From positions 1,004,220 through 1,068,219 of the forward strand of contig NZ_OZ026463.1 of assembly GCF_964019715.1 (NCBI RefSeq): DNA of 64,000 nt, given 5' to 3'. Below are positions 1 through 64,000 of this stretch, piece after piece. The stretch comes from Spiroplasma endosymbiont of Lonchoptera lutea. Its GTDB lineage: Bacteria; Bacillota_I; Bacilli_A; Mycoplasmatales; Nriv7. A program made the position numbers and the translations under genes. The notes beneath the pieces were generated by a model. That model saw only the letters and a list, made by a program, of their open reading frames with translations. It had not been told where the DNA came from and did not search any database. Each line of letters starts with the position of its first letter. The first letter of the stretch is position 1.

Positions 1-5
1 TCAGG
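1..5. mobile_element. Terminal bases of an IS30-A copy
   Basis: The window opens with TCAGG, the outer tip shared by both termini of the IS30-A elements seen elsewhere (both ends finish in TTCAGG). It is read as the edge of a copy lying mostly outside the window. Five bases alone are weak evidence; the call rests on the many complete copies and on the missing gene content just inside. Confidence 0.5.
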
Positions 6-217
6 TATAAATGAACATCGCTATTAAATTTTTCTTTTCATTTAGTTTCTGTTTCATCTCTAAAAATTAAAATATCAAAAATAGCTACTTCTATAATTTA
101 AATAAAAAATACTAGCGGCACAATACTGTGTTATATATTTAATATTCTTACTTACATATTTGCAAAAATCCAAAAACAAAATTATAATATCAATATTTAT
201 TTAATACGCCCCCATTA
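6..217. other. Intergenic, no gene seen
   Basis: AT-rich stretch between the IS tip and the rbgA stop. No ORF of coding character on either strand under the UGA=Trp code and no strong hairpin. The rbgA operon terminator may lie here but I cannot point to one. Confidence 0.5.
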
Positions 218-1090
218 TTATTTCGGTCTTTCTCAGGAAATATTTTTAATTGTTCCTTTTGTAAAAGCATAATAAAAATTTGTCATCATTTGAATAATTT
301 GTTGTTCAGAAGAACCTAATACATTATTTGCTTTCGCCATTTGCAAAAAATAATAATCCATTTCTTTAGTTTGCATATCTTGTTTTCACTGAATAATAAG
401 CGCATAATGTTCCTTTAAAATATGAGGATAATGCTTTGCTAAAAAATTAAACGCATAATAACTAATATCAATAAATGGTAATAATTGCTCTTTAATAGCT
501 CCAATTAATGACAAATGCATTGCCACTAGTGGATCATCAAGTTTAGGTCATAAAATTCCCGGCGTGTCTAGTAAATGAATATTTTGCGCTAACTTGACTC
601 ATTGAATCCCTCTCGTAACTCCTGGTTGATTAGCAACATTACTTACTTTTCTTTTAACTAAATTATTAATTAACCGTGATTTGCCGACATTAGGAATCCC
701 AATAATCATCACCTTAATTTGTCAATTTGGAATGCCACGAGATTTTTGATGATTAATTTTATCTTTCAATAATTGATTAATTAATAAAATAATTTCATTT
801 TTGGGTTGATCAACTAATAAATTAGTTAATACTACTTTAACTAACGGGTCTTTTTTTAAAAATGCCATTCATTCTTGATTTACTTTCATATCACTTAAAT
901 CTTTTTTATTCAAAATAATAATTCGTGGTTTATTTTTAAATAATTCTTGAATAATTGGATTAATACTAGAGTTAATGGCTCGCGCATCGCGAAGTTCAAT
1001 TACTAAATCAACTAATGCTAATTTTTCTTTCATCAAGCGAATAGCTTTTGCCATATGACCTGGAAATCAATTAATATTTAACTTTTCCAT
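218..1090 (-). CDS. rbgA: Ribosome biogenesis GTPase RbgA (YlqF)
   Basis: About 290 aa, the usual family length. Circularly permuted GTPase acting in late 50S assembly. The N-terminus reads INWFPGHMAKAIR, the RbgA signature. The G4 motif NKKDL comes first, followed by the P-loop GIPNVGKSRLIN and the G3 motif LDTPGILWPK. The C-terminus ends in ISWERPK. In-frame TGA codons are Trp. The start is the ATG just upstream of the WFPGHM motif, 36 nt before the next internal Met. Last gene of the rpsP-khpA-rimM-trmD-rplS-rbgA run, 58 bp after rplS. Confidence 0.95.
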
Positions 1091-1148
1091 TAATATGTCT
1101 CCTTAATTGAAAAATAAAGGCAAATTCTACCTTTACCTTTATTAATTA

Positions 1149-1520
1149 TTATCCCTTATTTCTCTTATTAGAACTAACTACTTCTTTAATTCTTGCAGCT
1201 TTACCAATAAGATCACGCATATAGTATAACTTCGCTCTTCTAACACGACCAATTTTTAAAACTTCAATTTTATTTATTAGCGGTGAATGTAAAGGGAAAG
1301 TTCTTTCAACACTAATACTACCAGTAAGTTTTCTTACAGTAAAACTAGAACTAATACCTGACCCTTGACGCTTTAAAACTAAACCAGTAAAAACTTGTGT
1401 TCGTTTTTTGTTACCTTCATTAATTTCAACAGCAACACTTACTGTATCGCCAGATTTAAATTTTGGAATATCAGTACGAAGTTGTTGTTCAGTAATTTGT
1501 CGATCTAATTGCATATTCAT
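1149..1520 (-). CDS. rplS: 50S ribosomal protein L19
   Basis: 123 aa. Contains the L19 core ([68 protein letters not shown]-like C-terminus). I place the start at the MNMQLDRQ methionine because the GGAGC Shine-Dalgarno sequence sits inside the longer reading and precedes this ATG by a normal distance. Located between trmD and rbgA, 24 bp after the trmD stop. L19 lies at the 30S-50S interface. Confidence 0.97.
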
Positions 1521-1544
1521 AACAATTGCTCCTTCCATTATTAT

Positions 1545-2279
1545 TTATTTTTTATCTTTTTCTAATTCAGCAATTCAAATTTGCTCTTGTGGTGTTAATT
1601 GATTTAAGTCAATCAAATCTGGTCGCTTTTTATATGTATTATAAAACGCTTGTTCTTTTCTTCAAATATCAATATTTTTATGATGACCTGATAATAAGAC
1701 ATCAGGAACTTGCTGATTATTAAAAACTAATGGTTTAGTAAATACAGGATAATCTAAATACTTATTAGTAAATGAATCATTTTGATGTGATGCTTCTTGA
1801 ATAACACCTGGTAATAAGCGAATAACAGCATCACTTATAACCATACTGGCAATTTCACCAGCACTAAGAACATAATCACCAATAGATATTTCCATATTAA
1901 CAAAATCTCTAATTCTTTCATCAAAACCTTCGTAATGACCACAAACTAAAATTAATGAATTATTACTACTAGCCATTGCACTAGCAATATCCTGTTTAAA
2001 TGTTTTTCCTTGTGGCGATAATAAAATCACTTGACTATTAGGGATTTGCTCACGAGCATAATTTATCGCTGCAACTACAATCGGTGCCATTAATACCATC
2101 CCATTACCACCACCATATTGATAATCATCAACTTGTTGATGCTTATCAATAGCAAAATCACGAAGATTAATGATATTAAACTTTACTTTTTCTTTCTTAA
2201 CAGCATTCTTAATAATTGATGTATTAATAAAACTAACAAAGAGTTCGGGAAATAAAGTGATAATTTGAATTGTTGTCAT
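1545..2279 (-). CDS. trmD: tRNA (guanine-N1-)-methyltransferase TrmD
   Basis: 244 aa. Makes m1G37 in tRNAs from S-adenosylmethionine and prevents +1 frameshifting. SPOUT trefoil-knot motifs are visible: GGGNGMVLMAP, ILVCGHYEGFDERI, IGDYVLSAGEIAS, and VLLSGHHKNIDIWRKEQA near the C-terminus, where the W is a TGA codon. The start is the MTTIQIITLFPE methionine, preceded by AAAGGAGG; an upstream ATG in frame would put the Shine-Dalgarno inside the gene. Follows rimM by 23 bp. Confidence 0.97.
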
Positions 2280-2302
2280 TAATTTCTTGCCTCCTTTATA
2301 AT

Positions 2303-2809
2303 TTATCAATTATTAATTAACTTAACATAAACAGTATTTTGTTCTCAAAGAATATTCATAATAAACTGTGAAACATCGGCCAACATTTTTTGTTCACCAA
2401 TAACTGTTTGAATAAGAAAAACACCGTGCGCTTTAGTAATAAAGTAATCAATCACTTCACCAATAAGTGAATTATCATCAACATTGATAACTTGTAATCC
2501 AATATAGTTTTCAACTTCATCATCATTTACTAAATGAGGATTATTACTAAGTTGAAATAAATCTTGAGTCTTTAAAAATAAAATGTCATTAATATAATCA
2601 TAATTTTTAAATTTAACTAAAAGATCACCTTTATGACTTCTAGAACTAACAACCGTTAATATTTCATAAGTATAATTATTAGAATCATAAAAATATATAT
2701 CATGATTAGCATCAAAGAATCGCTCATATTTAGGCATTAAACATCTAATCTTTACTTCGCCCTTTAAAGCATGAGTATTAATAACCTTACCAATTTTAAC
2801 AAACTTCAT
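2303..2809 (-). CDS. rimM: 16S rRNA processing protein RimM
   Basis: 168 aa, normal for RimM, which binds S19 and helps mature the 30S head. N-terminal motif FVKIGKVINTHALKGEVKI is typical. The PRC-barrel half follows (YIGLQVINVDDNSLIGEV, GEQKMLADVSQFI). The reading frame passes a TGA (Trp) and ends LINNW. Its ATG overlaps the khpA stop by one base (TAATG), so the two are translationally coupled. The Gly-Glu-Val of the RimM domain is retained. Confidence 0.94.
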
Positions 2810-3060
2810 TATTCGTTAAAAGCCTCTAAAGATACTTTAATTCTTTTTTGCTCTCTTGATGCCTTAACATTAACTAAACGACGAATCGAATCAATAATTA
2901 ATCCTTTTTTACCGATTAATCTTGCCAAATCACTATCACTAGTCATAATAAGAATTTCTAATTCATTGTCATTTTCATTTAACATTCTAATTTGAATATT
3001 ATTAATATCTTTAACAATTGGACTAATTAATATTTTAACAGTATTAATGTAATTCATCAT
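2809..3060 (-). CDS. khpA: KH-domain RNA-binding protein KhpA (YlqC)
   Basis: 83 aa with a single KH fold. The GxxG loop IGKKG is in the context SDLARLIGKKGLIIDSIRRL. Small KH proteins of this type sit between rpsP and rimM in Firmicutes and bind RNA, usually with KhpB. Two consecutive Met codons start the frame; the first has a GGAG at good spacing, the second is also possible. 13 bp downstream of rpsP and overlapping rimM by one base. Confidence 0.93.
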   Translation of the reverse strand: MMNYINTVKILISPIVKDINNIQIRMLNENDNELEILIMTSDSDLARLIGKKGLIIDSIRRLVNVKASREQKRIKVSLEAFNE

Positions 3061-3073
3061 TAGCTAACTCCAT

Positions 3074-3496
3074 TTATTCTCTCGAATTTTTTTCATCAAT
3101 AACCTTTGCTTCTTTTGAAACTTTAACTGTTGATTTAGAATTACTACTTTTATCATCATTTACTTTGTTTTTAACTTCCTTAGCTAAAACTTCTTTTTTA
3201 ATCACTTTTTTCTCTGCTGTTGATTTCTTTGCTTTATTTTTTTGTCGTAATTCATGAAATGCCTGCATAATTTTTTCTTTTGCAAATAAACTACGAACTG
3301 TTTCAGTTGGTTGAGCACCAACGGTTAATCACTTTAAAGCTAATTCTTTATTAATTTTTAACGAATCATTTAAAGAATCATATGTTCCAATTAATTCAAT
3401 ATATTCACCGTCTCTTTTAATACGAGAATCAATAGCAACAATACGATAAAAAGGTTGTTTAGTTTTTCCCATCCTTTTCAGTCTTAATTTAACCAT
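3074..3496 (-). CDS. rpsP: 30S ribosomal protein S16 with long basic tail
   Basis: 140 aa, against roughly 80-90 aa for typical bacterial S16. The first ~80 residues are the conserved fold: [20 protein letters not shown], then [19 protein letters not shown] and [17 protein letters not shown]. The last ~55 residues are low-complexity and rich in Lys, Ser and Glu. Such extensions of S16 occur in mollicutes. Good GAGGAG Shine-Dalgarno. First gene of the operon, with a promoter about 55-85 bp upstream. Confidence 0.96.
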
Positions 3497-3554
3497 AAAA
3501 TATAAGTACTCCTCTCACTATTATTGGTTTAGTTATCTTTTTAAACCATAATTA

Positions 3555-3583
3555 ATAATATCGTTAATCGATATATATGTCAA
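3555..3583 (-). promoter_or_regulatory. Sigma-A promoter of the rpsP operon
   Basis: On the minus strand TTGACA (3578-3583) and TATTAT (3555-3560) are separated by exactly 17 bp, a near-consensus housekeeping promoter, about 60 bp upstream of the rpsP ATG. Confidence 0.8.
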
Positions 3584-3599
3584 GTAAGTTTACTTAACA

Positions 3600-3622
3600 G
3601 GTCGCGTTTAGTTTTCTTAGGT
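3600..3622 (-). promoter_or_regulatory. GC-containing motif upstream of rpsP promoter (copy 1)
   Basis: On the minus strand this reads ACCTAAGAAAACT followed by AAACGCGACC. It lies 16 bp upstream of the rpsP -35 box. Related copies are at 3881-3903 and 46981-47003; the latter is upstream of the rpmB promoter. CGCG is rare in this AT-rich DNA. Function unknown; it could be an upstream activating site. Confidence 0.45.
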
Positions 3623-3880
3623 ATTTTTAAAAAAAGAAAAAATAATCATTTACTATAAATTATTTCAATATGCAAATTAAGTATATATTTCTTATGTATG
3701 ATTTTTTTTGTAAAAAATTATTTTAATGTTGTTTTTATAAACATTTTAGTGAGTTTTTATAACCTTTTATTAAGATTATGTTTGTTAATATTAAATATTT
3801 TGTTTTATTACTTATTTTTTAGATAAAATGATAATTAAATTGTGATTACTTTTTTTTCAAAATTATTTAAACCTTTTCCT
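3623..3880. other. Very AT-rich intergenic spacer
   Basis: About 260 bp between two inverted copies of the ACCTAA..CGCG motif. Almost pure A/T, no ORF with coding character on either strand. No IS terminus recognised. Confidence 0.5.
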
Positions 3881-3903
3881 ACCTAACAAAACTTTACGCG
3901 TCC
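3881..3903 (+). repeat. ACCTAACAAAACT..ACGCGTCC motif (copy 2)
   Basis: Plus-strand copy, inverted with respect to copy 1. It matches 46981-47003 at all but one base, and homology extends about 17 bases to the left (TTATTyAAACCTTTTCC). No plus-strand gene follows, so here it may be a relic or a binding site. It lies between the lipoprotein terminator and the rpsP promoter. Confidence 0.5.
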
Positions 3904-3956
3904 ACTTAACAGTTAATATTACTACTACTTAAAAAATATAATTTATGTTTATAAAA

Positions 3957-3983
3957 AAGATTTACTATTCAATAGTAAATCTT
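3957..3983 (-). terminator. Terminator of the repeat lipoprotein gene
   Basis: Perfect 13-bp stem (AAGATTTACTATT and its complement) with almost no loop, followed on the minus strand by a T-run. Lies 26 bp beyond the stop of the gene ending at 4010. Confidence 0.85.
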
Positions 3984-4009
3984 GATAAAAAATTATTTTT
4001 AATTAAACT

Positions 4010-5293
4010 TTACTTATATTCAAAAAAGAACGCTTGCTTAGTTCCAAATTCTTGAAATATTCCTGTAATATCCGATAAACGATAAAAATGATTAATTTTT
4101 CTTTCCAAACTAATTAACTTATCAGTAACACTAGTATTAAGAAAAAACCCTTGATTAGTATCGCCTTGCTCAAATATTCCCGTAGTATCCGATAAACGAT
4201 AAAAATGATTAATTTTGCTTTCCAAACTAATTAACTTATTATTAGCATTGGCATCAAAAACGAACGCTTGATTAGTATCGCCTTGCTCAAATATTCCCGT
4301 AGTATCCGATAAACGATAAAAATGATTAATTTTGCTTTCCAAACTAATTAACTTATTATTAGCATTGGCATCAAAAACGAACGCTTGATTAGTATCGCCT
4401 TGCTCAAATATTCCCGTAGTATCCGATAAACGATAAAAACGATTAATTTTGCTTTTCAAACTAATTAACTTATTACTAGCATTGGCATCAAAAACAAACC
4501 CTTGCTTGGTATCAGCTTGCTCAAATATTCCCATAGTATCCGATAAACGATAAAAATGATTAATTTTGCTTTTCAAACTAATTAACTTATTACTAGCATT
4601 GGCATCAAAAACGAACGCTTGATTAGTAGTAAATTCTTGAAATATGCCCCTAGACTCCGATAAGCATCAAAAATTACTAAGTATTTTATTTAAATTAGTT
4701 ATTTTATTATTAGCAACAGCATCAAAAAATCACAATTGACGCTTACTATCACCAATTATTGCTCTGGTGTTTGATAAGCGTCAAAAATTAATAACAGTTT
4801 CACTGAAACTACTTAACTTATTATTATCAAAAAAGGACGCTTTTCCTTGCAAGTTTTCTTTAAATATTCCCGTAGTATCTGATAAACGCTTAAAAATGTC
4901 AAATTTTTTATTTAAATTAATTAATTTATTACTAGCATTAACATCAAAAAAGAACGCTTGATTAGTAGTAAATTCTTTAAATATTCCCGTAGTATCCGAT
5001 AAGCGTCAAAAATTATCAATTTTTTGATTTAAACTAATTAACTTATTATTAGCATTGGCATCAAAAACAAAAGCTTGTCGCGAAGAATCTTCTTTCAATA
5101 TCATTAAGGTGTTAGATAAGCGTCAATTTATTAATTCAACATTTTCCATATTTATATTTATATCTAATTTGTTTAAATGTAATGATTTTGTTGCTGGTGT
5201 TGTCAGCCTATCACTAGAACTACAAGCGATAAAATTTATTATTACACTACTATTACAAGCAATCGTTCCTAATATTTTAAATAATCTTTTCAT
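4010..5293 (-). CDS. Lipoprotein with ten 39-residue tandem repeats
   Basis: 427 aa if TGA is Trp. The N-terminus MKRLFKILGTIACNSSVIIN leads into a lipobox-like FIAC-SSS, so a lipid-anchored surface protein is likely. From about residue 50 it is built of about ten units of 39 aa (117 bp) with consensus KIxxFxRLSDTTGIF, then QAFVFDAN and NKLISL. The first five units are diverged; units 6-9 are nearly identical in DNA as well, which suggests recent expansion. I do not recognise the family; it does not match the DUF285/BspA consensus known from other mollicutes. No neighbour suggests a job; adhesion or antigenic variation by repeat number is an inference. Ends at a strong terminator. Confidence 0.8.
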
Positions 5294-5459
5294 ATCATTT
5301 TAGACCCCCGATTATTTATTTTCATACACAATAATTATTAGTTTCATTATATCACTAAATAGAAAAAAGAAAATGACTCTTATATATAAAACTGATGATA
5401 AAACTGATAATAATTACTTAGCGTATAAATTCAAATAACACTAGCGGGGAACATATTTC

Positions 5460-5623
5460 CTATCGTAACGCTAATTGTTCATTTCAAGAAATTCAATTTC
5501 GACTGTGCAAATATTCTAAAGTTTGATGATAATATTTTAGTTTAGAAATATGAGGAATAAGATTTTGCAACTCATAATTAGTAACTTTTTTATTATTTAC
5601 AGTTTTAATATTCTTTAATATGA
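5460..5623 (-). pseudogene. C-terminal remnant of an unknown gene cut by IS30-A
   Basis: Minus-strand frame open from the IS edge to a TAG at 5460, about 54 codons, with coding-like composition (reads YELQNLIPHISKLKYYHQ, then WISWNEQLALR, Trp as TGA). The 5' part is missing, replaced by the IS30-A fragment that begins at 5624. Family not recognised. The remaining ~165 bp up to the lipoprotein start hold nothing I can name. Confidence 0.45.
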
Positions 5624-6295
5624 CCTGAATTGTAAATATAAATGGGACAGTTTTTTAAAATAATTGTATTAAATCTATTGGTCTTTTATAAGATAATGAT
5701 TTTCTGGGTGTAGAATTAATTTGAAATGCTATAGAATTTAAGTCTTTTTGTTTATATGAAGATAAATCAGTAGATTTTGGTAAATATCTTCTTAAAATAC
5801 CATTATTGTTCTCATTTAAACCTCTTTGACAAGGTTTGCCGGCATCTGCAAAATAAATTTTAACATTACAATTTTTTTCAATTAATTTTCATTTACTAAA
5901 TTCTTTACCACGATCAAAAGTAATAGTTTTAATTGTTCCTGGTATTAATTTTGAAATAAATTTTATTATACTTTGTGTAATACTTTCTGCTTTATGATTT
6001 TTAGTTTTCAAAGGAATTGTGGTTTTTGATCATATATCAGCTAAAGTAATAATAGAACTTTTATGATCTTTACCAACGATAGTATCTCCCTCTAAATGGC
6101 CAAATTCTTGTATATTTTTAATATTTGGAATGATTAAATTTCTTTCATGAATAGATTTACAATTATTAATTCTGCCCCTAGTTTCTTTTTGTTTATGAGG
6201 TTTATTTTTGCCTTTTCTCAATAAATTTTTTTCATCAAAACCCATTCGATTTGTTTTAAACATGTTATATAAAGTTTTTGTTGAAATATTTTTTA
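5624..6295 (-). mobile_element. IS30-A, 3' fragment (minus orientation)
   Basis: Begins with the CCTGAATTG terminus and carries the C-terminal ~60% of the 314-aa transposase frame in reverse. It breaks off inside the gene exactly where the next IS30-A copy (plus orientation) starts. The missing 5' part is not found on the far side of the nest, so this is a deleted copy. Confidence 0.9.
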
Positions 6296-6539
6296 CCTGA
6301 AATGTAAAATTAAAAAGGACACTTATATAAAAAACAAATTGTGTTAATTCTATAATTAAGAAAAGAAAGGAATTAGCACAATGTATAAGTATCTGACTAT
6401 TGAATCAATAATAGCAATAAAAGAATATAAAAGTTATGGATTTTCTATTCGTAAAATAGCAAAAGTGGATAGGCTACAATAAGTTGGACCATAATAATTA
6501 TATAGACTTCAAAATTATTAAGAAAGAAGGAATATAAAA

Positions 6540-6818
6540 ATGGGAAATAAAACCTCATACTCTGAAGAATTTAAAAAACAAATTGTAATGCTATACAAAA
6601 ATGACAAAAGTGTTATTAATTTAGGGAAAGAATATAATTTACCAAAACCAACTATTTATAGTTGAATTAAAAATTATAATAATTCTGGGTCATTTAAAGC
6701 AAAAGATAATCGCACTGTCGAAGAAAATGAATTAATTTACTTGCGAAAAGAAAACCAACAATTACGAATGGAAAATGACATTTTAAAGCAAGCAGCACTG
6801 ATAATCGGGAAAAAATAA
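6540..6818 (+). CDS. IS3-family OrfA (copy 1)
   Basis: 92 aa. Helix-turn-helix protein starting [19 protein letters not shown], followed by a C-terminal leucine-zipper-like segment ([18 protein letters not shown]). Ends GGG AAA AAA TAA. The A-run is the probable -1 slippage site that fuses OrfA to OrfB, because the OrfB frame is -1 and open up to it. GAAGG precedes the start. Confidence 0.9.
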
Positions 6819-6850
6819 CAATAATTAATAACAACAAAAATAAATATTCA

Positions 6851-7652
6851 GTGAGGAAAATATGTAAGATTTTAGGTTTACTAAAATCAACATATTATTA
6901 TCAAACTAATAAATGCACCAAGTTTGATGTTAATAATTATGAACAAGAAGTTATCAGTGCATTTAATAAAAGTCGCAAGATTTATGGTGCTCGTAAAATT
7001 AAAGCTGTTTTAATAAGAAAAAATATCATTTTATCACGACGAAAAATCCGATTCATTATGATCAAAAATAATTTGGTTTCTAAATACACCAAGTTAAAAT
7101 ATTGTAATCATAAAAAAACAGTTAATAATGACGAAATTAATAATGTTTTAAATCCTCAATTTAATGACAAAAAACCAAATGAAGTTGTTGTTAGTGATTT
7201 AACATATGTTCAAGTTGGCACTAAATGACATTATATTTGTTTATTAATTGACTTGTTTAATCGCGAAGTAATTGGTTATAGTGCTGGACCAAATAAAACT
7301 GCTGAATTAGTTCAACAAGCTTTTCACAAGATAACAACGACCATTAAATAAAATAACTTTATTTCATACTGATCGTGGTAATGAGTTTAAAAATAAAATT
7401 ATTGATGAAATTTTAATAACCTTTAAAATTAAAAGATCATTAAGCTCCAAAGGATGCCCATATGATAATGCTGTTGCTGAAGCAACTTACAAAACCTTTA
7501 AAACCGAATTTATTAACGGTAAAAAATTTGCAAACTTAACACAACTAAAATGCGAACTATTTGATTTTGTTAATTGATATAACAATATTCGAATTCATGG
7601 CAGTTTAAATTATTTAACTCCCGTTGAATTTAGAAAATACCAGTCTACATAA
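6851..7652 (+). pseudogene. IS3-family OrfB, frameshifted (copy 1)
   Basis: DDE integrase-core transposase. The copy has the segment VVSDLTYVQVGTKWHYICLLID and later FHTDRGNEF and CPYDNAVAEATYKTFKTE. One extra A at about 7337 (AACAACG instead of AACACG in copies 2 and 3) shifts the frame after FHKIT, separating the first catalytic Asp from the second Asp and Glu. Probably dead. Confidence 0.9.
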
Positions 7653-8575
7653 AAAGTGTCCTAAAAAGGGTTGCCAATCCAAAGCAATTGATTATAGTAA
7701 ATCAACTGTACACAGAGTTTGTAAATTATTAAATCAAAACTTATTACCATTAGAAATATTGAATCAAGTTCAAAAAAATAAACAAAATGCAGGTAGAAAA
7801 TTAATAATTTTAACTTTAACAGAAATTAATACTATCAATCATTTGTTAATTACTAAAAATTATGCTCTTGATATAATTGCTGATTTTTTAAAGAAAAATA
7901 AAATAAAAAATATTTCAACAAAAACTTTATATAACATGTTTAAAACAAATCGAATGGGTTTTGATGAAAAAAATTTATTGAGAAAAGGCAAAAATAAACC
8001 TCATAAACAAAAAGAAACTAGGGGCAGAATTAATAATTGTAAATCTATTCATGAAAGAAATTTAATCATTCCAAATATTAAAAATATACAAGAATTTGGC
8101 CATTTAGAGGGAGATACTATCGTTGGTAAAGATCATAAAAGTTCTATTATTACTTTAGCTGATATATGATCAAAAACCACAATTCCTTTGAAAACTAAAA
8201 ATCATAAAGCAGAAAGTATTACACAAAGTATAATAAAATTTATTTCAAAATTAATACCAGGAACAATTAAAACTATTACTTTTGATCGTGGTAAAGAATT
8301 TAGTAAATGAAAATTAATTGAAAAAAATTGTAATGTTAAAATTTATTTTGCAGATGCCGGAAAACCTTGTCAAAGAGGTTTAAATGAGAACAATAATGGT
8401 ATTTTAAGAAGATATTTACCAAAATCTACTGATTTATCTTCATATAAACAAAAAGACTTAAATTCTATAGCATTTCAAATTAATTCTACACCCAGAAAAT
8501 CATTATCTTATAAAAGACCAATAGATTTAATACAATTATTTTAAAAAACTGTCCCATTTATATTTACAATTCAGG

Positions 8576-9338
8576 TTTCATAAATTTAAAAATAGAGAAT
8601 TAGTAAAATATGTACAACAAAAATTATTATTAGGTTGATCGCCTAAACAAATTTATGGCAGAATTAAAAATTTTCATCAAGAATGAATTATTAGTTTTAA
8701 AACAATTTACAATTGAATTTATTCGGGATTACTTGAAAAGGTTACTAGTAAAAATTTAAGAAGAAAAGGTAAGAAACGAAAATCTCAAGAAAATCGGGGT
8801 AAATTTAATGGTAAATCCATTAAAGAACGAAATGTTAATAATCGCATAACTCTTGGCCATTGAGAAGGTGATACTGTAGTATCATCACGAGGTAAAAGTA
8901 AATCATGTTTAATAACTTTAGTTGAAAGAACATCAAGATTTACTTTAGCAATATTAGTTGAAAATAGAACTACTAAAGTTATTAACAAAAATATTAGTCA
9001 TTATTTATCAATTCTTCCAAATAATCTTGTTAAGACTATAACATTTGATAGGGGTAAAGAATTTGCTAATTGACAACAACTTGAAAAAAATTTAAATGTG
9101 AAAATTTATTTTGCTGATGCATATTCACCTTGACAAAGAGGTACTAATGAAAATACTAATGGTTTAATTAGAGAAAAATTTCCTAAAAAATTTAATTTTT
9201 CAAACACTACTAAAAATGCAGTTCATAAATTTATATTGTCTTTAAACCAAAGACCAAGAAAAATACTAAATTATCTTTCGCCAATCGAATATTTGGTTAG
9301 AAAAATAATTTAGTTGCACTTAACTTTACAATTTGGCA
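8576..9338 (+). mobile_element. IS30-B, 5'-truncated copy
   Basis: Identical or nearly so to 57530-58290 of the complete IS30-B. The frame lacks about the first 70 residues and runs to a stop at 9313; the right terminus ends CAATTTGGCA at 9338. DDE residues remain (GHWEGDTVV, FDRGKEF, TNENTNG). The 5' part was lost at the junction with the IS30-A copy. One substitution makes SPKQIYG from SPEQIYG. Confidence 0.9.
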
Positions 9339-9416
9339 TAAAGTAATCTTACAATAAAAATAACTAACTCACATTTATTTTTAAAATATTTTTTAAAAAT
9401 AATCAGAATATAAAAA

Positions 9417-9445
9417 AATACTATAAAGAATTTCTTCATAGTATT
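9417..9445 (-). terminator. lon terminator
   Basis: Stem AATACTATRAAG with one mismatch and short loop, followed by a T-run on the minus strand; 15 bp past the lon stop. Confidence 0.8.
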
Positions 9446-9459
9446 AATTATCTTCATAA

Positions 9460-11847
9460 TTAAGCAGCAACTGCTACAGCATCAGTAATAACATCAGTGG
9501 ATGTTATTGTTGAATTAGAATTAAAAATAAAGTCATATACTTCTTCATAATGTTTAATCGGAATAATTTTTAATTCATTTAACACCTCGTTAGGAATATC
9601 ATCTAAATCTTTCATATTTTTATCAGGTATTAAAATTGTACTAATCCCACTGCGATGAGCAGAAATTGATTTTTCTTTTAAACCACCAATCGGTAAAACA
9701 TTCCCTCGTAAAGTTATTTCCCCAGTCATTCCAACATCACTAGATACAGGTCTTTTAGTTAAAGCAGAAATTATTGCTGTTGTTATTGTAATCCCCGCTG
9801 AAGGTCCATCTTTAGGTACTGCCCCTTCAGGAACATGAATATGAATATCATTATTACTAAAAAACTTGGAATCAATATTAAACTTCTTACTATTAGCTTT
9901 TAAATAATCCAAAGCAATATTTGCTGATTCCTTCATAACATCACCTAAAGTTCCTGTTAAAACTAACTGTCCTTTACCTGAAAAGAAATTTACTTCCATT
10001 GAAAGAATATCGCCACCAAAAGCAGTATATGCTAAACCAGTAGCAACACCAATTTGGGCTGTTCCTTCTTTTTCAGTATATTCAAACTTATGTTTACCTA
10101 GATATTGCTTAACCTTTTCAATATTCACTAATTCATCACTTAAATGTTTAGCTAAATAACGAACAATAAACTTTCTCGCAATTTGATGCAAATATCGCTC
10201 TAACTGTCGTACACCAGCTTCACGAGTATAATATTTAATAATTTCTTTAATTGCACCATCTTCAAATTTTAATAACTGCTCATTTAAACCATTACCTTGC
10301 AATACTTTAGCAATTAAATGATTTTTAGCAATTTCCATTTTTTCAATTTCTGTGTAAGATGATAATTGAATAATTTCCATTCGGTCTAATAATGGTTCGG
10401 GAATATCTTCCATATAGTTAGCCGTAGCAATAAACATTACTTTTGATAAATCATAATTTTCTTCTAAGTAATGATCAGAAAACTCAAAATTTTGTTCTGG
10501 GTCTAATACTTCCAACATCGCACTAGCAGGATCACCACGATAATCATTAGCCATCTTATCAATTTCATCAAGCAAAAATAAAGGATTAATACTTTTAGCT
10601 CGTTTCATTGATTGGATTATTCTTCCTGGCATTGAACCAATATATGTTTTTCGATGACCACGAATTTCTGATTCATCACGAACACCACCTAATGATAACT
10701 TCACAAAACTTCTTCCTGTTGCTTCAGCAATTGACTTAGCAAGTGAAGTTTTTCCTACTCCGGGAGGACCTACTAAACAAATAATTTGCCCTTTTAATGA
10801 TTTAGTCATTTGTTTAACAGCTAAATGTTCAATAATTCGTTCTTTAACTTTTTCCAAACCATAATGATATTTATCTAAAGTTTGTAAAGCAAATGGTAAA
10901 TCCTCAATTTCTTCCTTTTCTTCATGTCAAGGAATCGCCATTACCCAATCAATGTATGTTCTAATAATATTAGCTTCACTTGATGCTTGTGGCATCATTT
11001 CATAACGATTAATTTCTTCCTTAACACGAACTTTAATATTCTCAGGAAATGGTTCTTTTTGAAGACGATCTAAATATTTCTTCATCTCATTACTATCGTC
11101 ATCAATTTCACCTAATTCTTCTTTAATTGCTTCAAGTTTTTCTCGTAAATAAAATTTCTTTTGCTGTTCATCAATTCTAACTTTAATTCTTTCAGAAATA
11201 TTTTGATCAATTTCACCAGTTTGCTTGCGACTATTAACATTATCAACTAAAAGATTCAAGCGTTGTTCAACATTCAACTCTTCTAAAATAGCTTGTTTTT
11301 TATCTAACGGTAAAAAAGGTAAAAACTGTGCTAATGTATCAATTACTTCTCCAGGACTACTATTAATATTTACCTTAATCTCTTGTAAGACATCTTCAGG
11401 AAGACCTTCTTGCATTTCCAATAATCCTGTTAAATTATTAGTAATTTTTTGAACTAATTCTTCAACACTACCTTCATGATTTGATTCTAAAACCTCAATA
11501 TCACTTTCATAATAAGTACCATTATCTTTTAAATTCAGTAATTTAACCCGATTAAGTGACTTAAAATTAACCGTAAACGAACCTTCTTCTCAAACTTTTT
11601 TTATTTTTAAATTAGCAATAACTCCAACATCAAATATTTCATCAATTGTTGGTTCATCATCTAAAGGTTTTTTTTGTGATACTAAAATAACTTGATTATC
11701 AAAATTATCCTTAGCCACTTCAATAGTCTTTAATGATTTATTACGACCAATTTCTAAAACCTGCTCAAATCCGGGATAAATATAACTACCTCGTGTAACC
11801 AAAACCGGAATATTTTCCAAAGACTTTATTTGTTCTTTATCTATCAT
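9460..11847 (-). CDS. lon: ATP-dependent protease Lon
   Basis: 795 aa when three TGA codons are read as Trp (KKVWEEG, AIPWHEE and one between). Cytosolic AAA+ serine protease for misfolded proteins. N-terminal substrate domain ([16 protein letters not shown]), coiled middle region, Walker [16 protein letters not shown] near residue 340, Walker [10 protein letters not shown], and the Ser-Lys dyad region [13 protein letters not shown]. The start is the MIDKEQIKS methionine with GGAGG 7 nt upstream, not the in-frame ATG 21 nt earlier. An IS30-A copy sits 37 bp upstream, cutting the gene off from a CIRCE operator beyond it. Confidence 0.97.
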
Positions 11848-11877
11848 TATGATACCTCCATAAAACAAATTTACTTA

Positions 11878-11883
11878 ATTATA
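11878..11883 (-). promoter_or_regulatory. Probable -10 box of lon
   Basis: TATAAT on the minus strand, one base from the end of the IS30-A copy and about 30 bp upstream of the lon ATG. Any native -35 box would lie on the other side of the IS. I see no good -35 at 17 bp inside the IS end. Confidence 0.5.
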
Positions 11884-11884
11884 T

Positions 11885-12945
11885 CCTGAATTGTAAATAT
11901 AAATGGGACAGTTTTTTAAAATAATTGTATTAAATCTATTGGTCTTTTATAAGATAATGATTTTCTGGGTGTAGAATTAATTTGAAATGCTATAGAATTT
12001 AAGTCTTTTTGTTTATATGAAGATAAATCAGTAGATTTTGGTAAATATCTTCTTAAAATACCATTATTGTTCTCATTTAAACCTCTTTGACAAGGTTTGC
12101 CGGCATCTGCAAAATAAATTTTAACATTACAATTTTTTTCAATTAATTTTCATTTACTAAATTCTTTACCACGATCAAAAGTAATAGTTTTAATTGTTCC
12201 TGGTATTAATTTTGAAATAAATTTTATTATACTTTGTGTAATACTTTCTGCTTTATGATTTTTAGTTTTCAAAGGAATTGTGGTTTTTGATCATATATCA
12301 GCTAAAGTAATAATAGAACTTTTATGATCTTTACCAACGATAATATCTCCCTCTAAATGGCCAAATTCTTGTATATTTTTAATATTTGGAATGATTAAAT
12401 TTCTTTCATGAATAGATTTACAATTATTAATTCTGCCCCTAGTTTCTTTTTGTTTATGAGGTTTATTTTTGCCTTTTCTCAATAAATTTTTTTCATCAAA
12501 ACCCATTCGATTTGTTTTAAACATGTTATATAAAGTTTTTGTTGAAATATTTTTTATTTTATTTTTCTTTAAAAAATCAGCAATTATATCAAGAGCATAA
12601 TTTTTAGTAATTAACAAATGATTGATAGTATTAATTTCTGTTAAAGTTAAAATTATTAATTTTCTACCTGCATTTTGTTTATTTTTTTGAACTTGATTCA
12701 ATATTTCTAATGGTAATAAGTTTTGATTTAATAATTTACAAACTCTGTGTACAGTTGATTTACTATAATCAATTGCTTTTGCTATTTTACGAATAGAAAA
12801 TCCATAACTTTTATATTCTTTTATTGCTATTATTGATTCAATAGTCAGATACTTATACATTGTGCTAATTCCTTTCTTTTCTTAATTATAGAATTAACAC
12901 AATTTGTTTTTTATATAAGTGTCCTTTTTAATTTTACATTTCAGG
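11885..12945 (-). mobile_element. IS30-A copy between tig/CIRCE and lon
   Basis: Complete 1061-bp element, imperfect terminal inverted repeats beginning CCTGAA, transposase co-oriented with lon. Flanking trinucleotides are TAT and TGT, a possible 3-bp target duplication with one mismatch. Confidence 0.93.
11916..12860 (-). CDS. IS30-family transposase (IS30-A)
   Basis: 314 aa with Trp at TGA codons. The N-terminal HTH reads SIRKIAKAIDYSKSTVHRVC; the DDE core has FGHLEGD, TITFDRGKEF and RGLNENNNGIL. This copy has Ile instead of Thr after the first catalytic Asp (GDIIVG). The AAGAAAGGAATT leader provides a Shine-Dalgarno. Confidence 0.93.
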
Positions 12946-12957
12946 TGTATAAAAAAT

Positions 12958-12984
12958 TTAGCACTTGCAATATTAAAGTGCTAA
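12958..12984. promoter_or_regulatory. CIRCE operator (HrcA binding site)
   Basis: TTAGCACTT-N9-AAGTGCTAA. The bacterial CIRCE consensus is TTAGCACTC-N9-GAGTGCTAA, so each 9-base half differs in one symmetric position and the 9-bp spacer is exact. CIRCE is bound by the heat-shock repressor HrcA and is known upstream of lon in some mollicutes. Here it lies just past tig and was presumably the lon operator before IS30-A (11885-12945) inserted between them. Because it forms a hairpin followed by Ts on the minus strand it could also serve as the tig terminator. Confidence 0.85.
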
Positions 12985-12991
12985 ATCTATT

Positions 12992-14290
12992 TTATCCATT
13001 ATTCTCATAAAATCCATTATTCTCATAAAGAAAATTTAATATCCTACGATGTTTTAAACCTTCTTGAACAATACTAGTATCCATAATTTTTTCTTTAGCT
13101 TCTTCTGGTGTCATCTTATAAAACTTAGCCAACTCAATAATTTCTTGTTCTACCTCATCATTACTAACTTGAATATTTTCTTGCTTCATAATTTCTTGTA
13201 TAATTAAATAATTACTAATTTTTGCTTTAGCCTCGCCTCGGAACTCTTTTTTAATATCTAATTCAGTTAATTTAGTTAACTTTAAATATTGTTTTAAATC
13301 AATATTTTGTTCTTTTAACTTCTCCTCAAACTGATCTTGAAGATTTAATACTTCTTTATCAATAATTGATTGAGGAATATGAATCGTTGCTGTTTTAGAA
13401 ATTTCTAATAATAAATTATTAATAAACTCATCTTTAATTTTTTCTTCATTTTGCTTAATCAAATTTTCTTTAATATAATCTTTTAATTGTGCTAAATCTT
13501 CAATACCATCAATATTAGCATCTTTTGCCAAATCATCATTAATTTCTGGAACAATCTTATTTTTAACTTCTTTAATCTTAACTTTAAAAGTTACTTCTTT
13601 TCCTGCTAAATCTGGTTGTAAATAATCTTTAGGAAACGATACAAGTAAATCCTTTTCTTCACCAGCCATCAATCCAATCATTTGTTCTTCAAAACCAGGA
13701 ATAAACTTTTTTGAACCAATTTCTAAACTAAAATTTTCAGCTTTTCCACCAGCAAAAGGTTCGCCATCTTTAAACCCTTCAAAATCAAAAATAACAACAT
13801 CACCATTAGTAATCTTATCTTCTTTAATTTCTAAAATAACTGATTTTTCTTGTAACTGACTAAGTGCTTGATTAATATCCTCATCATTAACAATATTTGC
13901 CATTTTCTCAATTTTTATATTTGTATATTTTTCAACTTTAACTTCCGGTTTTAAATCAAATTCAAAAGAAATAATATATTTTGCCATTGACAAAGTATCA
14001 ATATTTCAACTTGGCTGATTAAAAGGTTGCAATGGATCATTTCGTAATAAAGCAAATTGTCACGCTTTATCAGCTGCAATATTATGAGCTTTATTTAAAA
14101 TTTCTGCTTCACTTAAATATTTTTCTACCATCGCTTCTGGTACTTTGCCTTTACGAAAACCTGGTATTTGTAAACGGGCTTTCAACTTCTTTGTTACCTT
14201 TTCAATAATATCTTGTCATTCTTCTGATTCAAATTCAATAATATACTTTCCTTTATTTTCTTCAATATTTTTTTTACTTGTAAATTTCAT
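12992..14290 (-). CDS. tig: Trigger factor
   Basis: 432 aa, the family length. Ribosome-associated chaperone and peptidyl-prolyl isomerase. N-terminal ribosome-binding domain with the signature GFRKGKVPEAMVEKY (about residue 44), FKBP-like domain (GDVVIFDFEGFKDGEPFAGG, IPGFEEQMIGLMAGEE), then the helical C-terminal chaperone domain. The start ATG has an AGGAGG-type Shine-Dalgarno (AGGAGGATATTTG). The C-terminus ends with a small tandem duplication (ENNGFYENNG) from an 18-bp DNA repeat at 12995-13030. Confidence 0.96.
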
Positions 14291-14382
14291 CAAATATCCT
14301 CCTATATTTCAACTATTTAATTATACCCTTGATTAATTACTAAATGCAATTAAACTTTAGCAAATATCTCAACAATAAAATC

Positions 14383-15135
14383 TTAAAAAATTTGTTCTTT
14401 CTCAATTTGTAATAAAAATCTTTGGGTAAGAACAACATCAGTCTTTAAATTTTGACAAATCTGTTCTAACTTACATTCATCATCACCTTGCATAATTTGT
14501 GCTTTATAAATAATAGCACTAACTATCGCAGAAAGATCCGCCATTAATGGCAAATTAGGATACTGACTATATCAATAATTTTCTCATAAGTATCAACAAA
14601 CCTGTTCTAAACTAGGATTATCATTATAAACAAAATTACTTAAAATAGTTTTAACTTTTTTAGTACATTCATCAAGATGAAATTCAGAAATCAATATCGG
14701 ATTAACAAAATACTGACCATGTGTTTTTTGAACAATAAACACCCCATCAATATCTTGTCTCTTTAAAGCTATTAACAAATGCGTTTTATTTTCATTTTTA
14801 AACAAAGAATTTTTTAAATAATCTCGTAATGTTGATAATATTTTCCTAGCATTTTGCTGTTCTAAAAAATTAAATGCTACTAAATGAATTTCCTCATCAA
14901 AAGGATTATTAATAATTTCTTTAATTGTCTCTAAATCTCATTGCTTAATATTTGGTTTTTCTTTTGTTAACTGTTGAATTTCATCATAAAATTTAATAAT
15001 TTGTTGTTCATATTTTTTTGGTATATAAGGTAAATCTAATTCAATTTTTAACTTAACTTTTGCTTGCTCATAGTTTTCATTAGCAATTAACTTTTCAATT
15101 TCCTTAATAAAAAAACTATAATATTTATTATTCAT
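14383..15135 (-). CDS. Conserved hypothetical protein (possibly DUF3196 type)
   Basis: 250 aa with several TGA-encoded Trp. N-terminal half rich in short helices (YYSFFIKEIEKLIANENYEQ, then KLKIELDLPYIP), resembling a TPR-like bundle. The middle has DEEIHLVAFNFLEQ and a hydrophobic strand GVFIVQKTHGQYFVNPILIS. Related proteins of unknown function occur beside trigger factor or lon in mollicutes; the DUF3196 assignment is from memory and uncertain. No signal peptide or TM segment. Co-oriented with tig, 92 bp upstream of it. Confidence 0.6.
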
Positions 15136-15166
15136 TAAAATTATTCACCAACATTTTTATTTTAAA

Positions 15167-15243
15167 TGGCGCCCATGAAGAGACTTGAACTCTTGACCCT
15201 GCGCTTAGAAGGCGCATGCTCTATCCAACTGAGCTACATGGGC
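15167..15243 (-). tRNA. tRNA-Arg (anticodon UCU)
   Basis: Cloverleaf can be folded: acceptor GCCCATG/CATGGGC, D-arm GCTC..GAGC, anticodon stem TGCGC/GCGCA with loop CTTCTAA (anticodon TCT), T-arm with GTTCAAGTC, and an encoded GCCA 3' end. Reads AGA, the main Arg codon in such AT-rich genomes. Confidence 0.95.
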
Positions 15244-15364
15244 ATATTTTATACTACATAAAAAATAATAACATTATTAGCTTTAAACTGCAATTATTTT
15301 AAATAAAATTAATAGTCAATAAATCCTTTAAATATAAAAAAATGTTAATAAATAATTTTACAAA

Positions 15365-15403
15365 AATGTTGATAGAAATTATTTTTTAAATTCTATCAAC
15401 ATT
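15365..15403 (-). terminator. Terminator after the deoxyribosyltransferase gene
   Basis: 13-bp perfect stem (AATGTTGATAGAA and its complement) with a T-run on the minus strand, 44 bp past the stop at 15447. The rest of 15244-15446 has no gene. Confidence 0.8.
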
Positions 15404-15446
15404 GCTTCTTCATTTGTAAAAAGAATTAAAAATTTATTCCCTTTTA

Positions 15447-15941
15447 CTATTTTAAAATTCCTTCAATTTCTTTAATTTTATTAATTGCTTCTTGAAAATT
15501 TTTAACCTTAAAAATTTTCTTTTTACTAATATCATTGTATTGTAAACTACCTGATATCATCTCATTAATACCATATCCAGGAATTTCCTCAACATCAATA
15601 TTTGATTGATACAACCTAAAATCACTATAAACACATATTAAATATTTTTCTTCCTGCAAACACTGTTCAAAGGCAAAACCATATTCCATATATGTTCCAC
15701 TATCACGGCCATCAATATCAAATATTACATATTTTGACTTTTTAATCTCTTCATAATCTTTTTTAAATATCTCGTTATTTTTTGGCGTAGCATTTTCACT
15801 ATTAAAACTAAACTCAATCGGATTTAAAATTTCAAAATTATCACCTAATTGCTTTCTTAAATTTATTCCTTCTGCTTTTCTCTGATTTTGTTCTGCTTCA
15901 CTAAATAATGGTCCCGCGTTATAAACAAATATTTTTTTCAT
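15447..15941 (-). CDS. Nucleoside 2-deoxyribosyltransferase family protein
   Basis: 164 aa. Begins MKKIFVYNAGPLFSEAEQN, the YxAGPLF signature of the family, and contains VIFDIDGRDSGTYMEYGFAF with the catalytic-type Glu in DSGTxxEYG. Such enzymes exchange bases between deoxynucleosides in salvage, which fits a mollicute without de novo synthesis. Single gene with its own terminator; a 14-bp inverted repeat sits 36 bp upstream. Confidence 0.9.
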   Translation of the reverse strand: MKKIFVYNAGPLFSEAEQNQRKAEGINLRKQLGDNFEILNPIEFSFNSENATPKNNEIFKKDYEEIKKSKYVIFDIDGRDSGTYMEYGFAFEQCLQEEKYLICVYSDFRLYQSNIDVEEIPGYGINEMISGSLQYNDISKKKIFKVKNFQEAINKIKEIEGILK

Positions 15942-15976
15942 TATTATTGTTCCTTTCCAAATACTTATCTTTTAAT

Positions 15977-16010
15977 ATCACTACGAAAGTAGTATCACTT
16001 TCGTAATGAT
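15977..16010. promoter_or_regulatory. Inverted repeat upstream of the deoxyribosyltransferase gene
   Basis: ATCACTACGAAAGT-N6-ACTTTCGTAATGAT, 14-bp arms with one mismatch. It lacks a T-run on the minus strand, so an operator is as likely as a terminator for the truncated phosphatase gene upstream. Confidence 0.55.
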
Positions 16011-16079
16011 ATTATATTTAAAATATTGCTGGCAAAGTTGCCAATTTATGAACAAAAATCCAAAATTATTATTTAATTT

Positions 16080-16690
16080 CTAATCCCAAGAAGTAAACTT
16101 TTGTAAATATTCTCTAATTGCTTGTTTCATATAAGATGTCCCATGTTGTTCAAAATATTTCTTCTTAAAAGCACTATCTCAGCCACCATACATCGCGTTA
16201 CCACCTATAAGTGAATAAGATTTATACCAACAAATATTTTCCTTAATAATTTCCTGAATCTGTTTTTTTTCTAAAAGCAAGGTATCAACTGATTGACCAC
16301 AATTAGCATAATATTTTATTATCTTATCATTTTCCTTACTAAAACGAATTGCCATCGCTGGTTCACCAAAAAGTTTTTGAATATTATTATCTTCCATATA
16401 GTTTTCACGATAAGTAATTCCTTTATTATTAGTAAAATTAGAATTAAAGTCATTAATATCATCACCTATTACCATCATTATTCTTACATTAACTTTTTTT
16501 CCTAAAATAGATACTTTATTATTATTAATATATTCATAACGGTCTTCTTTTTCTTTAAGAACCTTATCTGCTTTTAATTTCTTACCATCCATTCATCACA
16601 AAGCATCATTTAATAATTCTTCAGGAAAACCTTCATTGATTAAATTCTTTTTTGTATCTTCTAAATGCTTATTTTGTAAACGATTAGAAG
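16080..16690 (-). pseudogene. HAD acid phosphatase / e(P4)-like, 5' end lost to IS
   Basis: Open frame of about 202 codons reaching the IS edge. It reads ASNRLQNKHLEDTKKNL, then EGFPEELLNDALWW and MVIGDDINDF. This is the motif II/III-IV order of class B/C acid phosphatases and 5'-nucleotidase e(P4) (SNR, GFP, GDxxxDF). The N-terminal DxDxT nucleophile motif and any signal peptide are missing, replaced by IS30-A end fragments and an IS3. Ends TSWD. Non-functional as a phosphatase unless rebuilt. Confidence 0.75.
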
Positions 16691-16766
16691 CCTGAAATGT
16701 AAAATTAAAAAGGACACTTACCTGAAATGTAAAATTAAAAAGGACACTTATATAAAAAACAAATTG
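16691..16766 (+). mobile_element. Two IS30-A left-end fragments in tandem
   Basis: The first 30 bp of IS30-A (16691-16720) are followed directly by the first 46 bp of a second copy (16721-16766), both in plus orientation. The IS3 then begins; after it, no IS30-A sequence continues. A scar of deletion between stacked copies. Confidence 0.88.
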
Positions 16767-16795
16767 TGGATTGGCAACCCTTTTTAGGACACTTT

Positions 16796-17596
16796 TTATG
16801 TAGACTGGTATTTTCTAAATTCAACGGGAGTTAAATAATTTAAACTGCCATGAATTCGAATATTGTTATATCAATTAACAAAATCAAATAGTTCGCATTT
16901 TAGTTGTGTTAAGTTTGCAAATTTTTTACCGTTAATAAATTCGGTTTTAAAGGTTTTGTAAGTTGCTTCAGCAACAGCATTATCATATGGGCATCCTTTG
17001 GAGCTTAATGATCTTTTAATTTTAAAGGTTATTAAAATTTCATCAATAATTTTATTTTTAAACTCATTACCACGATCAGTATGAAATAAAGTTATTTTAT
17101 TTAATGGTCGTGTTATCTTGTGAAAAGCTTGTTGAACTAATTCAGCAGTTTTATTTGGTCCAGCACTATAGCCAATTACTTCGCGATTAAACAAGTCAAT
17201 TAATAAACAAATATAATGTCATTTAGTGCCAACTTGAACATATGTTAAATCACTAACAACAACTTCATTTGGTTTTTTGTCATTAAATTGACGATTTAAA
17301 ACATTATTAATTTCGTCATTATTAACTGTTTTTTTATGATTACAATATTTTAACTTGGTGTATTTAGAAACCAAATTATTTTTGATCATAATGAATCGGA
17401 TTTTTCGTCGTGATAAAATGATATTTTTTCTTATTAAAACAGCTTTAATTTTACGAGCACCATAAATCTTGCGACTTTTATTAAATGCACTGATAACTTC
17501 TTGTTCATAATTATTAACATCAAACTTAGTGCATTTATTAGTTTGATAATAATATGTTGATTTTAGTAAACCTAAAATCTTACATATTTTTCTCAC
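16796..17596 (-). CDS. IS3-family transposase OrfB (copy 2)
   Basis: 266 aa from a GTG (more if made as an OrfAB fusion by -1 slippage). HTH-like N-terminus with KSRKIYGARKIKAVL, then the rve integrase core: VVSDLTYVQVGTKWHYICL (first Asp), FHTDRGNEF (second Asp), CPYDNAVAEATYKTFKTE (Glu). Ends HGSLNYLTPVEFRKYQST, the typical IS150-group C-terminus. Confidence 0.94.
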
Positions 17597-17628
17597 TGAA
17601 TATTTATTTTTGTTGTTATTAATTATTG

Positions 17629-17907
17629 TTATTTTTTCCCGATTATCAGTGCTGCTTGCTTTAAAATGTCATTTTCCATTCGTAATTGTTGGTTTTCTTT
17701 TCGCAAGTAAATTAATTCATTTTCTTCGACAGTGCGATTATCTTTTGCTTTAAATGACCCAGAATTATTATAATTTTTAATTCAACTATAAATAGTTGGT
17801 TTTGGTAAATTATATTCTTTCCCTAAATTAATAACACTTTTGTCATTTTTGTATAGCATTACAATTTGTTTTTTAAATTCTTCAGAGTATGAGGTTTTAT
17901 TTCCCAT
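17629..17907 (-). CDS. IS3-family OrfA (copy 2)
   Basis: 92 aa, same as copy 1: HTH plus leucine-rich coiled C-terminus, ending in the A6 slippage run. Confidence 0.93.
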
Positions 17908-18029
17908 TTTTATATTCCTTCTTTCTTAATAATTTTGAAGTCTATATAATTATGGTCCAACTTATTGTAGCCTATCCATTGCATTTTATTTTCAATAAAT
18001 AATATCCTCCTTCTATTTTATTAAAAATA

Positions 18030-18059
18030 AAAATGCTTATATAAAAATATAAGCATTTT
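18030..18059 (-). terminator. uvrC terminator
   Basis: 12-bp perfect stem AAAATGCTTATA with A/T-rich loop, 50 bp past the uvrC stop. Confidence 0.75.
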
Positions 18060-18109
18060 AGCATCAAATTAGTAATAAATTTTTCGATTTAACGAATAAA
18101 ATTTCTAAA

Positions 18110-19882
18110 TTAATTATCTTTTAAATAAGCAATTAATTCCTTTGTTGTTGTTTTATTTTTAATAATAGCATTTAATTCAGCAAATGAAACTGCTTTCATT
18201 TTTGTTATTGTTTCAAACTGTTGATATAACTTTTTAATAGTTAACTCACCTAATCCTTTAACTTTTTTTAACGAATTAACAAATAAAGAATTAGTTCGTT
18301 GTTGACGATGAAATGAAACTGTATAATTATGGACCTCTTCTTGAACTTTAGTTAATCAATGAAATAAAGCACTCTTTTTAGCAATATCCAACCGATAACC
18401 TTTATTATCTAATAAACAATCAGTTTTGTGATGACTATTCTTAACAAGACCGACAACTGGTAAACTAATATTTAAATTTTCTAATTGCAACTGCACACTA
18501 TCAATTTGTAATTTACCACCATCAACAATAATTAACTCTGGCATTGGTTCTTTATTCATTAATTTTTTTCAATAACGACGATAAACTAAATTTTGTAAAT
18601 AATGATAATCTCCTTGTTGTTCAATTTGAATTTTATAACGACGAAACAGTTTTTTAATTGCTTGACCATTTTGATAAACAATAACCCCACCAATAACATT
18701 ATCATGTCCTAAATTGGCAATATCCATAATTTCGATATATTGTGGTGTCGCAATTTTTAAAAGCTTTCCTAATTGTTCAACAATCTCATAATAACGATAC
18801 TTAATTTGATAGGAATCAACAAGTTGTTGCTTTAATAATTCTTGAGCATTCTTAGTAGCTAAAGAAATAATTTCTTGCATTTTTTTAGTAAGCTTAGTAA
18901 TAATTTTAATATTTAATGCTTCTGCCAAATCATCTAAAACAATATTTGCAACATATAATTCTTGGGGAACAGTATTGTTAGTATATAACTGTTGCAAATA
19001 ATTTCTCATTGCATCAGTTAAATCATCATTAAATAAAGTAAAAATTTGTTCATCTTTGGAAAGCAATTGTCCATTACGATAAAATAATGCTGTTATTGAC
19101 AATTTATGATCTTTAATAGCATAACCAATAAAATCACGATTACGAAAATCAGGAAATTGAACAAACTGATGAGAAATAAATAATTGTAACTTATCTAAAA
19201 CATTTTTTAATCTTTGTGCTTCTTCATATTGTAAATTAATCGCTGCTTGTTGCATTCGCTCAGCAATCTTATTTTTAATATCTTGATTTTTTCCTTGAAA
19301 AAAATCATTAATTTTCTTTTTCATCAAGGCATAATATTCCTCAGGAACCTTTTTAAAACAAGCACCTGAACATAATTGCAGATGATAATATAAGCACGGC
19401 GTTCCTAAACTTTCTTTACATCTTCGCAAAGGAAATAATTGTTGCAATATCTTTAAAACTTCTCTAGCTCCCGTACCATCAGGAAAAGGACCATAATACT
19501 TACCATTATCTTTTTGAACTTTACGAACAAAACGATATTCAGGATTATTTTCATCAGTAATTTTAATATAAGGATAGGTTTTATCATCATTTAATAAAAT
19601 ATTATATCGGGGACGCTTATCTTTAATTAAATTATGTTCTAACAATAATGCTTCTTTTTCATTAATTGTTAAAATATAATCCACATCAGCAATTTCACGA
19701 ACTAATTTAGTAGTTTTAAAATTATGTACTTTATTAAAATAATTATTTACCCGCTGTTGAATATTTTTTGCTTTACCAACATAAATTAATTGTCGCGCTT
19801 CATTATAAAACTGATAACATCCCGAACTTTGTGGTAAATTTTTAATTTTTTCTTGTAAAACAAGGGGTTTAACTCACATCAT
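18110..19882 (-). CDS. uvrC: Excinuclease ABC subunit C
   Basis: 590 aa with TGA as Trp. GIY-YIG nuclease at the N-terminus (LPQSSGCYQFYNEARQLIYVGKAKNI), UvrB-binding UVR segment (about residue 200: NLQYEEAQRLKNVLDKLQLF), RNase H-like nuclease half (YIEIMDIANLGHDN, PELIIVDGGKLQ) and a C-terminal helix-hairpin-helix (VKGLGELTIKKLYQQF). Makes the dual incision in nucleotide excision repair. Two consecutive ATGs; AGGAA precedes the first. The start lies 18 bp after the ftsK stop, in the same run. Confidence 0.96.
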
Positions 19883-19900
19883 TATCAAAATTCCTACTCT

Positions 19901-22555
19901 TTATTCATAATCAAAACTTCACGAGGTTTGGACCCATTTTGCGGCACAAATCTCATCATACAATTCATCATCTTCACCTGTAATAATATGACTAGTATTC
20001 ATCCTTTGTGTAGATTCATGGAATTGTTCATTAAACTGCGGTTTTTGTTGCTGAGAAATAAATTTAATTAACGCACTAATGTCTTCGTCATTAATATATA
20101 CCCCTTGAGCTCTAGTTGGTGTTATTTGACCATAAGGAACAAATAACATATCACCACTACCAATTAACTTTTCAGCTCCCATACTATCTAAAATTGTTCT
20201 AGAATCAATTGAAGAACTAACAGCAAAAGCAATTCTTGATGGAATATTATTTTTTATAACGCCAGTAATAATATCTGTTGATGGTCTTTGGGTTGCAATA
20301 ATTAAATGAATTCCTGAAGCTCGTGCCATTTGCGTTATTCGCATAATACTTTCTTCAACTTCTTTTCCGGCAACAACCATTAAATCAGCAAGCTCGTCAA
20401 TAATTATCACAATATATGGTAACATTTCTTCAATTGCCACCTTTTGATTATAACTAGCAATATTTCGCACGCCAATATTAGAAAAAATAATATATCTTCG
20501 TTCCATTTCACTAATAATTTGTTTTAAAGCACGATTGGCTTTTCTTAAATCAGTAATTACTGGTACTAATAAATGTGGCAAATTATTATATACTGATAAT
20601 TCAACGCGTTTTGGTTCAATTAACAAAAATTTTACTTCATGCGGTTTAACCCGAAGAATTAAAGAAGCAATAATACTATTAATACAAATTGATTTTCCAC
20701 TACCAGTAGCACCCGCAATTAATAAATGTGGCATCTTATCTAATTCCGCAAATAAAATTTTTCCCATTACATTTTTACCAATGGCCATTAATAATTTACT
20801 ATCTTTCTTATTAAGGGGAACATTTTCCATCACTTCACGAATCGTAACTAATGCTGGTGAAATATTTGGAATTTCAATTCCCACTGCTGACTTACCATGA
20901 ATAGGTGCTTCTAAACGAATATCTTTTGACGCTAAAGCTAACTTAATATCATTTTCTAACGAAGTAATTTTACTTACCTTAACGCCCATTCCTAGTTCAA
21001 TTTCAAACTTAGTTACTGCTGGTCCAATATTAATATTAGTAACTCGCGCTTCAATATTAAAATGTTTAAAAAGACGATGAATTTTTTCAACATTATTTTT
21101 TGCAGTTTTAATATTTAAATCACGATTAACACTAATTATTGGTTTTGTTAAAAGACTAACTGGTGGCAATTGATAATTAGGATTAATTATTGAAGGAAAA
21201 TAATTACTTGGTATTATTGAAGAAGAAACTTTATTATCCAAAGGATTAATCTCTTCAATAAATTCTGGAGACAAATTGTCACTAATAACAACTGCTTGTT
21301 TTGCTTGATTATCGGATTGATCAATAACTGAAAATACCTCATCTAATGCTGATGAGCTAGTTGGATAAGATTTTATCCGTTCTTTTTGAATTGGTGGTTG
21401 TTCTTTATTAAAAGGTGTTAAATAACTATTAGCAGCAAAATCTTTACGCACCACATCTAATTCCATTAATGATGTTTGATCATAACCAAAATCATCACGA
21501 GAAAATGCTTGTTGATGATACTCTTGTTCTTTAATTACCTTCTCATTAAGATTAATTTTTGGTGTTAACTTCGAATCTCAATTATCAATATGGTGATAAT
21601 TTTTATTACTATAAATATCATCAAATAATAAATCTTCATTCATTAATGAATGATGTAAATTAACGGATGGTAATTTAATTGTAATATCAGAATTTTTTGT
21701 TGTATGTAAAACTTGCCGATCATTACCATTAATATTTTTAACATTAACAGTTTCAAAATATTGCTGATATTTCTTCTCAGCATTTTTCTTATTTTTAACA
21801 TTCTTTTTAGCCATAAAACTAACAATATGTAAACTATTATGTTCCTTATTAACTTTTCATTGATAAAGATATCAAGGATTTCCTGTTAAAATTCAAAGAA
21901 TAATTGTCGTTAAAAAAACTAAACTACATATTAAAGAAACAATTGTTGTTAAATAACCAAATACTGCTGAAAACAACATTCCAATAAATCCGCCACCAGC
22001 AAAAGGAATAAAATATGAGCCATTAATATGAAAAAATTTCTTAATATCTAATCGTTGCATAAAAAGAGAATTTTGTAATCAATTATCCGTATAAGAACTA
22101 ATAACTTGTGAAAACCAATTTTGTTCTGCATTAATAGAAGAACGATGATAACTAATCAATAATACAATATCATTCACAAATCAACAAATAGCTAAAACAA
22201 GTAATATTATCATTACTTGAACTCGTTTCTTAATTTTAATTTGAATACCACCAAAAATTGCAAAACTCACTACTAAAATAACAAAATAGATAATATATTT
22301 AAATCATCCAAAAAGAAAATTGAAAAGAACATCATCTAAAAATTGACCAATAACCGTTAAACGAGCAAGAGCCAAAATACTAGCAAAAATAATGAACAAA
22401 GCTCATATTTTTCCACCAATTTTATCACTACGCCGAATTTTCTTCTTTAACTGAATAATTTTGGATTTCGCTTGTTGTTCTTGTTCATATTTTGTAGTAT
22501 TGCGAGGATTATTTTCAAACTCGACAAAATCACTACTTATTTTATCGCTATTCAT
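19901..22555 (-). CDS. ftsK: DNA translocase FtsK/SpoIIIE lacking the gamma domain
   Basis: 884 aa. Starts MNSDKISSDFVEFE; four to five hydrophobic segments follow in residues ~50-240, then a variable linker. The RecA-like motor has Walker A IAGATGSGKSICIN, Walker B YIVIIIDELADLM, and IATQRPSTDIITGVIKNNIP. After MNTSHIITGEDDELYDEI the protein should enter the KOPS-binding winged helix, but instead reads CAAKWVQTSWSFDYE and stops. In the +1 frame the same bases encode PQNGSKPREVLIMN, the normal end of FtsK. So the gamma domain has been deleted with a frameshift. Upstream of uvrC, downstream of the RNase J paralogue. Confidence 0.94.
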
Positions 22556-22587
22556 CCTTTTATCTCCTCATATTTTTTAAGTAATAG

Positions 22588-24243
22588 TTAATTTATCTCA
22601 TTAATTATTGCTAAAACCATTGGATTTTTACCCGTTTCTTGACGACATAACTCTTGCAACTCACTACGGATTTGATTTTTAACTGTTGTACCATCAAACT
22701 CTGATTTTTTTTGATGTTCTTCAACAATAGTACGAACTTTCGCTTGCATTTTATTAGTTAATTCCTCATCATCTTGAATAAAAACAACCCCACGCATTTG
22801 CACATCAACTAAAGAAACAATCTCTTTACTACGACGATTTAATGTAATGCCACTAATTAAAACTCCATCACGAGCTAATTGCTTTCTTTCATTTAAAACA
22901 ACAGCACCAATATCGCCAACCCCAAGACCATCAACATAAATATTATTATATTTTAAAGAAGATGGTGATGGTCCTAATTTACCATTAATAAACTCTAAAA
23001 TTTGACCATTATCCTTAATTAAAATATTATTAATTAGAATTCCTGCTTCTTGAGCACTATTTTGCGCACTAACAAAATTTTTATGTAATCCTTTAATTGG
23101 CATAAAAAATTTTGGTTTCATAATTCCAATCATCATCTTAATATCTTCATATGAAGCATTCATATCTCACACTTTTTTATCGGATAACGCCATAAAACGA
23201 GCATCAGTTCTTGCTAATTCATCCAATATTCTCGCATGTTTTAATTCATAACCAGGAATCGGTAGCGTTGCTAAAATCACAGTATCTGACTTTTCTATTT
23301 CTAAATGCTCATCATCGCCACTAATAATTTTATATAATCTTGTATAAAGTCGCTCACCACTACCTGTAACAAAAATTACTGAATTGTCATTAATAGCATC
23401 ACTAGTTAAATTTCTAAACTTAATTTTATTAAATTGCAAATAAGTTCCTGACTTAAATTCTTCTAAAATTGATTTTAATGTGCCCCCCATAACGATGGCC
23501 TCACGATTAGTTTCACTAACCAACTCCAAAATTTCACTTATTTTATATAAATCCTGTTCATGACAAGCAATAATAATTTTAGACTTTGCTGCTTTAAAAG
23601 TTGATTCCACTAACTTCTTACATTTATGATTAGGAGCCGTATAATCATTACGACTAGCATAACCAGAACCACTCATCAATAATAAAATTTTATTATTAGC
23701 AATTTTTGCTAAGTGTGCCATATCTGTAGCAAAATTAGTTCGTTCTTCACTATCAAAAATATAATCACTCGTATAAACAATAGTTCCATCAACAGTCTTT
23801 AAAGCAAAACCAAAACTTCCCAGAATACAAGTTGTCGTATTAAAAACTTCAATTTCATTATCACCAAAAGATAACATATCCTTTTCTTTAATTTCAATTA
23901 ATTCATTTTCACTATGTCATACCTTAAACTTGTAGAGTTTTTGTTTAATTAAAAAGATTGTTAATTTACTACCATAAATAGGAATTTTAATATCCTTTAA
24001 AAGATATGTTATTGCTCCAAAACATTCGTCTGATGGTTTAGAAATAAATAATCCTTTAATCCGATTAACATTTTCTTTTAAATAAGAAAAATCGGGAATA
24101 ACAGTATCAATTCCTAATGCTTCTCGTTCAGGGATTTTACTACCAGCATCAAAAATAAATATATCACGGTTAACTTCCACCACATACATATTTTTTCCGC
24201 GTTCATCAAGTCCCCCTAATGCAAAAACTTTTATTGTTGCCAT
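22588..24243 (-). CDS. rnjB: RNase J2-like protein without metal-binding motif
   Basis: 551 aa, full-length metallo-beta-lactamase/beta-CASP paralogue of the protein at 55446. Begins IKVFALGGLDERGKNMYVVE. Where RNase J1 has THGHEDHIGG this one has SKPSDECFGA; where J1 has HTSGHASQEE it has WDMNASYED; where J1 has MPMHGDY it has MPIKGLH. All catalytic His ligands are thus gone; one Asp (YTSDYIF) remains. The C-terminal domain is intact (GVGDIGAVVLNERKQLARDG, ending KNPMVLAIINEIN). Likely a structural partner of RNase J1. B. subtilis RNase J2 is likewise degenerate, though less so. First gene of the rnjB-ftsK-uvrC run. Confidence 0.9.
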
Positions 24244-24450
24244 AACTATTTTTTCTCCTCTAATTTAATATAATTTTATTTTAAAATATTGCTTTTATTA
24301 TTATAACACATTGATTATCCAGCTAAGCAGAGAATAATTTCTTATCTTATTTGTTTCCTCAATAATTAAAATTCATTCTGATTTTTATCTTTTAATTATA
24401 CTATAACTATTCGCAAATGCAAAAATTTGATAAATGCTGTTTATTATTAT

Positions 24451-24580
24451 CTGAATTGTAAATATAAATGGGACAGTTTTTTAAAATAATTGTATTAAAT
24501 CTATTGGTCTTTTATAAGATAATGATTTTCTGGGTGTAGAATTAATTTGAAATGCTATAGAATTTAAGTCTTTTTGTTTT
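24451..24580 (-). mobile_element. IS30-A, 130-bp 3'-end fragment
   Basis: Starts CTGAATTG (first C replaced) and matches the right end of IS30-A in reverse. It stops abruptly at the left terminus of the next copy. Same inverted R-end-to-L-end junction as at 6295/6296. The 24244-24450 segment before it holds no gene. Confidence 0.88.
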
Positions 24581-25641
24581 CCTGAAATGTAAAATTAAAA
24601 AGGACACTTATATAAAAAACAAATTGTGTTAATTCTATAATTAAGAAAAGAAAGGAATTAGCACAATGTATAAGTATCTGACTATTGAATCAATAATAGC
24701 AATAAAAGAATATAAAAGTTATGGATTTTCTATTCGTAAAATAGCAAAAGCAATTGATTATAGTAAATCAACTGTACACAGAGTTTGTAAATTATTAAAT
24801 CAAAACTTATTACCATTAGAAATATTAAATCAAGTTCAAAAAAATAAACAAAATGCAGGTAGAAAATTAATAATTTTAACTTTAACAGAAATTAATACTA
24901 TCAATCATTTGTTAATTACTAAAAATTATGCTCTTGATATAATTGCTGATTTTTTAAAGAAAAATAAAATAAAAAATATTTCAACAAAAACTTTATATAA
25001 CATGTTTAAAACAAATCGAATGGGTTTTGATGAAAAAAATTTATTGAGAAAAGGCAAAAATAAACCTCATAAACAAAAAGAAACTAGGGGCAGAATTAAT
25101 AATTGTAAATCTATTCATGAAAGAAATTTAATCATTCCAAATATTAAAAATATACAAGAATTTGGCCATTTAGAGGGAGATACTATCGTTGGTAAAAATC
25201 ATAAAAGTTCTATTATTACTTTAGCTGATATATGATCAAAAACCACAATTCCTTTGAAAACTAAAAATCATAAAGCAGAAAGTATTACACAAAGTATAAT
25301 AAAATTTATTTCAAAATTAATACCAGGAACAATTAAAACTATTACTTTTGATCGTGGTAAAGAATTTAGTAAATGAAAATTAATTGAAAAAAATTGTAAT
25401 GTTAAAATTTATTTTGCAGATGCCGGCAAACCTTGTCAAAGAGGTTTAAATGAGAACAATAATGGTATTTTAAGAAGATATTTACCAAAATCTACTGATT
25501 TATCTTCATATAAACAAAAAGACTTAAATTCTATAGCATTTCAAATTAATTCTACACCCAAAAAATCATTATCTTATAAAAGACCAATAGATTTAATACA
25601 ATTATTTTAAAAAACTGTCCCATTTATATTTACAATTCAGG
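24581..25641 (+). mobile_element. IS30-A copy (complete)
   Basis: 1061 bp with both termini; abuts an inverted fragment on the left, chromosomal DNA (TTAATCAC) on the right. No target duplication visible. Confidence 0.93.
24666..25610 (+). CDS. IS30-family transposase (IS30-A)
   Basis: 314 aa, DDE residues intact. Differs from the consensus by VGKNHKSS (Asp to Asn) and TPKKSL (Arg to Lys). Confidence 0.92.
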
Positions 25642-25717
25642 TTAATCACAATTGACTTAATCTTATTAGTAAAATATAATTGTTCTTATATATTTAAGAA
25701 ACCGAGGTACTAACATA

Positions 25718-27142
25718 ATGAAACTCACTAATATCAACCAAAAATGAAAATTATCACCATACTTTGACAGTAAGTTTATGAAACAAGCACTTATCATTAT
25801 GATTCCTCTAATCGGTCAATCATTACTAATTGCATTAATGAATGTTATTGATGTCTTTATGATTGGTTCTTTTTTAAGTCAAGAAGTTCTTAATGGCGTT
25901 GGTGCTGCTAATACCATTCTGTTACTGGCAATGTTCGGTTTTTTTGCTACGAATATGGCCGGAAGCATTTATGCTTCTCAATATATTGGTAATAATAATC
26001 TCAAAAAAATGCAAGAGGTAAATAACATTAGAATTATGATTAATGTCACAATGTCAATAATATTTACCATCTTTATCTTCACATTAAGAAATGATTTAAT
26101 TAAACTAATTATTGCTTCTGAAAGCAGTAAAACAATGTTAAATTTTAATTCCCAAATCGCAATTGATAATGGCAGTTTATATTTAGCAACTGTTATTTGA
26201 ATTTATCCGCTTCTAAGCGTTATAACAACCTTATACCAAAATATGAACGAATGTAATAAAACATATTTACCGTTTCTTTTTACAATTTTTCCGGTATTGA
26301 CTAATGGCATTCTCAACTTCATCTTTTTATTTTATTTAAAAATGGGAGTTATGGGAGTTGCTATTCCTACTGTAATAGCAAGAATTTTAGAAATAACTAT
26401 TGTTATTACATTTCTTTTAATTACTAAACCCGTGTTTCGCCCAATGAAAAAATTTTGATATGTTACTAAAGATTTATTATTAAAAATTCTTAAATCGCTT
26501 TTGCCAATATTTTTAGCTAACATTCTTTTTGTATTATCATTAACAGCACAAACAGTTATTTATTCATATTATGGTGGAGCCGATATCCTATCAGCAACCG
26601 TTGTTGTAATGAATATTATGAATATTTTTTATGCCGTATTTAATAGTTATAGTGCCATTATACCAATCTTTATTGGTAAACAATTAGGTGTTGGTAAACT
26701 GTCACAAGCAGTTGCCAATCTTAAAAAAATTATTGGTTTGCTATTTCTAATTGCGATTACTTTCACAATAATAATTTTCAGTCTTTCATTTTTTATTTTT
26801 GATATTTTATTTACTAACAAAATTAGTAATGAAGCCATTAGCACGGCAAGATTTTATTTAGGATTACAATCCCTAGCCTATTTCTTCTTATCTTTTTCAA
26901 TTATCTTTTTTAGTGTTTTACGCGCCGGCGGATTTATAAAGTTAGCTACTGCCTTAGATATTCTTTGTACTTGAATTATTATTGTTATGACACCATTAAT
27001 TGTTAGTATTATTGTAACTAAATATTTTCCTAACTTTGATTACAAATATATTTTTATTATTTCTACTATTGGTGAAATTATTCAATTTGCTCTTGTTACC
27101 ATCTGTGTTATTAAAATAAAATGAGCACGAAAATTAATTTAA
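25718..27142 (+). CDS. MATE-family efflux transporter
   Basis: 474 aa, about twelve hydrophobic segments, TGA read as Trp. The N-terminal half has MKQALIIMIPLIGQSLLIAL, NVIDVFMIGSFLSQEVLNGVG and SQYIGNNN; the C-terminal half repeats the fold (IIPIFIGKQLGVGKLSQA). These are typical of MATE/MatE permeases that export drugs or metabolites with Na+ or H+. Substrate not predictable. Isolated plus-strand gene bounded by an IS30-A copy and a bidirectional terminator. Start chosen at the ATG after a GAGG-type site. Confidence 0.9.
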
Positions 27143-27191
27143 AAAATAAAATGAACTCCTATTTTAAACTAATAAGAGTTCATTTTATTTT
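27143..27191. terminator. Bidirectional terminator between MATE gene and pnp
   Basis: 16-bp stem (AAAATAAAATGAACTC and complement) with A- and T-runs on both sides, placed between convergent genes. Confidence 0.9.
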
Positions 27192-27192
27192 T

Positions 27193-29292
27193 CTATTCAA
27201 TTTTAATTCTAGTTTCATTAATTAATTCTAAATTAACACGATTTTTTTCATCAATACTAATTACTTTTACTGTTACTTCTTGTTTTAATTTTAATAACGG
27301 CGTATTTTTGGGTATTTTTGAATTATGTAATAATCCATCAATATTCTCTTTTAAATTAATGAAGTAACCAAACTTTTCAATCCGAACAACAGTTCCCATA
27401 ATAATTTCTCCAATGATAACTGGTTCAATAATATCTTTAATTAATTTTTCTGCCATTAATATTGATGCTTCATCTTTGTGATAAATAGTCACTTTCCCTT
27501 GGTCATTAATATCAATTTTAACATTGCCAGAAGTCTCAACAATATTAGTAATTACTTTACCACCAGCACCAATAACATCACGAATGCGATTAATCGGAAT
27601 TTTTAATTGCTTAATTTTAGGAGCATTTTTATTTACTTTATTACGCGAAATATTAATTGTTTGCTTCATATTATCTAAAATATGCTTTCTCCCAATTTTA
27701 GCTTGTAATAATGCTTCTTTAAAAATTTCCATTGTAATGCCATCAATTTTAATGTCCATTTGTAAAGCACAAATTCCTTGGTTTGTTCCCGAAACTTTAA
27801 AATCCATATCGCCAAAGTGATCTTCACTACCTTGAATATCACTTAAAATAACATAATCATTACCTTCTTTAATTAATCCCATTGCAATCCCGGCAACACT
27901 AGATTTCAATGGTACTCCACTAGCCATCAAAGCTAATGAAGAAGCACAAATTGCTGCTTGGGAGGTTGAACCATTAGATGCCAATACTTCCGTCACAACT
28001 CTAATCGTATAAGGAAAATCATCAATACTAGGCAATACTTGTAACAATGCTTTTTCTGCTAATGCTCCATGACCAATTTCTCTTCTATTGGGCGGTCCAA
28101 ATCTTCCAGTTTCACCAACTGAAAATGATGGAAAATTATAATGAAGCATAAAGCGTTTACTTTCCTCTTCTGTTAAACCATCAATAATTTGATGTTCGCC
28201 TAGAGCTCCTAAAGTTACAATTGATAATACTTGCGTTTCGCCACGAGTAAATAAAGCACTACCGTGAACAATTGGGAGAACATCAATTATTGATGTTAAC
28301 GGTCGAATTTCATTGCTCACACGACCATCTAAACGAATTTTCTTATTAATAATAAAATCACGAACAAGTTTCTTTAATAAAGTTTGATAAATAGCTCTAA
28401 TCTGTTTAATAATCATTTTTTTTTCTAATTCATTAACATATTGTTGATTATCATAAACAGCAAATAAAGCATTATAAACATCTTTTAAAGCTTTTTTTTG
28501 TTCTTGCTTCGTTTTAATATTTAAAGCACTAATAATTTGTGGTTCATACTGACTAGTAATAGTTGATACTAACTTATTATCAAATTCTAATTCAATAATA
28601 GGTAATTTTTCTTGACCAATAATATTAATAATTTCTTCTTGAAAGGCAACTAACTTTTTAATTTCTATATGTGCCATCGCAATTGCTATTAACATTTCTT
28701 CTTCACTAATTTCTTGACCACTAGCTTCAACCATATTAATTGATGCTTTTGTTCCCGCAACAATTAATTCTAACGATGATTGTTCCAATTGTTGACTTGT
28801 AGGATTACAAATTAATTCCCCATTTATTTTTCCAATAATAACTCCTGCTACGGGACCATTAAAAGGAATTTTTGAAATACATAATGCTAATGAAGAACCT
28901 AATAATGCTGCCATTCTGACATCAGCATTAGAATCAACCGCTCATACATTATTAATTACTTGAATCTCATGATTAAAATTATTAGGAAATAAAGGTCGCA
29001 AAGGACGATCAATTAACCTTGATGCTAATGTTGCATATTCACTAGGTTTGCCTTCACGCTTAAAAAACCCTCCAGGAATTTTTCCAACAGAATATAATTT
29101 CTCTTGAAATACAACTGTTAAGGGAAAAAAATCTAATGTTGATGGCTCTTCATTAAAACTAACAATACTTAATACCGTACTTTCCTCATAGCGTACTAAA
29201 ATTGAACTTGTTGCTAGTGATGCTAAACTACCATATTCAATAACAATTTTCTTCCCATTAAAATTATTTGTAAATCTTTGTTCTTTATTCAT
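27193..29292 (-). CDS. pnp: Polynucleotide phosphorylase
   Basis: 699 aa. 3'-5' phosphorolytic exoribonuclease. Two RNase PH-like domains: first FQEKLYSVGKIPGGFFKREGKPSE, second GETQVLSIVTLG, LHYNFPSFSVGETGRFGPPNRREIGHG and SEDHFGDMDFKV, separated by a helical domain. The C-terminus has a KH domain (INRIRDVIGAGGKVITNIV) and an S1 domain (IIMGTVVRIEKFGYFINL). One in-frame TGA (NNVWAVDSNADVR). With RNase J1/J2 it forms the RNA decay set in this window. Confidence 0.97.
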
Positions 29293-29362
29293 TTGCTGTT
29301 ACCCTTCTCATCTTCCCACATCTTATTTTATCATATTGTTTTAGCAACAAAAAATATGATCG

Positions 29363-29719
29363 CTATTTTAAACGACCATTAATAATCTCTGATAATGCCT
29401 TAGCATAGTTACCAAAAATAATACTAATAGCATTAGTTTGTTTAATTATTCCTTGCTGTTTTAACTTCCGAATCTTTTCAATATTAACTTGTTTAATATC
29501 TTTAATAATAATTTTAATCTTTGTATTTGTTGCTTGTGCCTCAATAATATTACTAATTGTTCCTAAATAATCAATAAAAACATCTACTTTAAAAGGAATT
29601 AATTTTTGCCATTGTTTTTCTGTTGAATTTTTATTTTTTAAAAATATCATATTTATTAAGCAAGCAATTATATAAAAACTAATAATATTAATCCTAAATC
29701 TAACAACAGTATCTGTCAT
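29363..29719 (-). CDS. Membrane-anchored PTS EIIB-like protein, Cys missing
   Basis: 118 aa. One N-terminal hydrophobic helix (ISFYIIACLINMIFL), then a domain resembling the glucose-type EIIB fold: DYLGTISNIIEAQATNTKIKI, DIKQVNIEKIRKLKQQGI and AISIIFGNYAKALSEII. In functional EIIB the strand is D-A-C-A-T-R-L-R with the phosphorylated Cys; here the aligned segment is EAQATNTKIKI without Cys. So it cannot be a normal phosphocarrier; a regulatory or vestigial role is an inference. Lies between nadK and pnp, same strand. Confidence 0.6.
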   Translation of the reverse strand: MTDTVVRFRINIISFYIIACLINMIFLKNKNSTEKQWQKLIPFKVDVFIDYLGTISNIIEAQATNTKIKIIIKDIKQVNIEKIRKLKQQGIIKQTNAISIIFGNYAKALSEIINGRLK

Positions 29720-29745
29720 AATTCCATCGCTTCTCTTCCTTTTGT

Positions 29746-30531
29746 TTAATTATGAATAAATGTTTTTTGAATTTGATTAATCATTATTAAATCATTAACA
29801 TCAGTTACTAAAATTTTAATTTTATTAGCAATTAAATTAATAATTAAATTATCACTATTAAAGTCATGTTTTTGACTATCAATTACTAAAAAAGCATCTT
29901 TCATATTACCTTTAATAGTAACTGTGTGGGTATTATCTAAAATTAATGGTGCCTTTAAAGAATTATGTTTATTATGAAAAACCGGAGCAATTTCTAAGAA
30001 TTCCATTAAATTTTTTTCACTTAAAATAACTGCGCCATTAATACTTTTAGTATAGCCAGTTGAACCAGTTTTAGTAGTTAAAACAAATCCTGAACTTTGA
30101 CAATTTTGTAATAATTGATTATTAATATAAACTGTAAAAAATATTGTTTTTGCAATACTCATTAATTTAATCTCATTAAGACTATAAAAATTTTTATTAT
30201 TAATAGTTATTTTTAAAGCATCAAGAGATTTTGTTTTCAAAATATTATTTTTTAAATTAGTAATTAACTTATCAATTTCATTAACTTGATAAAGAGCATT
30301 AAAACCAATATTTCCCGTATTAATAGTTATAAAATGAATATTATCAATATTTTCATTAAAACGATTAACCGCTGATAAAAAAGTGCCATCACCACCAATA
30401 ACAAATACGATTTCTGGATTTTGTTCATCAAATATCATCTTTAATGCTAATAATTTACTAGATAAGTTTTTAGCCACAGCAATTGATTCATCGGCCTTAT
30501 TAGTAACAATTGTAAATTTCTTTTGTTGCAT
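29746..30531 (-). CDS. nadK: NAD kinase
   Basis: 261 aa. ATP-dependent NAD+ phosphorylation to NADP+. Contains VFVIGGDGTFLSAVNRF, TINTGNIGF, the SLNEIKL (NE) motif and TTKTGSTGYTKSINGAV, all diagnostic. 26 bp upstream of the EIIB-like gene. Confidence 0.95.
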   Translation of the reverse strand: MQQKKFTIVTNKADESIAVAKNLSSKLLALKMIFDEQNPEIVFVIGGDGTFLSAVNRFNENIDNIHFITINTGNIGFNALYQVNEIDKLITNLKNNILKTKSLDALKITINNKNFYSLNEIKLMSIAKTIFFTVYINNQLLQNCQSSGFVLTTKTGSTGYTKSINGAVILSEKNLMEFLEIAPVFHNKHNSLKAPLILDNTHTVTIKGNMKDAFLVIDSQKHDFNSDNLIINLIANKIKILVTDVNDLIMINQIQKTFIHN

Positions 30532-30634
30532 TAATTACACCTCATAATATAATTCTATCAATAAGGTAATAATATCATAAATTAAGAATCCATATAAATA
30601 TTCTTTGGATTGGCAACCCTTTTTAGGACACTTT

Positions 30635-31435
30635 TTATGTAGACTGGTATTTTCTAAATTCAACGGGAGTTAAATAATTTAAACTGCCATGAATTCGAAT
30701 ATTGTTATATCAATTAACAAAATCAAATAGTTCGCATTTTAGTTGTGTTAAGTTTGCAAATTTTTTACCGTTAATAAATTCGGTTTTAAAGGTTTTGTAA
30801 GTTGCTTCAGCAACAGCATTATCATATGGGCATCCTTGGGAGCTTAATGATCTTTTAATTTTAAAGGTTATTAAAATTTCATCAATAATTTTATTTTTAA
30901 ACTCATTACCACGATCAGTATGAAATAAAGTTATTTTATTTAATGGTCGTGTTATCTTGTGAAAAGCTTGTTGAACTAATTCAGCAGTTTTATTTGGTCC
31001 AGCACTATAGCCAATTACTTCGCGATTAAACAAGTCAATTAATAAACAAATATAATGTCATTTAGTGCCAACTTGAACATATGTTAAATCACTAACAACA
31101 ACTTCATTTGGTTTTTTGTCATTAAATTGACGATTTAAAACATTATTAATTTCGTCATTATTAACTGTTTTTTTATGATTACAATATTTTAACTTGGTGT
31201 ATTTAGAAACCAAATTATTTTTGATCATAATGAATCGGATTTTTCGTCGTGATAAAATGATATTTTTTCTTATTAAAACAGCTTTAATTTTACGAGCACC
31301 ATAAATCTTGCGACTTTTATTAAATGCACTGATAACTTCTTGTTCATAATTATTAACATCAAACTTGGTGCATTTATTAGTTTGATAATAATATGTTGAT
31401 TTTAGTAAACCTAAAATCTTACATATTTTCCTCAC
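30635..31435 (-). CDS. IS3-family transposase OrfB (copy 3)
   Basis: 266 aa, nearly identical to copy 2 (SSQGCP in place of SSKGCP), DDE residues present. Its normal expression as an OrfAB fusion is blocked by the orfA frameshift. Confidence 0.92.
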
Positions 31436-31467
31436 TGAATATTTATTTTTGTTGTTATTAATTATTG

Positions 31468-31748
31468 TTATTTTTTCCCGATTATCAGTGCTGCTTGCTT
31501 TAAAATGTCATTTTCCATTCGTAATTGTTGGTTTTCTTTTCGCAAGTAAATTAATTCATTTTCTTCGACAGTGCGATTATCTTTTGCTTTAAATGACCCA
31601 GAATTATTATAATTTTTAATTCAACTATAAATAGTTGGTTTTGGTAAATTATATTCTTTCCCTAAATTTTAATAACACTTTTGTCATTTTTGTATAGCAT
31701 TACAATTTGTTTTTTAAATTCTTCAGAGTATGAGGTTTTATTTCCCAT
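31468..31748 (-). pseudogene. IS3-family OrfA, frameshifted (copy 3)
   Basis: A run of AAATTTTAAT replaces AAATTAAT near 31670, adding 2 bp inside the HTH region and breaking the frame. Remaining sequence matches copy 2. Confidence 0.88.
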
Positions 31749-31835
31749 TTTTATATTCCTTCTTTCTTAATAATTTTGAAGTCTATATAATTATGGTCCA
31801 ACTTATTGTAGCCTATCCACTTTTTTATTATTATT

Positions 31836-32077
31836 TATAGTAAAATTGATACATTACCAATAAGATTTATTTATTTTAGGAGGAATTACTATTGAAACCA
31901 CGCTTATTATCAGGTATTACTAATACTGGAAAAATTACTATTGGTAATTATATTGGTATAGTAAAATTGATACATTACCAATAAGATTTATTTATTTTAG
32001 GAGGAATTACTATTGAAACCACGCTTATTATCAGGTATTACTAATACTGGAAAAATTACTATTGGTAATTATATTGG
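31836..32077 (+). repeat. 121-bp tandem duplication of the trpS 5' region
   Basis: Units 31836-31956 and 31957-32077 appear identical. Each carries the leader, the AGGAGG Shine-Dalgarno, the TTG start and the first 22 codons of trpS. In the upstream unit the frame runs on into the second unit's leader and stops after about 30 codons (NYIGIVKLIHYQ end). Confidence 0.93.
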
Positions 32078-33020
32078 TGTTATTCAAAATTTTATTAAAT
32101 TACAAGAAGAATATGATGTTTTTATCTTTGTTGCCAATTTGCATGCTATTGTCTCAATAAAAAATCATGACCACGATGTTCTTAAAAATAATATTCGTGA
32201 TTTAGTTGCCTTATATGTTGCTTGTGGTTTAGATCCCAATAAGATTACAATTTTTGCTCAATCTGACATTTTAGAGCATTGCCAATTAGGTCATATTCTG
32301 CTATGTCATACATCAATGGGAGAACTAAATCGCATGACACAATTTAAAGATAAAACACAATCATTTAAACAACATAATAATACTGAAACGATACCAACAG
32401 GATTATTTACTTATCCAGCATTAATGGCAGCTGATATTTTACTATATGATGCTGCTATTGTTCCTGTGGGAATTGATCAAAAGCAACATCTAGAATTAAC
32501 AAGAAATATTGCGATCAGAATGAATAATAAATATGGTAATATCTTTACAATTCCAGAACCATATATTGCTCCTAATGGTAAAAAAATAATGAACCTACAA
32601 AATCCCTTAAAAAAAATGTCAAAATCACATGAAAATCCTAAAACTTATATTTCTCTTTTAGATAATTTAAATGATGTTACCACAAAAATTAAAAGTGCCA
32701 TTACTGATAGTGAAAATAAAATTTTTTATGATGAAATTAATAAACCAGGAATTAGTAATCTTTTAAATATTTACTGTGCTTTTACAAATACTACAATTGA
32801 AGAAGCAACTAATGAGTTTTCTGACCAAAATTATGGTGCTTTTAAAGAAAAAATCGCTAAAGTTGTTTGCCTTCAACTTGAAATTATTCAAAGAAAATAT
32901 AACGAAATTATTGCTAATGATGAATGAAAACATTGATTATTGCAAGGAAAAGAAAAAGCAACAAAAATTGCTCACGAAAAATTGCAATTAATCCAAGATA
33001 AAATTGAGATTAATTACTAA
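32013..33020 (+). CDS. trpS: Tryptophanyl-tRNA synthetase
   Basis: 335 aa, class I synthetase. HIGH-equivalent TGKITIGNYIG (the ITIGNY form also seen in Bacillus), MSKSHE for KMSKS, plus PALMAADILLYDAAIVPVG and GIDQKQHLELTRNIA. The start codon is TTG with an AGGAGG site; no ATG lies closer. The 5' region is duplicated (31836-32077). In this genetic code TrpRS must charge tRNA(s) reading both UGG and UGA. Confidence 0.95.
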
Positions 33021-33038
33021 AAATAAAGGAGAAAAACA

Positions 33039-33899
33039 ATGATTAAACTTAATCATATTGATGATAAAAAAAGATTAATCCTTATTGACCTTGATGGAAC
33101 TACATTAATGAATGACGGAAAAACAATGCATCCATTAACTATTCAAGGATTACAAAAAACTATTGCCCAAGGTCATATTGTTTGTATTGTTACGGGAAGA
33201 CCCCACCGTGGAAGTATTTCGTTTTATAATGACCTAGGATTAAAAACATTACTTTGCAATTTTAATGGTGGTCACATTCATGATCCATTATTAAAAGAAT
33301 TTAAACGCTTAGTATTTCCAATTTCTTATGATACTGTAAAAGCAGTTTTAAAAGAAAACGATGTCAAAACTTCTTTATATAATGGTCTTGTAGAATACTA
33401 CAACAAAGCAGTATGCTTAAAGCAAACGGACAATTTTGAACGCTACTTTCATTTAACAGACATTCCAACGGACAATTTTATTATTGGCAATCTTTTAGAA
33501 AACTGAAATGGTTCTGCTAATAATATTGTTTTACAATTAAAAAGTCCCCTACATTTAGATAAAGTTATTCGTAGTTTAGAAAAATATACTAATACTTTAA
33601 AAATTAATATTTGAACGCATGATAATGACAAAGAACATCCTATTCTAGACCTATCAAATAAATTTATTAATAAAGGAATGGCTGCTGAAATTCTTTCACA
33701 ATATTACAATATAGATATTAGAGATGTTATTGCCTTTGGTGATGAATTTAATGATTTAGAGATGATTACCAAAGTTGGTTATGGTATTGTAATGAAAAAT
33801 GGTATCGAAACTTTAAAAGTATTTTCTAAAGATATTACTGAACATACTAATGATGAAGGTGGTGTTGGCATATATTTAGAAAAACTATTAAACTTATAA
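33039..33899 (+). CDS. Cof-type HAD hydrolase
   Basis: 286 aa. Motif I LILIDLDGTTLMNDGK, motif II IVTGRP, motif III/IV KGMAAEILSQYY and VIAFGDEFNDLEMI: Cof/HAD-IIB phosphatase, usually acting on sugar phosphates or flavin/phosphonucleotides; substrate unknown. 18 bp after trpS, so co-transcribed. Closed by a terminator. Confidence 0.93.
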
Positions 33900-33904
33900 C
33901 AAAT

Positions 33905-33941
33905 AAAAAGATGCTTGTAAATTTATTACAAGCATCTTTTT
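33905..33941 (+). terminator. Terminator of trpS-HAD operon
   Basis: 16-bp perfect stem (AAAAAGATGCTTGTAA) ending in a T-run, 5 bp past the stop. Confidence 0.93.
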
Positions 33942-33963
33942 ATCTACCAATATTATTATGAAT

Positions 33964-35025
33964 CCTGAAATGTAAAATTAAAAAGGACACTTATATAAAA
34001 AACAAATTGTGTTAATTCTATAATTAAGAAAAGAAAGGAATTAGCACAATGTATAAGTATCTGACTATTGAATCAATAATAGCAATAAAAGAATATAAAA
34101 GTTATGGATTTTCTATTCGTAAAATAGCAAAAGCAATTGATTATAGTAAATCAACTGTACACAGAGTTTGTAAATTATTAAATCAAAACTTATTACCATT
34201 AGAAATATTGAATCAAGTTCAAAAAAATAAACAAAATGCAGGTAGAAAATTAATAATTTTAACTTTAACAGAAATTAATACTATCAATCATTTGTTAATT
34301 ACTAAAAATTATGCTCTTGATATAATTGCTGATTTTTTAAAGAAAAATAAAATAAAAAATATTTCAACAAAAACTTTATATAACATGTTTAAAACAAATC
34401 GAATGGGTTTTGATGAAAAAAATTTATTGAGAAAAGGCAAAAATAAACCTCATAAACAAAAAGAAACTAGGGGCAGAATTAATAATTGTAAATCTATTCA
34501 TGAAAGAAATTTAATCATTCCAAATATTAAAAATATACAAGAATTTGGCCATTTAGAGGGAGATACTATCGTTGGTAAAGATCATAAAAGTTTCTATTAT
34601 TACTTTAGCTGATATATGATCAAAAACCACAATTCCTTTGAAAACTAAAAATCATAAAGCAGAAAGTATTACACAAAGTATAATAAAATTTATTTCAAAA
34701 TTAATACCAGAAACAATTAAAACTATTACTTTTGATCGTGGTAAAGAATTTAGTAAATGAAAATTAATTGAAAAAAATTGTAATGTTAAAATTTATTTTG
34801 CAGATGCCGGAAAACCTTGTCAAAGAGGTTTAAATGAGAACAATAATGGTATTTTAAGAAGATATTTACCAAAATCTACTGATTTATCTTCATATAAACA
34901 AAAAGACTTAAATTCTATAGCATTTCAAATTAATTCTACACCCAGAAAATCATTATCTTATAAAAAACCAATAGATTTAATACAATTATTTTAAAAAACT
35001 GTCCCATTTATATTTACAATTCAGG
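33964..35025 (+). mobile_element. IS30-A copy with 3-bp target duplication
   Basis: 1062 bp between two AAT trinucleotides (33961-33963 and 35026-35028), which defines the target duplication of this family here. One extra T at about 34592. Confidence 0.95.
34049..34994 (+). pseudogene. IS30-A transposase, frameshifted
   Basis: Reads normally to KDHKS, then an added T shifts the frame (ends FYYYFS), losing the second Asp and Glu of the DDE core. Confidence 0.92.
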
Positions 35026-35098
35026 AATAATAAAATTTTTCGGTTAATTTACTATTGTTTGAATTATTACCAATTTTAAGATGCCAAACATTCATTAA

Positions 35099-37021
35099 TT
35101 ATTTTTTGTTTACTATTAATTCATTACATAAATTAATAAACTCATCAATCGTAACTGTTACTTGTTCTTCTTTACCATATTGACGATAAGTAATCTTTTT
35201 AGTAGCAATTTCTTTTTGACCGATAACAATTTGGAAAGGTATTTTTTTAGTTTGCGCAATACGAATTTTATAACCTAACCGTTCACTACTAGCATCAACA
35301 AATGACCGTAAATTATGGGTTTTAAATAGTTTTTCTAATTCATAACAATATGCTTGATGCTCTTCTTTAATAGGAATTAAAGTAATTTGTTTAGGACTTA
35401 ACCATAGTGGTAAAACTCCACCTGTTTGTTCTAATAAGACAGCTATAAAGCGTTCATAAGTGCCAATTAAACCACGATGAATAATAACAGGGCGAACTTC
35501 TTGTCCATTCTCATCTTGATAAGATAAATCAAATTTTTCTGGTAGTAAAAAGTCCAACTGAATCGTTGAAACCGTAATATCGTGTCCTAACACCGTTTTA
35601 ATTTGAATATCTAATTTCGGACCATAAAAAGCTGCTTCGCCAATCATTACAATATATTTAATTTTTAATTCATCTAAGGCTTCTTTTAAAACTTTTTCAG
35701 CTTTAATTCACATTTCATCATTATCATAATAATTTTTTTTATCTTGAAAATCTCTTAATGATAATGAATAGTAATCAACTTCAATATTTAATGCTAACAA
35801 TATTTCACTAATTAATTTAAATGTTGTTTGAAATTCAGTTTTTATTTGATCAAAACGACAAAAAATATGAGCATCAGTCAATTCCATTGCTCGAACGCGC
35901 TCTAAACCAGTTAAAGCGCCACTAGCTTCATAACGATATAATAATTCGTGCTCAGCAAATCGTAATGGCAAATCACGATAAGAGCGTAATTTATAACAAT
36001 AAATTAAACAATGATGTGGACACGACATCGGACGAAGCACAAGTTGCTCATTATTCAATGGCATAACCGGAAACATATTCTGTTGATAATGATCTCAATG
36101 ACCACTAGTACGATATAATTCTATTGCTCCCATTACTGGTGTTGCGACTTCTAAATAGTCATAAAAGAACTCTTGTGAACGCAAATACTCTTGTAATTGT
36201 TTTTTAAGAATCATTCCATTAGGCAATCAAATTGGTAATCCTTGACCTGCTAATGAATCAAACATAAAAATTTCTAAATCTTTGCCAATTTTTCGATGAT
36301 CTCGTTCTTTTCTTAAAGCAATTAATGCTAACAAGGTTGCTAATTTTTCTTGTGAAAAATGACAAACACCATAAATTCTTTGAATTTGCTTATTGTTAGC
36401 ATCATTATTTCAATAAACTCCAGCAAGTGATGAAAGCATAAAATTTTCAACAATTTTAGTATTATCTAAAGCAATAAAATTATTAATGAAAGAACTGTTA
36501 TCAACAGTATATATACCAACAATATCTTTAAGTGTTAAAAGTTTTTCTAAAAAATAAGGATTATTTTCATATAATCGTTGTAAATCGTGCGGTGATTTTA
36601 ACTCATATTTAATTTCTAAGTCTTTTTTAAGAAATTCTTGCATTTGCTTAGTAATAATCTCTAAATCTTGTTCTTTAATGCGGGTTTGAAAATCAAAATC
36701 AACAAAAAAACCTTCATCACCAACATTAATATTGGCAATTAATAAACCCTTTCAATTAGTTTGTAATGTTTTTGCTAAAACAATAGCTGCTGAATAATTA
36801 AGTACTTTTAATGCCTCATCTAAATCTTTTGTAATTATCTCTAATATAATATCATTTTCTAAAACATAAGTTTTAATATCTTTTCATTCATTATTAACTT
36901 TAACAGCAATAATATTTTCTTGTCAATTAGCATCAATACTTGTTAAAACATCACTAAGCATTATTCCTAATGGATACGATTTATTTTCATTATTAATTTT
37001 TACAGTAACAATTTGTTCCAT
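35099..37021 (-). CDS. thrS: Threonyl-tRNA synthetase with degenerate editing domain
   Basis: 640 aa with TGA-encoded Trp. TGS domain (1-65), editing-type domain, class II core ([12 protein letters not shown] with zinc Cys, [39 protein letters not shown]) and anticodon-binding domain ([12 protein letters not shown]). In normal bacterial ThrRS the editing domain has HxxxH in a HSAAH context; here residues 76-80 are YSAAI. The second motif, CxxxH in a C-G-P-H context, is also absent (VGIYTVDNS in that region). Post-transfer editing of Ser-tRNA(Thr) is therefore probably lost. The start with AAAGG ten bases upstream was preferred over an ATG 9 nt earlier. Confidence 0.95.
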
Positions 37022-37045
37022 TGCCGACATATCCTTTCTAGCGAA

Positions 37046-37076
37046 AAAGACGTTCATTAGCAAATTGAACGTCTTT
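37046..37076 (-). terminator. pyk terminator
   Basis: 11-bp perfect stem AAAGACGTTCA with a T5 run on the minus strand, between pyk and thrS. Confidence 0.9.
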
Positions 37077-37092
37077 AACTCTGTTAATGCAA

Positions 37093-38529
37093 TTATTTTA
37101 TTTGTAATTTTCTCATTTCATTACCATTAACAATTAAAACTTGTTCATTAGTTTTAGCACCATATTTTCTAGCAATATTATTTAATAAATTATCATCATT
37201 AATTACTTTATTAATATCCATAACTAATTCTGGATAAACACCATACCAAATCCCAAAACTATTTCTAATTCTTTCATCAGTAACTAATGGGATTAATGTA
37301 CTGCGAACACGAGCATTAGATAAAGTTTTAGTTAATAATTGATGATCACTATCATCTAAAACAATTACTTGATGAATTCGTTTTTGCTTTTGAATTTTTT
37401 CACCAAGAACCTCTTTACCAACTTGATAAACAAAATCTTTAAAAGGTGAAGTTGATCATTTAATAAATCTTTCTAAATAACCTTCATATCAAAAATGAAT
37501 TTCTGCTTTTCTAACGACTCTCGTCATTGCTTCAATTGATTTTTCAGGATACTCACCATTAGCTGTTTCGCCAGATAACATTGTTGTATCCACACCTAAA
37601 TCAACTGCTCAATAAATATCTGATACTTCAGCTCTTGTTGGCAAAGGATTAGATAACATTGATTCTAACATTTGCGTAGCGACAATTACTGGCACCATTG
37701 CTTTATTACATTTACGAATAACATGTTTTTGAATTAAAGGCACCTCAGCATAAGGCACATCAACACCTAAATCACCACGAGCAACCATAATACCATCACT
37801 ATTAGCAATAATTTCATCAATATTATCAACAGCATATCGTGATTCAATTTTGGCAATAATTTTAATATCAGCACCACCATTTTCATCTAACAATTGACGC
37901 ATCTCTTGTAAATCTTTAGCATCATGAACAAAAGAAGCAGCTACATAATCTACTTTTTGCTCACATCCAAAAATAAGATCGGCACGATCTTTGTCAGAAA
38001 TAAAAGGTAATGACAGTTTAATTCCCGAAACAATAATCGCACGATGATTTTTGACAAGATGAGTATTAACAGCGCGACAAATAATTGACTTATCATCATC
38101 TTTATTATTAATTCCTAAAACAATTAACTGTAACTTACCATCATCTACTAATAATCTTTGTTCAACTTGAATATCATTAACAAGATTTTCATAATTAATT
38201 GAAAATTCCGTTTCCGTACCTTCAATTTCTTTATTCGTATAAACAATAACCCTACTATCTTTTCTTATTAACGCCTCACCATCTTTAAAAGAGTGAGTTC
38301 TAATTTCTGGACCTTTAGTGTCTAATATTAGTGATAGTGGTCTTTGTACTTGTTGAATAATAGATTTAGCAAACTCAACACGCTTACCATGTTCTTCAAA
38401 ATCACCGTGAGAAAAGTTTAAACGATATACATTTGCTCCCTTTTGTGCTAAACGAAGCATCAAATCTCTGGTTTCACTAGCCGGACCAATTGTCGTAATG
38501 GTTTTTACTCTTTTATTTATAAAAAGCAT
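37093..38529 (-). CDS. pyk: Pyruvate kinase
   Basis: 478 aa. Last step of glycolysis (PEP + ADP to pyruvate + ATP), the main ATP source of fermentative mollicutes. [53 protein letters not shown] (catalytic Lys-Glu), [12 protein letters not shown] and ATQMLESM are all present, then a C-terminal allosteric-type domain. Two TGA-Trp in the last third. The extra C-terminal PEP-utiliser domain of some Bacilli is absent. Confidence 0.97.
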
Positions 38530-38728
38530 TTATTTTAATCCTCGTTTCTATTTTTGTAAATAACAGTTTAATTTTAACATAAAAACACATTTTAAATTAA
38601 TTTGTTAATTGTAAAGAAAGTAAATTCAATTATTTCTTTTATTAATTATATCAAATATTCTTAATAAACAATAAAATTTAAAAAATAAGTCTTATTATTC
38701 AATATCAATAAATACCCATTCATTTTTT

Positions 38729-38991
38729 CTAATTTAAAAATGTCTGCATTGTAATTTCTAACCCTTCCTTTAATAAATCGTGATTTAAAACAACATAAAT
38801 TCTATCATCAATTATCTTGTAAGATGAAATTCAAAATGAGTCCATTGAAAACTTATATGTTTTATTACTCAATAATCATTAATTCCTTTTGTAAAATTTG
38901 CGAAATAATTTGAAAAATCTGAAACTTTTGATTACTACTATCTAATAATTCCTGATTTATATATGCTCCTTCCAATTTACTTTTAATATTA
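38729..38991 (-). pseudogene. Broken gene fragment left of the nested IS30-A
   Basis: Two minus-strand reading pieces in different frames. The 5' piece runs from the IS edge and ends QKELMIIE-stop. The 3' piece includes MDSFWISSYKIIDDRIYVVL and ends TMQTFLN-stop at 38729. Together they look like one gene damaged by a frameshift and cut by the IS. Family not recognised. The 38530-38728 segment before it is the pyk upstream region without a gene. Confidence 0.5.
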
Positions 38992-39632
38992 CCTGAATTG
39001 TAAATATAAATGGGACAGTTTTTTAAAATAATTGTATTAAATCTATTGGTCTTTTATAAGATAATGATTTTCTGGGTGTAGAATTAATTTGAAATGCTAT
39101 AGAATTTAAGTCTTTTTGTTTATATGAAGATAAATCAGTAGATTTTGGTAAATATCTTCTTAAAATACCATTATTGTTCTCATTTAAACCTCTTTGACAA
39201 GGTTTGCCGGCATCTGCAAAATAAATTTTAACATTACAATTTTTTTCAATTAATTTTCATTTACTAAATTCTTTACCACGATCAAAAGTAATAGTTTTAA
39301 TTGTTCCTGGTATTAATTTTAAAATAAATTTTATTATACTTTGTGTAATACTTTCTGCTTTATGATTTTTAGTTTTCAAAGGAATTGTGGTTTTTGATCA
39401 TATATCAGCTAAAGTAATAATAGAACTTTTATGATCTTTACCAACGATAGTATCTCCCTCTAAATGGCCAAATTCTTGTATATTTTTAATATTTGGAATG
39501 ATTAAATTTCTTTCATGAATAGATTTACAATTATTAATTCTGCCCCTAGTTTCTTTTTGTTTATGAGGTTTATTTTTGCCTTTTCTCAATAAATTTTTTT
39601 CATCAAAACCCATTCGATTTGTTTTAAAGATG
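38992..39632 (-). mobile_element. IS30-A, right part of a split copy
   Basis: Right terminus and C-terminal ~60% of the transposase in reverse; ends at GTTTTAAAGATG where a second IS30-A begins. The remaining left part is at 40694-41075. About 40 bp of the middle is missing, so the inner insertion was accompanied by a deletion. Confidence 0.92.
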
Positions 39633-40693
39633 CCTGAATTGTAAATATAAATGGGACAGTTTTTTAAAATAATTGTATTAAATCTATTGGTCTTTTATAA
39701 GATAATGATTTTCTGGGTGTAGAATTAATTTGAAATGTTATAGAATTTAAGTCTTTTTGTTTATATGAAGATAAATCAGTAGATTTTGGTAAATATCTTC
39801 TTAAAATACCATTATTGTTCTCATTTAAACCTCTTTGACAAGGTTTTCCGGCATCTGCAAAATAAATTTTAACATTACAATTTTTTTCAATTAATTTTCA
39901 TTTACTAAATTCTTTACCACGATCAAAAGTAATAGTTTTAATTGTTCCTGGTATTAATTTTGAAATAAATTTTATTATACTTTGTGTAATACTTTCTGCT
40001 TTATGATTTTTAGTTTTCAAAGGAATTGTGGTTTTTGATCATATATCAGCTAAAGTAATAATAGAACTTTTATGATCTTTACCAACGATAGTATCTCCCT
40101 CTAAATGGCCAAATTCTTGTATATTTTTAATATTTGGAATGATTAAATTTCTTTCATGAATAGATTTACAATTATTAATTCTGCCCCTAGTTTCTTTTTG
40201 TTTATGAGGTTTATTTTTGCCTTTTCTCAATAAATTTTTTTCATCAAAACCCATTCGATTTGTTTTAAACATGTTATATAAAGTTTTTGTTGAAATATTT
40301 TTTATTTTATTTTTCTTTAAAAAATCAGCAATTATATCAAGAGCATAATTTTTAGTAATTAACAAATGATTGATAGTATTAATTTCTGTTAAAGTTAAAA
40401 TTATTAATTTTCTACCTGCATTTTGTTTATTTTTTTGAACTTGATTCAATATTTCTAATGGTAATAAGTTTTGATTTAATAATTTACAAACTCTGTGTAC
40501 AGTTGATTTACTATAATCAATTGCTTTTGCTATTTTACGAATAGAAAATCCATAACTTTTATATTCTTTTATTGCTATTATTGATTCAATAGTCAGATAC
40601 TTATACATTGTGCTAATTCCTTTCTTTTCTTAATTATAGAATTAACACAATTTGTTTTTTATATAAGTGTCCTTTTTAATTTTACATTTCAGG
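39633..40693 (-). mobile_element. IS30-A copy nested inside another IS30-A
   Basis: Complete 1061-bp element in the same orientation as the host copy. No clear target duplication because of the associated deletion. Confidence 0.93.
39664..40608 (-). CDS. IS30-family transposase (IS30-A)
   Basis: 314 aa, consensus sequence with DDE residues; in-frame TGA as Trp at LADIW and FSKW. Confidence 0.92.
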
Positions 40694-41075
40694 TTTCTTT
40701 AAAAAATCAGCAATTATATCAAGAGCATAATTTTTAGTAATTAACAAATGATTGATAGTATTAATTTCTGTTAAAGTTAAAATTATTAATTTTCTACCTG
40801 CATTTTGTTTATTTTTTTGAACTTGATTCAATATTTCTAATGGTAATAAGTTTTGATTTAATAATTTACAAACTCTGTGTACAGTTGATTTACTATAATC
40901 AATTGCTTTTGCTATTTTACGAATAGAAAATCCATAACTTTTATATTCTTTTATTGCTATTATTGATTCAATAGTCAGATACTTATACATTGTGCTAATT
41001 CCTTTCTTTTCTTAATTATAGAATTAACACAATTTGTTTTTTATATAAGTGTCCTTTTTAATTTTACATTTCAGG
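40694..41075 (-). mobile_element. IS30-A, left part of the split copy
   Basis: Transposase N-terminus (start at 40990, about 99 codons, then LKKPEM read-through into the nested copy) plus left terminus ending TTCAGG at 41075. Confidence 0.92.
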
Positions 41076-41076
41076 A

Positions 41077-41124
41077 AAAAATGAATGGGTGGATTTCCTA
41101 AAAATATACACGCTATTAAATTAG
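41077..41124 (+). pseudogene. C-terminal tail of a truncated plectrovirus gene
   Basis: A short open stretch begins right at the IS edge and ends KNEWVDFLKIYTLLN-stop. Position ahead of the plectrovirus block and same strand suggest the end of an upstream viral gene removed by the IS, possibly a replication gene. Too short for assignment. Confidence 0.35.
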
Positions 41125-41333
41125 TTCCAAGGGTAGGATGCGAATGTTAAAGTGTAGAAATTTCTATATAGGGGATATGCTAAGTTTAAAATTATTAAAA
41201 TCTTTATCTAAAAAAATTTAATAACAAAGCTTGTTAAACACTTAAATCTACGATATATAAGTGTTTAAAAAACTGAGTCAACTAACTTAGTTAATATAAC
41301 TAAGTTTATAACTAATAAGAAAGGTAATTTATT
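41125..41333 (+). other. Plectrovirus intergenic region with two hairpins
   Basis: Non-coding 209 bp containing two perfect inverted repeats: TTAAACACTTA arms at 41234-41268 and AACTTAGTTA arms at 41284-41306. Filamentous phage intergenic regions carry origin or packaging hairpins, and the second could also terminate or start viral transcripts. Role inferred from position only. Confidence 0.5.
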
Positions 41334-41660
41334 ATGAAAAACATTGAAAACATTTTCTTAAATACTAAAAAATATCTCTTAAAAGAAACACAAAACGCAA
41401 TGTTTATTAAAGCACCAAAAATTCCGTGATTTAATAAACAAATCGGCATTTGGTTTCCAAAGCGATTTGTTTATAAAGGAAAATATGAAAATTCTATTTG
41501 CATCGGAATAATAAAAGATAGTAAATATCAAATAATTTCAATTAATCAAAAAGAAAATGAAACCAAATTAATTAAGGGGCAAGAATTATTAAGCTTTTTC
41601 ATTGCCGAAAAAGAAAACAACAAAAAAGATATAAATTATAACTATTTTAAAGGAGCTTAA
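41334..41660 (+). CDS. Plectrovirus small protein (108 aa)
   Basis: 108 aa: starts MKNIENIFLNTKKYLLKE and has KAPKIPWFNKQIGIWFPKRF, ends NYFKGA. Basic, no TM segment. A protein at this place, ahead of short membrane proteins and the coat gene, is usual in spiroplasma plectroviruses; a single-strand-DNA-binding role is only a guess. AGAAAGG precedes the start; 2 bp from the next gene. Confidence 0.65.
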
Positions 41661-41662
41661 AA

Positions 41663-41884
41663 ATGAATATCACAATTGGACTAATATTTATTATTATCAG
41701 CATAATGCTATCGGCATATTTTGCTTATAAAATTTATACCAAAATAAAAATTAGAATTAAATATAAAAATGCCATTAAAAATAATACTGGTAATTTTACA
41801 AAAGACGAAAAAGTGTTTATTGCTCGCTTTGAAGAATGAGTTAAAGCTCCTAATTCAAAAGAAAATAACGAGGATGAAAAATAA
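41663..41884 (+). CDS. Plectrovirus small membrane protein (73 aa)
   Basis: One N-terminal TM helix (TIGLIFIIISIMLSAYFAYKI) followed by a charged cytoplasmic tail with one TGA-Trp (FEEWVKAP). Its stop overlaps the next ATG (TAATG), as expected in a compact viral operon. Specific function unknown. Confidence 0.65.
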
Positions 41885-42041
41885 TGTTTTGAGAAATTAT
41901 TATGGAGTTCTTAAAACTGTTTGTTCCGATAGAAAAAATGCCTGCACAAATTACGTTTATTGCCGGATTAATTATTATCATTACTTTTCCGCATTAATCT
42001 CAATTATGTATTTACCAATAAAAATGATTTTTGGGAGATAA
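41884..42041 (+). pseudogene. Plectrovirus small membrane protein, probably frameshifted
   Basis: Starts MFWEIIMEFLKLFVPIEKMP and enters a TM helix (FIAGLIIIITF), then stops after PH at 41997. The +1 frame continues seamlessly with ALISIMYLPIKMIFGR and stops at 42041, 3 bp before the next gene. The natural product was probably the join of both, about 50 aa; one extra base near 41988-41994 would explain it. Confidence 0.55.
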
Positions 42042-42044
42042 AAA

Positions 42045-42275
42045 ATGACAATAAATTTAAAAGAATTTAATTGAGAACAAATTAAACAAACTTTCTGAGA
42101 TTTATTTATTCAAATTACAATTATTCCGGCTCATATTACTGGTGGCAAAGAAATTAAATTAATAGAAGCACCACTTTGACTTTTAATAGCAAACATTGCT
42201 TTTTGATTATTAACAGCGATTATTGTGTGATTTATTCTAATGCTACTTTGAAAAACCATATCAGTATTTAGATAG
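42045..42275 (+). CDS. Plectrovirus membrane protein (76 aa)
   Basis: 76 aa, six or more Trp mostly as TGA (FNWEQIKQTFWDLF). TM segment LLIANIAFWLLTAIIVWFIL, ends WKTISVFR. Looks like a minor coat or assembly membrane protein. Confidence 0.6.
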
Positions 42276-42286
42276 AAGCGAAATTA

Positions 42287-42421
42287 ATGTCAAGAAGTTA
42301 CATTGTGATGCATTCCCAAAGAAATTCAAAATTAATTAGAAAAAAATACAATCGTGTTAAGGTTAATCGTGGTTTTAACAAATTTAAGAAAAACTTTGAA
42401 TATAAATGATGAGTGCTTTAA
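42287..42421 (+). CDS. Plectrovirus small basic protein (44 aa)
   Basis: 44 aa, MSRSYIVMHSQRNSKLIRKK and so on, about one third Lys/Arg, ending KWWVL with Trp as TGA TGA. Missed by standard-code ORF calling. A DNA-binding or capsid-interior role is plausible. Shine-Dalgarno weak. Confidence 0.55.
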
Positions 42422-42440
42422 AAAGAAAGGGGGTGATTAT

Positions 42441-42686
42441 ATGATTGGAACTTTCTTGGCCGATGCACCAGTAACAGTAGAAAAAATAACAGCTAGTGAC
42501 GCGATGACTAAATTATGAAATGCAATTATAACTGCGTTTACTAAAATGTGAGAAATTATTGCTGTTAATATGCCACAAGTCGGTAACTTCTTTGCTGACT
42601 ACTGAATCTTCATTTTTCCATTTATTTTGGCAATATTCTTTATTTGCTTTAAAATGTTTAAAAAACTACTTGGAGCAGTACGCTAA
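42441..42686 (+). CDS. Plectrovirus probable major coat protein
   Basis: 81 aa. N-terminal MIGTFLADAPVTVEKITASD, an amphipathic middle (MTKLWNAIITAFTKMWEIIA), a TM helix (YWIFIFPFILAIFFICF) and a short basic C-terminus (KMFKKLLGAVR). This is the layout of filamentous phage coat proteins. Strong GAAAGGGGG Shine-Dalgarno suits a highly made product. Directly upstream of the Zot-like gene. Confidence 0.7.
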
Positions 42687-42710
42687 TAAAAAAATAAAGT
42701 GAGGTGCAAG

Positions 42711-43664
42711 ATGAAATTTTGCAAATGAATAATAGAAAAAAATAACCATTTTATTGAATTAAATCGCACCTCATTTTTAATTTTATGACATTGAGGAACA
42801 ATTTGATATATTTACAACGGTTATTTTAAAAACATTGTGAGCTATTTATTTTTAGCAGGTTGTATTTTAATTTTCCTTTTTGTTATTAATTTCTTAAAAA
42901 ACTCACCATTAAATATTGTTATTGGTTCATTAGGAACTGGAAAAACTGCCTTTCTAGTATACGCCTCAAAATTACTAAAAAAGAAAAAATATCATATCGC
43001 ATCAACATTTCCATTACTAGAAACCCAAAAATTAAGTTTAGGACATATGGGGTTGTTAGACTTTGATTATCCGGTATTGCCAGACAAAACCTTACTTTTG
43101 TGAGATGAAACCAATTTATTTTTAGAAGGAACTGATTGAGAAAAAAATAATACCAAAAACGAAGAAACCGGTATTCAAGAATATTTCGCTCTAGCACGGC
43201 ATTTTGGTCATATTGTCCTCGCTAGCGGTCAAAGAGATAAACATATTTGAGTTAAAGTTCGTGATATTGCCAACAATGTGATTGTGGGAATTCGCAAAAA
43301 ATCAGTTAATATTTTTCGCCCCTACTTAAAAGTTATTTATGGCGCCTTTACGAGCATTGAAGAATATGAACGCTGACGAAACACCTTAATTGATGCTAAA
43401 AATAGTAAAAAGGGTCGTCGCATTAAATATCGTGATATTCCTGAACTTGATATTTATTTTTTTAAACTAAAAATTCCTCTGCCAATATTAAACACTTACA
43501 ATTCTTTTTACCTAGCGTTTTTAAGAGATTACTTAAATTCAAAAGTAAATCCTGACTATGAAGATAAATACTATACTGACACAGCAATTGATTTAGAAGA
43601 TTTAGAATACTTAAAAATGGATAAATTTAGCAAATTTTTAAGAAAAATGAAAGAAAAGGAATAA
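42711..43664 (+). CDS. Plectrovirus Zot-like assembly ATPase
   Basis: 317 aa. Two N-terminal hydrophobic segments (TSFLILWHWGTIWYIY, LFLAGCILIFLFVINF), Walker A IGSLGTGKTAF near residue 75, Walker B-like KTLLLWDETNLF, and ASGQRDKHIWVKVRD, the pattern of Zot/pI proteins that extrude filamentous phage. The start at 42711 (MKFCKWIIEK) is supported by GAGGTG. All Trp but one are TGA. Confidence 0.85.
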
Positions 43665-43670
43665 TAAAAA

Positions 43671-43988
43671 ATGGAAAATCTCGCAAAAATGGCCGACTTT
43701 TTGGCCCAAATGCTTTATAAAGTTTTTGATCTAATTTGAAGTCTTGAAGTACCGGGAACGAATATTCAACTAATATTTCCTTTATTCTTAACACTAGCTG
43801 TAGAATTTCTTATGGCAATTATTCTTGGATTTGGTAGTCAACAAGTTAATTTAGAAAGGCAACGCCGATACGCCGTTAAAAATAGTGGTCGTTTGAGTGC
43901 TTGAGGAAAAGTTAAAAAACAAATACAACCAATAAATCCAAACAAAATTAATTGAAAACAAAGAAATAAAAAAAACAAAACAAGGTAA
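43671..43988 (+). CDS. Plectrovirus membrane protein (105 aa)
   Basis: 105 aa: MENLAKMADFLAQMLYKVFD, hydrophobic core (IQLIFPLFLTLAVEFLMAIILGF), strongly basic tail (KVKKQIQP, KINWKQRNKKNKTR). 6 bp after the Zot-like gene. Probably a virion or assembly protein. Confidence 0.65.
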
Positions 43989-43994
43989 CTAACG

Positions 43995-44243
43995 ATGTTT
44001 AAACTAATCATTATTTTTATCTTAATAACCGTTCTTGGACTTTTGGCTGGTAGTCATTTTGAAACTTTAACTAACTATATTAGCGAAGGCCTTGCCAATT
44101 TCCAAAAATTTATTACTAGCAATTTAACAATTTTAGAACTATTTAAACCAATGGCTCGGACATTTTCTCAACATCCAATCTTTACCATTCTTGGTGTTAC
44201 TTGTGTACTTATTGCTTTATTTATTGTGATTAAAGGACGGTAA
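43995..44243 (+). CDS. Plectrovirus membrane protein (82 aa)
   Basis: 82 aa with hydrophobic segments at both ends (LIIIFILITVLGLLAG and IFTILGVTCVLIALFIVI) and a helical middle. Resembles a minor coat protein of filamentous phage. Confidence 0.65.
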   Translation: MFKLIIIFILITVLGLLAGSHFETLTNYISEGLANFQKFITSNLTILELFKPMARTFSQHPIFTILGVTCVLIALFIVIKGR

Positions 44244-44265
44244 AAAATATGAAAGGAGAATTAAA

Positions 44266-44335
44266 ATGAAAAAACTTTTAAGAAAATTATTTAAAAAAGA
44301 TAATTCAAAAGAAAAAATGCCGTTAAAATTAAGAA
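44266..44335 (+). pseudogene. Plectrovirus gene cut by IS30-A after ~23 codons
   Basis: Good AAAGGAG Shine-Dalgarno and start MKKLLRKLFKKDNSKEKMPL, then the IS begins at 44336. The rest, which in plectroviruses would lead to the attachment protein, is absent from the window. Confidence 0.6.
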
Positions 44336-45396
44336 CCTGAAATGTAAAATTAAAAAGGACACTTATATAAAAAACAAATTGTGTTAATTCTATAATTAAG
44401 AAAAGAAAGGAATTAGCACAATGTATAAGTATCTGACTATTGAATCAATAATAGCAATAAAAGAATATAAAAGTTATGGATTTTCTATTCGTAAAATAGC
44501 AAAAGCAATTGATTATAGTAAATCAACTGTACACAGAGTTTGTAAATTATTAAATCAAAACTTATTACCATTAGAAATATTGAATCAAGTTCAAAAAAAT
44601 AAACAAAATGCAGGTAGAAAATTAATAATTTTAACTTTAACAGAAATTAATACTATCAATCATTTGTTAATTACTAAAAATTATGCTCTTGATATAATTG
44701 CTGATTTTTTAAAGAAAAATAAAATAAAAAATATTTCAACAAAAACTTTATATAACATGTTTAAAACAAATCGAATGGGTTTTGATGAAAAAAATTTATT
44801 GAGAAAAGGCAAAAATAAACCTCATAAACAAAAAGAAACTAGGGGCAGAATTAATAATTGTAAATCTATTCATGAAAGAAATTTAATCATTCCAAATATT
44901 AAAAATATACAAGAATTTGGCCATTTAGAGGGAGATACTATCGTTGGTAAAGATCATAAAAGTTCTATTATTACTTTAGCTGATATATGATCAAAAACCA
45001 CAATTCCTTTGAAAACTAAAAATCATAAAGCAGAAAGTATTACACAAAGTATAATAAAATTTATTTCAAAATTAATACCAGGAACAATTAAAACTATTAC
45101 TTTTGATCGTGGTAAAGAATTTAGTAAATGAAAATTAATTGAAAAAAATTGTAATGTTAAAATTTATTTTGCAGATGCCGGAAAACCTTGTCAAAGAGGT
45201 TTAAATGAGAACAATAATGGTATTTTAAGAAGATATTTACCAAAATCTACTGATTTATCTTCATATAAACAAAAAGACTTAAATTCTATAGCATTTCAAA
45301 TTAATTCTACACCCAGAAAATCATTATCTTATAAAAGACCAATAGATTTAATACAATTATTTTAAAAAACTGTCCCATTTATATTTACAATTCAGG
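44336..45396 (+). mobile_element. IS30-A copy heading a tandem array
   Basis: Complete 1061-bp copy in the plectrovirus block; followed directly by two 682-bp repeats of its own right part. Confidence 0.94.
44421..45365 (+). CDS. IS30-family transposase (IS30-A)
   Basis: 314 aa consensus copy with intact HTH and DDE residues; likely active. Confidence 0.93.
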
Positions 45397-46078
45397 AAAA
45401 ATAAAATAAAAAATATTTCAACAAAAACTTTATATAACATGTTTAAAACAAATCGAATGGGTTTTGATGAAAAAAATTTATTGAGAAAAGGCAAAAATAA
45501 ACCTCATAAACAAAAAGAAACTAGGGGCAGAATTAATAATTGTAAATCTATTCATGAAAGAAATTTAATCATTCCAAATATTAAAAATATACAAGAATTT
45601 GGCCATTTAGAGGGAGATACTATCGTTGGTAAAGATCATAAAAGTTCTATTATTACTTTAGCTGATATATGATCAAAAACCACAATTCCTTTAAAAACTA
45701 AAAATCATAAAGCAGAAAGTATTACACAAAGTATAATAAAATTTATTTCAAAATTAATACCAGGAACAATTAAAACTATTACTTTTGATCGTGGTAAAGA
45801 ATTTAGTAAATTAAAATTAATTGAAAAAAATTGTAATGTTAAAATTTATTTTGCAGATGCCGGAAAACCTTGTCAAAGAGGTTTAAATGAGAACAATAAT
45901 GGTATTTTAAGAAGATATTTACCAAAATCTACTGATTTATCTTCATATAAACAAAAAGACTTAAATTCTATAGCATTTCAAATTAATTCTACACCCAGAA
46001 AATCATTATCTTATAAAAGACCAATAGATTTAATACAATTATTTTAAAAAACTGTCCCATTTATATTTACAATTCAGG
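45397..46078 (+). repeat. IS30-A 3' tandem repeat, unit 1 (682 bp)
   Basis: Begins AAAAATAAAATAAAAAATAT, inside the transposase gene, and runs to the right terminus. An ATG at 45439 opens 77 codons up to the first TGA; with TGA as Trp the frame continues to the normal stop. One TGA-Trp (FSKW) has become TTA-Leu. Confidence 0.93.
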
Positions 46079-46760
46079 AAAAATAAAATAAAAAATATTT
46101 CAACAAAAACTTTATATAACATGTTTAAAACAAATCGAATGGGTTTTGATGAAAAAAATTTATTGAGAAAAGGCAAAAATAAACCTCATAAACAAAAAGA
46201 AACTAGGGGCAGAATTAATAATTGTAAATCTATTCATGAAAGAAATTTAATCATTCCAAATATTAAAAATATACAAGAATTTGGCCATTTAGAGGGAGAT
46301 ACTATCGTTGGTAAAGATCATAAAAGTTCTATTATTACTTTAGCTGATATATGATCAAAAACCACAATTCCTTTGAAAACTAAAAATCATAAAGCAGAAA
46401 GTATTACACAAAGTATAATAAAATTTATTTCAAAATTAATACCAGGAACAATTAAAACTATTACTTTTGATCGTGGTAAAGAATTTAGTAAATGAAAATT
46501 AATTGAAAAAAATTGTAATGTTAAAATTTATTTTGCAGATGCCGGCAAACCTTGTCAAAGAGGTTTAAATAAGAACAATAATGGTATTTTAAGAAGATAT
46601 TTACCAAAATCTACTGATTTATCTTCATATAAACAAAAAGACTTAAATTCTATAGCATTTCAAATTAATTCTACACCCAGAAAATCATTATCTTATAAAA
46701 GACCAATAGATTTAATACAATTATTTTAAAAAACTGTCCCATTTATATTTACAATTCAGG
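46079..46760 (+). repeat. IS30-A 3' tandem repeat, unit 2 (682 bp)
   Basis: Same boundaries as unit 1. It carries a G-to-A change at about 46571 that turns the catalytic Glu of LNENNNG into Lys (LNKNNNG). Confidence 0.93.
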
Positions 46761-46980
46761 ATTGCAAAACGAAACAAATTGCTATAGCTAATAGGATGTT
46801 ATCTATTAACTGGTAAACTTCTTTTGGTTATGGCGACCACCCACAATTTATCGTGCTTTAATACATACCAACATTATTAACTCACTTGTATTTAATTTTC
46901 AAAGAACAAATTTTTAACACCTTATAAAATAAAAAGACAATCATTGCTGACTGCCTTAATACTTATTCAAACCTTTTCCC
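46761..46980. other. Intergenic, possible viral remnant
   Basis: 220 bp with short reading frames only (for example KQIAIANRMLSINW on plus) and a segment of higher GC around 46830-46850. It may be the far edge of the plectrovirus insertion. No call possible. Confidence 0.3.
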
Positions 46981-47003
46981 ACCTAACAAAACTTTATGCG
47001 TCC
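46981..47003 (+). promoter_or_regulatory. ACCTAACAAAACT..ATGCGTCC motif (copy 3) upstream of rpmB
   Basis: Almost identical to 3881-3903 and related to the element upstream of rpsP. It lies 9 bp upstream of the rpmB -35 box in the same orientation relative to the gene as copy 1 to rpsP. Confidence 0.5.
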
Positions 47004-47012
47004 TTTTAATTG

Positions 47013-47040
47013 TTGAAAAGCTCAATAAGTATGATATTAT
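47013..47040 (+). promoter_or_regulatory. rpmB promoter
   Basis: TTGAAA (47013-47018), 16-bp spacer, TATTAT (47035-47040), then 37 bp to the ATG. Confidence 0.75.
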
Positions 47041-47077
47041 TATTGTTGTGATATTGATTTTATAAAGGAGAACTAAA

Positions 47078-47266
47078 ATGTCAAGAAAATGTGAAATAAC
47101 TGGTAAAAGTGTTCTGTCTGGTAATAAGCGTTCTCATGCCATGAATGCATCAAGAAGAAAATGAAATGTTAATTTACAAACTGTAAAAGTGGAAATTGAT
47201 GGCCAAGTAAAAAAAGTTAAAATGTCAACTCGTGCTTTAAGAACATTAAAACGCAAAGGAATTTAA
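47078..47266 (+). CDS. rpmB: 50S ribosomal protein L28
   Basis: 62 aa: MSRKCEITGKSVLSGNKRSH, RRKWNVNLQTVKV (Trp as TGA), STRALRTLKRKGI. AAAGGAG Shine-Dalgarno. Too short and split by TGA for the standard-code ORF list. Divergent neighbour of the thiN-rpe-rsgA run as in Bacillus. An IS30-A copy starts 6 bp after the stop, between the gene and the bidirectional terminator at 48341. Confidence 0.96.
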
Positions 47267-47272
47267 TACTAC

Positions 47273-48333
47273 CCTGAATTGTAAATATAAATGGGACAGT
47301 TTTTTAAAATAATTGTATTAAATCTATTGGTCTTTTATAAGATAATGATTTTCTGGGTGTAGAATTAATTTGAAATGCTATAGAATTTAAGTCTTTTTGT
47401 TTATATGAAGATAAATCAGTAGATTTTGGTAAATATCTTCTTAAAATACCATTATTGTTCTCATTTAAACCTCTTTGACAAGGTTTGCCGGCATCTGCAA
47501 AATAAATTTTAACATTACAATTTTTTTCAATTAATTTTCATTTACTAAATTCTTTACCACGATCAAAAGTAATAGTTTTAATTGTTCCTGGTATTAATTT
47601 TGAAATAAATTTTATTATACTTTGTGTAATACTTTCTGCTTTATGATTTTTAGTTTTCAAAGGAATTGTGGTTTTTGATCATATATCAGCTAAAGTAATA
47701 ATAGAACTTTTATGATCTTTACCAACGATAGTATCTCCCTCTAAATGGCCAAATTCTTGTATATTTTTAATATTTGGAATGATTAAATTTCTTTCATGAA
47801 TAGATTTACAATTATTAATTCTGCCCCTAGTTTCTTTTTGTTTATGAGGTTTATTTTTGCCTTTTCTCAATAAATTTTTTTCATCAAAACCCATTCGATT
47901 TGTTTTAAACATGTTATATAAAGTTTTTGTTGAAATATTTTTTATTTTATTTTTCTTTAAAAAATCAGCAATTATATCAAGAGCATAATTTTTAGTAATT
48001 AACAAATGATTGATAGTATTAATTTCTGTTAAAGTTAAAATTATTAATTTTCTACCTGCATTTTGTTTATTTTTTTGAACTTGATTCAATATTTCTAATG
48101 GTAATAAGTTTTGATTTAATAATTTACAAACTCTGTGTACAGTTGATTTACTATAATCAATTGCTTTTGCTATTTTACGAATAGAAAATCCATAACTTTT
48201 ATATTCTTTTATTGCTATTATTGATTCAATAGTCAGATACTTATACATTGTGCTAATTCCTTTCTTTTCTTAATTATAGAATTAACACAATTTGTTTTTT
48301 ATATAAGTGTCCTTTTTAATTTTACATTTCAGG
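47273..48333 (-). mobile_element. IS30-A copy downstream of rpmB
   Basis: Complete 1061 bp; no matching trinucleotides at the flanks (TAC on the left, TTT on the right). Confidence 0.93.
47304..48248 (-). CDS. IS30-family transposase (IS30-A)
   Basis: 314 aa consensus copy, DDE intact; transcribed toward rpmB. Confidence 0.92.
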
Positions 48334-48340
48334 TTTCATA

Positions 48341-48374
48341 AAAAAAATGACTAAATAATATTAGTCATTTTTTT
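48341..48374. terminator. Bidirectional terminator (thiN / rpmB)
   Basis: AAAAAAATGACTAA arms around a 6-bp loop, A- and T-runs both sides; the thiN stop lies inside it. Confidence 0.88.
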
Positions 48375-48504
48375 CATATTCTTTACTAATTGTTAAAATA
48401 CCACAACCTTGTTTAATATTAATTTCCCCTCTAAGAGCTTCTAATTCATTACTAATAAAATAATTATCATATGGTTTTAATTCATAATTTTCATTTAAAG
48501 GATA

Positions 48505-49565
48505 CCTGAATTGTAAATATAAATGGGACAGTTTTTTAAAATAATTGTATTAAATCTATTGGTCTTTTATAAGATAATGATTTTCTGGGTGTAGAATTAA
48601 TTTGAAATGCTATAGAATTTAAGTCTTTTTGTTTATATGAAGATAAATCAGTAGATTTTGGTAAATATCTTCTTAAAATACCATTATTGTTCTCATTTAA
48701 ACCTCTTTGACAAGGTTTGCCGGCATCTGCAAAATAAATTTTAACATTACAATTTTTTTCAATTAATTTTCATTTACTAAATTCTTTACCACGATCAAAA
48801 GTAATAGTTTTAATTGTTCCTGGTATTAATTTTGAAATAAATTTTATTATACTTTGTGTAATACTTTCTGCTTTATGATTTTTAGTTTTCAAAGGAATTG
48901 TGGTTTTTGATCATATATCAGCTAAAGTAATAATAGAACTTTTATGATCTTTACCAACGATAGTATCTCCCTCTAAATGGCCAAATTCTTGTATATTTTT
49001 AATATTTGGAATGATTAAATTTCTTTCATGAATAGATTTACAATTATTAATTCTGCCCCTAGTTTCTTTTTGTTTATGAGGTTTATTTTTGCCTTTTCTC
49101 AATAAATTTTTTTCATCAAAACCCATTCGATTTGTTTTAAACATGTTATATAAAGTTTTTGTTGAAATATTTTTTATTTTATTTTTCTTTAAAAAATCAG
49201 CAATTATATCAAGAGCATAATTTTTAGTAATTAACAAATGATTGATAGTATTAATTTCTGTTAAAGTTAAAATTATTAATTTTCTACCTGCATTTTGTTT
49301 ATTTTTTTGAACTTGATTCAATATTTCTAATGGTAATAAGTTTTGATTTAATAATTTACAAACTCTGTGTACAGTTGATTTACTATAATCAATTGCTTTT
49401 GCTATTTTACGAATAGAAAATCCATAACTTTTATATTCTTTTATTGCTATTATTGATTCAATAGTCAGATACTTATACATTGTGCTAATTCCTTTCTTTT
49501 CTTAATTATAGAATTAACACAATTTGTTTTTTATATAAGTGTCCTTTTTAATTTTACATTTCAGG
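48505..49565 (-). mobile_element. IS30-A copy inside thiN
   Basis: Complete 1061 bp flanked by the 3-bp duplication ATA (48502-48504 and 49566-49568). Confidence 0.95.
48536..49480 (-). CDS. IS30-family transposase (IS30-A)
   Basis: 314 aa consensus copy, DDE intact. Confidence 0.92.
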
Positions 49566-50056
49566 ATAAAACCTTTTAAATTTAATTTAGTATCCATCAA
49601 CGGTAAAAAATCAAAATAACGATATTCAAGATATTCAGTTTTTAAAAAAATGTGGGGGTATTAATAAATTTTAAAATATTCGTTTCATTATATATTTCTA
49701 AATTATAATCATGATACTTAATTAATAAGTTAATCAAACCATAAATCATTCCTCAACGATGCCCACTAACTATTAGTTTAATACTAGTAGCCTGCATTGC
49801 AATCGCTTTTTTAATAGCATATTCGCTATCTAAAATATCTTTATCTTGTGGTAATATTTCAATATTTTTAACATGCTTTTTTATTATTTCTAACTGTTCC
49901 TTACTAGTGTGGTCAAAATCAGCACAAGCTAAAACAATCGGATAATTTTCATTAATTAGCTTTATGGCTCCTTGTTCAACAGCAATAAATTGACAATCTT
50001 TTCACTTTGATAAATCAATATTAATATTTTGACAAACAATAACAAAACAATTTTGC

Positions 50057-50725
50057 TTAATCATTTTTTAATTCCTTAACTGCCTGTTTCATATGTAAAT
50101 GTTGCATTAAATAACTACCAACAACAACAACATCAGCCCCTTGCTTTTGACATAATTTAGCAATATCATTATTAATACCACCATCAACTTGAATTAAACA
50201 ATGATAGTTATTAATAACAATTTTGGTTTTTAAATTTTTAATCTTATCTAACGATGCCATTATAAATTTTTGTCCGCCCTTACCAGGAACCACACTCATT
50301 AAAAGAACAGCATCTAATTGTTCTAAATATGGTTCTAATACTTCAATTGGTGTTGTTGGATTTAAAGCTAAAGCCTTTTTAATTTTATTATCTTGACAAA
50401 AACTAATGAATTCTTTTATTTGCTCTGGTGTTAATGCTTCATAATGCATCGTAATACTACTAGCTTTAGCTTCAATATATGGCATTAAATATCTTGCCAT
50501 ATTACAATTAACTTTTACCATCAAATGACAATCAATAAAAATATCAAAATATTTAGTAATATCTTGTAATATTTTAGCTCCAAAACTTAAATTATTAACA
50601 AAATTACCATCCATAACATCATAATGGATTCAATCAATATTTGCTTCTTGCAACTGTTGTAATTGCTTTTTTAAACACAAATAATTAGCATCTAAAATAC
50701 TAGCAGCAATAATAAGTTTTTTCAT
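50057..50725 (-). CDS. rpe: Ribulose-phosphate 3-epimerase
   Basis: 222 aa TIM barrel. IIAASILDANYLCLKKQL, WIHYDVMDGNFVNNLSFG (metal-binding His/Asp), FIDCHLMV, SVVPGKGGQKFI and IQVDGGINNDIAKLC are diagnostic. Interconverts ribulose-5-P and xylulose-5-P. The start is ATGAAAAAACTT, upstream of the MDGNFV methionine, linked by a TGA-Trp. Overlaps thiN by 8 bp and follows rsgA by 3 bp. Confidence 0.95.
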
Positions 50726-50728
50726 TAT

Positions 50729-51616
50729 TTAGTACCTTCCTTTTTCTTGTAATTGTTTTTGTTCTAAAACTTTAATATAATCATCATAAATAAATTGAGG
50801 AATATCTTTATTAATTAATGCTTGTTTAACACCACATTTTGGTTCTTTTCAATGTCGGCATTGCCGATAATGACAATTAACAAGAAATTTTTTAAAGAAC
50901 CGGAATGAACTCGCTATTTCTGATAATGATATATCATTCAACGAAAATGATGAAAATCCTGGTGAATCAATAATTCTAATATTATTTGCCATAATTATTA
51001 ATTCATTATGTGTTGTCGTATGTTTACCACGATTTAAAGCATTAGATATTTCTTGCGTTCTAATTTTAAGTTGTGGATCTAACATATTTAAAATTGAAGA
51101 CTTCCCAGCCCCAGTTTGACCACTTAAAATTGAAATCTTATCAGTTGTAACTTCCTTTAACTTTTCTCATTGATTACTTGACTGACTAATCGATAAAGTT
51201 AAACATTCATAACCTAATTTTTTATAACTAGAAATATAATCATAAACCTTATCACCAGACAATAACAAGTCGACTTTAGTAAAAACTAAAACTACTGCCA
51301 AACTGTGAGCTTCAACTCATATTAAGTACTTATTAAGTAAAAAACTACTAAAATTAGGTTGTTTTAAAGCACTAACAATAATAACTTGATCAATGTTGCT
51401 TACTGCTGGTCGCATTAATTGATTTTTTCGGGGGTGAATTTCAATAATTGTTGCTTGCTTTTCTTGTTCATTAATAACTTCAATAGTTACAACATCACCA
51501 ACAAGAATTCTTTGATTAGATAATCTTAAAGCTCCTCTTGTTTGACAATGATAAATTTCATTATTGATAATAACATTACAAAACTCACTAATAACACGAA
51601 TGACTAAACCAATCAT
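50729..51616 (-). CDS. rsgA: Ribosome small-subunit GTPase RsgA
   Basis: 295 aa. N-terminal OB fold (RGALRLSNQRILVGDVV), then circularly permuted GTPase with G4 FTKVDLL first, P-loop LSGQTGAGKSSILN, G3 IIDSPGFSSF, and a zinc knuckle (NCHYRQCRHWKEPKC). Helps 30S maturation. Start overlaps the prkC 3' end by 13 bp. Confidence 0.95.
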
Positions 51617-52632
51617 ATACTATAAAATACCAATAATAAGAAAACAAGAAAAATAAAACTAGTAATAATAGCAATCATCATTAGAAACTTAGGAGTTAAA
51701 AAATATGACATTAATTGCTCACGATTTTTAATAAATATCTTTTGCTTTCGGTTATCGCGTGTTAAAACAATGCAATTTTTCAATTTTAAAGGTTTTATTT
51801 TAGCATTACTAATAGCTTGTAATGCTTTAATATCTTGACTTAACGCCTTAATACTTTGATATCTTTCCTCACAATTTTTAGCCGTTGATTTAATAATAAT
51901 GTTTTCCAATGCTTGTGAAATATTTGGATTAATCCCTCTTGCACTTGGCAACGGTTCTCTAACTTGCTTTACCGCTACTAATGTTGGATTTTGACCATTA
52001 AAAGGACAAGAACCAGTTAACAATTCAAATAACACAATTCCTAATGAGTAAATATCACTACGATGATCAATTTGTAATGACTGGACAGTTTCTGGCGATA
52101 TATATTTTGCTGTTCCTACAATTTTACTTGTTGTTGTCTTATCATCATCAGTAATAATTGCAATTCCAAAATCAGATACTTTAATCTTACCATCAAAAGA
52201 TATTAAAATATTTTCTGGTTTTAAATCACGATGAACAATATTTCCTTGATGGGCAACAGTGACACCATCTAAAATGCTTTGAAAAATCTGTAAACATTCT
52301 TTAATTGATAATGGTCCAGTTCGTAATAATCGATCTTTTAATGTATAACCTTCAACTAATTCTAAAACAATACATCAGCGGTTATCTTGCTCAAAAACAT
52401 CATAAACTTCCACAACATTATCATGACGAATTCTCGTTGTTGCTTCCACTTCTTTATAAAATTTCTTTAAAACTTGTGAATTATTAGCTGCTTGTTGATT
52501 TAAAATCTTAATCGCTACAATCCGATTTAAAAAACTATCATTAGCCCGATAAACATCTGCCATCCCGCCACTAGCAATTTTATTAATTATTTGATATCGT
52601 TGTTGTAAAATAATACCATTTTCTATTTGCAT
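51604..52632 (-). CDS. prkC: Serine/threonine protein kinase PrkC-like, no PASTA domains
   Basis: 342 aa. Hanks-type kinase: GMADVYRANDSFLNRIVAIK (Gly loop, VAIK), IVHRDLKPENIL, KVSDFGIAI, GTAKYISPE. After the kinase domain comes a basic linker, one TM helix (FLMMIAIITSFIFLVFLLLV) and a 5-residue tail ending IWLV. Bacillus PrkC carries extracellular PASTA repeats that sense muropeptides; their absence suits a wall-less cell. Paired with phosphatase prpC just upstream. Confidence 0.94.
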
Positions 52633-52645
52633 CCGTCATAACTCC

Positions 52646-53377
52646 TTACTTAATCTCAACAATGAGAATTGTTAAATTATCAGTTGAAACATTATCTAAT
52701 GCCAAATCAACTAGACTCTTAGCTTTTTGTGACAACTTATTATTACTCTGTAAAATATCAATCATTTCATAATTTTCTAAATAATCATGCAATCCATCAG
52801 TAGTTAACATAAAAGTTATACCTTTAATATTGCTAACTAAGAAAGTATCAATTTGCAATTTTTTATTTGGTCCTAAAGCACTAGTTAATGCCTTTCACAA
52901 TGTTTTTTCAATATTAGCATTAGTTTTATTATTATGTAACATATTAAGAACATTATGATCAGTTGTTAATTGCTGAAAATTTTGTTGATAAAACTCATAA
53001 ATTCGCGAATCACCAATATTTAATAAATAAGCTTTGTTATTAGTTATTAATATTAAAGAAACAGTAGTTCCCATATCAGTTAACTGTGGATATTCCTTAA
53101 CATAATTAACCATTGATTCTTGCACAAATATTGTCGCCTGCCGAAGTCAGTTATTAATTTCATAATCACCAAAATTACTAAAGTCAGTTTTAACAAATAA
53201 GCTAACATATAAATTAACAGCCATTCAACTAGCAGTTTCACCACCATTATGTCCTCCTAAACCATCACAAACAATACCAAAATATTGCCCATATTCATTT
53301 TTTACAAATTGAGCTGCATCTTGATTATTAGCACGAAACTGACCAATATCACTATTAAAATGGAAACTAACTTTCAT
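52646..53377 (-). CDS. prpC: PP2C-type protein phosphatase PrpC
   Basis: 243 aa. Motifs in order: FRANNQDAAQF, GIVCDGLGGHNGGE, MGTTVSLILI, NIGDSRIYEF, MLTTDGLHDYL, STDNLTILIVE, giving the usual metal-binding Asp set. Dephosphorylates targets of PrkC. Start at MKVSFHFNSD. 13 bp upstream of prkC; first gene of the prpC-prkC-rsgA-rpe-thiN operon. Confidence 0.94.
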
Positions 53378-53430
53378 ATCAAGTCATCCTTTATTTTCCT
53401 AATAAGATAATTATATCGTAAATTAGTAAG

Positions 53431-53465
53431 AAAAAATCTAAGGAAGGATTTTTCCTTAGATTTTT
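53431..53465 (-). terminator. gmk terminator
   Basis: 13-bp stem AAAAATCTAAGGA with T-run on the minus strand; the gmk stop sits at its edge. It separates rsmD-gmk from the prpC operon. Confidence 0.88.
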
Positions 53466-54045
53466 AATTTTTATTAGCATTAATTTCATTCATAATAATA
53501 GTTCTAATTTCTGAAACAGTTTGTTGTAAATTATCATTAACAATAACATATTTATATTTATTAGTAATATTCATTTCCCTTTTAGCTTTTAATAATCGTT
53601 TCTGAACAATATCTTCCGACTCACTTCGACGCGCAATAATTCTTCTAGTTAATTCTTCAAAACTAGGGGGTAAAATAAAAAATGATATCGCATCTGGTCT
53701 TTTTGCTAATACTTGTAACGCTCCTTGAACCTCAATTTCCAAAACAACATTTTTACCTTGTGATAATAATTTATCAACATATTTTTCTGGTGTCCCATAA
53801 TAATTATCAACAAATTTAGCATATTCTAATAACTCATTATTAGCAATTTTCTCTTGAAAAAAATTTTCATTAACAAAAAAATAATCCTTTTCATTTAATT
53901 CATTACTTCTTGGTTTTCTTGTTGTCATTGAAATAGAATAAACTAAATTTAAATTTTGGTCTTTAAATAATTCTTCTCTAATTGTTCCTTTACCAACCCC
54001 ACTAGGTCCAGAAAGAATAATTAATAATCCCATTTTTTTATTCAT
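53464..54045 (-). CDS. gmk: Guanylate kinase
   Basis: 193 aa. GMP + ATP to GDP. P-loop ILSGPSGVGKGTI, SMTTRKPRSNELNEKDYFF, VLEIEVQGALQV, FILPPSFEELTRRI. Start MNKKMGLL; the 9-bp gap to rsmD indicates co-transcription. Confidence 0.96.
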   Translation of the reverse strand: MNKKMGLLIILSGPSGVGKGTIREELFKDQNLNLVYSISMTTRKPRSNELNEKDYFFVNENFFQEKIANNELLEYAKFVDNYYGTPEKYVDKLLSQGKNVVLEIEVQGALQVLAKRPDAISFFILPPSFEELTRRIIARRSESEDIVQKRLLKAKREMNITNKYKYVIVNDNLQQTVSEIRTIIMNEINANKN

Positions 54046-54054
54046 TTTAAGATA

Positions 54055-54624
54055 TTACTTCCGTTCCATAGTGTAGCGATAAAAATATAAGAATATTTTA
54101 CCATATTTCTTCATTGTTAATAATTCTAAATGCTTATAATTAATATCTAATGCAATATTAGATTCAAGAATAATAATACCATAGTTATTAACAATATTTT
54201 GTGCCAATAAATATTCTATTGTTTCATAATAATAACTAATTTCTTTATACGGTGGATTAATAAAAACTAAATCAATTTTAATATTATTATTAACTAAAAA
54301 CTTTAAACATAACAAATATGATAAGTTAGTAATCATATAATTATGATCGGCAACTTTTAAATTAACAATATTTTTTTTTAAATATTCTAATGCTTGCGAA
54401 TCATAATCATTAAAATAACAATAACTAATGTTTCTTGATAATGCTTCAAGACCAATACTGCCACTACCAGCAAAAAGATCTAATGCCACTTTATTTTCAT
54501 AATAAAAATAATTATTTAAAACATTAAAAAGATTCTCTCTAACTCTACTTAAAATTGGTCTTGTTGTTGTACTTTGTTGACTAATAAGATTTTTTTTATA
54601 ATATTTTCCTGCAATAATTTTCAT
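54055..54624 (-). CDS. rsmD: 16S rRNA (guanine966-N2)-methyltransferase RsmD
   Basis: 189 aa. MKIIAGKYYKKNL, RPILSRVRENLFNVL, VALDLFAGSGSIGLEALSR (SAM site) and VFINPPYKE (catalytic NPPY) are diagnostic. Divergent from def. Confidence 0.94.
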   Translation of the reverse strand: MKIIAGKYYKKNLISQQSTTTRPILSRVRENLFNVLNNYFYYENKVALDLFAGSGSIGLEALSRNISYCYFNDYDSQALEYLKKNIVNLKVADHNYMITNLSYLLCLKFLVNNNIKIDLVFINPPYKEISYYYETIEYLLAQNIVNNYGIIILESNIALDINYKHLELLTMKKYGKIFLYFYRYTMERK

Positions 54625-54669
54625 TTTCTCACCTATAAATAATATATTAATTATACTAAAAACTTATGC

Positions 54670-54675
54670 TATAAT
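54670..54675 (+). promoter_or_regulatory. Extended -10 box of def
   Basis: TATGCTATAAT, an extended -10 (TGn-TATAAT), 31 bp upstream of the def ATG. No convincing -35. Confidence 0.6.
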
Positions 54676-54706
54676 CTATAAAAATAAGCAAAATAAGGAG
54701 TAAATT

Positions 54707-55285
54707 ATGTACCAAGACAACAATCCTAGCAATGAATGATTAGTTAAAGATAATAACATTAAATTACGCGAAAAATGTCAACCTGTATTATTTCCAATAT
54801 CAAAAAATGATGAATTAATAATGCAAAAACTAATTGATTTTGTTATTACTTCCCAAAATGAAACATTAAACGCATCACTAAAACTAATTCCTGCTGTGGG
54901 ATTAGCAGCCCCACAAATTGGTTGTAATAAGCAAATGTATTACATTCATATTGAACAAATTGATAAAAATAATCAAAAAACTATCATTCAACATGCCTTA
55001 ATTAATTCTAAAATTACAGCTCATAGTGAACAAATTATTGCTTTAAAAAGTGGCGAAGGTTGTTTAAGCGTTGATAATCATCATGAAGGGTTTGTTCCGC
55101 GTTATTTTAAAGTTATTGTTACTGGTTATGATTATTTAAAGAAAAAAAATGTTACAATTACTGCTCGTGGCTATGAAGCAATTGTTTTTCAACACGAACA
55201 AAAACATTTAGAAGGTATTTTATACTATGACCTAATTGATAAAAATGAACCTTGAAAAAAGAATGACAATTGGTTATACTTATAA
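54707..55285 (+). CDS. def: Peptide deformylase
   Basis: 192 aa. GLAAPQIGCNKQM (motif 1), GEGCLSVDNH (motif 2, metal Cys), IVFQHEQKHLEGILYYD (motif 3, HExxH). Removes the formyl group from nascent proteins. AAGGAG precedes the ATG, and a TGA-Trp lies near the C-terminus (NEPWKKND). Confidence 0.95.
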
Positions 55286-55445
55286 GCGAAGTACTAAATA
55301 TTTCAACTGAGAAATAAATAAACTAAAATTGCCTAAATCTTAAAGGCAACAAAAAATAAAATGTTTACAAAAAAAATTAGCAAAAATGATTTTTTAAGAT
55401 TTTAAGTAAACCTTTTATTTAATAATGAGTGAGGTGTAAAAATTC

Positions 55446-57230
55446 ATGACAACAAATCAAAAAAAGAAACTAAATAACAAAATTGAAATCTTCAATGAAA
55501 ATCAAACATCTAACAAAAATAATGAAATTATTATTGATGATATTAGAAATACTAAAGTATTTGCCCTTGGTGGCTTAGAAGAAGTTGGTAAAAATACTTA
55601 TTGTATTGAACATGATGATGAAATCATCATTATTGACGCTGGTGTTAAATTTCCCGAAGGAATATTATTAGGAATTGATGCTATTATTCCTGACTATACA
55701 TATTTAAAAGAAAATGCTAAAAAAGTAAAAGCAATATTTATTACTCACGGTCATGAGGACCATATTGGTGGTATTCCTTATCTTTTAAAAGAAATTGATA
55801 TTCCTTTTATTTATGCGCCAAGACTAGCTGCTGCCTTAATTCGTGAACGATTAAAAGAGTTTAATATTGGTCAAAAAACCAAAATTATTGAAATTGATGG
55901 TAGCAATGAAGATCAAAATAAAATGAAGGGTCTGCTAAAAAACTTTCAACTGAAATATTTTGCTGTTAATCATTCAATTCCTGATGCTTTTGGCATTGCT
56001 ATTAATACTCCTAATGGTAAAGTCGTTACCACTGGTGATTATAAATTTGATTGAACACCATTAGGTCATAAAGCAGATTTAGAAGAAATGGCAAAAATGG
56101 GGCAAACGGGTGTTACCTTATTTTTATCAGACTCAACTAATTCTGAAATTGAAGGTTATACAATGACCGAAACAAAAATTATTAAAAATATTAGTGATTA
56201 CTTTTTAAAAGCTAAAGGACGAATCTTAATTTCTACTTTTGCTTCTAATGTCCACCGCATTCAACAAATTATTGAAGTAGCACAAAAATATAATCGCAAA
56301 ATTTTAATTTTTGGTCGCAGTTTAGAACGAATTATTAAAATTATTCGTGAAATGGGACATTTAAAGATTTCTGACAAACAATTTATTAAACCTCAAGAAA
56401 CTAATCAATATCATAAAGATGAAATTTTAATTATTTGTACAGGTTCCCAAGGAGAACCAATGGCAGCACTTTCACGGATTTCAACTGGAACTCATAAAGC
56501 AATTTCTATTATTCCTGGTGATACCGTTATCTTTTCTTCTAGTCCTATCCCCGGAAATCAAGCTAGTGTTGAAATGGTTGTTAACCGCTTATCACGGTTA
56601 GGGGCTAATGTCTTAGAAAACTCCTCATTTAATTCTTTACATACATCAGGACACGCTTCACAAGAAGAACAAAAACTAATGCTAACCTTAATTAAACCAA
56701 CATACTTTATGCCAATGCACGGTGATTATCGCATGTTAAAAGCACACGGACAAACTGCAGAAAGCGTTGGCGTTGCTAAAGAAAATATCTTTATTTGTGC
56801 CAATGGTGACCAAATTAATCTTTACAAAGGTAAAGCTATTCTTGGAAAAAGAATTGAAGCTAGTGCAATTTATGTTGACGGTAAAGATACTTCTGGTTTA
56901 ACAACAAAAATAACTCGTGATCGCCAAATTCTTGCTAATGATGGTTTAATTGCTGTTGTTGTTTCCATTAATAGTCAGACTAATGAATTACTATGTAATC
57001 CAACAATTATCTCTCGTGGCTCATTTTATGTTAAAGATTCCAGTGCTCTTATTGCAGAATCAATTAACATTGTAACAAAGGCAATTAAAAAGGTATTAGC
57101 TAGTAACCATCCTACTTTTGGAGCAATCAAAAAAGAAATTAAAGAAACCCTAAGTCCTTATATTTCAAAAATAAAACGAAGAAATCCTTTAATAATTCCT
57201 GTAATTTTAAACGCTGAATTATACTTGTAA
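55446..57230 (+). CDS. rnjA: Ribonuclease J1
   Basis: 594 aa. Metallo-beta-lactamase/beta-CASP RNase with 5'-3' exo- and endonuclease activity. IFITHGHEDHIGGIPYLL, VNHSIPDAFGI, VVTTGDYKFDW, LHTSGHASQEEQ and FMPMHGDYRML supply all metal ligands. The N-terminal ~35 residues are an Asn/Lys-rich extension. The C-terminus ends PLIIPVILNAELYL; RNase J usually ends shortly after IIPVI, and the last codons overlap the IS30-B terminus. Confidence 0.96.
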
Positions 57231-58290
57231 GTGCAAGTAAATAAAATTGCAAAAGATTTCATATAAAAATTTCATGATGCTAAGTTTATTTTAGAAAAAG
57301 TAAATTTAAGGAGTTTTTATATGGGATACAAACATCTTGGCATAGATGAAAGAATTTATATTAAGAATCAATTGAAATTTAAAGTAAAAATTACTGAAAT
57401 AGCTAAAAATCTTAATCGAAGTATTAGTACTATTAATCGAGAAGTTAATAGAAATAAAGATAATAATCATTATTTTTCATTAATTGCACAAAATAAAGCA
57501 GAAAATAGAAAACAATTACATGTTTATTTTCATAAATTTAAAAATAGAAAATTAGTAAAATATGTACAACAAAAATTATTATTAGGTTGATCGCCTGAAC
57601 AAATTTATGGCAGAATTAAAAATTTTCATCAAGAATGAATTATTAGTTTTAAAACAATTTACAATTGAATTTATTCTGGATTACTTGAAAAGGTTACTAG
57701 TAAAAATTTAAGAAGAAAAGGTAAGAAACGAAAATCTCAAGAAAATCGGGGTAAATTTAATGGTAAATCCATTAAAGAACGAAATGTTAATAATCGCATA
57801 ACTCTTGGCCATTGAGAAGGTGATACTGTAGTATCATCACGAGGTAAAAGTAAATCATGTTTAATAACTTTAGTTGAAAGAACATCAAGATTTACTTTAG
57901 CAATATTAGTTGAAAATAGAACTACTAAAGTTATTAACAAAAATATTAGTCATTATTTATCAATTCTTCCAAATAATCTTGTTAAGACTATAACATTTGA
58001 TAGGGGTAAAGAATTTGCTAATTGACAACAACTTGAAAAAAATTTAAATGTGAAAATTTATTTTGCTGATGCATATTCACCTTGACAAAGAGGTACTAAT
58101 GAAAATACTAATGGTTTAATTAGAGAAAAATTTCCTAAAAAATTTAATTTTTCAAACACTACTAAAAATGCAGTTCATAAATTTATATTGTCTTTAAACC
58201 AAAGACCAAGAAAAATACTAAATTATCTTTCGCCAATCGAATATTTGGTTAGAAAAATAATTTAGTTGCACTTAACTTTACAATTTGGCA
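57212..58290 (+). mobile_element. IS30-B, complete copy
   Basis: The right end CAATTTGGCA at 58290 is fixed by divergence from the second copy (9338). The left end is inferred: 57212-57242 matches the inverted right terminus at about 22 of 31 positions (shared TAAGTGCAA core), so the element starts inside the 3' end of rnjA. The exact left base is uncertain. Confidence 0.75.
57321..58265 (+). CDS. IS30-family transposase (IS30-B)
   Basis: 314 aa with TGA as Trp. HTH region ITEIAKNLNRSISTINREVN, a second DNA-binding part WSPEQIYGRIKNFHQEW, then the DDE core GHWEGDTVVSS, TITFDRGKEFANW, TNENTNGLIREKFPK. Closer to classical IS30/ISL-type transposases than IS30-A is. AAGGAG precedes the ATG. Confidence 0.93.
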
Positions 58291-58301
58291 AACAAAAAAT
58301 A

Positions 58302-58339
58302 AAAAAATTTACTTAAGGTTTACTTAAGTAAATTTTTTT
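58302..58339. terminator. Bidirectional terminator
   Basis: 15-bp arms (AAAAAATTTACTTAA) with short loop and A/T runs on both sides, between the IS30-B/rnjA side and the lipoprotein gene. Confidence 0.88.
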
Positions 58340-58364
58340 ATATTATATTATTATTGTCTCTACA

Positions 58365-59921
58365 TTAACTCTCTAAACCATATCAAAAAATACCATCTTT
58401 GATAATATTTAAAGTAAAAAAACCAACTTCTAATTGAGCAGAAGCATTACTTAACCCCGAATGTCCTCGATAAGCACCCTGTGTTTTCTTTGGATTCCAT
58501 TGAACCAATATTTTAGTTTCATCAGTCAAAGGCTTAAAGACAGAACTTGAAAAGCGACTTTCTAGCAATAATTTTTTATTATACTCTTCAATTGTATCTT
58601 GAAAAATCTTATGCATTTTTTTACTTGTATTAAAAATCTTATTGCCTTCACCACCATTAGTTAAGTTCACATATTTTTTTCATACAGATGGAGGAACTAT
58701 CAGATATACAGAATCGTTATGAGAACCTCGAAATTTATTCTTTTCAGAAAAAACTTTTGAAAAATAATACACCAAAACTTCACTAATATTCAATAATTGT
58801 GTCTCAAATGATGCTTTAGAAACTTTAATCTTATTATCTTTTAATTCAATTCTCTGCAATGGTAATTCAAAATAAGTAGCATTTCAAAAAGTAAAATCAA
58901 AACTTCCCAATAAAATTTCTCTATTATCCAGTGCGCTAACAAAATCAGAATTATGTTTCTGAAATTCTCTATCTTTAGTAATAAAATCACTTATTTTAGT
59001 ATTCATTTCTACACCATTAGAAATTTTCAAAAATTCCAAATATTCCTTAGAACTTGTTGTTGAATTTAAAGAATTTATTAATAGATTTCTTTTTAAACCC
59101 GTATTAGAAATACTTAATTTTTCTTCATTATCACTATTAATTTGGTTTAAGATTTGCTTTTTTATATTTGTTTCACTTAAAGCTTGAAAATTTATTTTTT
59201 CTAAATCAAAGGTAACATTCTCTTTAATATGTTTTTGTACTAACGCCGTTAACTCAGTAATCCTATTCGTAAAAGCTCTTTCATCCTGTGTTAAATAAAT
59301 ATCAAGATAAATATTATGTGTGGCTTGACCTTGCTTTAAAGCCAAATCAAGTTCAATTGATAATTGTAGTTTATAAACATAATGCTCATTATTATCTTCA
59401 GATTGACTATTTAAACTATTTGATTTCTTATTTTTTAAATCGCCAAGAACTCTAATCATTTGGTCAAAAGATACTTTTGTTACTATAAATCTAGACTTAT
59501 CTTTACTAAAACTTGTCGGAGTGTTTATATTTGCAAAATAAATCATTTTTTCTTTAAGTTTCCTGTTAATAGAACTAATTAAATCATTTTGCAATATTCG
59601 CAAAATCTGTTCACTAATTTGCTCATTATTTTCTAAATACACAGCGAAATTTTCAACTTGTGCTTTATTAACTAATGGATTCATAGTACTTTTAATTTGG
59701 GAATCATTTAACCCTAAACTATTAGCAGTATAAATTTTTTCTTGATGTTTATTCATTACTTCTTCATCAATTAAATTTTTGGCCTGAACAAGGGGATTTA
59801 CTATAGCATTTTCTTCAGAACTTTCAGATATATCATCATTATTTTTACTGCAAGCAACTACACTTAAAACAGGAATAGCAGTTAACAACATTGTAATCAA
59901 ATTTTTTAAGATATTTCTCAT
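58365..59921 (-). CDS. Lipoprotein of unknown function (518 aa)
   Basis: Continuous over TGA-Trp codons (FTFWNATYF, PSVWKKY, IFWYGLES end). N-terminal signal MRNILKNLITMLLTAIPVL, then a lipobox SVVAC-SKNN, typical of mollicute prolipoproteins. The mature part is hydrophilic and mostly helical (EEVMNKHQEKIYTANSLGL, ITELTALVQKHIKENVTF), with a more beta-like end (NSVFKPLT-like, TKILVQWNPKK). Length and composition differ from spiralin. Family not recognised. Single gene with its own terminator. Confidence 0.8.
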
Positions 59922-60052
59922 CTTACCACCTTTCTACTCTTTTATTAATTTATAATATTCTCTAATTCTATATATTATATTCTTAATTATATTTTATTTT
60001 CATTTTATTTCAATATTTATCATATTAGAAATTAATTCCTTCTTAAAGAAAA

Positions 60053-60075
60053 TCCCTTCTTTTTTTAAGAAGGGA
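60053..60075. terminator. Terminator of the folD/membrane-protein run
   Basis: TCCCTTCTT arms plus flanking A/T complementarity extending to about 60047-60082, directly after the stop at 60082 on the minus strand. Confidence 0.8.
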
Positions 60076-60081
60076 CTTTCT

Positions 60082-60771
60082 TTAAAATGTAAATATAAAC
60101 AATGAATCACTACCCACAATTATAGTTTTTATAAGAGTAATTTTTCTAATGCGTTCATATTCTTGCTCATTTAAATAATCTTCTGCTAACAGTAAAATAT
60201 CTTTTCGCATTAACTCATAAAAATAAACTCATAAAGTTCATCCTAAAATTAGCACCACTAAACTAGTATATCCAATCGTACTACTAATTAAATTAAGATT
60301 TGTAATACTAATTAAATCTTGTGAATAAAACTGCAAAAATAAAATTATCATTCCAAAATAACATAATAATGCAAAAATAAACATAAAATTTGCTAGATGA
60401 ATAAAAAATACATACCTTTTACCATTTTGTTTTCATTTTATTTTTGCAACATAAGTTAAACAATTATAAATATGAAAAATACTATCGTTATAATAATCAC
60501 TAGTTTTAATATTAACTTCTTGTTTATAATATTTAACATTAAAATAACGCATCGTTACTTTAGTTATTTTAATTTTAAAATGATATTTTTCTTGACGAAA
60601 AATAGCTTCTAAATATTCACCACCATCACGATTTTTACTATTACCTTTTTTAATAAAAGAAAATATCAATCACAATAAAGATAAAATCATATAAGCAACA
60701 AAAATAATCCCTAATAAAAAACTAATAAGAATAAATAAAGCTTGATTAACAATTTCTAAATGATTTCACAT
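60082..60771 (-). CDS. Membrane protein of unknown function (229 aa)
   Basis: Three hydrophobic segments: an N-terminal double-length one (ALFILISFLLGIIFVAYMIL), then FMFIFALLCYFGMIILFLQF and IGYTSLVVLILGWTLWVYFY. A soluble loop between the first and second contains KKGNSKNRDGGEYLEAIFRQ. The start ATG with three TGA-Trp ahead of the next Met gives MWNHLEIVNQ. 6 bp downstream of folD. Not recognised. Confidence 0.7.
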
Positions 60772-60777
60772 AAATTA

Positions 60778-61683
60778 CTACTCCACAATTAAACTTTTAT
60801 TATTCATATTAACAACATTCAAATTTTTCTTATTCATATTAATAACATACAAGTCATAAACATTAGTTACTAACATTGCAATTGTCATTGGCCCAATACC
60901 ACCAGGAACTGGAGTAATATAACTAACTTTTTCTTTAACCGTATCAAACTTAATATCACCACAAATCCGATTTGTTTCCAAATCACGAACAATAGCCACA
61001 TCAACTACAATCGCATTAGCTTTAACCATTGTTTCATCAATTAAATTAGCAACACCAACAGCACTAATAACAATATCACTACCAATCGTATGCTTTTTTA
61101 AATCAACAGTATTTTCATTACATAATGTAACTGTTGCCCCTAAATGATGCAACATAATAGCCAAAGGTTTACCAACAAGATTACTTGTCCCCACCATTGT
61201 AACCGTTTTTTTAAAAACATCAATATTATATGCTTCTAACAGTTTAATTACTCCTAATGGGGTACAAGGAGCAATCGTTTTTAACCCTTGAAATAACTTA
61301 CCTGCATTAATATAATGTAAACCATCAGCATCTTTACGAGCATTAATATGATCTAAAATCCGATTTTTATTAAGATGTTTAGGTAATGGTAACTGCACCA
61401 AAATCGCATCAACCGTATCATCATTATTTACTTTATTAATTACGGTTAATAAATCCTGCTCACTAACATTTTCATTAAAAGTTTTTAAACTAACTTGAAT
61501 TTCTAACTTTTCACAAACTTTTATTTTGTGATTAACATATACTTTTGATGCTTCTTCTGTTCCCACCAAAAATACTACTAAATGCGGTTTTCGTAAATTT
61601 TTTTCTAAATAATTACTAATATTGTTTTTCAAATTATTTTGAATCTCATTAGCAATCGCTTTTCCATCCATTATAACTGCCAT
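60778..61683 (-). CDS. folD: Methylenetetrahydrofolate dehydrogenase/cyclohydrolase
   Basis: 301 aa. Bifunctional FolD: VGTEEASKVYVNHKIKVCEK (Tyr and catalytic Lys), ILVQLPLPKHLN, KDADGLHYINAGKL, VTMVGTSNLVGKPLA (NADP site) and the signature TPVPGGIGPMTIAML. Supplies formyl-THF for initiator tRNA. The last ~20 residues (NMNKKNLNVVNMNNKSL) come from an imperfect DNA duplication and extend the usual end. 11 bp after ktrB. Confidence 0.96.
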   Translation of the reverse strand: MAVIMDGKAIANEIQNNLKNNISNYLEKNLRKPHLVVFLVGTEEASKVYVNHKIKVCEKLEIQVSLKTFNENVSEQDLLTVINKVNNDDTVDAILVQLPLPKHLNKNRILDHINARKDADGLHYINAGKLFQGLKTIAPCTPLGVIKLLEAYNIDVFKKTVTMVGTSNLVGKPLAIMLHHLGATVTLCNENTVDLKKHTIGSDIVISAVGVANLIDETMVKANAIVVDVAIVRDLETNRICGDIKFDTVKEKVSYITPVPGGIGPMTIAMLVTNVYDLYVINMNKKNLNVVNMNNKSLIVE

Positions 61684-61694
61684 TATATTTTCTC

Positions 61695-63446
61695 CTAACC
61701 AATAGGCACATCTTGTTCTAAATATGCAAATCGTTCAATTTCATTTTTTCTTGCTGCTAATAATAAAGTATTTGATACTCCTAATTGACCAATAAACATT
61801 AAACTAATTAAAAATAATTTACTGATAACACCATAATCAGAAAAACTTAGGCCAAAATCAGGAATCATTGTTAAACCTGCCGTTCCAAATGCCGATGAAG
61901 ATATAAACAAAGCCTCAACAATCGGCACCTGCACATTTTCGCTAATAATAATTAAAGACGCCAAAAAGACAATTAAAATTGCCATAATAAAAACTGCTGT
62001 TGCGCGTTTTGCTGTCTCATTAGGAACTTTAGCTTTAAACATATTAATATTATTTTTTCGTGTCGCACTAGCAATAATACTCACCATAACTAATGCTAGC
62101 GTTGTCGTCCTAATTCCACCACCAGTAGAACTAGGTGACGCTCCAATTCACATCAAAATCAAAAAAATAAACTTTGAGGGCGATTTAAAATAACTAATAT
62201 CAATCGTACTATATCCAGCACTTCTTGTTGAAAAAGTATTAAAAATAATCGCCATTAAAGTTTCAGCATTAGTATTAGTAACATTTCTAATACCACCATT
62301 AATAAAAGTATTACTAAGCTTTGTTGGCACAAAATATTCAACCAAAATTACTGCTAAAATACCAATAAAAGAAATTGAAAAATAGTATATCACACTTATT
62401 TTAGTAAATAATGAAAAATTAACTTTAATACCACGATAACGCGCCACTGACTTTTGCTTTAAATCATAAAAAACAGGATAACCAATACCACCAATAATCA
62501 GTTGAACTAAAAAAACTACTTGAACAAAATATTGTGTCCGATAGGGACTTAAAGAATTAGGACCAATAATATCAAAACCAGCATTATTAGTAGCTGAAAC
62601 CGAATGAAAAATCCCTGATCAAAAACTACTACCAAAATTTCGATAAGTAACATTAAAATTCTTAGTAATTAATTGTTGCAAATAATCATTATCAATTATT
62701 TGTAAAAACCCTACAACATTATTATTATATTTATTAGTAACACCATTAATAATTCGTGCTAATTCATTAGGAAATTCCTTGCCCGCAGTAACAAAATTTT
62801 CTCAATCAGAAACCTTAGTAATTAACATTTCTTTAAATTTATCTGGCGTGTTAAACGATTTTCCTAATAGTTCAATAATTGAATTAATTGATTGTGATTT
62901 TAAAGAATCTAAATAATCAATCGGTGTAAAATAAAAATAAAAAAATAACATCACGCCACCAGTAATTTCCACAATTGCTAAAACATAAAAAGCATTTTTA
63001 ATTAACTGGACAGTACCCCCAAGTTTAGTATTACCTCTTTCTGATTGCAAAAGCATTCTTTCTTCAATACTAATATTTTTTCCAATTACAATAAACAAAA
63101 TAATCTTTAAAGTCATAATTCCAATACCACCAATTTGAATTAGCAACAATAAAACAATTTGACCAAAAAAAGTTAAGTCTTTAGCTGGCGATATTAAACT
63201 TAATCCAGTATCAGAAAATGCACTTGAAGCAGTAAACAATGCTGTTAAAAAATCTCATTGATAAGTCTTACTAACAGCTCAAGGCGTCATTAATAAAATT
63301 GTTCCCACCAAAACAGCATATAAATAATTTCGCAAAATTTTCTTATTAACAGTATTACCAATAAAAATATTTTTAAAAACTTGACCAAGTTTTTTAAATC
63401 AAGTAAGATATTTTTTATTATTAGAAAATTTATCAATATCTTTCAT
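61695..63446 (-). CDS. ktrB: Potassium uptake transporter KtrB/TrkH family
   Basis: 583 aa with several TGA-Trp. Four M-P-M repeats with selectivity-filter glycines: SAFSDTGLSL, SATNNAGFDI, STRSAGYSTI and SAFGTAGLTMI, separated by TM helices. Longer than Bacillus KtrB (about 450 aa), mainly through an extra loop around residues 165-235. No ktrA-type regulator adjacent in the window. First gene of ktrB-folD-membrane protein. Confidence 0.92.
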
Positions 63447-63515
63447 TCTGACCCTCGCGATGCCGATTACTTGTTTATTACCCAATTATACTATACTTAG
63501 ATTATTATTTTAAGA

Positions 63516-64000
63516 CCTGAATTGTAAATATAAATGGGACAGTTTTTTAAAATAATTGTATTAAATCTATTGGTCTTTTATAAGATAATGATTTTCTGGG
63601 TGTAGAATTAATTTGAAATGCTATAGAATTTAAGTCTTTTTGTTTATATGAAGATAAATCAGTAGATTTTGGTAAATATCTTCTTAAAATACCATTATTG
63701 TTCTCATTTAAACCTCTTTGACAAGGTTTGCCGGCATCTGCAAAATAAATTTTAACATTACAATTTTTTTCAATTAATTTTCATTTACTAAATTCTTTAC
63801 CACGATCAAAAGTAATAGTTTTAATTGTTCCTGGTATTAATTTTGAAATAAATTTTATTATACTTTGTGTAATACTTTCTGCTTTATGATTTTTAGTTTT
63901 CAAAGGAATTGTGGTTTTTGATCATATATCAGCTAAAGTAATAATAGAACTTTTATGATCTTTACCAACGATAGTATCTCCCTCTAAATGGCCAAATTCT
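63516..64000 (-). mobile_element. IS30-A copy running off the window end
   Basis: Right terminus at 63516 (CCTGAATTG) and the C-terminal half of the transposase (stop at 63547), identical to the consensus so far as visible. Lies 70 bp upstream of ktrB, pointing toward it. Confidence 0.93.

Follow-up and report, generated by a model that had tools for sequence, protein, structure and literature searches.

The question raised by this locus is whether a lipoprotein built from nearly identical tandem repeats is a variable surface antigen or a protein of defined fold, in which repeat number has a structural meaning. The window that we analysed (a stretch of 64,000 nucleotides) comes from the 1.33-Mb, single-contig genome of the Spiroplasma endosymbiont of Lonchoptera lutea, and the gene lies at 4010-5293 on the minus strand. 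It encodes a predicted exported propeller lipoprotein of 427 residues (P0001), is identical in the genome copy and occurs once in its own genome. With five TGA codons, the full ORF can be read solely when TGA is decoded as Trp; under translation table 11 it breaks up, the longest piece listed being 188 residues. The sequence-only reading described the product as a lipoprotein, and the N-terminus agreed with this: by eye, the translation showed a signal peptide and the lipobox FIAC (residues 21-24, with Cys24; 5222-5293, minus strand), and AF2 placed a helix at residues 2-14. No lipoprotein model was among the matches of the NCBIfam scan of P0001, and the lipobox call is one made by eye. Pattern matching placed an extended -10-like element, TGATATAAT, at 5346-5354 (minus strand), with the start codon 52 nt downstream, although such a consensus match does not equal a proven promoter; the promoter-site scan as a whole was uninformative, since 23 sites were seen and 20.5 were expected. 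A second lipoprotein-like ORF (518 residues, lipobox by eye, no Pfam match) was noticed at 58365-59921 on the minus strand.

At the DNA level, TRF reported an array of 117-bp units (9.1 copies) at 4020-5067. Delimiting the units by hand at the motif LS[DNE] yielded ten, all in frame, with lengths of 39, 39, 36, 38, 39, 39, 39, 39, 39 and 22 residues, close to the roughly ten 39-residue repeats counted earlier. On the minus strand they comprise unit 1 (5003-5119, residues 59-97), unit 2 (4886-5002, residues 98-136), the 36-residue unit 3 (4778-4885, residues 137-172), the 38-residue and most divergent unit 4 (4664-4777, residues 173-210), unit 5 (4547-4663, residues 211-249), unit 6 (4430-4546, residues 250-288), unit 7 (4313-4429, residues 289-327), unit 8 (4196-4312, residues 328-366), unit 9 (4079-4195, residues 367-405) and unit 10 (4013-4078, residues 406-427), which is cut to 22 residues, lacks strand 4 and ends with C-terminal FFFEYK. 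The repeat is not a product of chance, as self-identity at lag 117 was 0.671, far above that of 200 codon shuffles (mean 0.315, maximum 0.351).

The recent in-frame amplification proposed for this gene was supported by units 7 and 8, which showed no difference over all 117 nt; a run of 173 nt (4267-4439, minus strand) recurs exactly at lag 117 (4150-4322). Pairwise DNA identity among units 5-9 was 78.6-100%, and unit 6 differed from units 7/8 at 10 nt and unit 9 at 12 nt. The description of units 6-9 as nearly identical thus holds for units 6-8 (91.5-100%), whereas unit 9 is looser (85.5-89.7%). Units 1-4 are older than the later units. Among units 5-9, dS was 0.09-0.25 and dN was 0.08-0.25; the near equality of the two suggests little purifying constraint on changes between these units. 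Diversifying selection between them was also considered and was set aside, the sites being too few to claim it. A phase-switch tract was not found in the gene or in the 507 bp preceding it, where we observed neither homopolymers of at least 8 A/T or at least 6 G/C nor AT, TA, GA or TC runs of at least five units.

Tandem duplication was also noticed elsewhere in the window. A perfect 121-bp duplication at 31836-32078 (2.0 copies, 100%) lies over the start of the ORF at 32013-33020, which we take to be tryptophanyl-tRNA-synthetase-like, and a perfect 382-bp duplication at 40312-41075 lies within an IS transposase copy. Near-identical transposase ORFs of 314 residues are many (e.g. 11916-12860, 24666-25610, 44421-45365, 47304-48248 and 48536-49480), and a run of small membrane-protein ORFs at 42354-44243 (plus strand) looked by eye like a plectrovirus remnant, with no Pfam match in either of the two ORFs scanned.

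Structure prediction of consecutive units, proposed earlier as a check, was carried out with AF2 and an alignment of relatives (A3; 11 family rows, five of them fragments). The protein was confidently modelled as a beta-propeller (pLDDT 82.9, pTM 0.74). Each unit of the model has four strands, of which a pair often merges into one long strand, and mean pLDDT per ten residues is 80-93 from residue 61 onward. When this model was compared with the PDB by Foldseek, 1307 of 1743 matches had E<=0.001, and the best 50 of the 1743, judged by title, were almost all propeller proteins; TM-scores among the matches listed were low to modest (0.24-0.52). In a VIA-align 2 comparison covering 971 chains, the Vps10 domain of SorLA ranked first (Z 17.5, rmsd 3.5, 376 aligned, model residues 32-427), followed by eIF2A (Z 16.1, 322 aligned), sortilin (Z 16.0 with 386 aligned and 15.8 with 378 aligned) and DPP4 (Z 15.8, 286 aligned), where Z gaps below 1 are ties. 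We take eIF2A to be nine-bladed and DPP4 eight-bladed. The Vps10 domains of SorLA and sortilin have ten blades, as stated in the portion of PMC2716378 available, and the longer stretch aligned to them favours ten. We therefore regard the beta-propeller fold of P0001 as a strong prediction, and ten blades in one ring as a likely, predicted number.

The ends of the protein fit such a ring. The C-terminus lies one residue past strand 3 of the last blade, and an N-terminal AF2 strand (residues 35-39; 5177-5191, minus strand) would supply the missing fourth strand, giving the velcro anatomy of closed propellers. The earlier interpretation was thus partly supported, in the lipoprotein-like N-terminus, the recent amplification and the unrecognised family; it changed in that the units are predicted propeller blades and not an unstructured antigen array. 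If such blades close a ring, the copy number in P0001 is tied to ring size.

None of the propeller families in Pfam and NCBIfam matched P0001 in our scans, and the Pfam models Reg_prop and PQQ_2 were not listed for it up to E=10. The one model above its gathering cut-off, Fascin (PF06268; 28.9 bits, cut-off 23.1), was rejected: it was unlisted in the relatives L066, L067, L092 and L095 described below, and fascin is a beta-trefoil whereas P0001 is modelled as a propeller. The Asp-box motif S-x-D-x-G-x-[TS]-W, searched with F and Y also allowed in the last position, was absent from P0001 and four relatives, and the Asp-box Pfam family was not listed for P0001. Homology to sarpin or PQQ blades was suggested by eye and by a search with P0002, a sarpin-like lipoprotein of the congener G002 (L002:1174-2343) with a Reg_prop match in Pfam, which hit the P0001 gene with E=3.1e-5 and 22% identity. 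Profiles did not uphold it: in hhalign, 28 family blade pairs compared with 4 and with 130 sarpin-like pairs reached a probability of 0.1, while PQQ and sarpin-like blades reached 90.7 and 91.9. The P0002 match was not used as a sign of homology, since reversed-sequence controls indicated that repetition can yield such scores.

Relatives were sought in 320 genomes of the order. The P0001 query had matches in 10 of these at E<=0.01; at E<=0.001, profile A1 found 6 genomes and profile A2 found 10, several of the latter matches covering just the first 32-139 positions, for the most part the end with the signal peptide. Clear members of the family were found in Spiroplasma sp. JKS002669 (L066) and in a Spiroplasma MAG (L067), with 36% and 30% identity to P0001 over their own length. 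Both share with P0001 the FEYK/FEYY end that follows a cut last unit, so that the velcro anatomy is conserved in them, and both lack the lipobox Cys. Their gene neighbourhoods differ and give no functional clue. The congener G001 has two members (L092 and L094) and a broken copy (L093), the genome G050 has one member (L095) and broken family pieces, and G045 has broken pieces. The HMM counted 10 units in P0001, 9 in L066 and 8 in L095; L067 has 9, composed of 8 by HMM and a cut ninth by eye, and L092 and L094 each show 9 strand-3 motifs by eye versus 8 weak HMM matches. Relatives with eight or nine units indicate that blade number has changed within this family. Intact, full-length relatives in other genomes, together with the lack of a curated-library propeller model, bear out the earlier suggestion of an unrecognised repeat family.

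The P0001 query found no relative in plasmids, viral contigs and genome contigs, and a scan of genome contigs with alignment A1 gave 2 loci. Against PDB sequences, neither the A1 profile nor P0001 gave anything convincing, the best match of P0001 being a repebody (E=0.0041). The stretches that we read around rpsP in 4 congeners contained the P0001 gene in none. We also noticed that a Hymenobacter plasmid protein resembles L092 (E=6e-4), and that frame-broken family copies in G050 and G045 (L068, L069, L070 and L072) stand in some cases beside a gene that, by eye, is fructose-bisphosphate-aldolase-like. The broken copies agree with PMC9218822, according to which propellers with highly repetitive blades decay.

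Propellers of other kinds are present in these genomes. The genome of P0001 has three sarpin/Reg_prop-type genes (L045, L046 and L047), with Reg_prop confirmed by Pfam in L045 and L046; in the first (L045:1063-2382, plus strand), Reg_prop blades and a Spiralin domain, each scoring above its Pfam cut-off, are joined in one protein that also has a hydrophobic stretch at its C-terminus. In P0002, residues 156-300 form four consecutive 39-residue units that are identical or nearly so in protein, a freshly amplified propeller. Among 28 Spiroplasma plasmid records, P0002 matched S. citri genes named adhesin, adhesion-related protein or two-component regulator propeller. Together with its Reg_prop match, this suggests that the 39-42-residue sarpin repeats of the S. 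citri adhesins are propeller blades of the Reg_prop type. The word 'propeller' does not occur in PMC2386487 and PMC5266718, which deal with sarpin, whereas NCBI product names on some plasmids use it. In the congener G001, a secreted PQQ-like propeller (L048:3005-4792, plus strand; PQQ_2 above cut-off, Beta-prop_ACSF4 below it with 96 bits) is encoded about 1.9 kb from rpsP, the neighbourhood that the P0001 gene occupies in its own genome, on the opposite strand and with a different blade type.

Which structure, then, do the ten units form? We consider it rather probable that P0001 is a lipid-anchored, ligand-binding ten-blade propeller of the cell surface, probably used in host contact, that grows by in-frame duplication of blades. 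A smaller but real share of probability goes to a ring of nine or fewer blades carrying one surplus blade, unstructured or looped out, that was freshly duplicated and has not yet been purged. The extra unit duplicates its neighbour exactly, intact relatives have 8 or 9 units, and there is a precedent in the designed nine-blade Tako9, which formed eight blades with one unfolded; the five-blade WRAP dimer, also described in the accessible part of PMC6805158, did not yield ten. In view of these failures the tenth blade of P0001 could hang loose, and the available text of PMC9218822 likewise suggests that surplus blades may stay unstructured. The model, however, is confident across all ten units, and P0001 aligns to ten-bladed domains over 376-386 residues.

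Alternatively, repeat number could vary for immune escape, without any defined ring, as in a size- or phase-variable antigen like Mycoplasma Vlp. Exact in-frame repeats, the lipobox and nonsynonymous changes per site about as frequent as synonymous ones speak for such an antigen. We find it unlikely, given regular four-strand units with closure anatomy, relatives that group at 8-9 units, and a single-copy gene in which a switching tract is absent. Still less credible, and in our view very improbable, is a surface fibre in the form of a beta-solenoid or beta-helix of 39-residue coils. It is the model of P0001 alone that would speak for it, with its long strands and with best Foldseek rows that are mainly beta-helix proteins; that model had a pLDDT of only 48.7 and no Foldseek match at E<=0.001, and inclusion of relatives turned it into the confident propeller.

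In the preferred ten-blade reading, mature P0001 would be a single propeller of ten four-stranded blades, one 39-residue repeat each, with the N-terminal strand serving as strand 4 of the last blade and thereby closing the ring. The lipid anchor would presumably tether the ring to the outer side of the cell's only membrane: in a wall-less cell with one membrane an exported lipoprotein should face outward, which would make the ring a binding platform. Its wide faces and tunnel may bind a ligand, plausibly derived from the host, by analogy with ScARP3d, whose repeat domain, when coated onto beads, makes leafhopper cells take them up (PMC3485318). Recombination between exact 117-bp units would add or remove blades in frame, and the event that produced units 7/8 would most simply have taken nine blades to ten. 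The identity of these units suggests that the last change was a gain, although gene conversion can leave the same trace with the number unchanged. P0001 may also act in adhesion and vary in repeat number between isolates. That the protein is a natural bacterial ten-blade propeller without Asp-boxes, which has only just arisen from a nine-bladed ancestor by one exact in-frame duplication, in a family closing at eight, nine or ten blades, is a narrower proposal, which we advance tentatively and rate at slightly less than an even chance.

Compared with known systems, P0001 resembles the recently amplified propellers (WRAP from Nostoc punctiforme and those in the accessible part of PMC9218822) in near-identical tandem blades, predicted velcro closure and ongoing amplification. 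Those propellers come from lineages already known, such as WD40, whereas the blades of P0001 match none of the propeller models in Pfam and NCBIfam; neither Spiroplasma nor Mollicutes is mentioned in the main text of PMC9218822. The Vps10 domains of sortilin and SorLA have the overall fold and the ring size that are predicted for P0001 (Z 16-17.5), but P0001 is bacterial, has no Asp-box and no post-propeller domain, has regular blades and shares 7-8% identity with them. The ScARP/SARP proteins of Spiroplasma citri are likewise exported repeat proteins with units of about 39 residues (sarpin 39-42), but with 6-8 repeats versus ten and no blade-profile similarity. In ScARP, a conserved region, a transmembrane segment and a KR tail follow the repeats (PMC2386487, part available), and all three are missing in P0001. 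Other secreted propellers, namely the PQQ-like/Reg_prop proteins of Spiroplasma and the lepidopteran propellins derived from Spiroplasma, are common in the group according to the accessible parts of PMC12453411 and PMC11837612. The propellin models presented there are six-bladed with other blades, and P0001 matches none of those families. We found no account of the P0001 family, nor of any Spiroplasma propeller with ten blades, in the available portions of the open-licence literature.

Whether propellers can add a blade and still close is open in the amplification literature, and constructs designed to have nine or ten blades frequently fail (PMC6805158). The ten-bladed fold was, according to the accessible portion of the 2009 Asp-box paper, then known in Asp-box proteins alone (PMC2716378). 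P0001 is, by prediction, an amplified-blade propeller with blades unrecognised by curated libraries and an unusual ring size that is scarcely known among natural proteins. A natural family of eight, nine and ten units, including an exact fresh duplicate, would make blade addition directly testable, and, if the prediction is true, P0001 adds another kind of secreted propeller to Spiroplasma.

Follow-up and report, generated by a model that had tools for sequence, protein, structure and literature searches.

The sole threonyl-tRNA synthetase (ThrRS) of the Spiroplasma endosymbiont of Lonchoptera lutea, a relative of the Nebria symbiont, is very probably a catalytically intact enzyme that keeps the fold of its N2 domain while having lost all four of the residues that hydrolyze Ser-tRNA(Thr). 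Modeling indicates that an active site has been lost inside a retained domain, and not that a motif has been misaligned. The loss of the editing site is real and is of a type already known from Mycoplasma, where degenerate ThrRS editing domains have been reviewed (PMC7373986, PMC4014445). What is new is a map of the loss across the order, together with a joint pattern of ThrRS and PheRS degeneration.

The gene lies in a 64,000-nucleotide stretch of DNA (the window, positions 1004220-1068219 of a single contig) with a GC content of about 26%, taken from a 1.33 Mb one-contig genome in which TGA encodes Trp. Under genetic code 4, thrS (35099..37021, minus strand) reads without interruption through 640 codons, seven of which are TGA. 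This is the only copy, as a second full-length ThrRS is absent from the genome, and the named enzyme that best matches its product, at 96%, comes from the Spiroplasma endosymbiont of Nebria riversi. A pyruvate kinase gene (37093-38529, minus strand) is located immediately upstream. An IS30-type transposase copy with a broken frame lies 3' of thrS on the opposite strand, followed by a tryptophanyl-tRNA synthetase gene (32013-33020, plus strand); these neighbors were named by inspecting their translations. The start of thrS is uncertain. The sequence at 37019-37030 reads ATG TCG GCA ATG, which offers an upstream option beginning MSAMEQ. In the Nebria symbiont, the start given in the earlier note does not coincide with an ATG, so translation may really begin at the ATG that lies three codons before it, in which case the residue numbering would shift by 3.

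The enzyme has the layout of a bacterial-type ThrRS, with all parts encoded on the minus strand. A divergent N1 (TGS-like) domain (residues 1-64; 36830..37021) is followed by N2 (residues 65-222; 36356..36829), by a class II catalytic core (residues 240-530; 35432..36304; Pfam 6.7e-37), and by an HGTP_anticodon anticodon-binding domain (residues 531-640; 35102..35431; Pfam 1.3e-21). N1 and N2 are recognized by structure match, their sequence scores alone (TGS E=0.15, SAD E=0.22) falling below Pfam cut-offs. With its N2 fold present in the model, the protein is not a minimal ThrRS of the yeast mitochondrial type, which has no N2. Alignment places a C-H-H zinc site at Cys334 (36020..36022), His385 (35867..35869), and His515 (35477..35479), equivalent to E. 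coli C334, H385, and H511. These ligands are among the 48 core residues that are invariant across a reference set of 42 enzymes (E. coli and 41 others from outside the order), every one of which is present in the window ThrRS.

The residues required for editing are gone. In the E. coli enzyme, H73, H77, C182, and H186 are all critical for this activity, with kcat for editing dropping approximately 7000-fold in H73A, approximately 70-fold in H186A, and more than 500-fold in C182A/S (PMC4041444). All four are invariant in the reference set, and thus their joint loss is not a matter of chance. Alignments to 1nyq and 1qf6, as well as a 146-sequence MAFFT alignment, show them replaced as H73 to Y76, H77 to I80, C182 to N180, and H186 to A184. 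The sequence YSAAI (residues 76-80; 36782..36796) occupies the position of HSAAH (HSxAH in bacteria generally), and NNFIA (residues 180-184; 36470..36484) that of CxGxH, so that FINNFIA stands where the partner motif DLCRGxH would be expected. The earlier note on this DNA had reported YSAAI at residues 76-80, a CxxxH partner missing from its expected place, and an intact synthetic core, and on each point it was correct. A ThrRS with none of the four editing residues and an undamaged core has the makeup of a naturally editing-deficient Mollicute enzyme. Overall, 11 of the 26 invariant N2 residues are present. Those lost include the four catalytic residues and several neighbors (G95, P96, Y103, Y104, D180, G184), and those kept include G101, F102, D105, G203, Y205, R217, Y219, and G220. 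Five genomes represent the genus, and each shows the same erasure.

The distribution of the loss was scored in 103 ThrRS sequences from 102 genomes of the order (one genome carries two) and in 43 sequences from outside that set. Every enzyme sampled from the symbiont's own family (f1, 5/5) and from two sister families (f5, 9/9; f6, 36/36) is erased. We take f1, f5, and f6 to be the Spiroplasma, Mesoplasma/Entomoplasma, and Mycoides groups, respectively. Among these 50 enzymes, 46 have none of the four residues and four have one, and Tyr occupies position 73 in all of f1, all of f5, and 22 of the 35 counted members of f6 (36/49 counted). The ThrRSs of f4, f9, and all but one of the 21 f8 members are intact, f3 is mixed, and part or all of N2 is gone in f11 and f7. 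The 43 sequences from outside the set are all intact, except for one (L032) that is the Nebria symbiont record itself. The loss is thus not peculiar to the window genome; every sampled member of the Spiroplasma/Mycoplasmataceae clade has it, apparently by inheritance. The proposal in the earlier note that the Mycoplasma phenomenon extends to this lineage was right as far as it went, but it understated the case, given that the entire sampled clade is erased and that PheRS motifs are degenerate as well.

A tree of 107 enzymes built from the core alone unites f1, f5, and f6 in one clade (SH-aLRT 86), and the H73Y replacement shared by most erased enzymes is an indication of one old loss. A more careful core tree of 44 enzymes leaves the branching order of f1, f5, f6, and f8 open, for which reason a single loss is not proven, although parsimony needs just one change. 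A single old loss before the f1/f5/f6 split is the most economical reading of these sequences, and it was probably accompanied by the loss of PheRS editing.

Some exceptional enzymes were encountered in the course of this survey. L196, L197, and L206 (f11), L199 (f7), and L201 and L205 (f3) have shed their N-terminal editing region wholly or for the most part and consist of a core and an anticodon domain, much like yeast mitochondrial ThrRS. Within genus g29 of f3, L202 (genome G119) and L204 (G145) are full-length, carry all four editing residues, and share 31-32% identity with the window ThrRS, while their genus-mates L184 and L185 have degenerate enzymes. It is possible that an editing-dead ThrRS was replaced in this genus by an acquired, editing-competent one. 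Also, genome G123 (f6, genus g13) carries two ThrRS genes, L148 and L149, one of which has a shortened, erased N2 and groups with the ThrRS of G099 (L155).

Once its active site was lost, N2 evolved faster without becoming free of constraint. The median ratio of N2 to core pairwise distance is 4.82 for the erased enzymes of f1, f5, and f6, versus 1.34 for order members that are intact and 0.92 for the outgroups, intact Bacilli among them. Comparisons inside the genus give a dN/dS of 0.495 for N2 against 0.087 for the core. The N2 value is inflated by a dS that is lower there than in the core, but dN alone is approximately 2.5 times higher in N2. These faster distances and the raised dN show that selection on N2 is relaxed, yet the retention of its length and fold shows that some constraint persists. 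The probable reason for keeping N2 is a role in holding the enzyme or the tRNA.

An enzyme altered in this way would be predicted, on the basis of E. coli enzymology, to be unable to deacylate Ser-tRNA(Thr), some of which would then escape and deliver Ser to Thr codons at a low level. A trivial alternative is that the motif was overlooked through misalignment, frameshift, or sequencing error, in favor of which the N2 domain shares just 22-34% identity with relatives outside the genus. However, an AlphaFold model of residues 1-242 built from erased sequences only (pLDDT 90.5) superposes on the isolated editing domain 1tje (TM 0.82/0.88), which, along with 1qf6 from E. coli and 1nyq from S. aureus, makes up its best PDB matches. 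The full-length model built from a mixed alignment (pLDDT 89.7) agrees with 1nyq at a TM of 0.93. Because the erased-only model adopts the fold of the ThrRS editing module, it supports the placement of the four positions made by sequence, and this model and the alignment to the E. coli and S. aureus enzymes together indicate that the His and Cys ligands are absent rather than located elsewhere. Sequencing error is ruled out because the five congeneric genomes share the erasure, and the 640 open codons leave no frameshift to invoke. With the five genomes and the structure model in agreement, explanations of this kind have been rejected and retain practically no credibility. Loss of post-transfer editing, as the earlier note had anticipated, is instead strongly supported by the removal of all four catalytic residues from a domain that retains its fold, and no known family of free-standing hydrolases was matched.

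Clearance of Ser-tRNA(Thr) by an unrecognized hydrolase acting in trans is very unlikely. Our search covered known families only, and the assembly, although 99.33% complete, is missing pheST, which leaves some room for such a protein to have been overlooked. Nevertheless, the search for SAD domains (PF07973) in the symbiont's own genome recovered AlaRS alone, with no free-standing ThrRS editing domain, and YbaK/ProX (PF04073), DTD (PF02580), and the archaeal ThrRS editing domain (PF08915) had no match in it. Thus, neither a second editing-competent ThrRS nor a trans-editing factor of the known families searched was found. Furthermore, a published survey noted no stand-alone YbaK, ProX, or AlaX in any Mollicute, and found a DTD gene among them in Acholeplasma laidlawii only (PMC4014445). 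A more serious alternative, though still one we consider doubtful, is that the core preserves fidelity, either by editing before transfer in a tRNA-dependent way or by rejecting Ser more strongly, with the result that Ser rarely appears at Thr codons despite the loss of post-transfer editing. There is precedent in the yeast mitochondrial ThrRS, which has no N2 and edits before transfer in a tRNA-dependent manner, probably in its core (PMC4267643), and the full complement of invariant core residues in the window ThrRS would be compatible with such an activity. Its amino-acid pocket residues L381, T479, G513, and T517, however, are also present in editing-competent relatives, and no compensating change peculiar to the erased enzymes was seen at the pocket positions checked. 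Mycoplasma species with degenerate, inactive ThrRS editing domains also show misincorporation in their proteomes (PMC7373986). Because core-based pre-transfer editing or better Ser rejection is possible, we only infer the presence of Ser at Thr codons, and predict that Ser-for-Thr misincorporation probably occurs sometimes.

The persistence of a dead N2 raises the related prospect that the domain has been reused for tRNA binding, assembly, or contact with a new partner and is under selection for that role, a suggestion that we offer tentatively and regard as somewhat improbable. It would be consistent with the conservation of N2 length and fold throughout f1, f5, and f6, with a dN/dS below 1, and with the retention of invariant residues such as G203, Y205, R217, Y219, and G220. 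Foldseek, moreover, detects the N1-N2 fold in a mitoribosomal large-subunit protein (matches such as 5ool_7). Such a role is harder to reconcile with a mean N2 identity of just 28% within f6, which suggests weak constraint, and f11, f7, and parts of f3 have dropped their N-terminal region largely or entirely, which implies that N2 is dispensable within the order.

Other proofreading synthetases were assessed by their motifs. In LeuRS of the window genome, the TTRxDT motif and the Asp conserved for editing are present, and AlaRS keeps HSGTH and CGGTH; thus editing by both enzymes looks intact. By contrast, the editing motifs of PheRS-beta (the His of GQPLH, MGG(D/E), and IEGA) are degenerate in all 29 f1, f5, and f6 genomes checked, which comprise four sister genomes of the genus (f1) and 25 from f5 and f6 (loci L245-L274, which also include f4). 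The f4 PheRS-beta (L271) keeps these motifs in part, with its His and Glu retained. Neither pheS nor pheT was found in the window assembly, where a sister PheRS-beta and the B3/4 domain both went unmatched and the PheS family gave only weak matches. A 9.5 kb region of a sister genome (G028:C1:944000-953500) that carries rsmH, mraZ, pheST, and their neighbors has 154 bases that match the window assembly, and the pheST region is present in all four sister genomes. Since PheRS is essential, this absence is probably a gap or misassembly. Mycoplasma genomes have been described as losing at most two of three editing activities, those of ThrRS, PheRS, and LeuRS (PMC7373986). The lineage fits this limit in part: in the window genome ThrRS is erased and LeuRS looks intact, and in the sister genomes PheRS is degenerate.

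There are several known systems against which the window ThrRS can be compared. Its domain order and fold are the same as those seen in E. coli 1qf6, S. aureus 1nyq, and the editing domain 1tje, but the E. coli and S. aureus enzymes have an editing-competent N2. Zhou and colleagues reportedly found, in work published in 2016 in J Biol Chem 291:21208, that M. capricolum ThrRS, which has N1 and a degenerate N2, is defective in editing, whereas M. mobile ThrRS, which has no N1, is said to edit. With M. capricolum placed in f6, in line with its established taxonomy, that pattern matches those of f6 and f8. The M. capricolum enzyme resembles the window ThrRS in having a degenerate N2 beside N1; the window ThrRS comes from the Spiroplasma ixodetis side and has its own replacements (Y, I, N, A). 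Mutations in the editing domains of Mycoplasma LeuRS, PheRS, and ThrRS were reportedly described by Li and colleagues in PNAS in 2011. As in those cases, the synthetic site is intact, the editing residues are lost, and stand-alone editing proteins of the known families searched are missing. The reviews, however, treat Mycoplasma, while the present map spans the order and places ThrRS and PheRS losses in one clade. Yeast mitochondrial ThrRS (MST1) likewise functions without post-transfer editing, but there N2 is wholly absent rather than stripped of its catalytic residues. No discussion of ThrRS editing in Spiroplasma specifically was found in the literature searched.

A broader reading, speculative and on balance improbable, is that the ancestor of the Spiroplasma-Mycoides clade lost proofreading by ThrRS and PheRS once, long ago, and so committed a whole radiation of insect symbionts and parasites to a proteome that is statistical at codons for Thr and Phe, with the dead N2 being kept for a new, noncatalytic role. 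If the predicted loss of editing holds, heritable symbionts of insects and parasites of animals across a large clade would decode Thr and Phe without proofreading, and would do so as a fixed ancestral condition rather than through scattered recent decay. One order holds intact, erased-but-folded, and domain-lost ThrRSs, and thus offers a natural series for studying the nonediting roles of an editing domain.

The window also contains many near-identical copies and fragments of one IS30-type transposase, some of which are frame-broken or truncated. They are located at 5655-6263, 7624-8544, 11916-12860, 24666-25610, 34049-34994 (the copy adjacent to thrS), 39023-39613, 39664-40608, 44421-46729, 47304-48248, and 48536-49480, and their number and near-identity within 64 kb are a sign of recent expansion.
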